Below, in pieces: positions 1 to 61,572 of a stretch of DNA of 61,572 nt. The stretch covers positions 1 through 61,572 of the forward strand of contig JAIXYV010000028.1 of assembly GCA_027490055.1 (NCBI GenBank). Reading direction: 5' to 3'. Each line of letters opens with the position of its first letter. The first letter of the stretch is position 1. The position numbers and the translations under genes were made by a program. Below the pieces are notes generated by a model. That model was not told the origin of the DNA, ran no database searches, and saw only the letters and a list, made by a program, of their open reading frames with translations. This DNA is from Bacteroidota bacterium (GTDB lineage Bacteria > Bacteroidota > Bacteroidia > NS11-12g > UBA955).

Positions 1-294
1 GCTTCCCGCCATTTGCAAAGTATGTGGGACAATAATACTTTTGCTACTGCCGGTGTTTCTAACGGTAGAGGCGGAAGAATGCCAGCCGTTCAACTGAGTT
101 ACGCCATCAACAAAATTATCAATGTCTTTAATTTCGAAAGTCTGGTAGGTGCCAAGATGTTTGAATCTCAGTTTACAGACAAAGCTTTAGATGAAAACGG
201 ACAGTCGCTGGGGAATGTCGAATTCATGAATGGTTTAAAGGCATTTGTCGATTTCAATATGAAATTGTCAGCTCGCTGGCATTCAGTAAAGTGA
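1..294 (+). CDS. C-terminal part of an NADPH-dependent FMN reductase-like flavoprotein (cut by window edge)
   Basis: The frame is open from the first base, so only the last 97 codons are present and the true start lies outside the window. The visible part has a glycine-rich turn (GVSNGRGG), then a helix and the segment ALDENGQSLGN near the end. This resembles the C-terminal third of NADPH-dependent FMN reductase / flavodoxin-fold quinone reductases, where a GG-containing loop follows the last flavin-contacting strand and a 'D-x-x-G' stretch precedes the final helix. Such enzymes reduce FMN, quinones or azo compounds with NAD(P)H in the cytoplasm. Family assignment rests on this partial similarity only. 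A TPP riboswitch begins about 65 bases after its stop, so it is not part of the next transcript. Confidence 0.5.
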   Translation, partial: ASRHLQSMWDNNTFATAGVSNGRGGRMPAVQLSYAINKIINVFNFESLVGAKMFESQFTDKALDENGQSLGNVEFMNGLKAFVDFNMKLSARWHSVK

Positions 295-360
295 TCGTTT
301 TAGTCTCTTTCTTTCAATAAAAAATTTGGTTTTTCTCTGAAAGCATTTTAGGTTTGCAGT

Positions 361-445
361 CGAGTTTTGGGGTGCATGCCTTTGTGCAATCGCTGAGAAA
401 TACCCACATTACCCGGACAAGAGTAATATCTGCGACGGGGAAAAC
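361..445 (+). promoter_or_regulatory. TPP (thiamin pyrophosphate) riboswitch, THI element
   Basis: The conserved THI-box parts occur in order: GGGGTGC at 369-375, CTGAGA at 393-398, TACCC at 401-405, then the pyrophosphate-sensor half with ACCCGGAC, an AGA/TCT stem closing TAATA, and GCG ACGGGGA at 432-441. Closing stem P1 can form between GTTTT at 364-368 and AAAAC at 441-445, and GGGT at 370-373 pairs with ACCC at 402-405. In this class TPP binding to the leader lowers expression of the downstream gene. No clear terminator follows before the ATG at 500, so control is more likely at translation initiation; that is inference. It predicts that the receptor at 500-2953 is expressed when thiamin is short. 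Confidence 0.9.
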
Positions 446-499
446 AACAAGTCTGTACTTTTTGTATGGCAAGCTGCTCCAAAACTATTTTAAATCATT

Positions 500-2953
500 A
501 TGAAAAAAATAGTTTGCTTAAGCGCCATCTTCCTATTTGGAATTTTATTCACCTCTTTGTTCGCACAGAAACCGCCACGCGTATCTTTAAAGATTACTGT
601 ACTTGATATCGATTCAACTCCTGTTCAATCGTACTCCGGAACCTTAAGTTATGCAGCAGGTTTATACACGATTCGTTTTGACGGCGAAGTAGTGGTTGCT
701 CCACGTGCGAATTATGGTCTTACTATCAATGCACCTTTCTGTAAGCCATATGTCACTGGCATTAATCTGTACAACGATACCGAAATAGTGGTTAAGCCCG
801 AGCGTATTATCAGTCAGCAGGCCTCTAGTGTTGTTATCACAGTGATTGCTAAAGAAAAATCTGGCTTTGCTTTAAGTAATATTAAGGCCGCAGAATTGAA
901 AAAGAACAATCTGGGCCAGGATTTCACTTACCTGATCGGTAATACACCTTCTGCGGTAACAACCTCTGATGCCGGAACAGGTGTTGGTTATACCGGTATT
1001 CGAATTCGTGGTAGCGATGCCACACGTATCAGTGTAACTGTTAATGGAATTCCCATCAATGATGCCGAGTCGCATGGTGTTTACTGGGTGAATATGCCAG
1101 ATCTGGCGTCCTCTACTTCGCAAGTGCAAATTCAGAGAGGTGTTGGAACCAGTACCATAGGCACAGGCGCTTTTGGTGCCAATATTAATATCATCAATAA
1201 CGAACTGAAAGAAGAACCTTATCTCAACTTGCAACAATCTTTTGGGTCTTTTAATACGTCTAAAAGTACTCTGATGTTTGGAACTGGCAAACTCAACAAT
1301 TTTAATTTTGAAGGTCGACTTTCTAAAATTGTTAGCGATGGCTATATCGATAGAGCAAGTAGTGATCTGCAATCTTATCAGTTAGCCCTCAACTATAAAA
1401 AGGGTAACTTTAGTCTTAATGCCATAAGTTTTGGCGGTAAAGAAAAAACCTATCAGTCGTGGTACGGCACTCCTGAAAGCCGGGTAAACAACGATGACTC
1501 TGCCATGCGGGCCTATGCCGACAGGAATTATCTGAGTGAAGCTCAAAAACAAAATCTGCTCAATAGCGGTCGAACCTATAACTTTTATACCTACCCGAAT
1601 CAAACCGATAATTACTGGCAAAACCATTACCAATTGCATATGAGCAAAGTACTTAATAAGTATACCGTCTTGAGAACGGCCTTCTTTGCCACAACTGGTA
1701 AAGGCTTTTACGAAGAATTTAAAGAGGGTGCTTCTTTTGCCAGTTACAGAGTGTCTGATTTTTATAACGGGACAGATACAATACGGAATACCGACCTGGT
1801 AAGACAGAGATGGCTGGATAATATATTGTATGGTAATTACTCCTCTGTTAATTATTCACGCAGATATTTCGATTTCACTGCTGGTATTAGTTACAATGCA
1901 TACAATGGTAAACATTTCGGTAAAGTAATATGGGCCGATATCGCTCAGCCATTTGGAAAAGACAGACAATACTACGATTCGAAAAGTAATAAGCAGGAAC
2001 TAAATGCTTATATAAAGGCACATTATATATTAAAGAAGAAAACACAAATCAATGTTGAATTACAAAACAGATACCTTACCTATAATAGTAAAGGTATAGA
2101 TAATGACGGAACGGTAATCGATTTTGATGTGCAGTATAATTTCTTCAATCCTAAAGTGGGACTGTCACATTCTATTAATAAATACAATACTGTATACAGT
2201 AGCTATAGCATTGGTAACCGCGAACCAGTGCGCACCGACTTTATTGACAATCCTGTAAACAGCATTCCTAAATCAGAAAATTTAAAAGATCTTGAACTGG
2301 GCTATATATATAGAAGAAAAGATAAGATGTTCCAGGTTAACCTATATAATATGTTATACAAAAATCAACTGGTGGTAACAGGCGAACTAAACGATGTTGG
2401 AAATGCTTTGAAAAAAAAAAAAAAAAATAGTTTCAGAAGGGGAGTAGAGTTAATAATGATTTACCCTCTGATGGATAAGTTACTATTGGATGCTAATATG
2501 ACCATCAGCAGCAACAAGATTAAAAACTTCGAGGATGTCTATTTTAATTACGATATCGGACAGTATATTAAAGAGGTATATGCCAGCAGTGATATTGCCT
2601 TTTCTCCTAATCTGATAGGCTATGTTGGTTTCATTGATAAACATATCAAGCATACTGAGATCGGTATTAACCTGAAATACGTCGGAAAACAGTATCTGGA
2701 TAATACCTCAAATGAAGGTAGAAAACTAAATCCATTTACCACTTTAAATGTGCTAATAAACAGGCAGTTTAAGTATAGAAATGGCTCCAGTATAGTAATT
2801 AAAGGGGCTGCCAATAACCTACTTGGTATTTTTTACTCAAATAACGGTTATACTTATAAATATGTCTCTTCCGGAACTTTGACGCAAGAAAATTTTTATT
2901 ATCCTCAAAGCGGAAAAAATTTCGTTCTCGGGCTAGAATTTTTGTTTTTGTAA
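500..2953 (+). CDS. TonB-dependent outer-membrane receptor under TPP riboswitch control, probable thiamin transporter
   Basis: An 817-residue protein with a signal peptide (residues 1-22, ending at an FAQ cleavage site). A beta-rich segment of about 100 residues follows, and then a TonB plug domain (about residues 125-245) with typical plug motifs (TGIRIRG, VNGIPIND, VQIQRGVGTST). The rest is a 22-strand beta-barrel ending in an aromatic residue-rich strand (LGLEFLFL). Such receptors use TonB-transmitted energy to import scarce ligands across the outer membrane. The TPP riboswitch just upstream points to thiamin or a derivative, in line with THI-regulated outer-membrane receptors known in Bacteroidota. 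The N-terminal segment after the signal peptide is not a clear carboxypeptidase-like domain. A 17-base A run (2411-2427) encodes a lysine string where the family normally has a mixed sequence before S-[FY]-R-R-G; see findings. Confidence 0.85.
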   Translation: MKKIVCLSAIFLFGILFTSLFAQKPPRVSLKITVLDIDSTPVQSYSGTLSYAAGLYTIRFDGEVVVAPRANYGLTINAPFCKPYVTGINLYNDTEIVVKPERIISQQASSVVITVIAKEKSGFALSNIKAAELKKNNLGQDFTYLIGNTPSAVTTSDAGTGVGYTGIRIRGSDATRISVTVNGIPINDAESHGVYWVNMPDLASSTSQVQIQRGVGTSTIGTGAFGANINIINNELKEEPYLNLQQSFGSFNTSKSTLMFGTGKLNNFNFEGRLSKIVSDGYIDRASSDLQSYQLALNYKKGNFSLNAISFGGKEKTYQSWYGTPESRVNNDDSAMRAYADRNYLSEAQKQNLLNSGRTYNFYTYPNQTDNYWQNHYQLHMSKVLNKYTVLRTAFFATTGKGFYEEFKEGASFASYRVSDFYNGTDTIRNTDLVRQRWLDNILYGNYSSVNYSRRYFDFTAGISYNAYNGKHFGKVIWADIAQPFGKDRQYYDSKSNKQELNAYIKAHYILKKKTQINVELQNRYLTYNSKGIDNDGTVIDFDVQYNFFNPKVGLSHSINKYNTVYSSYSIGNREPVRTDFIDNPVNSIPKSENLKDLELGYIYRRKDKMFQVNLYNMLYKNQLVVTGELNDVGNALKKKKKNSFRRGVELIMIYPLMDKLLLDANMTISSNKIKNFEDVYFNYDIGQYIKEVYASSDIAFSPNLIGYVGFIDKHIKHTEIGINLKYVGKQYLDNTSNEGRKLNPFTTLNVLINRQFKYRNGSSIVIKGAANNLLGIFYSNNGYTYKYVSSGTLTQENFYYPQSGKNFVLGLEFLFL
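2411..2427 (+). repeat. Homopolymer A run inside the receptor gene
   Basis: Seventeen consecutive A bases follow TTG and precede TAGTTTC. They encode a lysine run between GNAL and NSFRRG in the barrel. The reading frame is kept on both sides. It could be a slippage-prone tract or, more likely, unresolved bases written as A (compare the run in gyrB at 61546-61563). Confidence 0.85.
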
Positions 2954-2972
2954 TGTTTAATAAAAAATCGGT

Positions 2973-2985
2973 ATTGTTAAACAAT
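2973..2985. repeat. Short palindrome ATTGTT-A-AACAAT after the receptor gene
   Basis: A perfect 6-base inverted repeat around one central A, 20 bases after the receptor stop codon. It has no following T run suited to a terminator (a TTTTTT occurs four bases later), so it may be a weak terminator or a protein site. The remaining 150 bases up to the next gene hold only the promoter listed separately. Confidence 0.3.
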
Positions 2986-3090
2986 AGTTTTTTAAACGCT
3001 TACTAAGCACTTGTCAAAAGTGATTTTTTATTCCTGATAATGAGGTAGTTACAAGAAAAAAACAGAAAATTTTCATTTTTTTTAAAATTG

Positions 3091-3121
3091 TTTGCATTGT
3101 TAGAGTTGGTCTCTAACTTTG
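3091..3121 (+). promoter_or_regulatory. Bacteroidota-type promoter of the PKD-repeat protein gene
   Basis: TTTG at 3091-3094 and TAACTTTG at 3114-3121 are separated by 19 bases. This matches the -33 TTTG / -7 TAnnTTTG consensus recognised by the Bacteroidota primary sigma factor. The ATG at 3144 lies 22 bases downstream. Confidence 0.8.
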
Positions 3122-3143
3122 ATTTAATCAACAAAAAAAAGGA

Positions 3144-6100
3144 ATGAAATTCTCATTTTTCAAATTACCGTTTTTAGCTTTTTTACTGCTTTTGAGTAAA
3201 AAAACTTATAGCTGCGGAGTCACTCCGAATTTCAGTTATAACACAACACATACATGTGGTTTACCATATATTGTGAAAGCAACAAACACTTCTTCTGGTA
3301 ATGGCAACAATTTAGCAAAGTATTGGTGGAAAGTTAATGGCAAGATGGTATCTGATACCATTATTGGCAGAGACTCTATTCAGTTATTGTTAAAATCAGT
3401 TGGCAATCACAAATTGAAGTTATTTGTTAAAGATACTTCTTCTTGTATTGATTCAACTTCACAGGTAACCATAACTGTGTCTTCTAATGCTAAAACCATT
3501 AAAGATCAGAATTACAATTATACTTTAAGTCCGGTTTGGATGAACTGCTTACAGTTTATCAATGACCCTGACAGTTTTAGAATTGACATCGAATCTAACG
3601 ATACCATGAACAATTTGAAAATTTTCTGGGGAGATGGTTCATCTGATGTTTCTGGTAATACTTTGTTGCCAAACATCAAAAAGACCCACCTGTACAATTC
3701 ACTTGGTGTATTCACTGTAAAAATTGTTACAACTAACGGTTCATGTATCGATACTGTTTACGGTACAGTATACAATCAACGTCAGCCAACTGCCGGTATC
3801 GTTGGTCCAACTTCAGGTTCAAACAGAGGTTGTGTGCCTCACACTTTAAGAATCGTAAACAATTCTTACAACATTTCTAATAATACCTATTTTATCATCG
3901 ACTGGGGTAATGGCGATATGCAAACCATGCCATTCAACACCTATAAAGATACCATGTATCACACTTATAGAAAAGGTGTTTGTTCTGGTGTAATTAAAAT
4001 TACTGCATCTAACGTATGTGGTAGCTCTTTCACTACCTGGAATCCAATCGACATCAGCGAAAAAGATAAAGCTCAGTGGGCAGTTACTAAAACTTGTAAC
4101 CCAACTCAGAACCATGTGTTCCAGAATACATCAGTAGATAAATACTGTTTAACCCCTGATATCAAAGAATTCTACTGGGACTTTGGTGATAATACCAACT
4201 CAGGATGGATCAATAGCAAAGCCGCTCAATACCACAAATACAAAACAGAAGGTGATTACATCGTTACCCTGATCGCTAAAACCGCTTGCGGTAACGATAC
4301 CTTCCGTGACAGAGTAAGTGTGTATTACAATCCTACTGCTGCATTTAAATTCTCTAACCCAAGAGGCTGCAAACCTTTAAGCGTAACAGTAACTGATACT
4401 TCTAAAGGCAGAGGCTTAACCAGATTATGGACTGTAGTTGAAGGTTCTAATACATACACTTACACCGATTCTATTTTAAATTACACTTTCACAGTTCCTG
4501 GTAACAATACCATCACCCTGAAAGTTACTAACCTTTGCGGTAGCAATACACTGACCCGCAATTTCAGAGTAAATGATAAGCCAAAAGCTGCATTTGCAAC
4601 GATCAATGGTACTTGTGTGCCAATGACTGTTAACTACAATAACACAACAGCCTCTAGCTTCACAAACCCAAGTTACAAATGGGAGTTTGGCGATGGAACA
4701 ACTTCTACTGCTAAAAATCCAGCGTCTAAAGTTTATAGCACACCTGGTAACTACACTGTAAAATTAATCGTGGCTGATAGCTGTGGTGTTGATACCTTCA
4801 CACAGACTTTCACTGCCTATGGTTTACCAGTTGCTATTCTTAGTGGTGATACAGTAGGTTGTACTTTTGATTCATTAAAACTGAATAACCAGTCAACTAA
4901 CTCTACTACTTATAACTGGAGCTTTGGCGATAACCAAACTGCTACTACCTCAAGTCTGGGTATCTACAAACATGTTTATATCACCACTGGTGCTTTCCAG
5001 GTGAGATTAATCGCTGGTACAGGTGCTGGTTGTAAAGATACTGCTTACCATAACCTTTACATTAAGCCAGGTGCTAAAGCACAGTTCTCTGTCAACAAAA
5101 ATTTCGGATGTAACCCTACAACATTCAAATTTACTAACTCATCTTTCTACGCTAAAGATTACAAATGGTATGCTAACGGTAAATTAGTCTCTACTGCTGC
5201 TACTGCTAACGATACTATCATCTATACTGATTCAACTATCGTTAGAATGAAACTAATCGTTACCAGTAACTCTTCTTGCCAGGGCGATTCAATGGAAAGA
5301 ACTTTCTTTACTGCTAAAAATCCTAAATCAATTGTTAACGCGCTTGATTCTGGTTGCGGTCCCCTGAAAGTTACTTTTGCTAATAACTCTACCAATGCTG
5401 TTTCATACAACTGGAACCTAGGCAATGGCAATAGCTCTACTGTTAAAAATCCAGTTTCAATCTATCAGCAAGCCTATACCAAAGATACGGTTTACAGAGT
5501 GAAACTAAATGTCACTAACTGGTTAGGTTGCAAAGACAGCTCTTACGGTTTTGTTCGCGTATTCCCTTCACCAAAAAGTACATTTGAATTAGATAAAATC
5601 GAAGGTTGCGGTCCGCTTACTATCACCGTTACCAATAACTCATATACTAATAATAACAAACCTGCAAGCACATTGACTCACCAATGGCGTCTTGGTGATG
5701 GTACTTCATCTTCTGATGTTAACCCAGTACACACCTATTATGCCAGCAACTATCAGGATACTTTCTATTCTATCAAGTTAAAAGTAATTACTGTTAATGG
5801 TTGTGCTAACTCAAGTGTTCAAACCATTCAGGTTTTCCCAAATCCAACTGCTCAATTTACACCAGATAAAGTGGCCGGCTGCGGCATCCTTCCAGTGAAG
5901 TTCACCAATTCCTCAACTCCAAAAGACACAGGCAACATCGACATGATGAGCTTCGATTGGACTTCAGGTAATGGTGTAACTTCGACTGCGAAAGATTTCA
6001 CTGCTAATTACGCCGCTTCAGTTTACTCAGATACAGTTTATACTGCTACTCTGATTGGAACCAGCGAACATGGCTGTAAAGACACCAATACTTTCAATAT

Positions 6101-8708
6101 CACTGTTCACCCACAACCACATGCTCAGTTTATTACCAATGTGACTAATGGTTGTACACCACTAAAAGTTAAAACCACTAACCAGTCTTTCTCAAAAGAT
6201 GGTGGTGCTCTTAACCATGGCTGGAACTTCGGTAATGGCTATCAGGCTATCGTAAAAGAAGATTCAACTGTGTTAATCAATAATAGCAATGCAGACATGA
6301 AATTTACAATCAACTACCAGGCTACAAGTCAGTACGGTTGTAAAGATTCTGCCAGCACTGAAATTACTGTTCGTCCGAAGCCGGTTGCCAAACTAAAAGT
6401 GTCAACCAACAAAGCTTGTGCTCCTGTTGTATTAACTGTTAACGATAACTCTATCAATGCAGCTTCTTATATCTGGGGTGAAGGTTCTAAATCTTATGTT
6501 GGTGGAACTTCAACTACCATGTTGCTTCAAGGTCAGAACCTTTTCGATTCACTTTACATCATCAAACATGCTGTTACTTCTGTATACGGTTGTGTGAGTG
6601 ATACTGCCTACGAACAAGTGATCGCTATGGGTAAACCTCAAGCAGTTTTTGCAGCAGCTAAAGATTCTGCCTGTGCCAGAGAAAGTGTTCAATTCATCAA
6701 TACCTCTTTAGGTGGTTACAGATACATTTGGAGATTTGGTGATAACACCACTTCTAATCAAGTTAATCCTAAACACAAATATGTTGTTAATGCCCTTACC
6801 GGCAGAGATTCAGCTTACAAAGTAAGTCTTGAAGTTAGTTCTGTTGCCGGTTGCAAAGACACTACTAAAAATCCTGTCTACCTGGTTAACAGACCAGTTG
6901 ATAAAATTGTATTAGATAAACAAACTGGTTGCACCGACCTTGAAATTACTATGGGTCACGCTTCTAAAGCTTTCAAAACCTTGTTCTGGGATTTTGGAGA
7001 TAACTCTAGCTACTCTACTGAAGATACCGTTAAACACACGTATGTAAACCCAATGGGTAACTTAACCATGCAGCCTAAAATTGCCCTTTACAGACAGCGT
7101 TTCAACTGTATGGATACTGCAACTACTATGGTGTATGTTTATCCAAAACCTGTGTCTAATTTCAGTACCCAAAGAAATGATCCTTGTGATGCTGGTAACT
7201 ACCAGTTCATCAATAAGTCTAAAAATAATGTTAGCAACGAATGGTTATTTAATGATGGTTCAGTTGTTAATGTATCCAGCTTCTCAACCATCCTGCCTGC
7301 CTCTAAAGAAAAAGATACCTTCTACAGCGTGGCGCTTTACGTTAAAAACAACTACCAGTGCGTAGATAGCAGCAGACAGGTTATTAAAGTAAAACCTAAA
7401 ATGAACATCGAGTTTACTAAAACTCCAAGCATCATTTGTCAGAAAGGTATTGTTAACTTTACTAACAGATCAACCGGTGCTGTTCGTTACTTCTGGAAAT
7501 TTGGCGACGGTGGTTTGTCAAACGAGGTTAACCCTTCTTATGTTTACAACCAATACGGTACCTACAAAATCCAATTGTATGGTTATGATAAAGATGGTTG
7601 CGTAGACAGTGCCAACTATAGCGAAATCTTTAAAGTGTTAGAAAAGCCTAAAGCTGATTTTACCTTCTTGCCAGCAATGCCTAAACTGCCTAATGCTATT
7701 GTTAATTTCATTGGCAAACCATTAATCACTACTGCTAATGTAAGCGACTTAACTTACGAGTGGAATTTTGGTGATGGTAGTTTCCCAACCAATAACAAAG
7801 GTCAGAAAGATCCTTCTCATACCTACACTAAATCTGGTAATGTTGAAGTAACTATGACTGTGTGGAATAAAGGTTGCAGCGATGTGGCTAAACGTCCGAT
7901 CTATATCGAAGATCCAAAACCGGTTATTAGCTTCTCTGCTGATACCACTGTTGGATGTGCTGCTCTTAAAGTGAGATTCAAAAACTTTACTACCAACGCC
8001 TATGCTTACAGATGGGTTTGGGGTGATGGTACTCCAGATTCTTACGAAAAAGAACCTGTTCATACATTCGAATTCTCTGGTAAATGGGATGTTACCCTGA
8101 TCGCTACCGGTACAGGTGGAACTACTACTTACACCATTCCTTACATGGTAACTGTTTACCCTCGTCCGGATGCTGATTTCTTCACAAACAAAAGATTCCT
8201 TAACCTGCCAAACGCAGTATTCGGAATGGTGAACATGAGTAACAATGCAATTAAATACAACTGGTATATTTACGATACTTTCAACAATGTGATCGATGCC
8301 TCTACTTTAAGAGACCCATCTTTCCTGATCAATGAAGAAGGTAAATTTGATGTGAAACTGATCGCTACCAATTCTTATGGTTGCACAGACACAATGATGA
8401 AAAATAACTATATCGGTACTTTCAAAGAAGGTTATGTGTACTTACCATCTGCCTTCTCTCCAAATAGTAACGGTAAGAATGACGACTTCAAACCATCTCT
8501 CTATAATGTTATTCCTGATCAATACGTGTTCAGAATCTTTAACAGATGGGGCGAATTAGTCTTCGAAACCACAGACATGACTGAGGCATGGGACGGTACC
8601 CACGATGGTATCGCATGCGAACAGGAAGTCTATGTATGGGCTGTCAGCGGCTTGTTTATTAATGGCGATAACTTCGCATTAAGAGGCACCGTGACACTGC
8701 TCAAATAA
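3144..8708 (+). CDS. Giant PKD-repeat cell-surface protein with type IX secretion (gliding motility-associated, CHU_C-like) C-terminal domain
   Basis: A 1,854-residue secreted protein. The signal peptide covers about residues 1-24. Residues 25-1,750 are roughly 20 tandem PKD-like Ig-fold repeats of 80-95 residues, seen by recurring W-x-F-G-D-G/N cores (WDFGD, WEFGDGT, WSFGD, WRFGD, WKFGDG, WNFGDGS, WVWGDGT). Most repeats also carry a GC-x-P motif near their start and a GCxD motif near their end, suggesting one disulphide each. The last about 85 residues match the gliding motility-associated C-terminal domain, with FSPNSNGKNDDF, FRIFNRWGELVFE, WDG and a closing GTVTLLK. That domain is a type B sorting signal for type IX secretion. 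Expected role: long, rigid adhesin or matrix protein anchored outside the cell; ligand unknown. Single-gene transcript with its own promoter and terminator. Confidence 0.9.
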   Translation: MKFSFFKLPFLAFLLLLSKKTYSCGVTPNFSYNTTHTCGLPYIVKATNTSSGNGNNLAKYWWKVNGKMVSDTIIGRDSIQLLLKSVGNHKLKLFVKDTSSCIDSTSQVTITVSSNAKTIKDQNYNYTLSPVWMNCLQFINDPDSFRIDIESNDTMNNLKIFWGDGSSDVSGNTLLPNIKKTHLYNSLGVFTVKIVTTNGSCIDTVYGTVYNQRQPTAGIVGPTSGSNRGCVPHTLRIVNNSYNISNNTYFIIDWGNGDMQTMPFNTYKDTMYHTYRKGVCSGVIKITASNVCGSSFTTWNPIDISEKDKAQWAVTKTCNPTQNHVFQNTSVDKYCLTPDIKEFYWDFGDNTNSGWINSKAAQYHKYKTEGDYIVTLIAKTACGNDTFRDRVSVYYNPTAAFKFSNPRGCKPLSVTVTDTSKGRGLTRLWTVVEGSNTYTYTDSILNYTFTVPGNNTITLKVTNLCGSNTLTRNFRVNDKPKAAFATINGTCVPMTVNYNNTTASSFTNPSYKWEFGDGTTSTAKNPASKVYSTPGNYTVKLIVADSCGVDTFTQTFTAYGLPVAILSGDTVGCTFDSLKLNNQSTNSTTYNWSFGDNQTATTSSLGIYKHVYITTGAFQVRLIAGTGAGCKDTAYHNLYIKPGAKAQFSVNKNFGCNPTTFKFTNSSFYAKDYKWYANGKLVSTAATANDTIIYTDSTIVRMKLIVTSNSSCQGDSMERTFFTAKNPKSIVNALDSGCGPLKVTFANNSTNAVSYNWNLGNGNSSTVKNPVSIYQQAYTKDTVYRVKLNVTNWLGCKDSSYGFVRVFPSPKSTFELDKIEGCGPLTITVTNNSYTNNNKPASTLTHQWRLGDGTSSSDVNPVHTYYASNYQDTFYSIKLKVITVNGCANSSVQTIQVFPNPTAQFTPDKVAGCGILPVKFTNSSTPKDTGNIDMMSFDWTSGNGVTSTAKDFTANYAASVYSDTVYTATLIGTSEHGCKDTNTFNITVHPQPHAQFITNVTNGCTPLKVKTTNQSFSKDGGALNHGWNFGNGYQAIVKEDSTVLINNSNADMKFTINYQATSQYGCKDSASTEITVRPKPVAKLKVSTNKACAPVVLTVNDNSINAASYIWGEGSKSYVGGTSTTMLLQGQNLFDSLYIIKHAVTSVYGCVSDTAYEQVIAMGKPQAVFAAAKDSACARESVQFINTSLGGYRYIWRFGDNTTSNQVNPKHKYVVNALTGRDSAYKVSLEVSSVAGCKDTTKNPVYLVNRPVDKIVLDKQTGCTDLEITMGHASKAFKTLFWDFGDNSSYSTEDTVKHTYVNPMGNLTMQPKIALYRQRFNCMDTATTMVYVYPKPVSNFSTQRNDPCDAGNYQFINKSKNNVSNEWLFNDGSVVNVSSFSTILPASKEKDTFYSVALYVKNNYQCVDSSRQVIKVKPKMNIEFTKTPSIICQKGIVNFTNRSTGAVRYFWKFGDGGLSNEVNPSYVYNQYGTYKIQLYGYDKDGCVDSANYSEIFKVLEKPKADFTFLPAMPKLPNAIVNFIGKPLITTANVSDLTYEWNFGDGSFPTNNKGQKDPSHTYTKSGNVEVTMTVWNKGCSDVAKRPIYIEDPKPVISFSADTTVGCAALKVRFKNFTTNAYAYRWVWGDGTPDSYEKEPVHTFEFSGKWDVTLIATGTGGTTTYTIPYMVTVYPRPDADFFTNKRFLNLPNAVFGMVNMSNNAIKYNWYIYDTFNNVIDASTLRDPSFLINEEGKFDVKLIATNSYGCTDTMMKNNYIGTFKEGYVYLPSAFSPNSNGKNDDFKPSLYNVIPDQYVFRIFNRWGELVFETTDMTEAWDGTHDGIACEQEVYVWAVSGLFINGDNFALRGTVTLLK

Positions 8709-8750
8709 ACCACGAACAGTTCTTAGTTTCATATTTTTTTTGTTGATGAA

Positions 8751-8791
8751 CCCATTTCCCCGCAGCATTTTGCTGCGGGAAGGTGGGTTTT
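8751..8791 (+). terminator. Intrinsic terminator of the PKD-repeat protein gene
   Basis: CCCGCAGCA (8759-8767) pairs with TGCTGCGGG (8771-8779) around a TTT loop. Outer CCCA/TGGG pairs extend the stem, followed by TTTTATTTTT. It lies between two convergent genes; the A run needed for the opposite direction is weak. Confidence 0.85.
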
Positions 8792-8816
8792 ATTTTTGGT
8801 AAAATTTTTTAGAGTA

Positions 8817-9692
8817 TTAATCCTCTAAAACACCAAACTTGCCTTTGTTCATGTCTTCAAAGGCCTGAATTAATTCTTCTCTGGTATTCATTACAAATGG
8901 TCCGTATGCCGCAATGGGCTCTTTTATCGGCTCGCCACTCAATACCAATACAATGGCATCTTGATTGGCCTCTATCGTAAATGTCTCGCCTTCGTTTTTA
9001 AACAATGCTATTTGATCGGTGCCTACTTTCTCGCCGTTGATTAGCGCTTGTCCCTCAACCACCAATGCCAGTGTATTGTATGAGGCCGGAAAGCTGAATT
9101 CGGCTTTGCCTCCGGATGTCAATTTGGCATTCATCATGTTCACCGGCGTAAACGTACTGGCCGGTCCCTTCACTGTCTGATACGTTCCTGCAATCACTTC
9201 CACAAAACCATGACCTTCTCCCAGCTCAAATCTGCCCATCTTGCTGTTCTCAATAGCCTGGTATTTCGGCGTAGACAATTTGTCTTTGGCAGGTAAGTTC
9301 ACCCACAATTGTACCATCTGGAATTCGCCGCCCTGTCGACTGAACTCCTGCTCATGGTATTCTTTATGCAAAACGCCATAAGCAGCGGTCATCCATTGTA
9401 CATCACCTTCGCTAATAATACCGCTGTTGCCTGCACTGTCGTGGTGCGCAACCTTGCCTTTGTAGGCAATTGTGACGGTTTCAAATCCACGGTGAGGGTG
9501 CACACCAACACCTCTTGGCGTTTCCTTCGGAGGAAAATTAATGCGCGAATTATAGTCCATCATGATAAACGGACTCATGCGTTCCATGCTCATTCTATGA
9601 TGACCAGGGATAAAGTTATGTACTCTGAAACCGTCGCCAACCATATGCGGTGCTGGTGGCGAAATAATCGATTCGATGGCTTTTGTTGTCAT
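8817..9692 (-). CDS. Pirin family protein (bicupin)
   Basis: A 291-residue bicupin. The N-terminal cupin contains the pirin signature with the metal ligands (PHPHRGFETV about residue 65 and a later HHDSAG), followed by MTAAYGVLHKEYH and the C-terminal cupin with VVEGQALINGE. Pirins bind iron; some bacterial members oxidise quercetin and others act as redox or regulatory partners, so the substrate here is open. A longer reading from a TTG at 9713 is possible, but that codon overlaps the promoter -7 box (9711-9718), so the ATG at 9692 is the likely start. It is transcribed towards the giant surface protein gene. Confidence 0.88.
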   Translation of the reverse strand: MTTKAIESIISPPAPHMVGDGFRVHNFIPGHHRMSMERMSPFIMMDYNSRINFPPKETPRGVGVHPHRGFETVTIAYKGKVAHHDSAGNSGIISEGDVQWMTAAYGVLHKEYHEQEFSRQGGEFQMVQLWVNLPAKDKLSTPKYQAIENSKMGRFELGEGHGFVEVIAGTYQTVKGPASTFTPVNMMNAKLTSGGKAEFSFPASYNTLALVVEGQALINGEKVGTDQIALFKNEGETFTIEANQDAIVLVLSGEPIKEPIAAYGPFVMNTREELIQAFEDMNKGKFGVLED

Positions 9693-9710
9693 ATTGTTGA
9701 AATTGTACCA

Positions 9711-9718
9711 CAAAGATA
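9711..9718 (-). promoter_or_regulatory. Promoter -7 box of the pirin gene
   Basis: TATCTTTG on the minus strand, matching TAnnTTTG, 18 bases before the ATG. No good -33 TTTG is seen at the usual distance. It fixes the start codon of pirin to 9692. Confidence 0.55.
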
Positions 9719-9774
9719 CTTTGACAAACTAAGGCCAGTCCTTAATCTATATTAAGAAATATTCTTGAAGAAGT

Positions 9775-10326
9775 TTAAGCCTTCGGCAAATCCTGTAAAT
9801 CTGGAAAGTGCTTTTTTAATTCATCGTGCACATACTGACCCATAGTGCCGAGCTTCATCTTTGGAATAATCAAAGCCGATATGGCCGAATTGTACAGGAA
9901 GTAATGGTCGACCGTCTGCTCAATTTTATTAAAAGCATTCCATTTCATAAAACCACTTGAATTGGGTTTCTCTACATGAATGCCATCATCTTCTATTTTT
10001 ATTTTATGGGTGCCCAGAATACTGCTGTTGTCGCCCGAATTTAACACTTTTAAAAAACGCTTTTCGGCATTCTTCTTTAAACGTTTCGGAATAAAAATTA
10101 ACCAGAGTATTGATAGTATGACTGCCACAGTTATAACAGCCACACTCATTTGTTTTAAATATAAATCTTTAAGGATTAAAACCACAAAGGTTAATGGTAA
10201 CATCAGTTTCATAAATAAGAAATACTGTTTGTATTGCTTAGAATGACTGATGTGGTGGGAGTGAAGTGCCATCCAGTCTGACATCTCAAATTCGTAAGCT
10301 AGCTCAGGGTGTTGTTCGTTTACCAT
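9775..10326 (-). CDS. YcxB-like membrane protein
   Basis: 183 residues. The N-terminal part is soluble (about 1-38), two transmembrane helices lie at about 38-58 and 62-82, and a cytoplasmic C-terminal domain carries ILGTHKIKIEDDGI, a central W (MKWNAF) and an IPKMKL segment. This layout is that of YcxB-like proteins, whose C-terminal domain is a small beta-fold of unknown function. The first 7 bases overlap the end of the preceding gene, so the two are co-transcribed. No specific role can be given. Confidence 0.65.
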   Translation of the reverse strand: MVNEQHPELAYEFEMSDWMALHSHHISHSKQYKQYFLFMKLMLPLTFVVLILKDLYLKQMSVAVITVAVILSILWLIFIPKRLKKNAEKRFLKVLNSGDNSSILGTHKIKIEDDGIHVEKPNSSGFMKWNAFNKIEQTVDHYFLYNSAISALIIPKMKLGTMGQYVHDELKKHFPDLQDLPKA

Positions 10327-10742
10327 ATTTTCCAGAAAGGTTTCTTTTTTATTATAATGTTTGGGGTGCTGCGTTCCTGATGCTGCTGTCTCAATCGCTC
10401 CAGTTCTGCTTCGTCGTATTGTTCGCCTTCGTCGCCTCTTAACTGAGCACCAAGTTCATTGGCTAATTCTAACCATAAACTCAAACAATGATCTTCAGTC
10501 CATTTAGTGCTTATTTCGCCTCTGAAATAATGCAGCCATGGGGCATTGTTGTTTACAATTGCCGGGTAGCTATTCCAGTAACAATAGTCTTTTTTATCAC
10601 CTAAGTCGCTCTTGTCTGCCGACTCCCAAGAGAGTTCGGGTCGACTTTCTACAAGCTTTACAAATTCTTCGTAAGAGATGCTGCTCTCTTCCTCGTAATC
10701 CTCGTAATCCTTTTTTCTGATGATATGTACTTCGTATCCCAT
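10320..10742 (-). CDS. Conserved hypothetical acidic protein (140 aa)
   Basis: A soluble acidic protein starting MGYEVHIIRKKDYED. A tyrosine/tryptophan-rich middle (CYWNSYPAI, WLHYFRGEIS) is followed by a helical segment (WLELANELGAQLRGDEGEQYD) and a basic tail. There is no signal peptide or membrane segment. The opening resembles small proteins of unknown function that start MGYDVHITR and are common in Bacteroidota and in accessory loci; I do not assign a function. It is the first gene of a two-gene unit with the YcxB-like gene (7-base overlap). TAATTTCG at 10753-10760 (minus strand) is a near-match to the -7 box. Confidence 0.55.
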   Translation of the reverse strand: MGYEVHIIRKKDYEDYEEESSISYEEFVKLVESRPELSWESADKSDLGDKKDYCYWNSYPAIVNNNAPWLHYFRGEISTKWTEDHCLSLWLELANELGAQLRGDEGEQYDEAELERLRQQHQERSTPNIIIKKKPFWKIW

Positions 10743-10821
10743 AAGTATGCTGCGAAATTAAGGAATGATTGTCATTTTACTAATCCAATATTTTCAGGCT
10801 CGTTGCGCTCTTCAATTTCAT

Positions 10822-10829
10822 TATCTTTG
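10822..10829 (+). promoter_or_regulatory. Promoter -7 box of the MATE exporter gene
   Basis: TATCTTTG fits TAnnTTTG. It ends only 5 bases before the TTG start codon of the exporter, implying a very short or absent leader. No convincing -33 element at the usual 19-21 base spacing. Confidence 0.55.
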
Positions 10830-10834
10830 CACAC

Positions 10835-12223
10835 TTGCTAAAAATTTATCACTCATATAAAGATCTGGTGTGGAGTATTTCTAAACTCGCATTCCCAATT
10901 ACCATCGGACAACTCGGACTCATTTTGATGGGTTTTGCAGATGTGGTTATGTTGGGTAATTATAAAACTTTGGACATGAGCGCTGCTGGTTTTGGCAATG
11001 CCATATTCTTCCTTTTCATGCTCCTGGGGGTCGGAACCATGTATGCCGTTAGCACCATCACCTCTATTGCCGATGGCGAAGAGCGCCCTCAGCAAGCAAT
11101 TCCCATTTTCTTTTCCTCCATTAAAGTGGCGTTTTTCCTGAGTGTTGTTTTGATGGCCGTTAATATTGGCTTGTACTACAATCTGTCTATCTTTAAACAA
11201 TCGCCTGAATTGACAAAATTAGGTGCCGAGTATATCTGGATCGTTAATTTTTCTGTGCCTGCTCTCATGTTTTTTAATTGTGGTAAGCAACTACTCGATG
11301 GTCTGGGTAAAACTCAGATCTCTATGTACGTGACCTTTTTTGGTTTACTGCTTAATGTGCTTTTAAACTATCTGTTGATCTTTGGTAAATGGGGCTTTGA
11401 TGAAATGGGTCTGGCTGGTGCAGCATGGGCAACTGTTATTTCAAGAGTCGCAATGGCTGTCATAATGATGATCTGGGCCTGGTGGCATCCTTTGATGAAT
11501 GACCTGAAAACACGTAGCATTGAACAAATGTCTTACTTTAAAGAAATTCTCAAAATCGGTATTCCGGTTGGATTTACTTTTTTCTTTGAAATAGCGGCAT
11601 TCTCTATCGCACTTGTGTTTGCTGGAATGCTTTCGAATGTCCATTCTGCGGCGCATCAAATCGCCATCAATCTGGCCTCCGTCACCTATATGTTTGTTAC
11701 AGGGATCTCTGCCGCTGGTAATATTATCGTCGGGAACCACTATGGCGCCAATGATGCTGTGGGTATCAGACGCTCTGGGTTTGCCGCAATCATCATCACC
11801 ATTCATATCGAAATTGTTTTTGCTCTGGTGTTCTTCATCTTTTATAAAGAACTTCCTGCTATCTATACCAACGATCCGGAATTGTTACTTATAACGCCTC
11901 CATTGATACTTCTGGCTGCTGTTTTTCAGATGAGCGATGGTCTGCAAGCGGTAGGAGCTGGTGTGCTTAGAGGTATTAAAGATACACGCATCACGGGTAT
12001 CATCGCCTTTGTATGCTATTGGCTTATTATGATTCCCGGGGCATATTATCTCTGTTTTTACACCAATATGGGCATCAATGGGATCTGGCTGGCTTTTGTC
12101 ATCGGATTAACACTGGCAGCCGTTTTTCTGCTGTACCGTTTTAATAAAATGAGTAAGCCTGAAAATATCCATTTCGAACATCTGGGTCATTTTGATGAGC
12201 ACCCAAAAACGGCTGATAACTAA
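10835..12223 (+). CDS. MATE family efflux transporter
   Basis: 462 residues with 12 hydrophobic segments in two six-helix halves, the layout of multidrug and toxin extrusion proteins. These exchange cationic drugs or metabolites for Na+ or H+ at the inner membrane. Typical features are the first helix with AFPITIGQLGLILMGFADVVMLG, a GLGKTQ loop after helix 5 and a GVLRGIKDT motif in the second half. The TTG start at 10835 is accepted because there is no ATG before the first helix; a GTG at 10868 would remove 11 residues. It is more like the NorM/DinF branch than the polysaccharide branch; substrate unknown. Confidence 0.9.
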   Translation: MLKIYHSYKDLVWSISKLAFPITIGQLGLILMGFADVVMLGNYKTLDMSAAGFGNAIFFLFMLLGVGTMYAVSTITSIADGEERPQQAIPIFFSSIKVAFFLSVVLMAVNIGLYYNLSIFKQSPELTKLGAEYIWIVNFSVPALMFFNCGKQLLDGLGKTQISMYVTFFGLLLNVLLNYLLIFGKWGFDEMGLAGAAWATVISRVAMAVIMMIWAWWHPLMNDLKTRSIEQMSYFKEILKIGIPVGFTFFFEIAAFSIALVFAGMLSNVHSAAHQIAINLASVTYMFVTGISAAGNIIVGNHYGANDAVGIRRSGFAAIIITIHIEIVFALVFFIFYKELPAIYTNDPELLLITPPLILLAAVFQMSDGLQAVGAGVLRGIKDTRITGIIAFVCYWLIMIPGAYYLCFYTNMGINGIWLAFVIGLTLAAVFLLYRFNKMSKPENIHFEHLGHFDEHPKTADN

Positions 12224-12251
12224 GTCTGTTTTATTTTTAGACCTGGATTTG

Positions 12252-12259
12252 TATCTTTG
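12252..12259 (+). promoter_or_regulatory. Promoter -7 box for the beta-barrel/dtd pair
   Basis: TATCTTTG fits TAnnTTTG and ends 8 bases before the ATG at 12268, again implying an almost leaderless mRNA. Confidence 0.55.
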
Positions 12260-12267
12260 ACACTCAC

Positions 12268-13032
12268 ATGAAAAACTACTTTTTGTTTTTACTTCTTCTG
12301 GTTTGTTATACTTCTGTTGACGCTCAGCTTTCTAATCCTGCTATTTCATTTTCTGTAGAACCGGGTGTGGGTAACAGAGGTATGAATTTTAAAAGCAAAG
12401 TGCCAAAGGCCTATAAAGATTCTATCAATAAAGCAGATATCTGGCGACAGTCTCTAAGCGCTTCTGCAATGTTGTCTTACAATACCTCGAGATACAGTAG
12501 AATATTTACTGGTATTCAGTTTCTAAATTTTGGATTTACCAGAATGCGCTACAATCTGAAGTTTATGGACACCATTCACCCGGACATTGGGATTGTTAAC
12601 GACTTGTCGCAAACCGGCAGCAATGATGTGGCCTATATCTACCGTTATCAATACCTGGCATTTCCGTTTATGTTTTCTTCTAAACTCAGGGTCAAAAAAC
12701 TAAAATCCAGTTCCCTGCATTTTATGATGGGTGGCTCGCTTGCCGTGCTCCTTAATCACGATATCAAAACTAAACTCATTGGATTTTCTGCTAAAGGTCA
12801 GAAAGAATTCAAACTCAAAGACAAGGAAAATGAAGCGGGACTCTTTAATGCGAATATTCAGTTCGGTTTGCGACTGGAGAATCCAATCATAGATAAGAAT
12901 ACGTTCATTTTTGTTCAGCCTGATATCTATCTGCCGATTCTCAAAGCTAATTACAGCGATGAGAAAGCTCAGCTGTATCACTTCGGATTGCAAATAGGGA
13001 TTATGTATAACCTGGATAAAGATAAAGCCTGA
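12268..13032 (+). CDS. Outer-membrane beta-barrel protein (PorT-like size)
   Basis: 254 residues with a signal peptide (1-19, cleavage after VDA-Q). The mature part alternates hydrophobic and polar residues and has several amphipathic strands (RIFTGIQFLNFGF, SSLHFMMGGSLAVLL, AGLFNANIQFGLRLE), ending in YHFGLQIGIMYNL. This is a small beta-barrel of the 'outer membrane protein beta-barrel' type common in Bacteroidota. No specific function is recognised. Its stop codon overlaps the start of dtd (TGATG), so the two are translationally coupled. Confidence 0.6.
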   Translation: MKNYFLFLLLLVCYTSVDAQLSNPAISFSVEPGVGNRGMNFKSKVPKAYKDSINKADIWRQSLSASAMLSYNTSRYSRIFTGIQFLNFGFTRMRYNLKFMDTIHPDIGIVNDLSQTGSNDVAYIYRYQYLAFPFMFSSKLRVKKLKSSSLHFMMGGSLAVLLNHDIKTKLIGFSAKGQKEFKLKDKENEAGLFNANIQFGLRLENPIIDKNTFIFVQPDIYLPILKANYSDEKAQLYHFGLQIGIMYNLDKDKA

Positions 13033-13484
13033 TGAGAGTCGTTATTCAAAGAGTCAGCTCGGCCTCTGTGGCTATAGATGGCGCCTATGTGTCTGAAATA
13101 GGGCAGGGCTTCATGATTTTACTTGGAATAGAAACCTCAGACGATACGAATGATGCTGATTGGCTGATTGGAAAAATTGCTCAGATGAGGGTGTTCAGCG
13201 ACCAGGATGGGAAGATGAATTTAAGTATTCAGGATATTAAAGGCAGTTTTCTGGTGGTGTCGCAGTTTACCTTGCACGCCCTCACCGCTAAAGGCAACCG
13301 ACCGTCGTTTATAAAGGCGGCGCGACCAGAGCAAGCGATTCCTTTGTACGACTATTTTGTCAAACACTTGCATCAAACCAGTGGGCTGACCGTTAAAACG
13401 GGGCAGTTTGGTGCCGATATGCAAGTAGGACTGGTGAATGACGGTCCCGTTACCATTCTTATCGACTCTAAACAACGCGATTAG
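13032..13484 (+). CDS. dtd: D-aminoacyl-tRNA deacylase
   Basis: 150 residues, the usual length for DTD. It starts MRVVIQRVSSASV and has both active-site signatures: SQFTLHA (about residues 77-83) and N-x-GPVT near residue 137 (NDGPVTILID). The enzyme is a dimer that removes D-amino acids (and glycine from tRNA-Ala) mischarged onto tRNA, protecting translation. The gene is coupled by a one-base stop-start overlap to the beta-barrel gene upstream. Confidence 0.95.
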   Translation: MRVVIQRVSSASVAIDGAYVSEIGQGFMILLGIETSDDTNDADWLIGKIAQMRVFSDQDGKMNLSIQDIKGSFLVVSQFTLHALTAKGNRPSFIKAARPEQAIPLYDYFVKHLHQTSGLTVKTGQFGADMQVGLVNDGPVTILIDSKQRD

Positions 13485-13567
13485 TAATGTCTGTCGAATA
13501 CTTGTCCATTTTACCTTACAAAGTTAACTATAACTAATTTCTATTTACTATCTTCGCGCCCGAATTT

Positions 13568-13912
13568 ATGATGATTCAAGTATTAAAATCGAAAATCCAC
13601 AATGTCAGAATCTCTTTCACTGAGCTGAACTATATTGGTAGTATAACTATCGACGAAGATCTGCTGGATGCCGCCAATATGATTGAAAATGAAAAGGTGC
13701 TGATCGTTAACAACAACAATGGTGAACGTTTTGAAACCTATATTATAAAAGGAGAAAGAGGTAGTGGAATGGTAGGCTTAAATGGTGCCGCCGCCCGTCG
13801 TGGTATGATTGGTGATGAATTAATTATTATCAGCTTTGCCAGCATGGATTTCGAAGAAGCTAAGTCGCACAAGCCCTGGCTGGTCTTCCCCAACAAATTT
13901 AATAAACTCTGA
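13568..13912 (+). CDS. panD: Aspartate 1-decarboxylase proenzyme
   Basis: 114 residues. The self-cleavage site is Gly24-Ser25 within NYIGSITID; serine becomes the catalytic pyruvoyl group. Other conserved parts are [10 protein letters not shown] at the N-terminus, the [13 protein letters not shown] strand and NGAAARRG near residue 73. PanD makes beta-alanine from aspartate for pantothenate and CoA synthesis in the cytoplasm. A near-consensus -7 box (TATCTTCG) lies about 15 bases upstream. The next gene begins 2 bases after the stop, so they form an operon; panD next to this flippase-like gene is a frequent Bacteroidota arrangement. ATG at 13571 is an alternative start one codon later. Confidence 0.95.
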
Positions 13913-13914
13913 TT

Positions 13915-14874
13915 TTGAATAAAAAGGAAATCATCAAGTACCTGATTTTTGCCGCCATTGGTGTGCTGGTCGTGTATTCTATCCAGAAAGGACTCACTTT
14001 TGATGATTTGCTTAAGAATCTGAAAGAGGCGAAAATTCACTTTGTCATACTCTCAACATTGGTTGGTGTGCTGGCTGTTCTTTTTAGAGCCCTTCGTTGG
14101 CAGCTGCTCCTCAAACCCCTGGGATATGAAACACGCCTGGATAACGCCTATCACGCCACCATGAGTGGTTATCTGATCAATCTGGGTATTCCTCGTTCTG
14201 GTGAAGTTGCCAGATGTGCCCTGTTCTCTAAAACCGACAAAGTACCTGTGAATGTTCTGGTGGGTACCGTTCTCAGCGAACGCGTTCTGGATCTGGTGAT
14301 GTTAATGATCGTTGTTTTCTCGGCCGTTTTTATGCAGTTCGATTTGCTGTATGGTTATGTCTACGACAATGTCCTGGTGAAACTTCAGAATAATTCTTTA
14401 GTGCTAATCATAGCAGTGCTGGTTTTACTCGCTGGTTTAATCGTAGCCTTTAAAGCAAAATCACTGTTCAGTGCCGATACTAAAATCGGTAAAATGTTCC
14501 TGGGTTTCTTTGATGGCATAAAGAGCATTTTCTCACTAAAACAACCAGTTTTATTTATACTATATACCATCGGTATCTGGCTCTGCTACTGGATGATGAC
14601 CTATTTTATCCTGATGGCATTCGATTATACCGAAGCGCTTGGGTTGTCAGGTGGTCTGTCTGCCCTGGTATTCAGTAGTATCGGGGTGATTATTCCTGCT
14701 CCTGCTGGCTCTGCAACCATCTACAGTATTTATATCGGTCTCAACCAAATCTATAATTTAAGTATAGATCAGGCAAAGGCTATCGGTATCGTGATGTTCT
14801 CAAGTAATATCCTCATGATCATTCTTGCCGGTACAATCTCTTATGTTATTCTGGCTAAACGAACCAAAGCATAA
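13915..14874 (+). CDS. Flippase-like / lysylphosphatidylglycerol synthase transmembrane family protein
   Basis: 319 residues with about eight transmembrane helices. The family motif appears after the second helix (FRALRWQLLL) and in the next loop (YLINLGIPRSGEVARCALFSK), followed by a GTVLSERVLDL motif. This is the LPG_synthase_TM/YbhN domain without the C-terminal lysyltransferase domain; members move or modify lipids, but the substrate of stand-alone forms is mostly unknown. The start is TTG at 13915, two bases after panD; there is no ATG before the first helix. The next gene begins at once after its stop codon, so panD, this gene and rfaE2 form one operon. Confidence 0.85.
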   Translation: MNKKEIIKYLIFAAIGVLVVYSIQKGLTFDDLLKNLKEAKIHFVILSTLVGVLAVLFRALRWQLLLKPLGYETRLDNAYHATMSGYLINLGIPRSGEVARCALFSKTDKVPVNVLVGTVLSERVLDLVMLMIVVFSAVFMQFDLLYGYVYDNVLVKLQNNSLVLIIAVLVLLAGLIVAFKAKSLFSADTKIGKMFLGFFDGIKSIFSLKQPVLFILYTIGIWLCYWMMTYFILMAFDYTEALGLSGGLSALVFSSIGVIIPAPAGSATIYSIYIGLNQIYNLSIDQAKAIGIVMFSSNILMIILAGTISYVILAKRTKA

Positions 14875-15369
14875 ATGAGTAAACACAGTTCCATTAACGA
14901 TAAAATTGTATCTCTTTCTCAATTGCTTGAAAAGATCCATTCTGATAAACAAAACGGCAAAAAAGTCGTTTTTACCAATGGTTGTTTTGATATTCTTCAC
15001 AAGGGGCATGTCGATTATCTGGCAAAAGCCGCTGATAAAGGCGATGTGCTGATAGTGGCGGTCAATACCGATGACTCGGTGAAGCGTTTGGGTAAATCGC
15101 CTTCTCGTCCGATTCAGGATCAGGAGGCACGAGCCTATCTGATTGCAGCGCTGGAAAGCGTAAGTTACGTGACCTTGTTTAACGAAGATACCCCAAAGGA
15201 ATTAATAGATGCCATCGTGCCTGATGTACTGGTCAAAGGGTCTGATTATAAACCTGAAGCCATTGTAGGCTACGATACAGTAATAAAAAATGGTGGAACG
15301 GTTGAAACCATCGATTTCATTGAAGGTTACTCGACAACCGCTATCGAGAAAAAAATAAAAGCCTCTTAA
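14875..15369 (+). CDS. rfaE2: D-glycero-beta-D-manno-heptose 1-phosphate adenylyltransferase
   Basis: 164 residues, the stand-alone adenylyltransferase (the C-terminal half of HldE in enterobacteria). The nucleotidyltransferase signature NGCFDILHKGHVDYL lies at about residues 36-50 with the catalytic H-x-G-H, and YSTTAI, which binds the nucleotide, is near the C-terminus. It makes ADP-D-glycero-beta-D-manno-heptose, the precursor epimerised by HldD (encoded at 36968) for LPS inner core. The ATG directly follows the stop of the flippase-like gene. The last 4 bases overlap the stop of a convergent beta-barrel gene. Confidence 0.93.
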   Translation: MSKHSSINDKIVSLSQLLEKIHSDKQNGKKVVFTNGCFDILHKGHVDYLAKAADKGDVLIVAVNTDDSVKRLGKSPSRPIQDQEARAYLIAALESVSYVTLFNEDTPKELIDAIVPDVLVKGSDYKPEAIVGYDTVIKNGGTVETIDFIEGYSTTAIEKKIKAS

Positions 15370-15983
15370 AAACGGACACTCAGTCCGCCTTGTATCAAAG
15401 ATTTAGCGGGACCGAATTCTGCATACACGCCAATATTTTCGGTTAAGAAATAACGCATTCCAATAGTGGTTTCGAAGCCAATCTTGCTGAGGTTCGGCAG
15501 CTTTATGCTGGGCGTAAAAGCAGAATACTGCGACGATACATTGAGTTTGCCAAATCGCAATCCTAAACCCATACCCATATAAACATCAAGGTCTTTGTTC
15601 TTCTCTGGATTGATAAAATGCAAATTGCAACGAACGTTGAAAGCTGTGTTGTTGCTCTTGATGTCAATATTGTTAGGAAGAATGATGCCATTAACGGTAT
15701 CCAGCACATCTTCGGTATATGAAACATGATAACTCATGTTGTTAATATTAAGTCCTAAACTTAAAAACGAACTGATGCGATTTTCGTATTTAATGTGATA
15801 CGGACCTTTGCCATCAACATTGAAATTCCTTTTAGAATCATATATATTGAAGAATGCTACTGGTAAGTTCGGGAAACCAGCACCAAGACTTAAGGTGTGC
15901 TTTAATGGGGTATCCGACTGGGCGCTTAATGAGCCTGCTGCCAGTACTAAAATTAAGAGTGAATAAAATGGTTTGATTGACAT
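15366..15983 (-). CDS. Small outer-membrane beta-barrel protein
   Basis: 205 residues with a signal peptide (1-21, SLSAQ cleavage). The mature chain has repeated amphipathic strands, including ISSFLSLGLNINNMSY, DVYMGMGLGLRFGKL and FETTIGMRYFLTENIGVYAEFG, ending in QGGLSVRF with a terminal phenylalanine, the usual signal for barrel insertion. It belongs to the general OmpW/OprF-like porin-family barrels of Bacteroidota; no specific role recognised. Its ATG lies two bases after the dihydroorotase stop, so both are made from one transcript. Confidence 0.6.
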   Translation of the reverse strand: MSIKPFYSLLILVLAAGSLSAQSDTPLKHTLSLGAGFPNLPVAFFNIYDSKRNFNVDGKGPYHIKYENRISSFLSLGLNINNMSYHVSYTEDVLDTVNGIILPNNIDIKSNNTAFNVRCNLHFINPEKNKDLDVYMGMGLGLRFGKLNVSSQYSAFTPSIKLPNLSKIGFETTIGMRYFLTENIGVYAEFGPAKSLIQGGLSVRF

Positions 15984-15985
15984 AA

Positions 15986-17320
15986 TTAAAATTCTGTGTT
16001 AAACTCGATGCGTTTTCCATTACCAAAGTCAATAATCTTGCCATTGTCAAATGCCAGATGTCCATTGATGAAAGTCTTGTCAATACTATACTTGAAGGTG
16101 TGGTTTTCAAACGGACTCCAGCCACATTTATACAATAAATTGTCTTTAGTCACCTTATAGTCTTTTTTCTTTACCAATACCAGATCGGCATAATATCCTT
16201 CTCTCACATACCCACGATCTTTAACTCTGAATAGGATGGCCGGATTATGACACATTTTCTGAACCAGCATTTCTAAACTGATTTTCCCCTGAGCGTAAAA
16301 ATCAAACATGGCCTGAATGCTGTGTTGTACAAGCGGTCCCCCGGAAGGTGCGCGTGAGTATGGCTCTTCTTTTTCTTCGATGGTATGCGGTGCATGGTCG
16401 GTAGCAATAACGTCAATGCGACCTTCAATAAGGGCTTTCCAGATGCCTTCTCTGTCACTCACAGATTTAATGGCTGGGTTCCATTTAATCCAGTTGCCTT
16501 TTTCAGCATAATCTTCGTTGCTAAACCAAAGATGGTGGATGCAGGCCTCTGCAGTAATGCGCTTGTCCTCTAATGGTTTAATATCAAATAAAGCCGTTTC
16601 TTTGGCGGTCGAAATATGCAGAACGTGCAGACGGGTATTGTGTTTTTTTGCTAACTCAACCGCCATGCTGCTGCTTAAATAACAAGCTTCTTCGTTTCTT
16701 ATTTTATCGTGGAAAGTAGCATTCAGACTATCGCCATATTCTGCTATGTATTGATTGAAATTTCTTACAACAGTATCCTCATCTTCGCAATGTGTAGCAA
16801 TAAGTAATGGAGAATTAGCAAAAACGTGCTCTAAAATTTTAGGGTCATCTACCAGCATATTGCCAGTACTGCTGCCCATAAAAATTTTAATACCACAAAC
16901 ATGCTTGCCATCGGTGCGCATTACCTCGTCGTAGTTGTTATTGGTGGTACCCATAAAGAATGAGTAATTGGCCAGTGAACCTTTAGAAGCAATATCGTAT
17001 TTGTCTTGTAACAAAGCCTGAGTGGTTGCCTGAGGCTTAGTATTTGGCATTTCAAAAAAACTGGTAACGCCGCCCGCTACAGCCGCTCTGCTTTCAGTGA
17101 ATATATTGCCCTTTTGTGTCAGGCCGGGTTCTCTGAAATGCACCTGATCATCTATCGCGCCAGGCATCAGATAAGCGCCTTCTGCATCAATAATCGTGGC
17201 ATTCTTAAGAGAGATAGAAGAATCAATGCGCTCGATGCGTTCGTCTTTAATTAAAACATCTGTCTGTATAATTTCACCTTCATTAATTAATGAAGCATTC
17301 TTAATAAGATACGATTTCAT
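15986..17320 (-). CDS. pyrC: Dihydroorotase
   Basis: 444 residues, an amidohydrolase of the class I dihydroorotase type. It catalyses ring closure of carbamoyl-aspartate to dihydroorotate in pyrimidine synthesis. Conserved parts: MPGAIDDQVHFREPG at about 52-66, MPNTKP, the metal-bridging lysine region IKIFMGSS, ATHCEDE, VLHISTA and ATDHAPHT. The first histidine of the usual H-x-H is glutamine here (QVH), as I recall for other Bacteroidota members. The -7 box TACCTTTG lies at 17326-17333, just before the ATG. A beta-barrel gene follows in the same transcript. Confidence 0.9.
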   Translation of the reverse strand: MKSYLIKNASLINEGEIIQTDVLIKDERIERIDSSISLKNATIIDAEGAYLMPGAIDDQVHFREPGLTQKGNIFTESRAAVAGGVTSFFEMPNTKPQATTQALLQDKYDIASKGSLANYSFFMGTTNNNYDEVMRTDGKHVCGIKIFMGSSTGNMLVDDPKILEHVFANSPLLIATHCEDEDTVVRNFNQYIAEYGDSLNATFHDKIRNEEACYLSSSMAVELAKKHNTRLHVLHISTAKETALFDIKPLEDKRITAEACIHHLWFSNEDYAEKGNWIKWNPAIKSVSDREGIWKALIEGRIDVIATDHAPHTIEEKEEPYSRAPSGGPLVQHSIQAMFDFYAQGKISLEMLVQKMCHNPAILFRVKDRGYVREGYYADLVLVKKKDYKVTKDNLLYKCGWSPFENHTFKYSIDKTFINGHLAFDNGKIIDFGNGKRIEFNTEF

Positions 17321-17325
17321 TACCG

Positions 17326-17333
17326 CAAAGGTA
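17326..17333 (-). promoter_or_regulatory. Promoter -7 box of pyrC
   Basis: TACCTTTG on the minus strand fits TAnnTTTG and ends 5 bases before the pyrC ATG, again a very short leader. The opposite side of this 103-base divergent spacer has only a near-match (TATCTTCG) about 10 bases ahead of the glyQS ATG. Confidence 0.5.
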
Positions 17334-17423
17334 AGTGATATAATAGTTAAAAGTAAAGTGAATTAGACCGGCGAACCTGCGTTTTTATATTTAGCAATCC
17401 TAAACTATCTTCGCAGTCTCAAA

Positions 17424-18962
17424 ATGAATCAGGAAGAATTATTTAAAAACATCATTTCCCATAGCAAAGAGTATGGGTTCATATTCCAGTCGAGCGAAAT
17501 TTATGACGGACTTAGTGCCGTTTACGATTACGGTCAGATGGGCGCCGAATTGAAAAAAAATCTGAGAGAATTCTGGTGGAAAAGTATGGTGCAAATGCAT
17601 CAGAACATTGTCGGAATTGACTCTGCGATTTTCATGCACCCAACCACCTGGAAAGCCAGTGGTCACGTTGATGCTTTTAACGATCCTCTTATTGACAACA
17701 AAGACAGCAAGAAGCGCTACAGAGCAGATGTGCTGATCGAAGACCATATCGCTAAAATTTTAGCAAAAGCAGATAAAGAAGTTGAAAAGGCTGCCAAGAA
17801 ATTTGGCGAAACATTTGACGAAGCACTCTACCGCCAAACCAATGGCAGGGTTGTAGAATACACCTCTAAAGCGGCTGAAATAGAAAACAGATTCAAAACA
17901 GCACTCGAAAATAATCAGTTAGAGGAGGTTAGAAATATTATTATCGACTGTGAAATAGTTTGCCCGATTTCAGGTACCAAGAACTGGACTGAGGTTAGAC
18001 AGTTTAACCTGATGTTCTCCACTCAAATGGGATCTGTGAGCGAAGATGCTGGTACCATTTACCTGCGTCCTGAAACAGCACAAGGAATTTTTGTTAACTT
18101 CCTAAATGTTCAGAAAACCGGTAGAATGAAAATTCCTTTTGGTATTGCGCAAACCGGTAAAGCCTTCAGAAACGAGATTGTTGCTCGTCAGTTTATCTTC
18201 AGAATGCGCGAATTCGAACAAATGGAAATGCAGTTTTTTGTTCGTCCGGGTACCGAAGCTCAGTGGTACACTTACTGGAAAACTACCCGTATGAAATGGC
18301 ACCAGGCCCTTGGTTTTGGTGAAAACAAATACAAGTTCCACGACCATCTTAAACTGGCTCACTACGCCAAAGATGCTTGCGATATAGAATTCGAATTCCC
18401 TTTTGGTTTCAAAGAACTGGAAGGTATTCACAGTCGCTCCGACTTCGATTTAAAACAACACGAAATACACTCTGGTAAAAAACTGCAATACTTTGATCCG
18501 GAACTCAACGAAAGTTATGTGCCCTACGTTGTAGAAACCTCTATTGGTTTAGACCGACTGTTCCTGGCAGTGATGTCTCAGGCTTACCGCGAGGAGAAAC
18601 TCGAAGATGGTAGTTCGCGTGTGGTATTAGGTTTGCCTTTTGCACTGGCGCCAATAAAAGTAGCGATACTTCCATTGGTTAATAAAGATGGCTTACCTGA
18701 AAAAGCAGAAGAACTGGTTAATCTGTTGAAATTCGATTACAATGTCTCAACTGAAGCCAAAGATGCTATCGGTAAACGCTACAGAAGAATGGATGCCATT
18801 GGTACTCCATACTGTATCACGGTTGATTATGAAACCTTAGAGACAAATACTGTGACACTAAGAAACAGAGATACGATGGCACAGGAGCGTGTTAAAGTTG
18901 AAAATCTTAAATCTATTCTTGCTGGCGAACTGAGTATCGCAACACTGCTCGAAAAATGCTAA
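17424..18962 (+). CDS. glyQS: Glycyl-tRNA synthetase (alpha2, class II)
   Basis: 512 residues. It is the homodimeric eukaryote/archaea-like form found in Bacteroidota. Class II motifs: YDYGQMGAELKKNL near residue 33, motif 2 with FRNEI (IAQTGKAFRNEI) followed by RMREFEQMEMQFF, and motif 3 with GLDRLFLA. The C-terminal anticodon-binding domain includes APIKVAILPL. It attaches glycine to tRNA-Gly in the cytoplasm. rnhB starts 9 bases after its stop, so they are probably co-transcribed. Confidence 0.95.
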   Translation: MNQEELFKNIISHSKEYGFIFQSSEIYDGLSAVYDYGQMGAELKKNLREFWWKSMVQMHQNIVGIDSAIFMHPTTWKASGHVDAFNDPLIDNKDSKKRYRADVLIEDHIAKILAKADKEVEKAAKKFGETFDEALYRQTNGRVVEYTSKAAEIENRFKTALENNQLEEVRNIIIDCEIVCPISGTKNWTEVRQFNLMFSTQMGSVSEDAGTIYLRPETAQGIFVNFLNVQKTGRMKIPFGIAQTGKAFRNEIVARQFIFRMREFEQMEMQFFVRPGTEAQWYTYWKTTRMKWHQALGFGENKYKFHDHLKLAHYAKDACDIEFEFPFGFKELEGIHSRSDFDLKQHEIHSGKKLQYFDPELNESYVPYVVETSIGLDRLFLAVMSQAYREEKLEDGSSRVVLGLPFALAPIKVAILPLVNKDGLPEKAEELVNLLKFDYNVSTEAKDAIGKRYRRMDAIGTPYCITVDYETLETNTVTLRNRDTMAQERVKVENLKSILAGELSIATLLEKC

Positions 18963-18971
18963 GTTAACTAA

Positions 18972-19571
18972 ATGGCCGCACTGCTGGATTTCATGACGTC
19001 TGGTGCCATCGAGGCAGGCTGCGATGAGGCAGGCAGGGGGTGTTTGGCAGGACCGGTATTTGCGGCAGCTGTAGTTATTCCGGAAGGTGTCAGGATAGAA
19101 GGACTAAACGATTCAAAACAACTTACCGAGAAAATCAGAAGGCAGTTGCGTGAAGAAATTGAAAGCAAATGCCATTGGTGTGTTGCCAGTTTATCGCCTG
19201 CTGAAATCGATAAAATTAATATTCTCAATGCCTCCATTCAATCTATGCATCTGGCCTTGGCTCAACTCAATGTGTCTTTTGATCACATACTGGTGGATGG
19301 TAATAGATTCAAGCCTTTTAGAGAGATCAAGCATACCACTGTGATTAAAGGGGACGGCAAGTACAAGTCGATTGCGGCGGCTTCCATTTTGGCTAAAACC
19401 CACAGAGATGAGTACATGGAAAATTTAGCTTTAGAATTTCCTGAGTACCAATGGCAAAGTAATAAAGGGTATCCAACAGCAGTGCACCGGGAAGCCATCA
19501 GGCAATACGGCAGTAATGTTCACCACCGAAAGAGCTTCACACTTCTACCTGCTCAGATAAGTCTGTTTTAG
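18972..19571 (+). CDS. rnhB: Ribonuclease HII
   Basis: 199 residues. The signature CDEAGRGCLAGPV (residues 17-29) supplies the first catalytic acids Asp18 and Glu19. The others lie in LVDGNRF and in KTHRDEYM. RNase HII cuts 5' of ribonucleotides embedded in DNA, starting ribonucleotide excision repair. The gene follows glyQS closely. Its stop codon overlaps that of the convergent beta-barrel gene (19568-19571). Confidence 0.95.
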   Translation: MAALLDFMTSGAIEAGCDEAGRGCLAGPVFAAAVVIPEGVRIEGLNDSKQLTEKIRRQLREEIESKCHWCVASLSPAEIDKINILNASIQSMHLALAQLNVSFDHILVDGNRFKPFREIKHTTVIKGDGKYKSIAAASILAKTHRDEYMENLALEFPEYQWQSNKGYPTAVHREAIRQYGSNVHHRKSFTLLPAQISLF

Positions 19572-21259
19572 AAAATCATTGTAATACCACCCAGGATGTT
19601 GAATCCATAAACAGGGTAGTTAAACCATCTTTGATAACGGGTATTTAAGATGTTGTTGGCTTGTACAAATACAGATAATTTCTTTTTAAAGCGGTAGTCG
19701 ATACCAGCAGAGATATCATAAAATGCCTGAATGGTACTGGTTTGTTTGGTAAGGTTGTCTAAACCAGAACGCTGCTTTTGCATGCCCATAGCCAGGATAT
19801 CAAAATGAGGGTATAATTTGTTTTTGATATTGAACTTCATGTTCAATTTAGCATCAATATTAGGCATTTGCCAGGCTTCAGCTTCGTCTTTAGAGTTGTA
19901 GTTGTAGAAATTACCCTGGAAACCCATTCTAACCGCCTCGCTGAAGCTATAGTTGAATGCTGCAGAGAATTTCAGTAAATTCATTTGAACATAGCGGGTA
20001 CCAAAAGAGTTGAGAGAATCTTTTTCTTTGGTCACCATTGGCAATGGGAGTGGATTGTTAAGCGTAACAAATAATGGCATTGCAGTGATATCAGAATAGT
20101 TGATTTCAAATAAGGCATCAGCTGCTGCGCCCAATTTAGCGTTGATACCAATATAGGTGGTGCTGTTAACAAAGGTATTGATAAGCTCGTAATTGGTCGT
20201 GTACGGATTTGTCTGCATGATGTTGCGCAAACTTTGTTTGTTGTATCTACCATCGATACCGCCATACAGATTGGCAATACCAGGCACAATTGGGTAGTTA
20301 ACTTTTACAAACGGATTTGGGTAAACCGATGCTGAATCGCCCACATTCATAAAGATGGTGGTATTAAAACCAGCAGAAATCTGCATGCCATCGTATTCAA
20401 AACTCATGCGTGGATCAAACTGAATAAATAAACGTTTGATAGGCGATAAAGTGTCGTATTTGTAGGTGTTATAGTCGACCCCAATATTGGCGCTCAGTTG
20501 CACATTTTTAAGCTCACTGAAATTAGGAATATTGCCATAAAGCTTGGTGCTGAGGGCGTATTGGTTTTCTATCGCTTTGCCAACCTGGAAATTGTAAAAG
20601 TTAAACTGAGTGCGGTGTTTTAGTTTTTTATCGCTGATGGCTGTACTGTTGAAATAAGCTCTGGCATCAAAACTATTGATGGTGCGCGCCAGATTCTTTT
20701 CAGCCAGTTTGTTGGCCGTGTCATAGCCGTAAAAATTAAACTGATTATTTTTGTAATTGATGTCTAGTCCAAGTTCTCCAATCTCTGTATAGGTACTGAT
20801 ATAGCCTTTGAAAGCATGGTTGGTGAAATCGGCAAACGAGTTATTCAATTCAGAATTGCTTTCCAGGAAACGGTAGTGTAACCCATAGCTGTATTGTTTA
20901 TTCTGTTTGTTGTTAAGATAAATTTCGCCAAGCTTACTTTGGATATTGCCATAACCCAGTTTGACAAAGCTGGTAGGGTAAAGGGTTTCTTCTTTGGTGT
21001 TCAGATCGACTACCGGAATAGGGTTAACAATCTTTTCGGTGCTCACCTGGTGTGGCTTAATGCTATAAGAAAAAGTAACAGTTTTAAGTTCAGGTTTTAC
21101 AATAACCGGCACAGATTCAATTTTCTGAGCTTCTATAAACTTTGGTTTGTAAGAATCCACGAATGTTAAATCTCTGTTGGCAGTGGTGTCCTTGCCTTTC
21201 TGAGCGAAAGCAGAACCTGCGCTGCACAATACAGATAGAATAAAGAGTTGTCTTAACAT
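19568..21259 (-). CDS. TonB-receptor-like outer-membrane beta-barrel without plug domain
   Basis: 563 residues from the ATG at 21259, which begins a signal peptide ending GSAFAQ; a TTG at 21280 would add seven residues and is less likely. After a linker with VPVIVKPELKTV the chain is one long beta-barrel of many strands (FYGYD, FNFYNFQVGKA, VRMGFQGNFYNYNS), ending FVQANNILNTRYQRWFNYPVYGFNILGG, much like the last strands of TonB receptors. No plug domain is present. Such plug-less barrels are frequent in Bacteroidota; the role is unknown. Convergent with rnhB, with overlapping stop codons. Confidence 0.65.
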   Translation of the reverse strand: MLRQLFILSVLCSAGSAFAQKGKDTTANRDLTFVDSYKPKFIEAQKIESVPVIVKPELKTVTFSYSIKPHQVSTEKIVNPIPVVDLNTKEETLYPTSFVKLGYGNIQSKLGEIYLNNKQNKQYSYGLHYRFLESNSELNNSFADFTNHAFKGYISTYTEIGELGLDINYKNNQFNFYGYDTANKLAEKNLARTINSFDARAYFNSTAISDKKLKHRTQFNFYNFQVGKAIENQYALSTKLYGNIPNFSELKNVQLSANIGVDYNTYKYDTLSPIKRLFIQFDPRMSFEYDGMQISAGFNTTIFMNVGDSASVYPNPFVKVNYPIVPGIANLYGGIDGRYNKQSLRNIMQTNPYTTNYELINTFVNSTTYIGINAKLGAAADALFEINYSDITAMPLFVTLNNPLPLPMVTKEKDSLNSFGTRYVQMNLLKFSAAFNYSFSEAVRMGFQGNFYNYNSKDEAEAWQMPNIDAKLNMKFNIKNKLYPHFDILAMGMQKQRSGLDNLTKQTSTIQAFYDISAGIDYRFKKKLSVFVQANNILNTRYQRWFNYPVYGFNILGGITMIF

Positions 21260-21322
21260 ATGATTATACAAATAACGCAATGTTTGGGCAGGTATTGTCT
21301 TCTAATGTATCCACAGTTTGTG

Positions 21323-21330
21323 TATTTTTG
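21323..21330 (+). promoter_or_regulatory. Promoter -7 box of tag
   Basis: TATTTTTG fits TAnnTTTG and ends 5 bases before the ATG at 21336. It overlaps the region between an alternative TTG start (21318) and the ATG, which rules the TTG out. Confidence 0.45.
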
Positions 21331-21335
21331 TAAGC

Positions 21336-21914
21336 ATGCAAAACGAAGAGCTTAAAACGCGCTGTCCCTGGTGTATGAAAGATAGTTTGTACAGAGATTA
21401 TCACGATAAGGAGTGGGGTAAACCCAGTAAAGACGACCATCATCTGTTTGAGATGATGATATTGGAATCGTTTCAGGCTGGCCTGAGTTGGTATACAATA
21501 TTAAAGAAAAGGGATGCCTTCAGAGAAGCCTTTGCAGGGTTTGATGTGAATAAAGTTGCGAGATTCGATGAGCGAAAAAAAGCAGAATTAATGGAGAATG
21601 CCGGGATAATTAGAAACCGCTTAAAGATAGAAGCTGCGGTTAGCAATGCGAAAGCCTTTATCGCGATTCAAAAGTCGCACGGAAGTTTTGCTGCTTACTT
21701 ATGGTCGTTTACCGAAGGCAATGTCATAGATCATCAACCCAAAACAATGGGAGAGGTGCCATCTAAAACAGCCATAAGTGATGCCATGGCCAAAGACCTG
21801 AAAAAACGCGGCTTTAAATTCATGGGCTCCACAGTTTGTTATGCTAAAATGCAGAGTGTGGGCATGGTTAACGACCATTTGACCACTTGTTTTACCAGAA
21901 ACAAGACAAAATGA
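21336..21914 (+). CDS. tag: DNA-3-methyladenine glycosylase I
   Basis: 192 residues, normal for Tag. RCPWC near the N-terminus, YHDKEWG and the C-terminal NDHLTTCF together give the Cys/His zinc site of the family. QAGLSWYTILKKRDAFR and the FDVNKVARFDE helix form the base pocket and helix-hairpin region. It removes 3-methyladenine from alkylated DNA as the first step of base excision repair. The ATG at 21336 was chosen over the TTG at 21318, since the -7 box lies between them. The last codons contain a half-copy of the palindrome found 42 bases downstream. Confidence 0.93.
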   Translation: MQNEELKTRCPWCMKDSLYRDYHDKEWGKPSKDDHHLFEMMILESFQAGLSWYTILKKRDAFREAFAGFDVNKVARFDERKKAELMENAGIIRNRLKIEAAVSNAKAFIAIQKSHGSFAAYLWSFTEGNVIDHQPKTMGEVPSKTAISDAMAKDLKKRGFKFMGSTVCYAKMQSVGMVNDHLTTCFTRNKTK

Positions 21915-21943
21915 CGCATATTTCTCGGGTTTATTAGCAGATA

Positions 21944-21960
21944 TAAGACAAAATGTCTTA
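21944..21960. promoter_or_regulatory. 17-base perfect palindrome (possible operator) before the small heat-shock gene
   Basis: TAAGACA at 21944-21950 and TGTCTTA at 21954-21960 surround AAA. It lies 56 bases before the hsp20 ATG. A partial copy (AAGACAAAATGAC) starts at 21903, exactly 42 bases earlier, about four helical turns. This suggests a binding site for a dimeric regulator; the regulator is unknown and it is not a CIRCE element. Confidence 0.45.
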
Positions 21961-22016
21961 AATTCTTGATTGGTTTTTGATTTGAAGACAAGATTATCAT
22001 AACAAAATAAATCAAT

Positions 22017-22454
22017 ATGGTACTCATTAAATCAAAACCCCACACAATTTTTAACGATCGTTTCGTTCCACAATCTTTTAACCAGATGATGCAGGCATTT
22101 TTTGAAGATTCAAAAGTTCAGTCCAGCGCAGTAGATTTTTTGCCTAAGGCAGATGTGGTCGAGAAGGAGAAACACTACGAGATCCACATGGCACTGCCAG
22201 GATTAAAGAAAGAAGACATCAAGATTTCGGTAGAAGGTGATATGTTGAATGTAGAAGGCGAGCGTCGCCATTCTTACAATGAAGAAACCGACAAGGTTTT
22301 GAGACGAGAGACCTCTTACGGAAAATTCAGCAGAAGTTTTAATGTCGCTAAACTGGACACTAGCGCTGTAGAAGCTGCTTTTGAAAATGGTATACTGAGT
22401 ATTACACTTCCTAAGCAGAGTATAGAGAAACAAAGTGTCATAGCGATCAGGTAA
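22017..22454 (+). CDS. Small heat-shock protein, Hsp20/alpha-crystallin family
   Basis: 145 residues. The alpha-crystallin domain spans about residues 40-138. It has YEIHMALPGLKKEDIKISVEGDML in strands 2-3, the YGKFSRSF strand and the diagnostic AFENGILSITLPK. A short C-terminal extension (SVIAIR) carries the I-x-I type motif that locks oligomers. It is an ATP-independent holdase that binds unfolding proteins under stress. It is a single-gene unit: a palindrome upstream may control it and an intrinsic terminator follows at 22490. Confidence 0.93.
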   Translation: MVLIKSKPHTIFNDRFVPQSFNQMMQAFFEDSKVQSSAVDFLPKADVVEKEKHYEIHMALPGLKKEDIKISVEGDMLNVEGERRHSYNEETDKVLRRETSYGKFSRSFNVAKLDTSAVEAAFENGILSITLPKQSIEKQSVIAIR

Positions 22455-22489
22455 CCGATATTTTTGGATAGTTGGTAATAGTATGTATT

Positions 22490-22528
22490 ACAGCCGATGT
22501 TTTAAATAAATGTCGGCTGTTTTTATTT
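22490..22528 (+). terminator. Intrinsic terminator of the hsp20 gene
   Basis: ACAGCCGA (22490-22497) pairs with TCGGCTGT (22513-22520) around a 15-base A/T-rich loop, followed by TTTTATTT. Confidence 0.75.
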
Positions 22529-22703
22529 AATAGTTTGATTTACAATTATAAAAAAGCAACAGAAAGTTAAAATTTTATTTTCAAATCTCTATTGCTTTGA
22601 GAAACAGACTGGAATTTTTAAAATAAATGTTTGAAGTGATGTTAAAAAGTGGTAGAATTGAAGACCGAAATATTTGTAAAACTTTAGAAACCACATTATC
22701 ACA

Positions 22704-23102
22704 TTGAAAAAATTAGGAAGAGTTTATATTATTGATGACGACGAGGTAATCATTTATCTAACCAATAAATTAATCGCGTCAGTTGATTTCTGCGAAACTG
22801 TAGAAACGTTTCTTGAGGCAGAAGTGGCATTAGCTAAGTTGAAAGATTGCCTGGAGACCGGCAATGAAATTCCGGATGCTATTTTATTTGACTTAAATAT
22901 GCCGGTGATGAATGGCTGGCAGTTCATAGAGAGCTTTCAGAAAATGCCGGGAGCAAAGAATATTCCTTGCTTTGTATTCACTACCAGTATTGATGCCGCT
23001 GATAAGAACAAAGCGCTTAAATATAAAATCATCAAAGATTTTATTACAAAGCCTCTAACGCATCAAAAGCTGGATAAAATTCTCAGACAAACTGATAAAT
23101 AA
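22704..23102 (+). CDS. Single-domain response regulator (CheY-like receiver)
   Basis: 132 residues, a receiver domain only. The acidic cluster is Asp11-Asp13, the phosphate acceptor is Asp63 in LFDLNMPVMNGW, the switch threonine is in FVFTTS and the conserved lysine is in FITKPL. There is no output domain, so it must act through protein contacts or a phosphorelay; Bacteroidota contain many such orphans. The start is TTG at 22704 with no ATG or ribosome binding site in range. No kinase gene is adjacent; the nearest is at 37936. The upstream 175-base spacer after the hsp20 terminator shows no other feature. Confidence 0.88.
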   Translation: MKKLGRVYIIDDDEVIIYLTNKLIASVDFCETVETFLEAEVALAKLKDCLETGNEIPDAILFDLNMPVMNGWQFIESFQKMPGAKNIPCFVFTTSIDAADKNKALKYKIIKDFITKPLTHQKLDKILRQTDK

Positions 23103-23333
23103 GCGGGTTCAGGCGTTAAGTTTAAATTATTTTTAAATTATTTTCAGGCTTTTTCTTCTTTGAATTAGATTGTTTTTTACTTGTGTGTCTTTATTGAAGA
23201 ACTGCTCTATCACTCACTTCTTTTAGTGTAATTAGTTCTTTTGCTATCGAATAAAAACAATAAAACAAGTATTTTTAACAATAATAAAATCTGTTTATTT
23301 CGCAACAGGCTTTTTTAATAGGGATTAAGTGCT

Positions 23334-23341
23334 TATCTTTG
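23334..23341 (+). promoter_or_regulatory. Promoter -7 box of the RRM protein gene
   Basis: TATCTTTG fits TAnnTTTG, with a T-rich -33 region (TTTT at 23311-23314) 19 bases before it. The rest of the 288-base gene-free spacer 23103-23390 is A/T-rich and holds only this promoter and the hairpin after it. Confidence 0.6.
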
Positions 23342-23348
23342 CTGTAAT

Positions 23349-23370
23349 CCGTTGGAACTTGTTCCTTCGG
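23349..23370 (+). promoter_or_regulatory. Leader hairpin with CUUG tetraloop at the probable 5' end of the RRM mRNA
   Basis: CCG-TT-GGAA-CTTG-TTCC-TT-CGG: outer CCG/CGG, a symmetric TT/TT internal loop, a GGAA/TTCC stem and a CTTG loop. It starts 7 bases after the -7 box, so it would form the first bases of the transcript. It may stabilise the mRNA or mediate feedback by the encoded RNA-binding protein; that is inference. Confidence 0.5.
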
Positions 23371-23390
23371 CGATTTAATTAATTTTACAA

Positions 23391-23690
23391 ATGAACATTT
23401 ACGTAGGTAATCTTAGCTTTCGTGCGAGCGAGCAAGATGTTGAAAACCTTTTCGCCCAGTACGGCGAAGTTAGCTCAGCAAGAATCATCAAGGACAAGTT
23501 CACAGGCCGTTCACGCGGTTTTGCAATCGTTGAAATGAACGACAACAGTTCAGCAAACGCTGCAATCAGTGCACTTCACGAAAAAGAATTCATGGAAAGA
23601 AACCTTGTTGTTAACGAAGCCAGACCAAGAGAAAACAATGGTGGTGGCGGAAATTTCAATAGAGGCGGTGGAAACAGCAGAAGATATTGA
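23391..23690 (+). CDS. RRM-domain RNA-binding protein
   Basis: 99 residues. One RNA recognition motif covers residues 1-80, with RNP2 IYVGNL at 3-8 and RNP1 RSRGFAIVEM about 41-50 (aromatic residues for RNA stacking). The glycine-rich tail is NNGGGGNFNRGGGNSRRY. Bacteroidota lack typical Hfq in many lineages and carry small RRM proteins that bind single-stranded RNA and affect many transcripts; targets here are unknown. It has its own promoter, a hairpin at the 5' end of the leader and a terminator. Confidence 0.93.
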   Translation: MNIYVGNLSFRASEQDVENLFAQYGEVSSARIIKDKFTGRSRGFAIVEMNDNSSANAAISALHEKEFMERNLVVNEARPRENNGGGGNFNRGGGNSRRY

Positions 23691-23710
23691 TTTTTCGATT
23701 TTTATTATGG

Positions 23711-23740
23711 AAAAGCACGGTCAAAAGCCGTGCTTTTTTA
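23711..23740 (+). terminator. Intrinsic terminator of the RRM gene
   Basis: AAAAGCACGG (23711-23720) pairs with CCGTGCTTTT around TCAAAAG, ending in a run of six T. Confidence 0.9.
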
Positions 23741-23823
23741 TTGTAAAATCAAGCGTCCACAACCATTCTGGACAATCAATAAAAAATGTGGATTAAATTG
23801 AAGTTTATATCAATTTTAATCCC

Positions 23824-23831
23824 TACTTTTG
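23824..23831 (+). promoter_or_regulatory. Promoter -7 box of atpDC
   Basis: TACTTTTG fits TAnnTTTG, 28 bases before the atpD ATG. A TTG at 23798-23800 is 23 bases upstream, slightly far for a -33 element. Confidence 0.5.
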
Positions 23832-23859
23832 CACCAAATTTTAAAAAACCAAATATTAA

Positions 23860-25368
<1,509 letters not shown>

Positions 25369-25373
25369 GCCAA

Positions 25374-25604
25374 ATGCAAGTTGATATCCTGACGCCCGAT
25401 GCTACGCTCTTCTCTGGTGAAGCTAAAGTTGTTACACTTCCAGGTGTTAACGGTAGCTTTCAGATTATGAATATGCACGCTCCAATGATCTCTGCTCTTA
25501 GTACCGGTAATGTTATCGTTGATAACGGCGCCGAAAAACTGGAGTTCCCCGTTAAAGGTGGTATCATTGAAGTCCTTAACAATAAAATCGTTATCCTGGC
25601 CTAA
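25374..25604 (+). CDS. atpC: F0F1 ATP synthase subunit epsilon, short form
   Basis: 76 residues. It contains only the N-terminal beta-sandwich (MQVDILTPDATLFSGEA, VTLPGVNGSFQIMNMHAPMI) that contacts gamma and the c-ring. The C-terminal helical hairpin that inhibits ATP hydrolysis in E. coli is missing. Such short forms are normal in Bacteroidota, so this is not a truncation. Directly follows atpD and ends at a strong terminator. Confidence 0.93.
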   Translation: MQVDILTPDATLFSGEAKVVTLPGVNGSFQIMNMHAPMISALSTGNVIVDNGAEKLEFPVKGGIIEVLNNKIVILA

Positions 25605-25629
25605 TACCAGAATAATTCTATAATCTTAA

Positions 25630-25655
25630 AACCTCCCAACCCGGGAGGTTTTTTT
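25630..25655 (+). terminator. Intrinsic terminator of atpDC
   Basis: AACCTCCC (25630-25637) and GGGAGGTT (25643-25650) form an 8-base-pair stem with an AACCC loop, followed by five T. It overlaps the stop codon of the convergent L,D-transpeptidase gene. Confidence 0.93.
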
Positions 25656-27480
25656 ATGCATTGCTGTTTTTAGCTTTTCTACTGTTCAAAGCCTCTATAA
25701 TCAATCGGTTCTTGTCGTAGACGTCAAACAAAAATCTGGCCTGACCAAATTCATCAAATATGATCGTCCTGTAATCAAAGAATACTGGCATCTTGTTCTC
25801 TAACTTCACTGGATAAGTCTTCTTAACAATCTTCTTATAACTCGTCGTGTCTTCCCGCCACTTACGTGCCCTTGCGGTATCCGTTGGCGCCATTCCCATC
25901 ATAATTAAAACATCATCATACGTGTTCTTAGTGTTCTGCTGCAGAACAAAGCCCGTTAAGTCGACCGGACTCTGAACCCTCACGCAACCATGACTCACAG
26001 CCCTGTTGTTGAGTTTAAACTTATTCTTTAATGGGGTGTCATGCAAATACACATCAAATGGATTTTTAAACGTAAACTTAATCCGACCCAATGAATTGTC
26101 ATCACCGGCATTCTGTCTGATGGTGAATGGAATGTTGCCCGGACTGTATTTGCGCCAGTTGATGCTGTTCGGATTTACCGGCTCTCCGTTCTTTAACACC
26201 TGATAATTGTTCTTGGTTAAATAGGATGGATTCTTAACAATCAAATTGTACATCTCCCGTCCAACTATACTGGATGGAACAGTCCATGTCGGATTTAATA
26301 TCACATAATCAATATTCGAATACACCTGTGGTGTCTCATGATTCATTGGTTTGTCCAAATAATTCTTGCTGACGACATACTTCTTCGATTTTTGATCGTA
26401 CAAGCGTTCCTTTCCCTTGCCCACACAAACCACCAAAGTTTTAACACTGTCTGGGTAATACATGTACAACATAAACTCTGGGATATTTACCTTGACATAG
26501 GGTTTTATCGGCTCGGCGCCCAACCATCTGCAACGCTCAATATTGGCTCTGATCTCGTCAATTTTATCATTCCTTGAAGCATTTAATATCTTCAAAGTCG
26601 ATTTACCAATAATGCCATCGTCCGTCAGATTGCTCATTCTTTGAAATTCAATGATGTATTTAGCCAAACTGCGGTGATACACAGAGTCGCCTACATAGGT
26701 CTGCATCAGTGAGTCAGGTGCTAAACCGAGTTCTACCATTCTCTGCGCTAAAAGCGGAACAATGGTCGTAGTATCGCCAGGTTTGATCTTTCTGATGCCG
26801 CTGGTGTCTATCTTTGTTTCACTGCCTTCGGTAACCGAATACGCTTCGTATAGTAGTGCCTTTAAAGCCCAGTAATCCTGATGCTTTGGATAATAGTGCT
26901 CAAGTTTTAACAGGCCTGAATCCAGATTTAAAACCGACATCAGATCAAATCCGGGATGATTAGGGAAGGGAAGTGTGTACTTCATGCCCAACACAAATTT
27001 GGGATTTGTTCTTCCCAATACCCTGTCGTGCCACAAGCCCAATAAACAATTACTGATATACAACTCGGCCTTGGCGCAATCGTCGTATATCGTTTTTGAT
27101 AAATGCAGACTATCACTAGCAGCAATCAATTTCATGTACTTATGAATGCTGTCTACCATATAATGCTCTGGATTTAAACCTTCGTATACGATGCTATCCG
27201 TGAGCAGTTCTATCTGATGCAGGAAATTTTTGTCCTTGATTTTTTCGAGCCAAACCGGATTATAGTCTTTGCTCGAATAATTTAATTGAAGTGTGTCGAA
27301 GTAATGCAGGTAATTGGTGTCTTTAACCAATACCTTAAGTTGCTTTTCAATGGCGACTGGCACCTGCTCCGGATCGAAATTCTCACCAAGAACTGGTACT
27401 TTGGCTTTGTCTTTACAAGCTTCCACACTTAAAAGTAGTAGTAAAAACACTAATATTCTGGATAAAGTTTTCAATAGCAT
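25654..27480 (-). CDS. L,D-transpeptidase lipoprotein (YcbB-like) with peptidoglycan-binding domain
   Basis: 608 residues from the ATG at 27480, starting a lipoprotein signal (hydrophobic LVFLLLLLSV then EAC). A large helical N-terminal part is followed by a peptidoglycan-binding segment (IIEFQRMSNLTDDGIIGKST). The catalytic YkuD domain has the SHGCVRV active site with the nucleophilic cysteine and an upstream YLHDTP. Such enzymes make 3-3 cross-links in peptidoglycan or attach proteins to it; YcbB of E. coli is the model. A longer reading from 27585 is possible, but the promoter (27488-27517) lies inside it. Convergent with atpDC, divergent from a TonB receptor. Confidence 0.9.
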   Translation of the reverse strand: MLLKTLSRILVFLLLLLSVEACKDKAKVPVLGENFDPEQVPVAIEKQLKVLVKDTNYLHYFDTLQLNYSSKDYNPVWLEKIKDKNFLHQIELLTDSIVYEGLNPEHYMVDSIHKYMKLIAASDSLHLSKTIYDDCAKAELYISNCLLGLWHDRVLGRTNPKFVLGMKYTLPFPNHPGFDLMSVLNLDSGLLKLEHYYPKHQDYWALKALLYEAYSVTEGSETKIDTSGIRKIKPGDTTTIVPLLAQRMVELGLAPDSLMQTYVGDSVYHRSLAKYIIEFQRMSNLTDDGIIGKSTLKILNASRNDKIDEIRANIERCRWLGAEPIKPYVKVNIPEFMLYMYYPDSVKTLVVCVGKGKERLYDQKSKKYVVSKNYLDKPMNHETPQVYSNIDYVILNPTWTVPSSIVGREMYNLIVKNPSYLTKNNYQVLKNGEPVNPNSINWRKYSPGNIPFTIRQNAGDDNSLGRIKFTFKNPFDVYLHDTPLKNKFKLNNRAVSHGCVRVQSPVDLTGFVLQQNTKNTYDDVLIMMGMAPTDTARARKWREDTTSYKKIVKKTYPVKLENKMPVFFDYRTIIFDEFGQARFLFDVYDKNRLIIEALNSRKAKNSNA

Positions 27481-27487
27481 AGAAGTA

Positions 27488-27517
27488 CAAATATAGATTT
27501 TTTTGGAAGATGCCAAA
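27488..27517 (-). promoter_or_regulatory. Promoter of the L,D-transpeptidase gene
   Basis: On the minus strand TTTG (27514-27517) and TATATTTG (27488-27495) are 18 bases apart. The -7 box ends 7 bases before the ATG at 27480. Confidence 0.75.
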
Positions 27518-27602
27518 CTCTGGCAAACTTTGAACGCCTTAACTCTTAATCGATAATTTCCTTGTTTAGTCTTATCGCCAAACAAAAGCCCCTTATCATT
27601 GT

Positions 27603-27610
27603 TACATTTG
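27603..27610 (+). promoter_or_regulatory. Promoter -7 box of the TonB receptor/DUF4249 pair
   Basis: TACATTTG fits TAnnTTTG and ends 9 bases before the ATG at 27620. No good -33 element is seen. It rules out the in-frame TTG at 27599 as start. Confidence 0.5.
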
Positions 27611-27619
27611 CATCGTTTT

Positions 27620-29989
27620 ATGAAAAAACTAATTCTCCTTTGTGCCGTTTTGTTTTCAATTCAATTCTTACAAGCACAATCTAAATTTACGCTCAGCGGT
27701 TATGTAAAAGACTCGGTTAATGGCGAAATAGTCAGCAATTGCGTTATTACTGTTGATAGTGGTAAACAGACCGCCACTTCTAATGCCTACGGGTTTTACT
27801 CAGTAGGTTTATTAGCCGGGAAGCATACTATTAGCTTCTCTTACAGCAATTTTAAGTCGACTACAATTCAGTTAACTATTTCTGGAAATGAAACCAAAAA
27901 TATAGAACTGGTTCGTATCGAAGAAGAATTTAAAGGCGCAAAAGTCTCTACCAAGAAACGAGAAAATCTGGTAGAGAAAGTAGAAATGAGCAGCAATAAC
28001 CTCAACATCTCACAGATTAAAAAAATGCCTGCCTTGTTAGGCGAAGTCGACATTGTAAAAAGTGTTCAGCTTCTTCCCGGTGTTAGTACAGTAGGTGAGG
28101 GTGCTACAGGTTTCAATGTTCGTGGTGGTAGTATCGATCAGAACCTTATTCTCTTAGACGAGGCGCCGGTATTCAACTCTTCACACTTATTTGGTTTTTT
28201 CTCTGTCTTCAATCCGGATGCGGTGAAAGAAGTTAAATTGATTAAAGGGGGGATTCCCTCTCAATATGGTGGTCGTCTTTCATCTACACTTGATGTGCGT
28301 ATGAAAGATGGTAATACCAAGAAGTATGAGGTTAACGGTGGTGTTGGTTTGATCTTTAGCAGACTGTCTCTGGAGGGACCAATTGCCAGAAAAAATCCGA
28401 AATTCAAGAACAAATCAAGTTTCATTGTCGCGGGCAGACGAAGTTATATCGATGTGCTGGCTAAACCATTCCTTGCGAAAAATGAAAATCTTAAAGATGC
28501 TATCTTCTATTTCTACGATTTCACAGGTAAAGTAAACTACATCATCAATTCTAATAACAAGATATTTTTCTCTACTTATATCGGTAGAGACGCTTTCGGA
28601 GCGCCTGGCGCAAAATTCGACTGGGGTAACCAAACAGCTACTTTCAGATGGAACCACCTGTTCTCTAAAAAGCTCTTCTCTAACTTTACAACCTATTACA
28701 GTAAATACGATTACCAATTGGGATTTGGAACCGGAAAAAATACCTTCAACTGGAAATCCAATATCATCAACTACAGCATCAAGCCTGATTTTACCTACTA
28801 TATCAATACGAAAAATACGCTGAGTTTTGGTGCCGTTGCTACGTATTATATCTTCAGTCCCGGTGACGCAGTGTCCTCAGACGAAGGATCAACCATACAA
28901 TTCGGTCTGCCTAAAAAATATGCCCTCGAAAATGCTATTTATGTAGAGAACGAACAAAAAGTGAATGATAAACTAAGTTTGAAATATGGTATTCGTGTTT
29001 CTAACTTCAATTACATAGGAAAAGGGTCAGCCATAACTCTGGAGCGCCCGGTTGCTGCTCAAAGAGCTGTGGTGACAGAAACTAAAGACTACGCCAAGGG
29101 TGAAGTTATTCAATCTTATAATGTGCCTGAACCACGTTTCTCAGCCAATTATAAATTGTCGAAAATGTCATCATTCAAAGCTAGCTATAACAGAATGTCT
29201 CAATACCTGCACTTGATTTCTAATACTGCGGCTTCTGTGCCATTAGATGTTTGGACACCTTCAACTAATAACATCAAGCCTCAGATTGCCGATCAGATGG
29301 CACTTGGTTATTTCAAAAATATTGGAAAGGGTATCGACTACGAAATCTCTGTTGAAACCTACTACAAAGCACTCCAGAATCAAATTGACTATATCGATGG
29401 CGCCGACTTACTGCTGAATACCCAACTGGAGGCAGATCTGCTTTCTGGAAAGGGTAGAGCTTACGGTTTGGAACTATACTTTAAGAAAAACACTGGTAAA
29501 TTAACTGGTTGGGTGTCTTACACACTTTCTAAATCGGAAAGACAAGTGGATGGCATCAGCAAAAATCAATGGTACAACAACCGTTTCGACAGAAGACATA
29601 ATTTGAATATTGTAGCGTCTTATGAGCTGACTAAAAAATGGACTTTATCAAGTAGCTTTGTTTTGGGTTCTGGTACGCCTACCAATCTTCCAAACACAAA
29701 ATATAGCTTTCAAGGGATTCAAGGTATTCCACAAAATGCCAATGACCTAAGAAACAACGTAACCATTAAACCTTATCACCGTTTAGATTTTTCTGCTACT
29801 TATGTCCATAAAAAGACGGCTAAATGGGAGAGTAACTGGGTGTTTGGTATCTATAACGTTTATGGCCGCCGAAATCCTTTCTCCTACTACACACGTACCA
29901 ATCCTGATAACGTCATGGCCACTCAGCTGATTAGATACTCTGTAATTGGTAGCATTATCCCTTCTGTTTCCTGGAACTTTAAATTTTAA
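27620..29989 (+). CDS. TonB-dependent receptor with carboxypeptidase-like regulatory domain
   Basis: 789 residues. Signal peptide 1-20 (FLQAQ), then a carboxypeptidase-D-like beta domain (about 22-105: GYVKDSVNGEIVSNCVI, NAYGFYSVGL, KHTISFSYSNFKS). The plug domain (about 120-230) has GEVDIVKSVQLLPGV, GFNVRGGSIDQNLILLDEAPVFN and IPSQYGGRLSSTLDVRM. A C-terminal barrel ends SVSWNFKF. The extra N-terminal domain is typical of Bacteroidota receptors of the SusC-like and related families. The DUF4249 lipoprotein gene starts 4 bases later, so the two are one transport unit. The ligand is unknown. Confidence 0.92.
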   Translation: MKKLILLCAVLFSIQFLQAQSKFTLSGYVKDSVNGEIVSNCVITVDSGKQTATSNAYGFYSVGLLAGKHTISFSYSNFKSTTIQLTISGNETKNIELVRIEEEFKGAKVSTKKRENLVEKVEMSSNNLNISQIKKMPALLGEVDIVKSVQLLPGVSTVGEGATGFNVRGGSIDQNLILLDEAPVFNSSHLFGFFSVFNPDAVKEVKLIKGGIPSQYGGRLSSTLDVRMKDGNTKKYEVNGGVGLIFSRLSLEGPIARKNPKFKNKSSFIVAGRRSYIDVLAKPFLAKNENLKDAIFYFYDFTGKVNYIINSNNKIFFSTYIGRDAFGAPGAKFDWGNQTATFRWNHLFSKKLFSNFTTYYSKYDYQLGFGTGKNTFNWKSNIINYSIKPDFTYYINTKNTLSFGAVATYYIFSPGDAVSSDEGSTIQFGLPKKYALENAIYVENEQKVNDKLSLKYGIRVSNFNYIGKGSAITLERPVAAQRAVVTETKDYAKGEVIQSYNVPEPRFSANYKLSKMSSFKASYNRMSQYLHLISNTAASVPLDVWTPSTNNIKPQIADQMALGYFKNIGKGIDYEISVETYYKALQNQIDYIDGADLLLNTQLEADLLSGKGRAYGLELYFKKNTGKLTGWVSYTLSKSERQVDGISKNQWYNNRFDRRHNLNIVASYELTKKWTLSSSFVLGSGTPTNLPNTKYSFQGIQGIPQNANDLRNNVTIKPYHRLDFSATYVHKKTAKWESNWVFGIYNVYGRRNPFSYYTRTNPDNVMATQLIRYSVIGSIIPSVSWNFKF

Positions 29990-29993
29990 TTCA

Positions 29994-30860
29994 ATGAAGA
30001 ACATTTTTAACATATTTATATTAGCACTTTCTGCAGTCTCTCTGGCGTCTTGCGAAGATTCTATTGATCTTGATTTAGGTGCACCTGTAGAACAACTGGT
30101 AATTGATGCAGTAATCGATCAAACTACCGATACTCAATTCGTTCATATCACCAAATCTATCGCCTACCTTAATAATGGCAATTACACTGGTGTGCAAGTT
30201 GATACAGTTGGTATTTTAGATACCAGTTCTAATACCTTCCACAATTTCACCTACAAAGGCAATGGCTGGTACTATTTCGTGCCTGCTCCCAACACCTTTA
30301 ACTTTGGTAATGCCTATCAGTTAATTGTTCGCGATGGTGCCGATACCTATTTCTCACAAAGCACTTTAAATAGCCCGACAACTGTCGATTCTTTTACCTC
30401 TGACTTTTCTAATTTTATTCCGTTTAATGGTGGTGAAGGCAATTTTGTCACCCTGTGGTCTAAAGATAAACCAGGTAAAGGCGATTATTACTGGTTCAAA
30501 TTATATAGAAACGATAGTATTCAATTGTCAAAATCTGATATCAGAGTTGCTATTGATAACTCAACTACTCCAGGTGGTAATGGTGATGGCGACCTTTTCA
30601 TTATTCCTATCAGACAAAACTTCACAAACAGACCATACAAAAGCGGTGAAACTGCCAGAGTTGAAATCCTCAGTATCACAGCCGAAATGTATTTATACCT
30701 GAATCTAATCAATACGCAATTAAACAACGAAGGCTTATTTGCAGTTCCTCCGAGCAATGTGCCAAGTAATATTGTTTGTATTAATAATCAGGATAAGAAA
30801 CTGCTGGGTTTCTTCTGCATGGCAGGTAAAGTAAGCACACCTAAAATTACAATCCCTTAA
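29994..30860 (+). CDS. DUF4249 family lipoprotein, partner of the TonB receptor
   Basis: 288 residues from the ATG at 29994. Lipoprotein signal ends VSLASC, so it is lipidated at residue 19 and probably at the outer membrane. The mature part starts EDSIDLDLGAPVEQLVIDAVI, the typical DUF4249 opening, followed by beta-rich sequence (GNGWYYFVPAP, DYYWFKLYRND) and ends at a short CMAGKVS segment. DUF4249 proteins are nearly always encoded next to a TonB receptor, in the place SusD takes next to SusC; the function is undescribed. It ends at a terminator. Confidence 0.85.
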   Translation: MKNIFNIFILALSAVSLASCEDSIDLDLGAPVEQLVIDAVIDQTTDTQFVHITKSIAYLNNGNYTGVQVDTVGILDTSSNTFHNFTYKGNGWYYFVPAPNTFNFGNAYQLIVRDGADTYFSQSTLNSPTTVDSFTSDFSNFIPFNGGEGNFVTLWSKDKPGKGDYYWFKLYRNDSIQLSKSDIRVAIDNSTTPGGNGDGDLFIIPIRQNFTNRPYKSGETARVEILSITAEMYLYLNLINTQLNNEGLFAVPPSNVPSNIVCINNQDKKLLGFFCMAGKVSTPKITIP

Positions 30861-30870
30861 TACGGATTTC

Positions 30871-30921
30871 CTTATCAAAGATTTTTGAACGCTGGATTTT
30901 CCAGTGGTGATAAGTTTTTTT
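30871..30921 (+). terminator. Intrinsic terminator after the DUF4249 gene
   Basis: CTTATCA (30871-30877) pairs with TGATAAG (30908-30914), with an inner CTGGA-TTT-TCCAG hairpin, followed by seven T. The rest of the 246-base spacer to 31107 shows no gene that can be supported. Confidence 0.8.
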
Positions 30922-31106
30922 CTTTATTTGACTATTTTTAGTTTAGTTTGAATAGCCTTTAACTAATTGAGGCTGAGTATGAGAAATAATTTTGGAATAG
31001 TATTATTGCCATTGTTGTTGCCTGACTTAAAAAGCAGAAAATTTAAAAATTCTGTCTTAACGCTACTTCTAAAAACTTCTGAAAATCAACTTTTAACTAT
31101 AAACAC

Positions 31107-31562
31107 ATGGAAACCGGAATTTGCATTAGAAAAGCACAAGAACAAGATGTCTCTGCAGTGCACAGATTAATTGGTATTCTTGAGGAAACCAATTTTGACA
31201 GATCTCTGTTTGAAACCTATTATATTTCGAATATAAAAGATCCCCGTAATATTTATTTAGTGGCTACCATTAATGGGAAAGTTGGGGCCTTTATCAGCTG
31301 TCACAGCCAATTGCTACTCCATCATCTTGATTTTGTTTTCGAAATTCAGGAAATGATTGTTGATGAAGCCTACAGGGGTCAGGGTTTAGGTCTAGCTTTA
31401 ATGAAACATCTCGAAAAAGAACTCCGCTTAAGGAAATGCCAGTTTCTGGAAGTGTGTTCCAGTAAATTAAGAGAACATGCTCACGAGTTCTATCAAAATG
31501 CAGGGTTTAATCGAACCCATTATAAATTTACTAAGTCGTACGAAACAGTTAATGCAGGTTGA
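31107..31562 (+). CDS. GNAT family N-acetyltransferase (PhnO-like)
   Basis: 151 residues. A GNAT fold with the acetyl-CoA loop YRGQGLGLALM at about residues 90-100, preceded by the strand FEIQEMIVDEA, and a last part HAHEFYQNAGFNRTHYKFTK. The overall pattern, including SCHSQLLLHH and EIQEM, resembles aminoalkylphosphonate acetyltransferase PhnO and relatives, but the natural amine acceptor is not known. The next acetyltransferase gene begins 11 bases before its stop. Confidence 0.85.
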   Translation: METGICIRKAQEQDVSAVHRLIGILEETNFDRSLFETYYISNIKDPRNIYLVATINGKVGAFISCHSQLLLHHLDFVFEIQEMIVDEAYRGQGLGLALMKHLEKELRLRKCQFLEVCSSKLREHAHEFYQNAGFNRTHYKFTKSYETVNAG

Positions 31563-32355
31563 AACAGTTGAAATAGCCGATTTACCTATCATAGAACACT
31601 TGCAGCCCAGCGACTGGAAGGGAGTGGCCGAGCATTACCATTATTACATTTCCCATGACAATTGTGTTCCACTTAAATTAACTGATGCTGGTGTAGTTAA
31701 AGCCGTTGGAGCGCTCATCTACCATCAGGACAGTGCCTGGTTAGCGCACATTATTGTGGATCCAAGCGCCAGAGGGCAAGGTCTAGGAACTAAAATTACG
31801 CAAGCCCTGATTGATAAAGTTGATCCGGAGTACTTTTCGTCTATTTTCTTGATGTCCACAGAGTTAGGTTATCCTGTTTATCAAAAGCTTGGTTTTGAAG
31901 AAGAAGGTAAACAATTGTTCTATATTTATGATAATAAGGTGATTGAACAAGAAAAACACCCCTCGGTTCAACCAATTCACCCCTCAGATTACCCTCAGGT
32001 ATTTGCTTTGGATAATCTGGCATATGCCGAAAAAAGAACGTATCGCTTGCTGCAAGGGATCGAAACGGCATTGGTCTTTAAAAATAGTGACAATAAAGTA
32101 GAAGGTGTGTATTTTCCTGACCTTCTTGAGGGGCCTGTTTTAGCCCTTACACCAGAAGCTGGAAAGGCTTTAATGATAGAAAGAATGAAAACACACGCTA
32201 TTGCCATTGTCCCGGAAAATAACGCCGATGCTATTGCTGTCCTGGAAACTTTTAACTGGAAAGTCTTTCGCTCGGCCCGAAGAATGCGTCTGGGCTCAAA
32301 ACGGATATGGCGCGCAAGCCTTATTTACAACAGATTCAGCGGTCAGATAGGTTAA
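31552..32355 (+). CDS. GNAT family N-acetyltransferase with C-terminal accessory domain (YitH-like)
   Basis: 267 residues from the ATG at 31552; the frame is open further back to 31477 but that would run deep into the previous gene. The N-terminal GNAT domain has IIVDPSARGQGLGTKITQ and YPVYQKLGFEEEG. The C-terminal part (about 140-267) has a second half-fold ending RRMRLGSKRIW, like the accessory domain of YitH-type acetyltransferases. The start overlaps the first acetyltransferase by 11 bases, so the two are translationally coupled, perhaps after gene duplication, though sequence similarity between them is low. Confidence 0.8.
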   Translation: MQVETVEIADLPIIEHLQPSDWKGVAEHYHYYISHDNCVPLKLTDAGVVKAVGALIYHQDSAWLAHIIVDPSARGQGLGTKITQALIDKVDPEYFSSIFLMSTELGYPVYQKLGFEEEGKQLFYIYDNKVIEQEKHPSVQPIHPSDYPQVFALDNLAYAEKRTYRLLQGIETALVFKNSDNKVEGVYFPDLLEGPVLALTPEAGKALMIERMKTHAIAIVPENNADAIAVLETFNWKVFRSARRMRLGSKRIWRASLIYNRFSGQIG

Positions 32356-32412
32356 ATATTTATAGTCGTTTAACAACCGACTAATTGATGTTTACCGTGC
32401 CATATTTGTTTG

Positions 32413-34944
32413 ATGAAAACAAATATACTCTTAAGCTTATTGCTGTTTTTTTATTACAATGCGTCTGCTCAGTTATTAGAAGACTTTGAAGATGCTGATT
32501 TAAACTCAGCACCTGTATGGACTGGCGATCTTTCTGCATTTACTACATCTTCTGGTCAGTTGAAAAGCAATTACACGACTGCCAATTCTACTTTTTTTAT
32601 CAGTACCGGGGTATTTCTGGACGCCAACTTTCAGTTCGAATACGACTGCCGTCTATTGCTCAATACCTCTTCGCTCAACTACACAGATGTCTATTTGTAT
32701 GCCGATTCGCCTAATTTAAAAACAGTGAGGAATGGTGTTTTTGTGCGAGCCGGGGGGAGCACCGACGAAGTTTCTCTGTACAAAATTCAAAATGGGGTAG
32801 AGTCTGAAATCATTGATGGAAAAGACGCTGTCCTCAATAACTCAGATAACCGTTTTAAAATTAAGGTGATATACCAGAACGATACCTTTTATCTCTATCG
32901 GTATCATTATGCTAATATGGAATGGATTAAAGAGGGTGTCTCTTATTACCTTGCGCCTGTTGGACAGTTTACTACTGGATTTAAAATTCGTCAAAGTACC
33001 AGTGCATTCTTTGGGAAACATTTTTTTGATAACGTTTATTCAGGACCAGTATTAAAGGATACCACAGCGCCTCTGATAGACAGTACGCGCTATGATGATC
33101 AACAAATCTTATGTCTTTATTTCAATGAAACGGTTGATACAACTTTACTTGTTGATACTTCTCAATGGGTCTTTACTAAGTCATCCAAACATCCCAATTC
33201 AATTCAGTTTCAAAACAAAGGTCGGATTGCATTGGTGCATTGCGCTTCCGTACTTCCAGATAACCAGTGGGTAGATTTGCGGATACTCAACTTGTCCGAT
33301 TTTGACGCTAATCGTCAGGATACACTTATCAGTTTTTTCACACTTAAAAAAGAAATGCCAAAGTCAGGCGATATTCTTATCACCGAACTAATGATAGATC
33401 CCGATCCGCCTGTCGGTTTGCCCAATAGCGAATATATCGAAATTCATAATGTGTCAGATAAATACCTCACGCTGTTGAATTGTCGTATCACAGATCCTAC
33501 TTCTTTTAAGGTTTTGCCTAATCGTCTTTTGGCCCCCGACTCAATAATGCTTCTGAACCTAATTCCATCTCTTAATAATGCCAGTGATGTTATTACTTTG
33601 ATCGCTCCGGATTCAAAAATAATTGATCAGGTAGCCTACTCCGATTCTTGGTATAAAGACACCTTCAGAAATAAAGGGGGCTATAGTTTAGAGCGAATCG
33701 ATCTGACAAATACTTGTCTGGGAGCGGATAACTGGAAAGCTTCAATGTCATCAGAGGGTGGAACTCCGGGCGCCATTAATTCGGTTAATGCCATACTGCC
33801 TAAAGATACAATACCGCCTCAAATCATCGGTTTTCGTCCGCTTATGCCCAATAAAATTCGAATAGAATTAAATGAAGTATTTGACAGCGTTACGCTAAAC
33901 TCACTGGTCTTAAATATTGATAACAATACCATTCAGTATTCGGTCAATTATCAGATTCCTTCTCAGAGACTTATAGAACTTCAACTGCCAGACTATTTAA
34001 CAGATACTGCCTTGTATCAATTTTCAATTTCAGGATTTAAAGATTGTCCCGGTAATGTGTCTCCTAAGTTTTCAATCTCTGCACAAATGCTTTCTGTCCC
34101 TGATAAATATGATATCATTATCAATGAAGTCTTGTTTAATCCGCGTTCCGGTAATCACGACTTCATAGAATTGTACAACAGGTCGGCTAAGTCTTTTGAT
34201 CTATCTGAATTGTTTCTGGTAGATTTCAAAAATGCCCGCATTCAAAATATTTACCCATTGAATCCAGGTAAGCTGAGTGTTGGTCCCAATACCTATTTAT
34301 TGCTGACAGAAGACACAAGCCAAGTATGTCAGTCATATTCTTGTCCTGATAAAGCCCTTAAATGTCAGCTTAAGCGAATGCCCTCACTTCCGGATGCAGC
34401 AGGAGAATTTGCTCTCATCAATCTTCAAAGTCAGATACTTGATAGTTTGTCTTACAGCGCCATGTGGCATTTTAGTTTGCTAAGTGATCTTAATGGGGTA
34501 AGTCTTGAGCGATTAAATCCCAATACCCTAGACCATCTCCAATCCAACTGGCACAGTGCGGCCTCGGTATACGGTTATGCAACACCCGGAGCAAAGAATT
34601 CACAGATAATTCTACCTGTTAAAACCGATAAGTTTTTTAATCCAAATTCGAGAACCTTATCGCCGGATGGAGACGGTTTCCAGGATGTATTCGTTTTAAA
34701 TTATTCGCTTCCAGATTCCGATTACACTGCCACTGTCTCTGTGTATGATTTGAACGGCAGACTGATGACTCACATACTTAATCACCAGAGTTTAGGCAGC
34801 AAAGGGGATGTTGTCTGGGATGGTTTATCTGCAAGTGGATCAACGCTTACGCCCGGAATTTATATTGTAACAATTGATGCCACTTCAATCAATCAGATTA
34901 AGATTCGGGAACAATACACGGTCATCTTATGCGCGAGAAAATGA
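32413..34944 (+). CDS. Secreted lamin-tail-domain protein with FlgD-like C-terminal Ig domain
   Basis: 843 residues from the ATG at 32413. Signal peptide about 1-20 (NASAQ). Residues 25-210 are a concanavalin-like beta domain (DNVYSGPVL at its end). Two lamin tail domains follow: ILITELMIDPDPPVGLP...YIEIHNVS at about 320 and DIIINEVLFNPRSGNHDFIELYN at about 575. Each ends in a segment with SLERxxxT and A(T/S)PGA. The last 90 residues, with LSPDGDGFQDVF and GDVVWDG, form a FlgD-like Ig domain that often serves as a type IX sorting region. Extracellular lamin tail domains are common in Bacteroidota, often with nucleases or phosphatases; no catalytic domain is visible. Likely a surface structural or binding protein. 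Confidence 0.82.
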   Translation: MKTNILLSLLLFFYYNASAQLLEDFEDADLNSAPVWTGDLSAFTTSSGQLKSNYTTANSTFFISTGVFLDANFQFEYDCRLLLNTSSLNYTDVYLYADSPNLKTVRNGVFVRAGGSTDEVSLYKIQNGVESEIIDGKDAVLNNSDNRFKIKVIYQNDTFYLYRYHYANMEWIKEGVSYYLAPVGQFTTGFKIRQSTSAFFGKHFFDNVYSGPVLKDTTAPLIDSTRYDDQQILCLYFNETVDTTLLVDTSQWVFTKSSKHPNSIQFQNKGRIALVHCASVLPDNQWVDLRILNLSDFDANRQDTLISFFTLKKEMPKSGDILITELMIDPDPPVGLPNSEYIEIHNVSDKYLTLLNCRITDPTSFKVLPNRLLAPDSIMLLNLIPSLNNASDVITLIAPDSKIIDQVAYSDSWYKDTFRNKGGYSLERIDLTNTCLGADNWKASMSSEGGTPGAINSVNAILPKDTIPPQIIGFRPLMPNKIRIELNEVFDSVTLNSLVLNIDNNTIQYSVNYQIPSQRLIELQLPDYLTDTALYQFSISGFKDCPGNVSPKFSISAQMLSVPDKYDIIINEVLFNPRSGNHDFIELYNRSAKSFDLSELFLVDFKNARIQNIYPLNPGKLSVGPNTYLLLTEDTSQVCQSYSCPDKALKCQLKRMPSLPDAAGEFALINLQSQILDSLSYSAMWHFSLLSDLNGVSLERLNPNTLDHLQSNWHSAASVYGYATPGAKNSQIILPVKTDKFFNPNSRTLSPDGDGFQDVFVLNYSLPDSDYTATVSVYDLNGRLMTHILNHQSLGSKGDVVWDGLSASGSTLTPGIYIVTIDATSINQIKIREQYTVILCARK

Positions 34945-34956
34945 CTATAAAAAAAG

Positions 34957-34989
34957 TTTGGAAATATGTTACCTTATTAGGTAACTTTG
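34957..34989 (+). promoter_or_regulatory. Promoter of the toxin-antitoxin operon
   Basis: TTTG at 34957-34960 and TAACTTTG at 34982-34989 are 21 bases apart. Unusually for this genome, a strong Shine-Dalgarno (AAAGGAG at 34990-34996) lies before the ATG at 35005. Confidence 0.75.
34968..34985. promoter_or_regulatory. Operator-like palindrome GTTACC-TTATTA-GGTAAC
   Basis: A perfect 6-base inverted repeat with a 6-base spacer, lying between -33 and -7 and overlapping the -7 box. This is the expected place for repression by the HTH antitoxin encoded at 35339. Confidence 0.65.
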
Positions 34990-35004
34990 CAAAGGAGTTT
35001 AAAG

Positions 35005-35355
35005 ATGATTAAGGCATTCATCCGCGAGATATACTATTTCAAATCGTATTATCTCAGGTTTTTTGAAGGTTTGCCTCAAGATGTGAAAACAAAGTTTAAC
35101 TAGACACTTCAGTTAATTGCGACACTTCGGATGGTTCCTGAAAAATACTTTAAACACATCTCTGGTAGCAAGGGTTTGTATGAGGTACGAGTAGAGTACG
35201 GTTCAGATATTTACAGGGTGTTTTGTTGTTTTGACGAAGGACGCCTTATTATACTACTGAATGGTTTTAAAAAGACTTCTCAAAAAACACCTTTGTCAGA
35301 GATTACAATGGCAGAAAAATTAAAGGAGGCATATTTCAATGAAAAAGACAAGTAA
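35005..35355 (+). pseudogene. HigB/Gp49-like toxin, interrupted by an amber codon
   Basis: The full frame would give 116 residues of the phage-derived Gp49-like (RelE/HigB superfamily) toxin, an mRNA interferase that cuts RNA on the ribosome. It reads MIKAFIREIYYFKSYYLRFF at the start, then KTKFN, a TAG at 35101-35103, then TLQLIATLRMVPEKYFKHI and the rest through GLYEVRVEYGSDIYRVF and LIILLNGFKKTSQKTP. In relatives the stopped position is normally tryptophan (TGG), so one G-to-A change explains the stop. A shorter reading from ATG 35131 would lack the first 42 residues and is unlikely to be active. Promoter, ribosome binding site and the 17-base overlap with the antitoxin are intact. Confidence 0.8.
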
Positions 35356-35641
35356 AAATTTGACATCTTTTGCAGAGCATTTAGATAGTCAGTACGGCAA
35401 AAAAGGCAGTCTCAGAGACGCCTACGAACAAGGCTTTGAAGCCTTTAAACTCGGTGTGATGCTTTACGAGCTTCGCAAGGAGAAAGGGCTTACTCAGGCC
35501 GAACTGGCGCTTAAGTGCGGGACTACAAAAAACTATATTTCACGTATAGAAAATGATGCCAGCGATATCCGCCTTTCAACTATCATGAGGATTTTTCAGG
35601 ATGGGTTTGGGGCCAAACTTCAACTAAGTCTTGTGTTTTAA
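35339..35641 (+). CDS. HigA-like XRE-family antitoxin
   Basis: 100 residues. The helix-turn-helix spans about residues 42-95: LRKEKGLTQAELALKCGTTKNYISRIEND, then IRLSTIMRIF. Toxin first, antitoxin second, with overlapping ends, is the higBA order. It is expected to neutralise the toxin and to repress the operon at the palindrome 34968-34985. It remains intact although the toxin gene carries a stop codon, so it may now only regulate itself or counter other toxins. Confidence 0.88.
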   Translation: MKKTSKNLTSFAEHLDSQYGKKGSLRDAYEQGFEAFKLGVMLYELRKEKGLTQAELALKCGTTKNYISRIENDASDIRLSTIMRIFQDGFGAKLQLSLVF

Positions 35642-35645
35642 TACT

Positions 35646-36116
35646 ATGAAGCGTTTTAAATATCTATTCTTGATGCTTGCAGTTTCGGCTTGTCAGACGC
35701 CAATCTCAGAAACAGAAACTGCCACAGGTACTCCAAATCCTCCGGTCGAAGAAAAGCGTTTGTCAAGTCTTGTTTTTCTGATGAGTTTCAAAGACAAGTA
35801 TCCGTATGACTGTCAGTTGCTCGATAATCAGGTGACTGGTCCACGACTTAAACAATTGCTTGGCGAGCGATTCGACTATCTTAAAAGTATCTGGAATGTT
35901 GAGACGCCTATTGAGATTCAAGACAGTGTCTTATATGCCTGGGCCATGATGGAACAGAGTGGGGGAGATCCTTCTGCAGTGATTATGGCAGATATTGCCA
36001 AGGACAAATTATTTGCCGGAATTAGAGAAAATGGCAAAGTGAAATTGTATTCAGAAACGGATACTATCTATCCAGATAGACTAAAGCAGTGGGCGCGCGA
36101 AACAATCAATCGCTGA
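35646..36116 (+). CDS. Hypothetical lipoprotein
   Basis: 156 residues from the ATG at 35646. Lipoprotein signal: hydrophobic KYLFLMLA then VSAC, with lipidation at the cysteine. The mature part is a Thr/Pro-rich linker followed by a small soluble domain with YPYDCQLLDN, RLKQLLGERFDYLKSIW and MMEQSGGDPSAVIM. No family was recognised. It starts 4 bases after the antitoxin stop, so it may be transcribed from the toxin-antitoxin promoter, though a role there is not implied. Its end abuts the convergent DivIC-like gene. Confidence 0.6.
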   Translation: MKRFKYLFLMLAVSACQTPISETETATGTPNPPVEEKRLSSLVFLMSFKDKYPYDCQLLDNQVTGPRLKQLLGERFDYLKSIWNVETPIEIQDSVLYAWAMMEQSGGDPSAVIMADIAKDKLFAGIRENGKVKLYSETDTIYPDRLKQWARETINR

Positions 36117-36117
36117 G

Positions 36118-36411
36118 TTAATCCTCTTTCTTTGGCTCTGTAATGATGAATAAATCCTCGTTGTCTTTTTTCATCAGGTATTTTTCTCTGGCAAATTTCT
36201 CCAGATTTCTATTGTTGCTGAAAAGCTCTTTTTCAGTTTTGCGAACCAAAATAATTTCTGATTGGTAATAATCTCTTTTTTCTTTCAGTTCGGCCACTTC
36301 TGAACGCAACTGAATTAGTTCTATAAAATTATTGCCGTCAAAAACCGTCATCCAGGTGATGGCACTTAAACCAATTACCCAGTATTTGTATTTCTGCCAA
36401 AGCTTTTTCAT
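36118..36411 (-). CDS. FtsB/DivIC-like septum formation initiator protein
   Basis: 97 residues. A short cytoplasmic N-terminus (MKKLWQKYK) is followed by one transmembrane helix (about 10-27). A coiled coil (ELIQLRSEVAELKEKRDYYQSEI, about 30-70) is followed by NLEKFAREKYLMKKDNEDLFII, the conserved end of the DivIC/FtsB family. The protein bridges FtsQ and FtsL in the division complex at mid-cell and is needed for septal wall synthesis. Transcribed together with or near the pterin enzyme upstream (58-base spacing). Confidence 0.85.
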   Translation of the reverse strand: MKKLWQKYKYWVIGLSAITWMTVFDGNNFIELIQLRSEVAELKEKRDYYQSEIILVRKTEKELFSNNRNLEKFAREKYLMKKDNEDLFIITEPKKED

Positions 36412-36469
36412 AGAAGCAAATTTGAGAAAAAAATAGGATTAATTAAAGAGCGTTTTTTTCACTTGTCTA

Positions 36470-36904
36470 TTAAAGTGGAACATCCGGACCGTAATACTCT
36501 ACCGAGTTGTTAACGGTTTCAATCAGATGGATCTTATGCAACTTAACGCCTTCCGGTAAATGCGGCGCTAAACGGTCCCACACAACTATGGCAATATTCT
36601 CTACAGAAGGTAAAATATCCTTCAAAAATGGCACATCAATATTAAGATTCTTGTGGTCTAACTGAACAATGATTTCCTCTTCTATCAGAACTTTAAGTTT
36701 CTTTAAATCCATGACAAATCCTGTGTCTTTAGAAGGTCGCCCTTTTACAGTGACATACAGGTCTAAGTTATGACCATGCCAGTATTCATTGGCGCATTTG
36801 CCAAAACAGGCTTCGTTTTCTTCTTTGGTCCATGCAGGGTTATACAATTTATGAGCCGCATTAAAATGCGCTCTGCGTGTGACAAATAATACAGGAGTGT
36901 TCAT
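36470..36904 (-). CDS. 6-pyruvoyltetrahydropterin synthase-type enzyme (PTPS-II; often annotated 6-carboxytetrahydropterin synthase)
   Basis: 144 residues of the T-fold PTPS/QueD family. Zinc ligands are His18 (FNAAHKLY), His43 and His45 (WHGHN). The catalytic cysteine is Cys37 with five residues before HGH (C-x5-HGH). That spacing, FGKC before it, and the later LDHKNLNIDVPF and ENIAIVVWDRL segments match animal-type PTPS rather than E. coli QueD (C-x3-HGH). The product is therefore more likely a tetrahydropterin than preQ0; this is inference from the motif. No other queuosine synthesis gene is adjacent. Confidence 0.85.
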   Translation of the reverse strand: MNTPVLFVTRRAHFNAAHKLYNPAWTKEENEACFGKCANEYWHGHNLDLYVTVKGRPSKDTGFVMDLKKLKVLIEEEIIVQLDHKNLNIDVPFLKDILPSVENIAIVVWDRLAPHLPEGVKLHKIHLIETVNNSVEYYGPDVPL

Positions 36905-36944
36905 CCGGAGGAAAAATATGCTGCAAATTTAACTTAAAAATTGT

Positions 36945-36952
36945 TATTTTTG
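36945..36952 (+). promoter_or_regulatory. Promoter -7 box of hldD
   Basis: TATTTTTG fits TAnnTTTG, 15 bases before the ATG at 36968. No clear -33 element. Confidence 0.4.
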
Positions 36953-36967
36953 GAGACTAAGTTAATT

Positions 36968-37933
36968 ATGATTGTAATCACAGGAGCAGCAGGTTTTATA
37001 GGGTCTTGTCTAGTTAAAAAGTTAAACGATGAAGGGTATGTTGACCTTATTCTCGTGGATGATTTTAATCGTCCTGAAAAAACAGCTAACTGGCAACATC
37101 TTCAGTTTACTGAAAAGGTTGACAGAGCCGAGTTTTTCGAATGGGCAAAAGACAAAGGCAACCGTATTCAATTTGTGTTTCATATCGGAGCAAGAACAGA
37201 TACCACTGAGTTTGATAAAGCTATCCTCGACCAACTGAATGTCAATTACTCTAAATCGATGTGGGAGTTCTGTACAAAGGAAGGTATCGCTCTGGTATAC
37301 GCCAGTAGCGCTGCTACCTATGGTTTAGGAGAATATGGTTTTGAAGATTCTTACGAACATATTCGCGACCTTAAGCCGCTTAATCCATATGGACAAAGTA
37401 AACTCAACTTCGATCTTTGGGCGCTTGAACAAGAAAGTGCTCCGTATTTCTGGACAGGACTGAAATTCTTTAATGTCTATGGTCCTAACGAATACCATAA
37501 AGGTCGCATGGCCTCTGTTGTTTTTCATGCCTACAATCAAATCAAATCCACCGGAAAACTAAAACTCTTCCGCTCTCACCGTCCAGATTATAAAGATGGC
37601 GAACAAAGAAGAGACTTCGTCTACGTGAAAGATGTCATTAATGTGCTCTACTATCTGATGCTCAAACGTCGCGATAACGGAATATATAACCTCGGTAGCG
37701 GTAAAGCCAACACGTTTAACGAACTAGCCAATGCCGTTTTCCATGCACTCGACCTTTCTCCAAATATCGAGTATGTAGACACGCCCGAAGATATCAGAGA
37801 TAAATACCAATACTTCACAGAAGCTGATATGCATAAATTAGTTGACTCTGGTTACGATCAGACATTTACCGGAATTGATGAAGGTGTCTCAGACTACGTG
37901 AAAAATTATTTAATGTCTAATTCGTATTATTAA
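36968..37933 (+). CDS. hldD: ADP-L-glycero-D-manno-heptose 6-epimerase
   Basis: 321 residues from the ATG at 36968. SDR fold with the NAD(P) motif ITGAAGFIGS at the start, LVDDF after strand 2, the active-site S-Y-K set (YASSAATYG and YGQSK), and FFNVYGPNEYHKGRMASV typical of HldD. It flips C6 of ADP-D,D-heptose to give the L,D form used in LPS inner core, completing the path begun by RfaE2 (14875). It is followed 2 bases later by the large kinase gene. Confidence 0.95.
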   Translation: MIVITGAAGFIGSCLVKKLNDEGYVDLILVDDFNRPEKTANWQHLQFTEKVDRAEFFEWAKDKGNRIQFVFHIGARTDTTEFDKAILDQLNVNYSKSMWEFCTKEGIALVYASSAATYGLGEYGFEDSYEHIRDLKPLNPYGQSKLNFDLWALEQESAPYFWTGLKFFNVYGPNEYHKGRMASVVFHAYNQIKSTGKLKLFRSHRPDYKDGEQRRDFVYVKDVINVLYYLMLKRRDNGIYNLGSGKANTFNELANAVFHALDLSPNIEYVDTPEDIRDKYQYFTEADMHKLVDSGYDQTFTGIDEGVSDYVKNYLMSNSYY

Positions 37934-37935
37934 TA

Positions 37936-40900
37936 TTGAGAAAGGTCGTCTTTTTCATACTGTTTCTGCTGGTATTCACTTCGGGTATCGTACTTGAGAA
38001 CTCTGGTTTCAGGCAGTCATTTTTTTATAAAGACGCTAACGAGTTTCTAAAAAACAAATTAGAACGCAAAGCCGAAGTTCAGGACCATATTCTCAATCAC
38101 CCTGATCTGGTCGCAATGCTCGATCATTTCGATGTTCAAAGCGACCTCTACAACGAGATACAATCTAATCACCTGGCTGTATTTGCCTATAAACACCATT
38201 GCCTAACGTTTTGGTCCGATAATCTGATTCATCCTTTTAACTTTCCTGTTAAAGCCAACTTCGAAAGACAATGGCTTTACAACGAGAACGGCTGGTTTCA
38301 GGTTGTCTCAATCAGAAAAGGTGATTATGATATCTATTGTTTCTATCAGTTTTATCAGCAATTTCCTTTTAATAACGACTATTTTGTCAACCACTTCTCT
38401 GAAGATATTAATCTTAAAAAAGTAAGTCTCATTCCTCGTAATGCCGAACTTAAAAAAGACCTCAGTGGTTACGAGAAACATGCTACTTTGCCCCTGGTCG
38501 ATCAAGAGAGTTATAGTGCCAAAAAACTCTCTCAGGCTTTTGAATACCTCTATATTCTGGCTTTTGTGCTTTTCCTGATCTTTGCCGCCAATCAGTCGTA
38601 TGCCCAAAGCACTTTCAATGTCACCAGGTTCACCATTTATCTGGCAAGCTACCTTTCACTGTTTAACCTGCTGGCTTTTTTTAATGTAGTGCTTAAACAT
38701 AAAGCATCCACAGCGCTTTTTTCACCTGAACTCGCCGCAATCAACGAGTTTATTCCATCGCTCGGTCACGCAGTTCTGCTCTCTTTGTCTATCCTTGCAG
38801 CACTCGTTGTAATTCATCAGCTCTTTAGTGTTTCAAAACCGCTTAAACTTAATAAAACTTTCGCTACGATAGCAGTGTCCTTAATCTTCTGGGGACTGAG
38901 CTACTTTCTATTCCTTAGCGTTCTTCCTAAATATATTCTGAATTCTCAGATTAATTACGACTTCAAATCTTTCGCTAATCTCAATCAATACACGATGATC
39001 GGGATGTTTAGCGTCTTCCTGATGTTCATGATTTTGATTGTCGTGTCGCGCATTCTGGCTGGTTTGGGTCGGCACCATTTTGAGCTTAAATCCTTTCTGA
39101 AAACCCATCTGATTATTTGTTCTGTATTGGTGTTGTGGGCCTACTTTATAGAAAAAGACAATGGGTTCCTTCTGATTTGTTTGAGTGTTTTCGGACTGCT
39201 TTGGACAGGTTTAGTGCTGTTTCCGGTGCGTCTGCAGTTCAGGCATCTATTAGCATTTGCTTTAGTCGCCTCCGCTTTCTTGTCGGTTCAGTTCGAGCAA
39301 CTCAACTCCTTCAAAGAAAAAGAACATCGCAAACTCTTCGCCTCTAAACTGATCGCTAAAGAAGATATCGATAACGATATCAAACTTCTCAATGTAGAAA
39401 AAGAAATGATTAATGCTTCTGCCATTGATTCTTTTTTCTATCATACTAACAACGACTATGAGGAAGTAGAACTGAATTATAAATTTACATTCTTTAACGA
39501 GTTTATTAAAAACTTCGATATTGATATCATGCGATACGATAGTCTGGGGAATGATATTACACCTAATAAACTAAATTTCTATTATGTCAATGCCCTTTAT
39601 AACACCTCTACCAATAAGAACATAACCAATTACTTTCTTTATATTAAAGACTTGCATTATCTGGGGGGCTATCTGGCGAAATATGAAATTTGTCCGGGTA
39701 AAAGAAATCTGGGCTATGTCTTTGTGATGCTAATCCCTAAAGTAAAAAGTGATTTGTATAATCTGGATTACTTCTTTAGTAAAATGGATTATAACCACCT
39801 TACTGAAAATGCCTACTCTTATGCCATCTACCAGAAAAATAATTTGATAAAAGGTCTGGGTGCCTATCCTTTTAAACTATCGGATAATATTCGCTATCAA
39901 ACCCTGGAAGATGTGTCTTTCTATGAGCAAAATGGCTATTCTCAACTCTTTAAGAAAATCGATGAGGAAACCTTCATCATTGTATCTCTGAAAGCAGCTA
40001 CCTGGAACAAGAAGTTCACTGTCTTTACCTTTATTCTTCTTTATCTAACGGGTATTCTAATTGCCTTTTATGCCCTGATCTATGTCTTCATTTTTGTTTT
40101 AAGTCTGCTGACCTTTAATCCGTTCTTCCTTAAACTATATGGAGTTGTTACCCGATACCTGCGAGTTATCAATATCAATAAGCTTTATCTCGAAACCAAG
40201 ATTCGTCTGTCTTTTCTATTAATATCCATACTCATTTGCTCGGTTGTTATTTATTTCACGGTGCAGAATGTCAACCGTAGTTTTAAAGAAAAACAAAATG
40301 ACAATCTGGACAAGAAGATGTCACAGATTCTGTCAGAACTGGAAATGGGCTTTCAGAATAAAGACCAGCTTCCGATTCAGAATCTCATCAAGCACCTTGC
40401 AGGGAATCACGAGGTAGATATTAATATCTACTCAAAAGACGGCACCCTTTATCAAACCGCTAATAATAGAATCTATTTTGAAGGTTGGTTCTCGCCATAT
40501 ATGCATCCTGATGCCCACTTCGAACTAATTCAAAATAAACAATACAGCATCAAACAGGTAGAACGAATTGGCGATCTCGAATATCAGTCGTACTACTCAT
40601 CTCTGTTCGATGAGAACCGCAATCTGATTGGCTATGTGCATCTGCCTTATTTCTCTAAGTCGCTCGACCTGAAGAATGAATTCTCAAATTATCTGGGGAG
40701 TCTTCTCAATATCTCTACTTTGCTTTTAATGATCTCCTTACTCATAGCTTCCTATATTGGTAGAAGTTTGGTGCGACCATTGAAACTGATGATAGAGAAC
40801 CTGGCAAGAATCAAGGTGGGAGAACAAAATACCGCCATTGCCTGGTCGCGTAACGACGAAATTGGTCAGCTCGTTGATCAGTATAATATCATGCTGAAGA

Positions 40901-41625
40901 AACTGGAAGTAAGTACCGAATTGCTCGCTCAGAGTGAAAGGGAAGGTGCCTGGAAAGAAATGGCTAAACAAGTGGCGCACGAGATTAAAAATCCACTTAC
41001 CCCTATGAAACTGCATCTCCAACACCTTCAGATGTCTATTAACCGCGATGACGATAATCTGAAAGAAAAAGTGGCCAATATCAGTCGCGTTTTGATTGAA
41101 CAAATTGATCAGCTCAGTCGCATGGCTGAGGAGTTCTCTTCATTCGCTAAAATGCCAATTGCCGTAATCGAAACCTGCAATATCTATGAAGTGCTCGAGT
41201 CTTGTATCATTCTCTTCAGAGCTCAAAATGACCTCGAAATAGAATTTGAATCCAATCTTCGTTCTGTGTTTGTTCACATCGATAAAGGTCAGATGCAGCG
41301 TGTATTTACCAATATCCTTAAAAATGCTCAGCAAGCCGCCCGCGAGAACGATTCCTGCAAAATTGTAGTGCGACTAAAGTTAGAAGCCAATCAGGTTGAA
41401 ATTAGTTTCGAAGACAATGGTAAAGGGATAGAAGATGAACTTAAAGATAAAATATTCCACCCTAGCTTCAGTACAAAGAATTCTGGTATGGGCTTAGGAC
41501 TGGCAATCTGCAGGAAAATAGTGGAACAGGTTCACGGACATATCACATTTGTAAGTGATACCAATAAAGGGACTACCTTTTTCGTTGTTTTACCAATTGT
41601 ATCAAACGACTCATCAAACGTCTGA
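37936..41625 (+). CDS. Large membrane histidine kinase, NtrY-like, 1,229 residues
   Basis: The start is TTG two bases after hldD; the first helix begins at once (VVFFILFLLVF). A periplasmic part (about 30-200) is followed by several transmembrane helices (about 200-480), a second extracytoplasmic stretch (about 480-690), further helices, a sensory segment (about 780-910), a final helix and HAMP (RPLKLMIENLARIKVGEQN). The transmitter has its phospho-acceptor near His1015 in QVAHEIKNPLTPMKLHLQHL, the NtrY/PhoR-like H-box. ATP-binding boxes are NILKNAQQAARE, DNGKGIEDE and GMGLGLAIC. No response regulator is adjacent, so it is an orphan. Its stop overlaps the start region of the large outer-membrane protein gene, implying co-transcription. 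The signal is unknown. Confidence 0.88.
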   Translation: MRKVVFFILFLLVFTSGIVLENSGFRQSFFYKDANEFLKNKLERKAEVQDHILNHPDLVAMLDHFDVQSDLYNEIQSNHLAVFAYKHHCLTFWSDNLIHPFNFPVKANFERQWLYNENGWFQVVSIRKGDYDIYCFYQFYQQFPFNNDYFVNHFSEDINLKKVSLIPRNAELKKDLSGYEKHATLPLVDQESYSAKKLSQAFEYLYILAFVLFLIFAANQSYAQSTFNVTRFTIYLASYLSLFNLLAFFNVVLKHKASTALFSPELAAINEFIPSLGHAVLLSLSILAALVVIHQLFSVSKPLKLNKTFATIAVSLIFWGLSYFLFLSVLPKYILNSQINYDFKSFANLNQYTMIGMFSVFLMFMILIVVSRILAGLGRHHFELKSFLKTHLIICSVLVLWAYFIEKDNGFLLICLSVFGLLWTGLVLFPVRLQFRHLLAFALVASAFLSVQFEQLNSFKEKEHRKLFASKLIAKEDIDNDIKLLNVEKEMINASAIDSFFYHTNNDYEEVELNYKFTFFNEFIKNFDIDIMRYDSLGNDITPNKLNFYYVNALYNTSTNKNITNYFLYIKDLHYLGGYLAKYEICPGKRNLGYVFVMLIPKVKSDLYNLDYFFSKMDYNHLTENAYSYAIYQKNNLIKGLGAYPFKLSDNIRYQTLEDVSFYEQNGYSQLFKKIDEETFIIVSLKAATWNKKFTVFTFILLYLTGILIAFYALIYVFIFVLSLLTFNPFFLKLYGVVTRYLRVININKLYLETKIRLSFLLISILICSVVIYFTVQNVNRSFKEKQNDNLDKKMSQILSELEMGFQNKDQLPIQNLIKHLAGNHEVDINIYSKDGTLYQTANNRIYFEGWFSPYMHPDAHFELIQNKQYSIKQVERIGDLEYQSYYSSLFDENRNLIGYVHLPYFSKSLDLKNEFSNYLGSLLNISTLLLMISLLIASYIGRSLVRPLKLMIENLARIKVGEQNTAIAWSRNDEIGQLVDQYNIMLKKLEVSTELLAQSEREGAWKEMAKQVAHEIKNPLTPMKLHLQHLQMSINRDDDNLKEKVANISRVLIEQIDQLSRMAEEFSSFAKMPIAVIETCNIYEVLESCIILFRAQNDLEIEFESNLRSVFVHIDKGQMQRVFTNILKNAQQAARENDSCKIVVRLKLEANQVEISFEDNGKGIEDELKDKIFHPSFSTKNSGMGLGLAICRKIVEQVHGHITFVSDTNKGTTFFVVLPIVSNDSSNV

Positions 41626-44600
41626 CTTTTATATGGCTGATTCTGTCTCTTGCTTTCTGTCACTCAGTTAGTGCTCAGAATGATGTCTCTAATATTCGCA
41701 AATTACTGGTGCCAGCCAATTCAGACACCATTCGTCTGGATACATTCCCGGTCGTTTTCGGCAGTGTTCAGGTCTACCAGGGGCGTCAGCTTATTACAAC
41801 TAACTACTCTGTCAATTACGCCAGAAATTGGCTTGTGCTCGACTCTTCTCTTCAACAACAGCAAATTACCATCTATTACAGAGTCTTGAATTTGCCCTCT
41901 GCAAAAGGGTATTCTCATAAACCCGATTATCTTATAGAGCCTACCTTTAACGGAATACCCCGATACCTCTACAGCTATGATAATGGTGCTTCCAATACAC
42001 GTTTGTTTTCTGATGGACTTAATGTCAATGGTAATATTGCCCGTGGCATAGGCTTCGGGAATAATCAGGACGTGGTTTTGAATAGTAACCTGAATCTGCA
42101 ATTAAGCGGTAAACTAGGCAAAGGGATCTCTATCCTCGCAGCGATTAGCGACGAGAATAATCCAATTCAACCTGAAGGTAATACCCAGCAAATTCAGGAT
42201 TTTGATAAAGTCTTCATATCCATACTCAAAGATAGTAACTCGCTTACCGTGGGAGATTTCTTGATGGCTTCCTCGCCATCTTCCTATTTTATGAAGTACT
42301 ACAAAAAATCAAGAGGCTTGCAATTCGATTTTAATGATAAAGGTAAAGTGGCCCATCATATCCATGCCGATGCTGCAGTCTCAAGAGGTAAGTTTGTTAG
42401 GAACGAAATTCAAGGGGTGGAGGGTAATCAGGGACCATACCGTCTGAGCGGGGCCAATGGCGAACTAAATATTATCGTCATCTCTGCCACTGAGGTGGTT
42501 TACCTGGATGGCGAAAAGCTGGAAAGAGGTCAGCAAAACGATTATGTCATCGATTATAATACTGGCGAAATAAGCTTCATGCCTAAAAGACTGATAACTC
42601 AGTTTAACCGTATCGTTGTCGAGTTTCAGTACAGCGACCGCAATTATGCCCGTTCTGTTTTTACCTTTTCAGATGAAATTAGAGTGGGTAAATTTTCTAC
42701 AGCTATCCGATACTATACCGAACAAGACAATAAACTTCAACCTACAGATACCTCCAACAGCTCTGACGTGCAGCAAATTTTAGCCGCTGCAGGCGATAAT
42801 GTGGCAACATTTAACTACGAGAAGCGCTATAACCAATACCAGTTTGACAGGGTAAATTACCGAAGAATTGATTCTCTTGGCTACAATATCCTTCTGTATT
42901 CTAATGCACCCGAAAGCGATACGGCCTTTTATACAGCCGTGTTTTCTCTGGTTGGTCAGAATAAAGGAAATTATATTCAGGTGGCAAGTTCGGCCAATGG
43001 CAGGGTATACGCCTGGGTAGCGCCAGTCAATAATATTCCTCAAGGAAATTACGAACCCTATGTAACACTTGTTGCGCCAAAACGTATGCAGATGCTATCA
43101 GCTTCAGCAATGTATAAGGCTTCTGATAAACTCGATGTCAGAACAGAGGCCGCCTACTCTAACTTTAATACCAATACCTACAGCGATATTAATAAAAGAA
43201 ATGATGATGGTTTAGGTCTCTTTTTCTCGGTCAATCAGCGCAATTTTAAACACGGAAAACTGGTAGTCAATTCACAATTTAAATCAGAGTACATCAGCAG
43301 TGGATTTACCTACGTAGAACGTTACCGTTCTGTGGAGTTTAATCGTGTTTGGAACCGACGTCTAAATAATACGGGCTCACTGACAGTGCCGGCAAATGAG
43401 CTTGTTTCTGCCCTTAATTCTCAAATTACAATTGGCAAAGCCCACCATTTTAATATCGAAATGGGTAATTACAACCGTAGAAACAATTTTAACGGTTTCA
43501 GGGGTGCCGCTGCCTACAGGTATTCTGGTCAGGCCCTCACACTGAGCTTTAATGGCGAGCAAATAGCCAGTAAAACCAGAGGAGATATTATCACTGATAA
43601 TGCCAGTTACCTTTACAAAGTTGAATCACAGTACCTCTTTAAAAATCTGAAAGCCGGGGCCTCTGCCCAGACAGAAGAGAGTCGTTTTTCGACAGATACT
43701 GCTTCTCAGCTCGACTTAGGCTCATTCAGATATCAGCAAGTTTCGGCTTTTATTCAAGGCATGGGCTCTAAAATTTGGAACTATAAACTGGAAGGAACAT
43801 ACAGAAGCGATGATGTCGTCAATCTGAAATCTTTTGTCTACAACTCTTCTGGTATTAACCTGAATGGTAGTCTGGATCATACAGGAGCGAAACAAAACAG
43901 ACTTAGTATGGTCGGCTCTTTCCGTAAATTTAATGTGGCCGGATCTGGTACCGACGAAGAAGTGATTCTCGGAAGAATTGAATATAATGCGGCGTTCCTG
44001 AAAAGAATTATCAACTCGTCTACCTATTATCAGATTGGTACCGGTCGCGAACAAAAACGTACCTTCTCTTTTGCCCTGGTGCAATCTGGAAATGGGACGC
44101 ACACCTGGGTGGATTACAATAAAAATGGGATAGAAGAAATCAACGAATTTGAACCTGCTATCTATGCCGATCAGGCCAAATATGTGAAGGTTTGGCTGCC
44201 TAGCAACGAGTTTATTAAAAGTAATACCAACGAGTTTAATCAGACCCTGCGTCTGCAAGCCCCACAAGCCTGGCAATCTGCCAATGCCTTTAAACGTTTC
44301 GTGGCACGATTTAATACCATCAGCGCGTTTAAAGCTGATAGAAGAATAACAGACAATAGTTTACTCACCATCATTAATCCACTTCAACTGGAAGTCAACG
44401 ACTCAAGTCTAATTGCCGTAAACAGTCTAATTAAACAAACGACGTTCTACAACCGTTCAAGTGCTAAATTTGGTATCGAACATACTATTCAAACCAATAA
44501 AGGGAAACAGTTTCTCAATAGTGGATTCGAATGGAAACAGTTCGAAAAAAATCAGTTAATAACGCGACTGGGACTAGGGAAACAGTTCAGTTTGGTGCTC

Positions 44601-45065
44601 GACTTAGAGCAATCCAGAAAGCAAAATCGAAACGACTTTTTCGAAAATAGAAATTATAACTACACAGCTGTTATTGCCTATCCGGAATTGTTTTTCCAAA
44701 CCGTAAAAGGCTTCAGAGCCGGCACCTATTTTAAATATACCGAGGCTATCAATGCCCCACAGTTTGGCAACGATCAGGCGTATATAAGTGAATACGGACT
44801 TGAACTAAGGTATTTCATCATTAACAAAGGAAATATCGATGCTAAAATTGCAGCGCATCAAATCAGTTTTACCGGAAACGCCAATACTCCGCTGGCATTT
44901 GATGTGCTCAACGGTTTAAGCAATGGTCAGAACATCACCTGGAAAATGGGCTTCGGTGGAAAAGCTAAAGGCAATATTCAGTTTAATATTGGTTACGAGG
45001 GAAGGAAAACCCAGATTAACAAAGCAATTCATATCGGTAGAGCAGAGGCCCGTTATGTGTTCTGA
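41613..45065 (+). CDS. Very large outer-membrane beta-barrel protein (about 1,150 residues), start codon unclear
   Basis: A good signal peptide is read in frame at 41613-41678 (IKRLTFIWLILSLAFCHSVS-AQ). No ATG, GTG or TTG precedes it; only ATC (41601, 41613) or CTG (41622) are available. The first canonical codon (GTG 41709) would discard the signal peptide. The mature part has a beta-rich N-terminal region with EGNQGPYRLSGANGE, VVYLDGEKLERGQQNDYVIDY and GEISFMPKRLIT, then many barrel strands, ending HIGRAEARYVF. Similar large proteins of unknown role are encoded in many Bacteroidota. The start overlaps the kinase end by about a dozen bases. The coordinate given is the ATC; this is uncertain. 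Confidence 0.7.
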   Translation: MKRLTFIWLILSLAFCHSVSAQNDVSNIRKLLVPANSDTIRLDTFPVVFGSVQVYQGRQLITTNYSVNYARNWLVLDSSLQQQQITIYYRVLNLPSAKGYSHKPDYLIEPTFNGIPRYLYSYDNGASNTRLFSDGLNVNGNIARGIGFGNNQDVVLNSNLNLQLSGKLGKGISILAAISDENNPIQPEGNTQQIQDFDKVFISILKDSNSLTVGDFLMASSPSSYFMKYYKKSRGLQFDFNDKGKVAHHIHADAAVSRGKFVRNEIQGVEGNQGPYRLSGANGELNIIVISATEVVYLDGEKLERGQQNDYVIDYNTGEISFMPKRLITQFNRIVVEFQYSDRNYARSVFTFSDEIRVGKFSTAIRYYTEQDNKLQPTDTSNSSDVQQILAAAGDNVATFNYEKRYNQYQFDRVNYRRIDSLGYNILLYSNAPESDTAFYTAVFSLVGQNKGNYIQVASSANGRVYAWVAPVNNIPQGNYEPYVTLVAPKRMQMLSASAMYKASDKLDVRTEAAYSNFNTNTYSDINKRNDDGLGLFFSVNQRNFKHGKLVVNSQFKSEYISSGFTYVERYRSVEFNRVWNRRLNNTGSLTVPANELVSALNSQITIGKAHHFNIEMGNYNRRNNFNGFRGAAAYRYSGQALTLSFNGEQIASKTRGDIITDNASYLYKVESQYLFKNLKAGASAQTEESRFSTDTASQLDLGSFRYQQVSAFIQGMGSKIWNYKLEGTYRSDDVVNLKSFVYNSSGINLNGSLDHTGAKQNRLSMVGSFRKFNVAGSGTDEEVILGRIEYNAAFLKRIINSSTYYQIGTGREQKRTFSFALVQSGNGTHTWVDYNKNGIEEINEFEPAIYADQAKYVKVWLPSNEFIKSNTNEFNQTLRLQAPQAWQSANAFKRFVARFNTISAFKADRRITDNSLLTIINPLQLEVNDSSLIAVNSLIKQTTFYNRSSAKFGIEHTIQTNKGKQFLNSGFEWKQFEKNQLITRLGLGKQFSLVLDLEQSRKQNRNDFFENRNYNYTAVIAYPELFFQTVKGFRAGTYFKYTEAINAPQFGNDQAYISEYGLELRYFIINKGNIDAKIAAHQISFTGNANTPLAFDVLNGLSNGQNITWKMGFGGKAKGNIQFNIGYEGRKTQINKAIHIGRAEARYVF

Positions 45066-45128
45066 TTTCTCCGGGTAAATGAGATGATCTAAAATAAATT
45101 TAAGTAAATTGCGTTCTCTTTTCTATTG

Positions 45129-46763
45129 ATGAAATTTCTACTCGCTGTATGTCTGTTTTTATCCTTTAATCTGTCTGCTCAGGTACAATGCGTCAATGAT
45201 GCAGATGGTAATTGTATTGCGAAGGGAAAGATTAAAACGTTTAAAGTTAAAACCTCTTATGGGGGCTATTATAATACTTCTATTCGCGAAGGAAAATGGG
45301 AGTTCTTTTCTGTAGATGGTGTAAAGATTGCTGAAGGTTCGTATATCGTTAAAGACAATGTGTCTTATAAAGACGGAGAATGGAAATACTATAATGTCGA
45401 TAATGCAGTCATGATGGTGCGGACCTTTGCGATTGGCAGTACCGCAAATACCCTCTTCATGGATACCGGTTCTTTTATTCATGATAATGAAACCATTTTT
45501 ATTTCATCGGATACACTGGGGAATTTACATATTAAAGAAACCAAAGGGCAAACGGTGATGAAATATACCAGCGCCCTAAACAATACAGTTAAAGGCGATC
45601 CTTATGTTGCCGCTAAAAATGCAGAACGTGATGGCGCCAAAAAAGTTTATACCCGTGACACAGATTCGTTTTTTCTCTCAAGATTCCCAAATACTCAGGC
45701 TACCTTGAATGTTCAAACCTGGTCGGTGATTGCACCAAACAATCTGATTAATAATGGGAACTTTGAAGCAGCTTTTGATAAAGCACCTTTTGGTCATGTC
45801 TCCCAAATCAATATGATGAACGATGCTATGGCTGTCTCGTGGGCAAGTTCTAATGAAACACCAGACTTTTACAAGTCACTCGACAATTGCTATGCTGGTT
45901 TCAGAGTCATGGGTGTTAACTTTGAAGTGCTGCGCAACCAGCTTAAAAAACCTCTCGAAGCCGGTAAAACCTATTGTCTTCAGTTTAAACTAAAACTAAA
46001 AAAAGAAAATTCTTTTGGATTTAACGGTGTCTCTGCTTCTGTCTCTAAAGATGTCCGATTTTTTAAAAATAGTGAAGAGGGCAGAAGGGCCGGACTGGTA
46101 TTACAATCACACCCGGATATAGTCTTAGGTTGCCGCGATCAGTGGATGTCCATTAGCGGTAGTTTTGAGGCTGAAGGCGGTGAACAATATTTGTACATCA
46201 GTAACTTCTCGGATCTTAGTAAACTTAAAGTATTCAAAGCAGATAGCTTCGCAGGCGATTATGTAGACGAAATCTATTATTACATAGATGATGTGGTGCT
46301 CATCGAAGAATCAGAAGATTATCGCTGCCCTTGCAATGTGAAAGGTTGTGAACTTAATTTTGAAGTTAAACCAGATACACCCGCTGTTGCAGAAACTATT
46401 TATTCTAATCCCAAAGTTGGACAAACCCTGGTGCTTCGCAATATCCAATTTGAGACCGCTAAATGGACCCTGCTGCCTGAATCTTTCGGACAGCTGGATA
46501 CCTTGGTTGAATTGCTGCTTAAATTTCCTACTATGGTGGTCGAAATTAGCGGTCATACCGATAATAAAGGCAAACCTAAAGACAATCTCCTCTTATCTCA
46601 GAACCGTGCCAATGCTGTGGTTGCCTATCTGGTTGAAGCTGGTATTCCCGCCGAACAATTAGTGGCAAAAGGATACGGTCAAGATCTGCCAATAGACACC
46701 AACGACAACGATAAAGGTCGCTTAAACAACAGGAGAGTAGAGTTCAAAATACTGGAATTGTAA
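45129..46763 (+). CDS. OmpA family protein with N-terminal MORN-like repeats
   Basis: 544 residues from the ATG at 45129. Signal peptide about 1-17 (NLSAQ). Residues 30-100 have MORN-like strands (REGKWEFFSVDGVKIAEGSY, KDGEWKYYN). A central beta domain (about 200-400, NNGNFEAAFDKAPFG) resembles carbohydrate-binding jelly-rolls. The C-terminal OmpA domain (about 440-544) has IQFETAKWTLLPES, VEISGHTDNKG, LLLSQNRANAV and GRLNNRRVEF, which binds peptidoglycan. It probably links the outer membrane or a surface complex to the wall. It follows the large barrel gene by 63 bases. Confidence 0.85.
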   Translation: MKFLLAVCLFLSFNLSAQVQCVNDADGNCIAKGKIKTFKVKTSYGGYYNTSIREGKWEFFSVDGVKIAEGSYIVKDNVSYKDGEWKYYNVDNAVMMVRTFAIGSTANTLFMDTGSFIHDNETIFISSDTLGNLHIKETKGQTVMKYTSALNNTVKGDPYVAAKNAERDGAKKVYTRDTDSFFLSRFPNTQATLNVQTWSVIAPNNLINNGNFEAAFDKAPFGHVSQINMMNDAMAVSWASSNETPDFYKSLDNCYAGFRVMGVNFEVLRNQLKKPLEAGKTYCLQFKLKLKKENSFGFNGVSASVSKDVRFFKNSEEGRRAGLVLQSHPDIVLGCRDQWMSISGSFEAEGGEQYLYISNFSDLSKLKVFKADSFAGDYVDEIYYYIDDVVLIEESEDYRCPCNVKGCELNFEVKPDTPAVAETIYSNPKVGQTLVLRNIQFETAKWTLLPESFGQLDTLVELLLKFPTMVVEISGHTDNKGKPKDNLLLSQNRANAVVAYLVEAGIPAEQLVAKGYGQDLPIDTNDNDKGRLNNRRVEFKILEL

Positions 46764-46831
46764 AGGGTTGTGCACCTATTGCAAAGCCTTATTCAATATG
46801 TTTTTTCGCTATTTAATAGTATTATTGCTCT

Positions 46832-48235
46832 ATGAAAATCACTTTTTGCGGAGCGGCCAGAACTGTAACAGGCAGTAAGCACTTACTGACCACTGATTCA
46901 GGTAAAAACATTTTGTTGGATTGTGGGATGTTTCAGGGTGAAGGGCACGATACGCTTCCCCTTAATAACCACTGGGGCTTCGAGCCAAGAACACTCGATT
47001 ATGTGCTCGTGTCTCATGCCCACATCGATCATACAGGTTTGCTTCCTAAATTGTACAAAGACGGATTTAAAGGTAAGATATATGCCACCGCTGGTACAGT
47101 AGCACTTTGCGAAATAATGCTGATGGATAGTGCCAGAATTCAGGAAAGTGATTTGCGCTATATCAACAAAAGAAAGATTGAAAAAAAACAAAAACCCATT
47201 GAACCTTTATATGATGAAGAAGATGCTAAACAGGTTCTGGATAATTTTGAAATATTGCCCCATAATGGCACCCGCGTAATCGATGATGAAATCACTGTTT
47301 CAACCACCGAAAGCGGTCACATACTTGGAAGTGTTGCTTTGCACCTTCAGATAAAAGCCAATGATGGTCGTGTTGTTAAACTAACCTTTACGGGTGATAT
47401 CGGCAGAACCAATGATGCTATTCTTAAAGGTCCCGCTCCATTTCCTCAATCTGATTATATTATTTGTGAAAGTACCTACGGTAACCGTTTGCATGCGCCA
47501 CAAACCAATGTTGAAGAAAAGCTGCTGAGTGTGGTGCAGGAAACCTGCGTTAAACGAGGCGGTAAAATCGTGATTCCTGCTTTTAGTATCGACCGTACCC
47601 AGGAAATTGTCTATGCCCTGGATCAGCTGTCTCACGAAGGAAAATTACCATCTATTGATGTCTTTGTAGATAGTCCCTTATCTGTTAAAGCTACCGGCGT
47701 GATGTCTAAACACAAGGAATACTACAACAAAGAAATACTAGACTATATCTCTGTCGACGGTAATCCTTTTGAGTTTCCGCGATTGCATTTCGTGGAATCT
47801 GCCGAAGAATCTAAGAAAATCAATACACTGAAAGCGCCATGTGTCATTATTTCAGCGAGTGGTATGGCCGAAGCTGGCAGAGTGAAACACCATATTAAAA
47901 ACACAATCGAAGATCCAAAGAATACGATCCTTTTAGTGGGATTTGCCTCTGAATCATCTTTGGCTGGTCGCTTAAAAGCTGGCGATCAGGAGGTGCGTAT
48001 TTTCGGAGATTTCTTTAAAGTGAAAGCCCAGATTGATAGCATGGAGAACTTTAGTGCTCATGCTGATTACAACGAAATGCTGCAATACCTGACCTGTCAG
48101 GATCCCGCTAAAGTGAAAAAACTATTTCTCGTACATGGCGAATACGAAACCCAGAAAGACTGGGCTGAGAAGCTGGTAAATGCCGGCTTCCTCAATATTG
48201 AAATACCTTCAAAAGGTGACGAATTTATATTATAA
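46832..48235 (+). CDS. Metallo-beta-lactamase/beta-CASP RNA nuclease (YSH1/CPSF-73-like)
   Basis: 467 residues. MBL motif 2 SHAHIDHTG at about residues 64-72; other metal ligands in TESGHILGS and FTGDIGR. The beta-CASP cassette includes VDSPLSVKATG and the SASGMAEAGRVKHH motif C. The final RMBL segment has ENFSAHADYNEML. This architecture is an RNA exo/endonuclease of the CPSF-73 type. The substrate is not known. yhhQ begins 2 bases after its stop. Confidence 0.9.
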   Translation: MKITFCGAARTVTGSKHLLTTDSGKNILLDCGMFQGEGHDTLPLNNHWGFEPRTLDYVLVSHAHIDHTGLLPKLYKDGFKGKIYATAGTVALCEIMLMDSARIQESDLRYINKRKIEKKQKPIEPLYDEEDAKQVLDNFEILPHNGTRVIDDEITVSTTESGHILGSVALHLQIKANDGRVVKLTFTGDIGRTNDAILKGPAPFPQSDYIICESTYGNRLHAPQTNVEEKLLSVVQETCVKRGGKIVIPAFSIDRTQEIVYALDQLSHEGKLPSIDVFVDSPLSVKATGVMSKHKEYYNKEILDYISVDGNPFEFPRLHFVESAEESKKINTLKAPCVIISASGMAEAGRVKHHIKNTIEDPKNTILLVGFASESSLAGRLKAGDQEVRIFGDFFKVKAQIDSMENFSAHADYNEMLQYLTCQDPAKVKKLFLVHGEYETQKDWAEKLVNAGFLNIEIPSKGDEFIL

Positions 48236-48237
48236 CA

Positions 48238-49011
48238 ATGCTTAAACCCGATAGAAAAACCAAACTCTTTATTTTACTTGGAAGCTTTTTTGTAACCAAT
48301 GCCATAATCGCCGAATTTATAGGTGCTAAAATATTTTCATTAGAAGCTACCCTTGGTATTCAAAAATTTGATATCAGTATTCTAGGCTTCGAACACCTCA
48401 GCTTTGAACTCACCTGTGGGGTCATTCTCTGGCCTGTTGTGTTTATCATGACCGATATTATCAATGAATACTATGGCAAAGATGGTGTGCGACGATTAAG
48501 CTATATCGCCGCTGGAATGATAGCCTATGCTTTCGTGATGGTCTATTTGTCCATCGGTTCTTCTCCCGCTGGCTGGTGGATTGATTCTGCTCAGAAAAGT
48601 GGGGTAGATAATATGCAAACGGCTTTCGGTGCTGTCTTTGGTCAGGGTCTTTGGATCATCATCGGCTCTTTGGTGGCATTCCTGGTTGGTCAGTTAGTGG
48701 ATGTGTATGTTTTCCATTGGATCAAATCCAGTTCTGGTAACAAAAATCTATGGCTTAGAAGCACTGGGTCTACTCTGGTCTCTCAGCTTATCGATAGTTT
48801 TGTTGTGCTGTTTATTGCTTTCTATATCGGCAACAACTGGACGATGTCACAAGTTCTGGCGATCGGTCTAATGAACTATATTTATAAATTTACAGTCGCT
48901 GTCCTCATGACGCCAGTGATTTACTTACTCCATAATAAAATTGACAAATATCTAGGAAAAGATCTAAGCGACAAATTAGTGAAGTCGGCAGATCAGCAAT
49001 ATGAAGCATAG
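48238..49011 (+). CDS. yhhQ: Queuosine precursor transporter, YhhQ family
   Basis: 257 residues with six transmembrane helices. Family motifs: GAKIFSL early, VIFIMTDIINEYYGKDGVRRLSYIAAG (the D-I-x-x-E-x-Y signature) in the middle, and LVSQLIDSFVVLFIAFYIG late. YhhQ imports queuosine precursors such as preQ0 and preQ1 for tRNA modification. With no queuosine synthesis genes here, salvage of precursors is plausible. The end overlaps the next gene by 11 bases. Confidence 0.92.
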   Translation: MLKPDRKTKLFILLGSFFVTNAIIAEFIGAKIFSLEATLGIQKFDISILGFEHLSFELTCGVILWPVVFIMTDIINEYYGKDGVRRLSYIAAGMIAYAFVMVYLSIGSSPAGWWIDSAQKSGVDNMQTAFGAVFGQGLWIIIGSLVAFLVGQLVDVYVFHWIKSSSGNKNLWLRSTGSTLVSQLIDSFVVLFIAFYIGNNWTMSQVLAIGLMNYIYKFTVAVLMTPVIYLLHNKIDKYLGKDLSDKLVKSADQQYEA

Positions 49012-51142
49012 TCTGGCCCTTATACTGGCTCTATTACTGATTCAATGCTCAGGCAGGCGTCATAAAATTACGCGGGCACCAGATATTTCTACTGTACAAA
49101 CCAAAGACTCTGTTAACTGGAAGGCGCTTGGACCCATTGGCGCGCCTTTGCCTATGGGCATTTACAGCACTATTTCTCAAAGTGGCTCCGGTCGCTTTAT
49201 GTGTATTAGTGTCAATCCGGATAATGCAAAGGATATACTGATAGGTCATGCTACAGCAGGGATATTCAGAACGACCGATGGTGGCATTTCTTACACCCAA
49301 ACAATGCATGTGGGTTTGGCCTCTGGGGTTTATAAAATAGAACGCTTTCCCGATAATCCTAAACACCTGATAGCCGCTACTGCTATCGAACTTGATGATC
49401 ACTTACAATATGGCTATGGCTTAATCGAATCATTGGATGGTGGTGCTTCCTGGTTCAGAAATTCGCTGAAAACAGAGCCCACTTTAGAGGCCAAAGAGCC
49501 TTTCATGGATGTAGTCATTACCGACCCAAAAAAAAGTAAAAGTTTAGTCAGTATCAGTCGGCACAAAGTATATCTTTCCAATAATGCTGGCGCTTCCTGG
49601 CAAATGAGCTACGAAAGTCGGTATGACCTAAAACATATTATCGTAAGTAACGAGGATCCTCAAACGATGATCATTTGTGGCACCGGGATTCTTTTAAGCA
49701 CCGATGGGGGTTACACGTTCAATGATCTCACTACTGATGTCTCTTCGATTTTTGGCTTAATACCCAATAGTCAAAGTCTTTTCCATGTTGCGTTTTCAAA
49801 AAAACATCCCGGAATGCTGTATTTTGTAAGTCAGAATCAAACAGTCAATATCATCTCTGCTTATCTGAATGAACTCGATGAACCGAAATGGCTGGATTAT
49901 AACCAGGTGCCACTAAGTAATACCCACCTTGCGTTTAATGTGCAAATCGAAGATGGTATCGAAACTCTCTGGTTAGGTACGTCTAAATTGTTCAGAAGTC
50001 AAGCTGCTCCTAATAGTCAGAACAGCATTGCTGGTCCCACTTTTAAAAGAATTGGCAGTTCCTTATCTGGTGAAAAAGACTTTCTCAATGAAGGGATAAA
50101 TGCAATTACTGTTGATGCTAAAGGTCAAGTTTGGATTTGCACAGATGGTGGGGTCAGTGTTTATAAAGCTTCTTATGAACAAAATAGGACATCGGAAAAA
50201 CTCGCGTATAATGTATTAATTCCGCCAAGTTTATATTCAATTACCAGCGAAACACTAAATCTGAATGCGTCTCATTTATATGGATTTGATCGCTCTGCGA
50301 ATAATACAATTGTGGCTGGAGCAGGAAGCAATGGGGTGTTTGTTTATCAAAACGGGAAATGGCTGAGCTCTGCTATTGCTGGATTTGCCAATAGGGTAGT
50401 GGCTATGGGAGATAGTTTGAAGTTTGCCGCTCTGGTGTCAAATAAGAATTTCATAACCACTGATAATGGGTTGACTTATAAATATGCTCACGCTGGATCT
50501 GAGCAACTTAATGCTCAGATGTCCTATCACTCAAAAACAGGCTTCTTTTTTATTGCTAATAATCAACTTTACAGAAAGCAAGCCAGCGGCTATTTCGAAT
50601 TACTAAGCTCGGGTATCAGCAGTCAGCACAATCAGATTAATGCATTTAATGTTGACCCTGTAAATGAAAAAGATATTTGGTTAGCGTATCAAAATTCGAA
50701 TGCAAAATCTGATAAAATACTATGGCATACCGATGATGGGGGTTTGACCTGGAAAGATTATTCTGCCATGCTGCCTGTTCTAAAAAATGCATCGGTTTCA
50801 GGTATCTGTAAAAATAAAAAAACTGAGATTGCCATTAGTTTTAAGCAGATTGACAAAAAAGATGAATCGAACAAAGTCTATATCTCTTACGATGGCGGAC
50901 GAACTTTTCATAACCAATCAAAGGGTTTGCCAAATTTGCCGGTTCTTTGTCTGGTGAATGCCGCCGGAAGATGGATATGCGGCACAGCAAATGGTGTTTA
51001 CATCTTCGATCAGAAACAATGGAAACCATTAGGAAAAAACTTCCCTGAAGTTGGGGTTTCTGAAATGAAGTATCAGGCTTCTGATAAAATGCTGTTGGTG
51101 TCTACTACTGGCAGAGGCTTATGGGGGATATCCCTAAAGTGA
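49001..51142 (+). CDS. Lipoprotein with BNR/Asp-box repeats (sortilin/sialidase-like propeller)
   Basis: 713 residues. Lipoprotein signal LALLLIQC, lipidation at Cys16. The chain is a beta-propeller with recurrent Asp-boxes (S-x-D-x-G-x-T/S-W/F): TTDGGISY, SLDGGASW, SNNAGASW, STDGGYTF, TDDGGLTW and SYDGGRTF. Such proteins (VPS10/sialidase-like folds) bind proteins or sugars; no sialidase catalytic residues (RIP and tyrosine) are recognised, so it is not called a sialidase. Coupled by overlap to yhhQ. Its stop abuts that of the convergent LptF/G gene with no intergenic base. Confidence 0.78.
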   Translation: MKHSLALILALLLIQCSGRRHKITRAPDISTVQTKDSVNWKALGPIGAPLPMGIYSTISQSGSGRFMCISVNPDNAKDILIGHATAGIFRTTDGGISYTQTMHVGLASGVYKIERFPDNPKHLIAATAIELDDHLQYGYGLIESLDGGASWFRNSLKTEPTLEAKEPFMDVVITDPKKSKSLVSISRHKVYLSNNAGASWQMSYESRYDLKHIIVSNEDPQTMIICGTGILLSTDGGYTFNDLTTDVSSIFGLIPNSQSLFHVAFSKKHPGMLYFVSQNQTVNIISAYLNELDEPKWLDYNQVPLSNTHLAFNVQIEDGIETLWLGTSKLFRSQAAPNSQNSIAGPTFKRIGSSLSGEKDFLNEGINAITVDAKGQVWICTDGGVSVYKASYEQNRTSEKLAYNVLIPPSLYSITSETLNLNASHLYGFDRSANNTIVAGAGSNGVFVYQNGKWLSSAIAGFANRVVAMGDSLKFAALVSNKNFITTDNGLTYKYAHAGSEQLNAQMSYHSKTGFFFIANNQLYRKQASGYFELLSSGISSQHNQINAFNVDPVNEKDIWLAYQNSNAKSDKILWHTDDGGLTWKDYSAMLPVLKNASVSGICKNKKTEIAISFKQIDKKDESNKVYISYDGGRTFHNQSKGLPNLPVLCLVNAAGRWICGTANGVYIFDQKQWKPLGKNFPEVGVSEMKYQASDKMLLVSTTGRGLWGISLK

Positions 51143-52579
51143 TTATGCCTTCTGAGATTTTGTAAAAAACTTCTTGATTTTTTCCAGGGTTTTCTGGTAG
51201 CGGTCTTTGTCAAAAATAGCAGATTCATTGGCCGCCCGGTTAAGAACAAAAATACCAACAGGGAAGAGGATAATGCTGGCCAGCCACGCACCCAACCATT
51301 CTGAAACAATGCCTTCGCGACCCATTTTGATGCCAATCATGTTGATGACATAATAGAGGATAAACATGATGATGGAGACCACCATCGGCATGCCTATACC
51401 ACCTTTTCTGATGATAGTACCCAGCGGTGCTGCCAAAAGAAACAAAACGATCAATACAAAAGATAAGGTGAATTTTTCATGCCATTTGATGGTGAACATT
51501 CGATCGTCGTTCTTAATGTCTTCAAGTTGTTGAGCAGACGATTCGATAATGCCTTTTAAGTTTCGTGTAGAACCTAATGCCATATCGAGAATGCTGTACC
51601 GGTTTATTTTAGCAAAATTATTAATAATGGTATCCTGAACAAGAGCGGGACTGTCCAAAACGTTAGGGCCCTGCATGAGTTCGTTTGGATTAGGATAATA
51701 GGGGCGCAGATAATCTCGTGTGGCGGTATTCCTTTTTTTAATTTCTTTTCGCGATGAGTCGATGGCCAGTTGCAGCTCGTTAATATTCATCATCACTGCA
51801 CTGCCCTTGAAAAGTTCTTTATCGGTTTGCTTTAAGTCGAGGTCGCTTAAGTCAAAGGTCATTTTCTGTTCTTTGAAGAAAGTAGTGGTCGCTGGAATGC
51901 GTTTGTTGTAATTGCTGTTTTCGACCAGCTCTTCGTAACGTGTGCCGTTTTTGAGGGTGAAATACAACAATCGTTTATCGTCGCTGAGTTTCATCTGTCC
52001 AGATTCCGCTCTTACAATTGATAACTCACTATAACCAGGCTTTGCTTCGTAGATTAAAATATCTCTGATGGTTTCGTTGTCTTTGTCCTTTTTGCCGATT
52101 TTTATTTGATAGCCTTCAATCCCGTCATAGAAAACGCCTTCCTGAATATCGAAGGCTGGTTTTTTATTGCGAATATCCCAAAGTAAACTTTTGGCTTCCA
52201 GATTGGCTTTGGGAATGACAATGTTAGAGACATAAAAAGTAGCTAAAGCTAAAAATACAATAATAATAAAAGCAGGAGCCAGAGCGCGATAGATGCTAAC
52301 TCCAGAGGCTTTTAAGGCAACCATCTCATAAGATTCAGATAAGTTGCCGAAAGTCATCAGACTTGAAAGCAATACTGCTAAAGGCAAGGCCATCGGAATC
52401 AGATCTGCCAGCGAAAAGAATAAAAGACGCGCTACAACGTGCCATTCTAAACCTTTGCCTACCAGATCATCGATGTATTTCCATAGAAATAACATCAGAA
52501 ATAAAAACATAGAGATGAAGAAGGTGCCCAAAAAGGGACCAATGAATGCTTTAACAACTAAGAGGTTTATTTTCTTCAT
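51143..52579 (-). CDS. LptF/LptG family LPS export permease
   Basis: 478 residues, six transmembrane helices: four in the N-terminal half and two or three at the C-terminus, with a large periplasmic beta-jellyroll in the middle. The N-terminal LLVVKAFIGPFLGTFFISM and PMALPLAVLLSSLMTFG are typical of the family. It works with LptB to lift LPS out of the inner membrane towards the outer membrane. A single gene of this type is present here, and Bacteroidota often have separate loci for its partner. The START-like gene lies 51 bases upstream in the same direction. Confidence 0.92.
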   Translation of the reverse strand: MKKINLLVVKAFIGPFLGTFFISMFLFLMLFLWKYIDDLVGKGLEWHVVARLLFFSLADLIPMALPLAVLLSSLMTFGNLSESYEMVALKASGVSIYRALAPAFIIIVFLALATFYVSNIVIPKANLEAKSLLWDIRNKKPAFDIQEGVFYDGIEGYQIKIGKKDKDNETIRDILIYEAKPGYSELSIVRAESGQMKLSDDKRLLYFTLKNGTRYEELVENSNYNKRIPATTTFFKEQKMTFDLSDLDLKQTDKELFKGSAVMMNINELQLAIDSSRKEIKKRNTATRDYLRPYYPNPNELMQGPNVLDSPALVQDTIINNFAKINRYSILDMALGSTRNLKGIIESSAQQLEDIKNDDRMFTIKWHEKFTLSFVLIVLFLLAAPLGTIIRKGGIGMPMVVSIIMFILYYVINMIGIKMGREGIVSEWLGAWLASIILFPVGIFVLNRAANESAIFDKDRYQKTLEKIKKFFTKSQKA

Positions 52580-52630
52580 CCGGGGTAAGTACCTGAAAGC
52601 ACAACTACATGCAAACAGTATTCCAAAGAA

Positions 52631-53026
52631 TTATGCGCCCATGACATCTTTCAGGGTTTCTACCTGAGCATGCCATAGTTCTTCAATTTCTCGTCTTTCT
52701 TCTTCTTTGCAAAATTCAGTCACTTTCAATGCAACATCTTCTGTTAACTCATCAATAATGATGTCAATCTCTATGTATTCGTCTTCCGGACTGTTTTCAA
52801 ATCTAAAACGAACGGATTTGTTGTTGACAGTTTTTAAGAGGGTAGCTTTTAATTCCTGACCGTCGTCGAAAATAAATACGTAGTCGAGGCGACTTTTTAA
52901 CGTGACTTTATGTGCAAACCATTCCTGCAAGCCAGAGGCAGTACTGATATAGTTAAATAAAATACTCGGCGAACACTTTATTGGAAATTCCAAAACCACT
53001 TCAACTCTGCCTTGTTTTTTTGACAT
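52631..53026 (-). CDS. START-like (SRPBCC/AHSA1) domain protein
   Basis: 131 residues from the ATG at 53026; a TTG at 53035 would add three residues. A single helix-grip fold: FPIKCSPSILFNYISTASGLQEWFAHKVTL at the start, FDDGQELKATLL, and a long C-terminal helix with EIEELWHAQVETLKDVM. The pattern is that of AHSA1-like START domains, known to bind lipids or hydrophobic ligands. Ligand unknown; its position ahead of an LptF/G gene suggests co-transcription. Confidence 0.75.
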   Translation of the reverse strand: MSKKQGRVEVVLEFPIKCSPSILFNYISTASGLQEWFAHKVTLKSRLDYVFIFDDGQELKATLLKTVNNKSVRFRFENSPEDEYIEIDIIIDELTEDVALKVTEFCKEEERREIEELWHAQVETLKDVMGA

Positions 53027-53114
53027 AAATTTCAAATAATTATTGTACTCGCAATTAAATCAATTTTTATTACCTTAAAAAATAAAATTTGTGCAATATT
53101 TGTAAAATTTTAAA

Positions 53115-53759
53115 TTGAAGAAACTCCTCCAAGATAAAAGCACTTCCCTTATCTGTCATTTAATACTGGCAATAGGTGTACTGCCGTTTGTTTTGCTCTA
53201 TCCAAAATCTGTTTCTCTCTTATTTATTAATGGATATCACTCAGCATTTTTAGATGTGGTATTGTACCACATAACACGCCTGCCTGAATTGGCATTTATC
53301 GTTTTTGTTGTGGTTTTGGCGTTTTTCGCAGAAAGAAGAATCCTAATGGCCGTCATAATTGCTATGGCTTTATGTGGTATTTGTATCGTTCTGTTCAAGA
53401 ATTTTGTTTTTCCTGATTTTTTCAGACCTTATCACTGGCTAAATGGTAATAAAGTAGCCTTCCATCATGTGCCTGGTATTCATCTGCACTCTAACGGTAG
53501 TTTTCCTTCGGGTCATACTATCTCGGCATTCTGCGCCTTGGCATTAGTTGGCTTTATCAGCAAAAAACCCTGGGTGCAATTTTTGTTGTTTTTGCTGGCC
53601 TGTCTGTCTGGCTACTCCAGGGTCTATGCCGCTCAGCACTACCTAATGGATGTCTATGCTGGTGCAATCTTCGGATTTGTAGTGGCTTTAATGGTCTATC
53701 ATATCTTTACCAATAATTTCAAAACACCTTTCTGGAGCCAGCCTCTGATTAAATTTTAA
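53115..53759 (+). CDS. PAP2 family phosphatase, membrane
   Basis: 214 residues, about six transmembrane helices. The three PAP2 motifs are FFRPYHW (motif 1, R-P), SGHTISAF (motif 2, S-G-H) and SRVYAAQHYLMD (motif 3, S-R-x5-H-x3-D). It is an integral-membrane lipid phosphatase working on the periplasmic side, on undecaprenyl-diphosphate, phosphatidylglycerol-phosphate or lipid A. It begins with TTG (53115), with no ATG in the first part. The ArnT-like gene begins 3 bases after its stop, so together they suggest lipid A phosphate removal and sugar addition. Confidence 0.88.
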   Translation: MKKLLQDKSTSLICHLILAIGVLPFVLLYPKSVSLLFINGYHSAFLDVVLYHITRLPELAFIVFVVVLAFFAERRILMAVIIAMALCGICIVLFKNFVFPDFFRPYHWLNGNKVAFHHVPGIHLHSNGSFPSGHTISAFCALALVGFISKKPWVQFLLFLLACLSGYSRVYAAQHYLMDVYAGAIFGFVVALMVYHIFTNNFKTPFWSQPLIKF

Positions 53760-53762
53760 TGC

Positions 53763-55496
53763 ATGAAAAGCAACGTTAACCCTATTCATTATTTTTTAAT
53801 CATTCTTATAGCCAGTGTGCTTTTTCTGCCTTATCTGGGTTCGGTGCATTTGTTCGACTGGGATGAAATCAATTTTGCTGAGTCGGCAAGAGAAATGATA
53901 CTCACCGGTAACTACTCTCAAGTGCAAATCAATTACCAGGCATTCTGGGAGAAACCTCCTTTGTTTATCTGGATGCAGGTTCTGTCGATGAAGGTCTTTG
54001 GTATTAATGAATTTGCGGCGCGTTTTCCCAATGTTGTTTTCGGGATATTGACGCTTTGTTTGATCTATAAAACAGGTCGCAAATACTTCAAAGGTCATAT
54101 CGCCCACTGGTGGGTGCTAAGCTACCTGGGTGCCATTACGCCTCATTTTTATTTCAAAACAGGCCTGATTGATCCGGTCTTTAACTTTTTTATCTTTTTA
54201 AGTATTCTCGAGTTTTACAAGGTTATTAGTATTTCCAGTACTGCCTATAATGCCAACAGACATTTTTTAATGGCTGGAATTTATACCGGTATCGCCATTC
54301 TTTGTAAAGGACCGGTAGCTTTGCTGGTCGGACTTTTAGTGCTGTTCTCCATGGTGTTCGCCAAGCGAATGGTGTGGTTCTTTACTATGAGCAATGTACT
54401 GATCTATTTGTTTGTTACAGGTATGGTTAGTTCTATCTGGTTTATTCCTGAAACACTCAAAAACGGTCCCTATTTCCTGGTAGAATTTATTAATTATCAA
54501 ATAGGCCTCTTTTCACAGAATGTCGCAGGGCATGAGCAGCCGTTTTATTACCATACCCTGGTGCTTCTGGTCGGTTGTTTCCCCATATCACTGATAGCGC
54601 AAAAAAAATAAAAAAAGAATGAGTTCTATACCTATCCCGAAAATCTATTCAGAACTACCATGCTCTGCCTTTTCTGGGTTGTGCTGATATTGTTCTCAAT
54701 CGTAAGAACTAAAATCGTTCATTACTCTTCTCTTTGCTGGTTGCCACTAACTTTTTTAAGTGCCTACAGCATCGAAAGTATTAACCATGGTATCTTTAAG
54801 TTTAAATGGTACTTCAAGGTTTTCATCATCGCACTCGGGACTCTGCTAGCCTCTGCTTTCATCGCCTTCCCATTGATTATGGCATATCAACGCCAATGGT
54901 TGCTCGATTTAATTGGAGACGATTTCAGCAAAGCGAATTTTGCCGCCGATGTTAACTGGAGCGCTGGAGATGCAGTGCCAGGCGTGCTATTGCTAATTGT
55001 TATTGGCGTTTTTATTTACCATTTATTTAGAAACAAACCAGTTGTCACTTTCGGGGCCTTATTAATGGGTAATGTAATTGTCATTTGGATGCTGTCAGTT
55101 GGTTTTACCGGTAAAATAGAACAACATACCCAGGGAGCAGCGATTAACTTTTTTGAATCGGTAAAAAACGAAAAGTGTTACATCTTCAATGCTGGCTATA
55201 AGTCGTATGCCCACTATTTCTATGCCGCCACAAAACCATTGAAGTATATGGATGGACTCAATTTGTTTAATGAGAAGTATTACCGCCAGAAACGTAAAAC
55301 GTCTTATCTACAGTTAAGTGAAGCTGAAAAAGCTGAGTTGGATGACTTGCAAAAACGCTGGTTAATTGAAGGTCCTGTTGATCGCACAGTCTACTTTATC
55401 GTTAAAATTGATGATAGGGAAGATATTCCCCAGTTCAAAAATCTAAAGGAAATCTTAAATAAAAATGGTTTCGTTGTCTATAAGCGAATCCAATAA
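53763..55496 (+). pseudogene. ArnT-like glycosyltransferase family 39, interrupted by an in-frame stop
   Basis: Both halves are in the same frame and together give 577 codons. The first half (53763-54611) has the GT39 start LGSVHLFDWDEINFAESAREM (acidic catalytic D-E after the first helix) and several helices. A TAA occurs at 54609-54611 within the A-rich stretch AAAAAAAATAAAAAA. The second half resumes as KKNEFYTYPENLFRTTM and TKIVHYSSLCWLPLTFLSAY, normal for this family. So one nonsense codon, in an A-rich site, breaks an otherwise complete gene. ArnT-type enzymes add a sugar from an undecaprenyl carrier to lipid A or another acceptor. Real loss or a sequence error cannot be told apart here. 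Confidence 0.8.
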
Positions 55497-55501
55497 GACA
55501 T

Positions 55502-55538
55502 AAAAAAAACCACATGCTTTTGAGATGTGGTTTTTTTA
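55502..55538. terminator. Bidirectional intrinsic terminator
   Basis: AAAAAAACCACAT (55503-55515) pairs with ATGTGGTTTTTTT (55525-55537), 13 base pairs, with a 9-base loop. The A run and T run flank the stem, so it can end transcripts from both the glycosyltransferase and the convergent lipoprotein gene. Confidence 0.93.
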
Positions 55539-55553
55539 AAATATTTATAATGA

Positions 55554-56108
55554 CTATTTGATCATTAAGGTAACATCGTTAAATGCACCTTCGGTGATGG
55601 TCATTGTTGGGCCACCGGTAGATGATGTCATGGTCGTGTTGAAAGTACCTGAAATCTTTTTGTTAGTAGCATCATATTTAGTGATGTTTAAACTTGAACT
55701 TGCAGTATAACCAAAGAAGGTATTCAGGAAGGTCATGAAATCAATACCACTGAAATAATAAATGTTATAGTCTGAACCAGTCATGGTGTAAGTACCTACT
55801 CTTGGGTTTTTCAATAACACATTGAACAGAATCATGGTAGAGTCTGTAGAATTGGTTCTGAAAGCCATCATTGATAAAGTGTCACCTTCAACTGATGCAC
55901 CAACAGATGGCATCATTGAATCTAAGAAAGGCACCATTTTGCTGCGTGAATCTGATTCCCATGCAGTACCGTTAACTTTGCAGGTAAATACATCAGTTTT
56001 AGCAGTAGGGGTAGAAGTTGAAGGCTTTTCTTCTTCTTCTTTGCAAGAACTAAAGCCAATAGCTAGAGTTGCAAATAAAACAATCGAATAATTAAGAATT
56101 TTTTTCAT
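55554..56108 (-). CDS. DUF6252-like lipoprotein
   Basis: 184 residues from the ATG at 56108; an upstream start at 56132 would add eight residues and is less likely. Lipoprotein signal ending GFSSC, then an acidic/Thr-rich linker. The domain has FTCKVNGTAWESDS at its start and ITKYDATNKKISGTFNTTM then ITEGAFNDV at its end, the layout of DUF6252 proteins. Function unknown; a small outer-membrane or periplasmic protein. It is a single-gene unit with its own terminator. Confidence 0.75.
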   Translation of the reverse strand: MKKILNYSIVLFATLAIGFSSCKEEEEKPSTSTPTAKTDVFTCKVNGTAWESDSRSKMVPFLDSMMPSVGASVEGDTLSMMAFRTNSTDSTMILFNVLLKNPRVGTYTMTGSDYNIYYFSGIDFMTFLNTFFGYTASSSLNITKYDATNKKISGTFNTTMTSSTGGPTMTITEGAFNDVTLMIK

Positions 56109-56327
56109 ATTACTTTTAACAAATAAGTTCACAAATATACAGACGATTGTCTAAATACAAATTGATTACAATTAAATATTGAGATTCTCAAGTCGTCATT
56201 CACTGCTGTTTGTCTATTGGGAATTGATATTTGTCGAATTGTTACAGTCTTTTGTTGATTGATTATTAGTTGATTAAGTAAATAATTCGAAGTTTTTAAC
56301 AATTGCTTTATTTAGTCTTTTCGGGTA

Positions 56328-56359
56328 TTTGTTAAGTACAGCCTAAAACAATACCTTTG
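56328..56359 (+). promoter_or_regulatory. Promoter of yidC-rsmE
   Basis: TTTG at 56328-56331 and TACCTTTG at 56352-56359 are 20 bases apart, matching the Bacteroidota consensus. The yidC ATG lies 23 bases downstream. The rest of the 274-base spacer after 56109 is A/T-rich without other signals. Confidence 0.8.
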
Positions 56360-56382
56360 CTGCCCAATTTATCAAGACATTA

Positions 56383-58227
56383 ATGGATCGTAATTCTTAT
56401 ATAGGCCTAGGACTGATTTTCGTAATTCTAATCGGTTATTTTTACATCAACAAACCAAATGATGCAGAACTTGCTGTGCAGAAACGTTATGCTGATTCTA
56501 TTCAGAACGTGAAAGTTCTGGCAGAGAAAAAAGCAGAACTGGATAAAATCAAAAAAGAACAGGAAAAAGACAGTCTTAAAAAAGTGCTGTTAACCGATAC
56601 CAATGCCCTTAAAGGTAAATTTGGTGGTTTTGCTGCTCAGGCTATTGGCGAAGAAAAAGTAACAGTCCTCGAAAATGCAGATATTAAAATCAGTCTCTCT
56701 AACAAAGGTGGTCGCATCCAGCAGGTAGAACTTAAACAATACAAAACAGACGCCAGAAAGCCTGTTCTGATGCTAGATGAGAAATACTCAGAAAACTACA
56801 TCCTCTTCACAAATAAAAATCTGGAAGTTAAATCAGATGAGTTTTTCTGGGAGCCTGTCAACCAAACTTCAAACTCTGTAAGCTTCCGCCTGAGCAATGG
56901 TCCGGATAGCTATATCGAACACATCTATTCAATTCCGGAAAAAGGATATAACGTAACACACCGCATTGCTACCAAAGGCATGAATGGTCAGCTGGAGTCT
57001 GCCAAAGGTATCCGTTATGTGATGAGCACCGATATCAATCTTCAGGAAAGAGAAATTGAAGAGGAAAAAAAGAAAACGACCTTCTATTTTAAATACGCTG
57101 AAGAAACAGCTGACTATATAGGCGAAACTAAAAACGAAAAGCAAGATTTAGAAAATGCTACCGAATGGGTGAGTTTCAAACAACAGTTTTTCAATTCTAC
57201 CATCATTTCTAAAACACCTTTCCTTAAATCAAGTTCAATAACTACGGATAACGCTAAAGCTAATTCAAATGTTAAACACTTAAGCGCTAACCTGATTTTA
57301 CCTGTTAAAGTTGGTGCTGAACAGGATATAGAACTAAGCTATTTCTTCGGACCGAACCAGTATGAGCTGTTAAAAGAACAAAAGAACGGTCTGGATAAAA
57401 TTATTCCATTGGGTTGGGGCATATTTGGTTGGATGAACCGTTTCATGATCATCCCAATCTTTAATTTCCTGAAAACGTATCTAAGTAATTATGGTATCAT
57501 CATTTTGTTACTGACCTTAATTATTAAGACCCTTCTATTGCCACTTGTATTCAAATCTTATAAATCTACCGCTAAAATGCGTTTGCTGAAGCCTGAGATG
57601 GACGAGATTAAGGAGAAGTACAAAGATGATATGCAAACACAACAAATGGAAAACCTTAAGCTTTACAAGAAAGCAGGGGTTAATCCACTGGGCGGATGTT
57701 TGCCTATGTTGTTGCAGATGCCTATCCTGATTGCTGTGTTTCAATTTGTGCCTTCGGCTTTCGAATTCAGACAAGAAGCTTTCTTGTGGGCGGATGATTT
57801 GTCGATTTATGATTCCATCTGGACATTTGGCAAATTGCCAATCATCGATTCAATCTATGGTGATCACGTGAGTTTATTCACCTTGTTAATGACGATTTCT
57901 ACACTCATCTATACCAAAATGAACAACGAGCTAACCGCTGGTATGAATGAGCAGATGAAATACATCAGTTATATCATGCCAATCTTGTTCCTTGGATTCT
58001 TTAACAAGTATGCTGCAGCTTTAACTTATTACTATTTCTTATCTAACGTTGTTACGTTCACTCAACAATGGGCTATTCGCAAATTTGTTGATGAGAATAA
58101 ATTGAAATCTCAGATTCACGAAGCTAAAAACAGAAAAGAAGACGATAAAAAATCGGCCTTCCAGAAGCGTCTCGAAGAAATGGCTAAAACCAGAAATGAG
58201 CTGCAGTCTGTAAGAAAGAAAAAGTAA
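56383..58227 (+). CDS. yidC: Membrane protein insertase YidC
   Basis: 614 residues, usual for the Bacteroidota form. N-terminal transmembrane helix at about 5-22, a periplasmic beta-sandwich domain at about 75-340 and the conserved C-terminal five-helix core starting at about 350. Core motifs are NYGIIILLLTLIIKTLLLPL, the coiled region MRLLKPEMDEIKEKY and NPLGGCLPMLLQMPILIAVF. A basic tail ends RKKK. YidC inserts and folds membrane proteins with or without SecYEG. Followed by rsmE 1 base after its stop; they form an operon. Confidence 0.97.
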   Translation: MDRNSYIGLGLIFVILIGYFYINKPNDAELAVQKRYADSIQNVKVLAEKKAELDKIKKEQEKDSLKKVLLTDTNALKGKFGGFAAQAIGEEKVTVLENADIKISLSNKGGRIQQVELKQYKTDARKPVLMLDEKYSENYILFTNKNLEVKSDEFFWEPVNQTSNSVSFRLSNGPDSYIEHIYSIPEKGYNVTHRIATKGMNGQLESAKGIRYVMSTDINLQEREIEEEKKKTTFYFKYAEETADYIGETKNEKQDLENATEWVSFKQQFFNSTIISKTPFLKSSSITTDNAKANSNVKHLSANLILPVKVGAEQDIELSYFFGPNQYELLKEQKNGLDKIIPLGWGIFGWMNRFMIIPIFNFLKTYLSNYGIIILLLTLIIKTLLLPLVFKSYKSTAKMRLLKPEMDEIKEKYKDDMQTQQMENLKLYKKAGVNPLGGCLPMLLQMPILIAVFQFVPSAFEFRQEAFLWADDLSIYDSIWTFGKLPIIDSIYGDHVSLFTLLMTISTLIYTKMNNELTAGMNEQMKYISYIMPILFLGFFNKYAAALTYYYFLSNVVTFTQQWAIRKFVDENKLKSQIHEAKNRKEDDKKSAFQKRLEEMAKTRNELQSVRKKK

Positions 58228-58228
58228 G

Positions 58229-58924
58229 ATGCAGCTGTTCTTTTGTCATACTCTTAATGGTAGCAATGCCAGTTTGAATGATGAAGAATCAAGACATCTG
58301 AAAGTGCTCAGAAAGCAGGTAGGAGATAGCATCGCCTGTATTGATGGAAAGGGCAATTTACTTAAATGTACCATTCTTAAAATAGGGAAGGATCACACCG
58401 ACTTGCAGGTGGATGATTGTCAGTTTATGCCGCTTGAACGCAAGTACGCCCTTCATCTCTTAATTGCTCCCACTAAAAATAATGAACGCATCGAATGGAT
58501 GCTCGAAAAAGCAGTAGAGTGCGGCATTGATGTCATTACTTTTATTGAAACTGATCATTCTGAAAAACACCGGATCAATATGAGCAGACTGGAGCGTATT
58601 GCCATTTCAGCCCTCAAACAGAGCGGCAGATACTACCTGCCAGAGATTCAATCTCTGCAAAAGTTATCAGATGTCCAATTAGAACCGTGCTTTTTCTTTG
58701 CCCATTGCGCTGAAGGAAATAAAAACACTTTGAAAGATTATTTTGCCCAACAATCACCGCAAGGGAATTACCAGGTCCTGATTGGACCAGAAGGCGATTT
58801 TTCAAGTGCAGAAATCGATCGTTTTTATAAAATTGGCGGGCAGGGTTTGAGTCTCGGAACCGGTAGATTGCGCACAGAAACGGCGGGCTTGTATATTGCA
58901 ATGACTTTCAGTGCCTTGTCCTGA
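58229..58924 (+). CDS. rsmE: 16S rRNA (uracil-1498-N3)-methyltransferase
   Basis: 231 residues. N-terminal PUA-like domain (residues 1-70; HLKVLRKQVGD) and a SPOUT C-terminal domain whose knot has IGPEGDFSSAEI and LSLGTGRLRTETAG, the SAM-binding motifs of RsmE. It methylates U1498 in 16S rRNA of the assembled small subunit. Co-transcribed with yidC. Confidence 0.95.
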   Translation: MQLFFCHTLNGSNASLNDEESRHLKVLRKQVGDSIACIDGKGNLLKCTILKIGKDHTDLQVDDCQFMPLERKYALHLLIAPTKNNERIEWMLEKAVECGIDVITFIETDHSEKHRINMSRLERIAISALKQSGRYYLPEIQSLQKLSDVQLEPCFFFAHCAEGNKNTLKDYFAQQSPQGNYQVLIGPEGDFSSAEIDRFYKIGGQGLSLGTGRLRTETAGLYIAMTFSALS

Positions 58925-58925
58925 A

Positions 58926-58957
58926 TTTGCCCATTTTCACTTTTTTGAGTATATTTG
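58926..58957 (+). promoter_or_regulatory. Promoter of the arginase gene
   Basis: TTTG at 58926-58929 and TATATTTG at 58950-58957 are 20 bases apart. It begins just after the rsmE stop. Transcription from here leaves a leader of about 70 bases before the ATG at 59036. Confidence 0.78.
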
Positions 58958-58983
58958 CATGTCTTTGATTCCCGACTGGGAAC

Positions 58984-59019
58984 CGACTTAAGGTTGACTA
59001 TTGGTCAGCGACTTAAGGT
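58984..59019 (+). repeat. Direct repeat in the arginase leader
   Basis: CGACTTAAGGT occurs at 58984-58994 and again at 59009-59019, offset 25 bases. Each contains the palindrome CTTAAG. Lies in the transcribed leader; could be an RNA structure or a protein site. Function unknown. Confidence 0.4.
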
Positions 59020-59035
59020 CTTAAAGAACCATTAT

Positions 59036-59974
59036 ATGATAATTCAAAACCAAGCTGTAAGGCTGATATTGGCAAAATGTGATACTGGAGCAGGTAAAAA
59101 AGGTGCTGAAAAAGGACCTGATGCTCTCGTGAGCGAGTTGAAAAAGTTTGAAATTGGTTTTGATGACGTTCATACCCTTGAGTTTGACAATGTGAATGAA
59201 AATGCGTCAATGCAATTTTGTAAACACATTGAAACGGTTAGCAACAATGCCGCAAGATTGTCTGAGGCGGTTCTTGAATCTGTAAAAGCTGGGAAAAAGA
59301 CCTTTATCTTCTCAGGTGATCACAGTAATGCCATCGGCGGATTAAGTGGTTTTAGCAACGCACACCCGGATAAAACAATCGGTGTTATCTGGATTGATGC
59401 ACATGCCGATCTTCACTCACCTTATACTACACCTTCTGGCAATATGCACGGTATGCCATTGGCTGCGCTTATTGGGGCAGATAATATCAGCGAAGCTAAG
59501 AATGTATTAAGTGATATAGAAGTGGCGGCATGGAATGCTCTAAAAACAGTTGGAGATGGTCCCACGCCCAAAATACAGCCCGAAAATCTGGTGTTTATTG
59601 CCATCAGAGATGCCGAACCTCAGGAGTGGCATTTAATCGATCAGTACAATATCAAAAACTTTGAACCCGAATACATCAAAGAACACGGCATTTACAACGT
59701 TATCAATAACAGTTTAAAGCACCTGGAACATTGTGATACTATTTATGTGTCCTTTGACGTAGATTCTATGGATCCCGGCATGGCTAACGGAACTGGTACG
59801 CCGGTAGAAAACGGACTCAGCAAAGCAGAAGCAGAGGCTGTCCTGAAAACCCTTGTACATCACCCTAAAACTGGTTTGCTTGAAATTACTGAAATCAATC
59901 CAAGTTTAGATACAATGCCCCATAAAATGGCCGTATTGACAGCCGAAATTCTTGCATCGGCTTTGAAAGGGTAA
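59036..59974 (+). CDS. Arginase family protein
   Basis: 312 residues from the ATG at 59036; the frame is open back to 58955, but that lies inside the promoter. Manganese-binding motifs of the ureohydrolase fold: SGDHSNAIG (G-x-D-H-S), IDAHADLH (D-A-H-x-D) and VSFDVDSMDP (S-F-D-x-D-x-x-D-P). The SGNMHGMPLA loop is typical of arginase rather than agmatinase. It would hydrolyse arginine to ornithine and urea in the cytoplasm; a related substrate cannot be excluded. The leader carries a repeat that may regulate it. Confidence 0.78.
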   Translation: MIIQNQAVRLILAKCDTGAGKKGAEKGPDALVSELKKFEIGFDDVHTLEFDNVNENASMQFCKHIETVSNNAARLSEAVLESVKAGKKTFIFSGDHSNAIGGLSGFSNAHPDKTIGVIWIDAHADLHSPYTTPSGNMHGMPLAALIGADNISEAKNVLSDIEVAAWNALKTVGDGPTPKIQPENLVFIAIRDAEPQEWHLIDQYNIKNFEPEYIKEHGIYNVINNSLKHLEHCDTIYVSFDVDSMDPGMANGTGTPVENGLSKAEAEAVLKTLVHHPKTGLLEITEINPSLDTMPHKMAVLTAEILASALKG

Positions 59975-60162
59975 TTCAAGGGCGATTTAATCTCTCACAT
60001 ACTGAAAAAACTGTCGCATTCTGTCTTTATTAATCATTGATTTTAATTAATCCATCGTTTTTTGGCGATTTTAATTTGATTTGAAGAAAAACTGTGGAAA
60101 CATTTGTAGAAAGTGTTAGTTTTAGCCGTTAAAATTTCGTATTTTTACACTTTATTTACTAA

Positions 60163-61572
<1,410 letters not shown>

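Follow-up and report, generated by a model that had tools for sequence, protein, structure and literature searches.

A 17-base A run in a TonB-dependent receptor gene is very probably a length-preserving artefact of sequencing or assembly

The window, a stretch of 61,572 bases analysed at its full length, is the whole of contig 41 in an assembly of 3.02 Mb and 121 contigs, and has a G+C content of 39.5%. A predicted receptor gene near its start and the 5′ part of gyrB at its end each contain a long run of A. The features are the following:

500 to 2953, forward strand: gene of a predicted TonB-dependent outer-membrane receptor with plug and barrel domains, substrate unassigned, containing the A17 tract
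2411 to 2427, forward strand: A17 tract, a probable false A-fill; relatives carry R-x-N-(V/A/I)-x codons here
60175 to 61572, forward strand: gyrB, 5′ part, truncated by the contig end
61504 to 61572, forward strand: overlap of 69 bases in which the start of contig C69 shows 11 mismatches, all but one within A18
61546 to 61563, forward strand: A18 tract in gyrB, read as a false A-fill; relatives and contig C69 encode ILNVEK

The receptor frame encodes 817 amino acids. Its tract, located internally at 2.4 kb from the contig start, consists of exactly 17 A between the 5′ flank ...GGAAATGCTTTG and the 3′ flank TAGTTTCAGAAGG. A codon begins at 2411, and the run is read as five AAA codons plus AA(T), giving KKKKKN followed by SFRRG. 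The original prediction, that 17 A encode a lysine run just before NSFRRG without disturbing the frame, was confirmed by the sequence and by the translation, with the frame from 500 to 2953 open on either side of the tract. The same prediction had named the gene a thiamin receptor, and this name found no support: Pfam recognizes only the TonB plug (PF07715, E 5e-10) and the TonB-dependent β-barrel (PF00593, E 6e-7), both above the curated cut-off, no match was obtained in NCBIfam or in a sequence search of the PDB, and Rfam returned no family at gathering score over the window, hence no TPP riboswitch. The absence of the riboswitch and of an NCBIfam match is nevertheless compatible with thiamin as the substrate. 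The receptor gene is adjoined by an ORF of 1854 amino acids (3144 to 8708) in which we take, from its look, the many repeated units to be similar to PKD repeats and the end to a gliding-motility C-terminal domain.

Studies on the conservation of the tract were carried out by comparing the receptor with its counterparts in other genomes. Matches were found in 38 of the 39 genomes searched, its own included, the best relative being 60% identical, and of the 37 matching genomes other than its own, 29 supplied loci for the comparison. The A17 site is spanned by 28 of these loci, all but L035, and it is ungapped in every one of the 28. Over the five lysine codons the relatives invariably have Arg in the first position and Asn in the third (28/28 each), and the residue after Asn is Val in 25, Ala in two and Ile in one, which results in the pattern R-x-N-(V/A/I)-x. 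The N-V pair that had been expected ahead of S-[FY]-R-x-G is thus borne out, Asn without exception and Val in 25 of 28. Lysine runs at this place in relatives, which would contradict an artefact, were looked for and none was present in the 28 that span the site. Since the relatives carry ungapped, mixed sequence there, the A17 tract is an equal-length replacement and not an insertion. The assembly holds the receptor tract in a single copy, and for this reason the artefact at the receptor is judged by analogy and conservation.

The second tract of the window can be compared directly. The A18 run of gyrB stops 9 bases short of the contig end, and bases 1 to 69 of contig C69 repeat the last 69 bases of the window save for 10 bases within A18 and one elsewhere. 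C69 has mixed sequence at the A18 site, encodes ILNVEK there and continues into the remainder of gyrB. The overlapping contig lacks the A run, and the assembly therefore contradicts itself at this tract. Conservation gives the same picture: the seven lysines of the window stand over KILNVEK in 23 of 23 GyrB relatives, and six lysines stand against ILNVEK in the same 23 and in two aligned solved gyrases.

The lengths of the two runs set them apart from all others. Runs of A and T of 5, 6, 7 and 8 bases number 239, 90, 29 and 8 in the window, and the next lengths are only 17 and 18, so that no A/T run of more than 8 bases other than A17 (2411 to 2427) and A18 (61546 to 61563) occurs in the 61,572 bases. 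The whole genome holds 101 A/T runs of at least 9, namely 88 of 9 to 11, one of 12 to 14 and 12 of 15 to 20. Natural decay applied to the 88 runs of 9 to 11 predicts about 0.1 runs of at least 15 genome-wide against the 12 observed, and the latter form a separate class above the decay, with a sharp lower limit near 15. The sole run of 12 to 14 is a T13 on contig C53 (C53:12-24, L133:12-24), 11 bases from the contig start; it may be another fill. By comparison, 38 other genomes drawn from the genus, family and order (about 104 Mb when rounded sizes are summed) contain four runs of at least 15, distributed over three genomes, versus 12 in 3.0 Mb here; two of the four lie in no frame longer than 100 amino acids and two at the very start of one. 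The 16 other genomes of the genus contain a single such run. Of the 12 tracts of this assembly, eight fall within long frames that remain open before and after the tract, although in two of the eight, near contig ends, only 3 to 6 codons follow.

Relatives were compared at the tracts of six genes, the tracts on contigs C15, C34, C45, C50, C67 and C93 lying outside this comparison. In the five genes besides the receptor, gyrB included, the A tracts likewise replace mixed codons. In the release factor (PCRF and RF-1 domains), which we take to be RF2, 21 of 23 relatives span the tract, all of them ungapped, with a mixed yet lysine-rich sequence (e.g., KKIKEKK or KNIKKKK), and the tract is there a small change. 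The aminotransferase tract is ungapped in 23 of 23 relatives, with a gap immediately ahead of it in four distant ones. The C10 protein, without a Pfam match and presumably SprA-like, has its tract spanned by 22 of 23 relatives, 21 of them ungapped. The tract of the SPOUT methyltransferase, presumably RlmH, is spanned by 19 of 19, of which 14 are ungapped and five, all from other genera, are one residue longer. An all-lysine stretch at the tract was found in no relative for any of the six genes.

A further second copy came to light through a protein search. The end of C10 recurs in contig C14 as an ungapped overlap of 321 bases with 10 mismatches, five of which fall within the A15 tract of C10; the C14 sequence at that place is mixed, with six A's at its end. 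Hence, second copies could be compared for two of the 12 tracts (gyrB A18 with C69 and C10 A15 with C14), and both are devoid of the A run, each ending in 5-6 natural A's. Both overlap pairs differ outside the tract as well, at one position between the window and C69 and at five between C10 and C14, one of these five altering an amino acid.

The location of the tracts is not even along the contigs. Five of the 12 are located no more than 200 bases from a contig end, a zone covering 1.6% of the assembled sequence (binomial tail 8e-7), and in all five the A strand points outward, or in six of six if the T13 on C53 is counted, which is still a small number. Several contig ends also share near-identical stretches; six pairs are 93-99% identical, and 27 of their 40 differences are transitions, which looks like a mixture of strains. 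Judged from these sequences, the assembly is probably such a mixture. Among the starts of 104 of the 121 contigs no further overlap partner was found for the tract-bearing ends of C44, C45, C93 and C53 or for the internal tracts.

Taking together that: (i) a second copy without the tract exists for two of the 12; (ii) the run lengths constitute a separate class; (iii) mixed codons are replaced at equal length, and (iv) the tracts are concentrated near contig ends, we consider that the A17 tract is not the organism's own sequence and is instead a false A-fill, with a probability of about 0.96. A general base-filling artefact had been suggested from the receptor and gyrB tracts together, and this suggestion holds up, directly for the gyrB and C10 tracts, which second copies contradict, and for the receptor by inference from 28 of 28 mixed and ungapped relatives. 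By analogy with the sister tracts, and given the conservation of the site, the receptor tract would share their origin. In the model, ordinary receptor bases at the 17 positions, where not already A, would have been overwritten with A while the length was kept exactly. Base calling, read correction, assembly and consensus are the steps at which the overwriting could occur, and the assembly would contain about a dozen such fills, 15-20 bases long, A17 among them. The fills would arise where a minor strain is thinly covered. We lean towards a version in which A-calls, coming from no-signal cycles or poly-A reads, win the consensus at thinly covered spots that are already rich in A. The replaced stretches do tend to be A-richer than their own genes, the median share of windows at least as A-rich ranging from 0.006 to 0.30 over six genes, although this test is weak, having been conceived after the data were seen. 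The A-rich context is weakest for the receptor gene (0.30). From this test one of the 29 receptor loci (not spanning the site) and two of the 23 C10-protein loci (one not spanning, one gapped) were dropped, and 21 of 23 release-factor loci were used, the other two being matches of lower identity that stop short of the tract; the comparison of the tracts themselves included every locus. The outward orientation of the A strand at contig ends weakly fits A-calls made late in outward-pointing reads.

A different route to the same artefact is less probable but ranks second. Some assemblers turn N into A, and N's or no-calls of known length may have become A through two-bit base storage. The conserved length in the genes compared and the sharp lower limit of the runs near 15 would follow from it, as would the strand distribution, nine tracts being A and three T on the contig strand against 33 A and 55 T for the runs of 9-11 (Fisher p 0.026), a weak result since this test too was devised after the data were seen. 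However, N-to-A conversion on the deposited strand by itself leaves the three T tracts and the A-rich context unexplained, and the 5-6 natural A's in which both second copies end would be unexpected from a blind fill. Both the outward A strand at contig ends and the A-rich replaced stretches speak, if weakly, for A-calls or poly-A reads and against a blind conversion of N to A. Among the titles of the literature searched, no paper plainly stating N-to-A conversion was found, nor any description of a length-preserving A-fill pattern. The false fills resemble known local assembly base errors in that the wrong bases are absent from the overlapping contig and from every examined relative and are enriched at contig ends; they differ in consisting exclusively of A, or of T when the opposite strand is read, in runs of 15-20 that preserve the length.

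One biological reading is that some dozen poly-A blocks, in frame and substituted for codons, truly exist in core and surface genes of a minor strain. As the overlap pairs differ outside the tracts too, their members would seem to derive from different strains, and a sceptic could attribute the A's to one of these. If this were true the minor strain would have a slippage-prone set of genes absent from its sister strain; we nevertheless regard it as highly improbable. The original prediction had itself offered, as the alternative to an artefact, a slippage tract at which frameshifts would turn the receptor on or off. The length of the run, 17 A, suffices for slippage, and the gene that contains it codes for an outer-membrane receptor. 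Some such receptors of Neisseria are phase-variable; their tracts are runs of G or C whose length differs among isolates, with a change of reading frame. Phase-variable TonB-dependent receptors of Neisseria, the haemoglobin receptors, are the subject of a published account (PMC3783016). The A17 tract shares with them a long homopolymer within an outer-membrane receptor gene. However, here the run replaces conserved codons at the same length instead of adding a repeat, leaves the gene length unchanged and has no lysine counterpart in any of the 28 relatives. Nor are its sisters confined to contingency (surface) genes, as they occur in gyrB, the release factor and the SPOUT methyltransferase, housekeeping genes whose switching off would be expected to be harmful. 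With two sister tracts contradicted by overlapping contigs, a genuine phase-variable tract can be given hardly any credence, and the on-off switch is not upheld.

The remaining reading, scarcely credible either, is a real lineage-specific expansion of A-rich codons, possibly accompanied by transcriptional slippage of the kind seen in certain endosymbionts of insects. The A-rich tendency of the replaced stretches and the terminal A's of the two second copies would agree with it, but the GyrB residues replaced are identical in 23 of 23 relatives, there is only one run of 12-14 here and one of at least 15 in the 16 other genomes of the genus, and two tracts are contradicted by second copies. The poly-A tracts that undergo transcriptional slippage in endosymbiont genes are found in genomes very rich in A+T and have lengths that form a continuum. 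These have in common with the present tracts the A runs inside coding genes, whereas the window has 39.5% G+C and the lengths jump, with one exception, from 9-11 to 15-20. Phase variation, lineage codon expansion and transcriptional slippage were accordingly rejected on equal-length replacement, conservation and second copies.

As a false A-fill, the A17 tract is almost certainly no real biological feature and is mainly of value as a warning. Frame-neutral poly-A fills escape ORF checks and would introduce false lysine runs into conserved proteins, GyrB in this case; they would also give rise to false calls of phase variation and to wrong sites in phylogenies. A class of A/T runs of 15-20 that stands clear of the natural decay and is concentrated near contig ends offers an easy screen for public genomes.

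The contig ends show two further peculiarities. Positions 1 to 73 of the window match the start of contig C3 (L267:1-73) on the opposite strand with five mismatches in 73 bases. A repeat of about 70-270 bases, 78-100% identical, recurs at several contig starts and inside other contigs (L007:3679-3817 on C50; the starts of C51/L305, C78/L329, C80/L331 and C84/L335; L264:2494-2823 on C46), and may be a dispersed element that causes breaks in the assembly.
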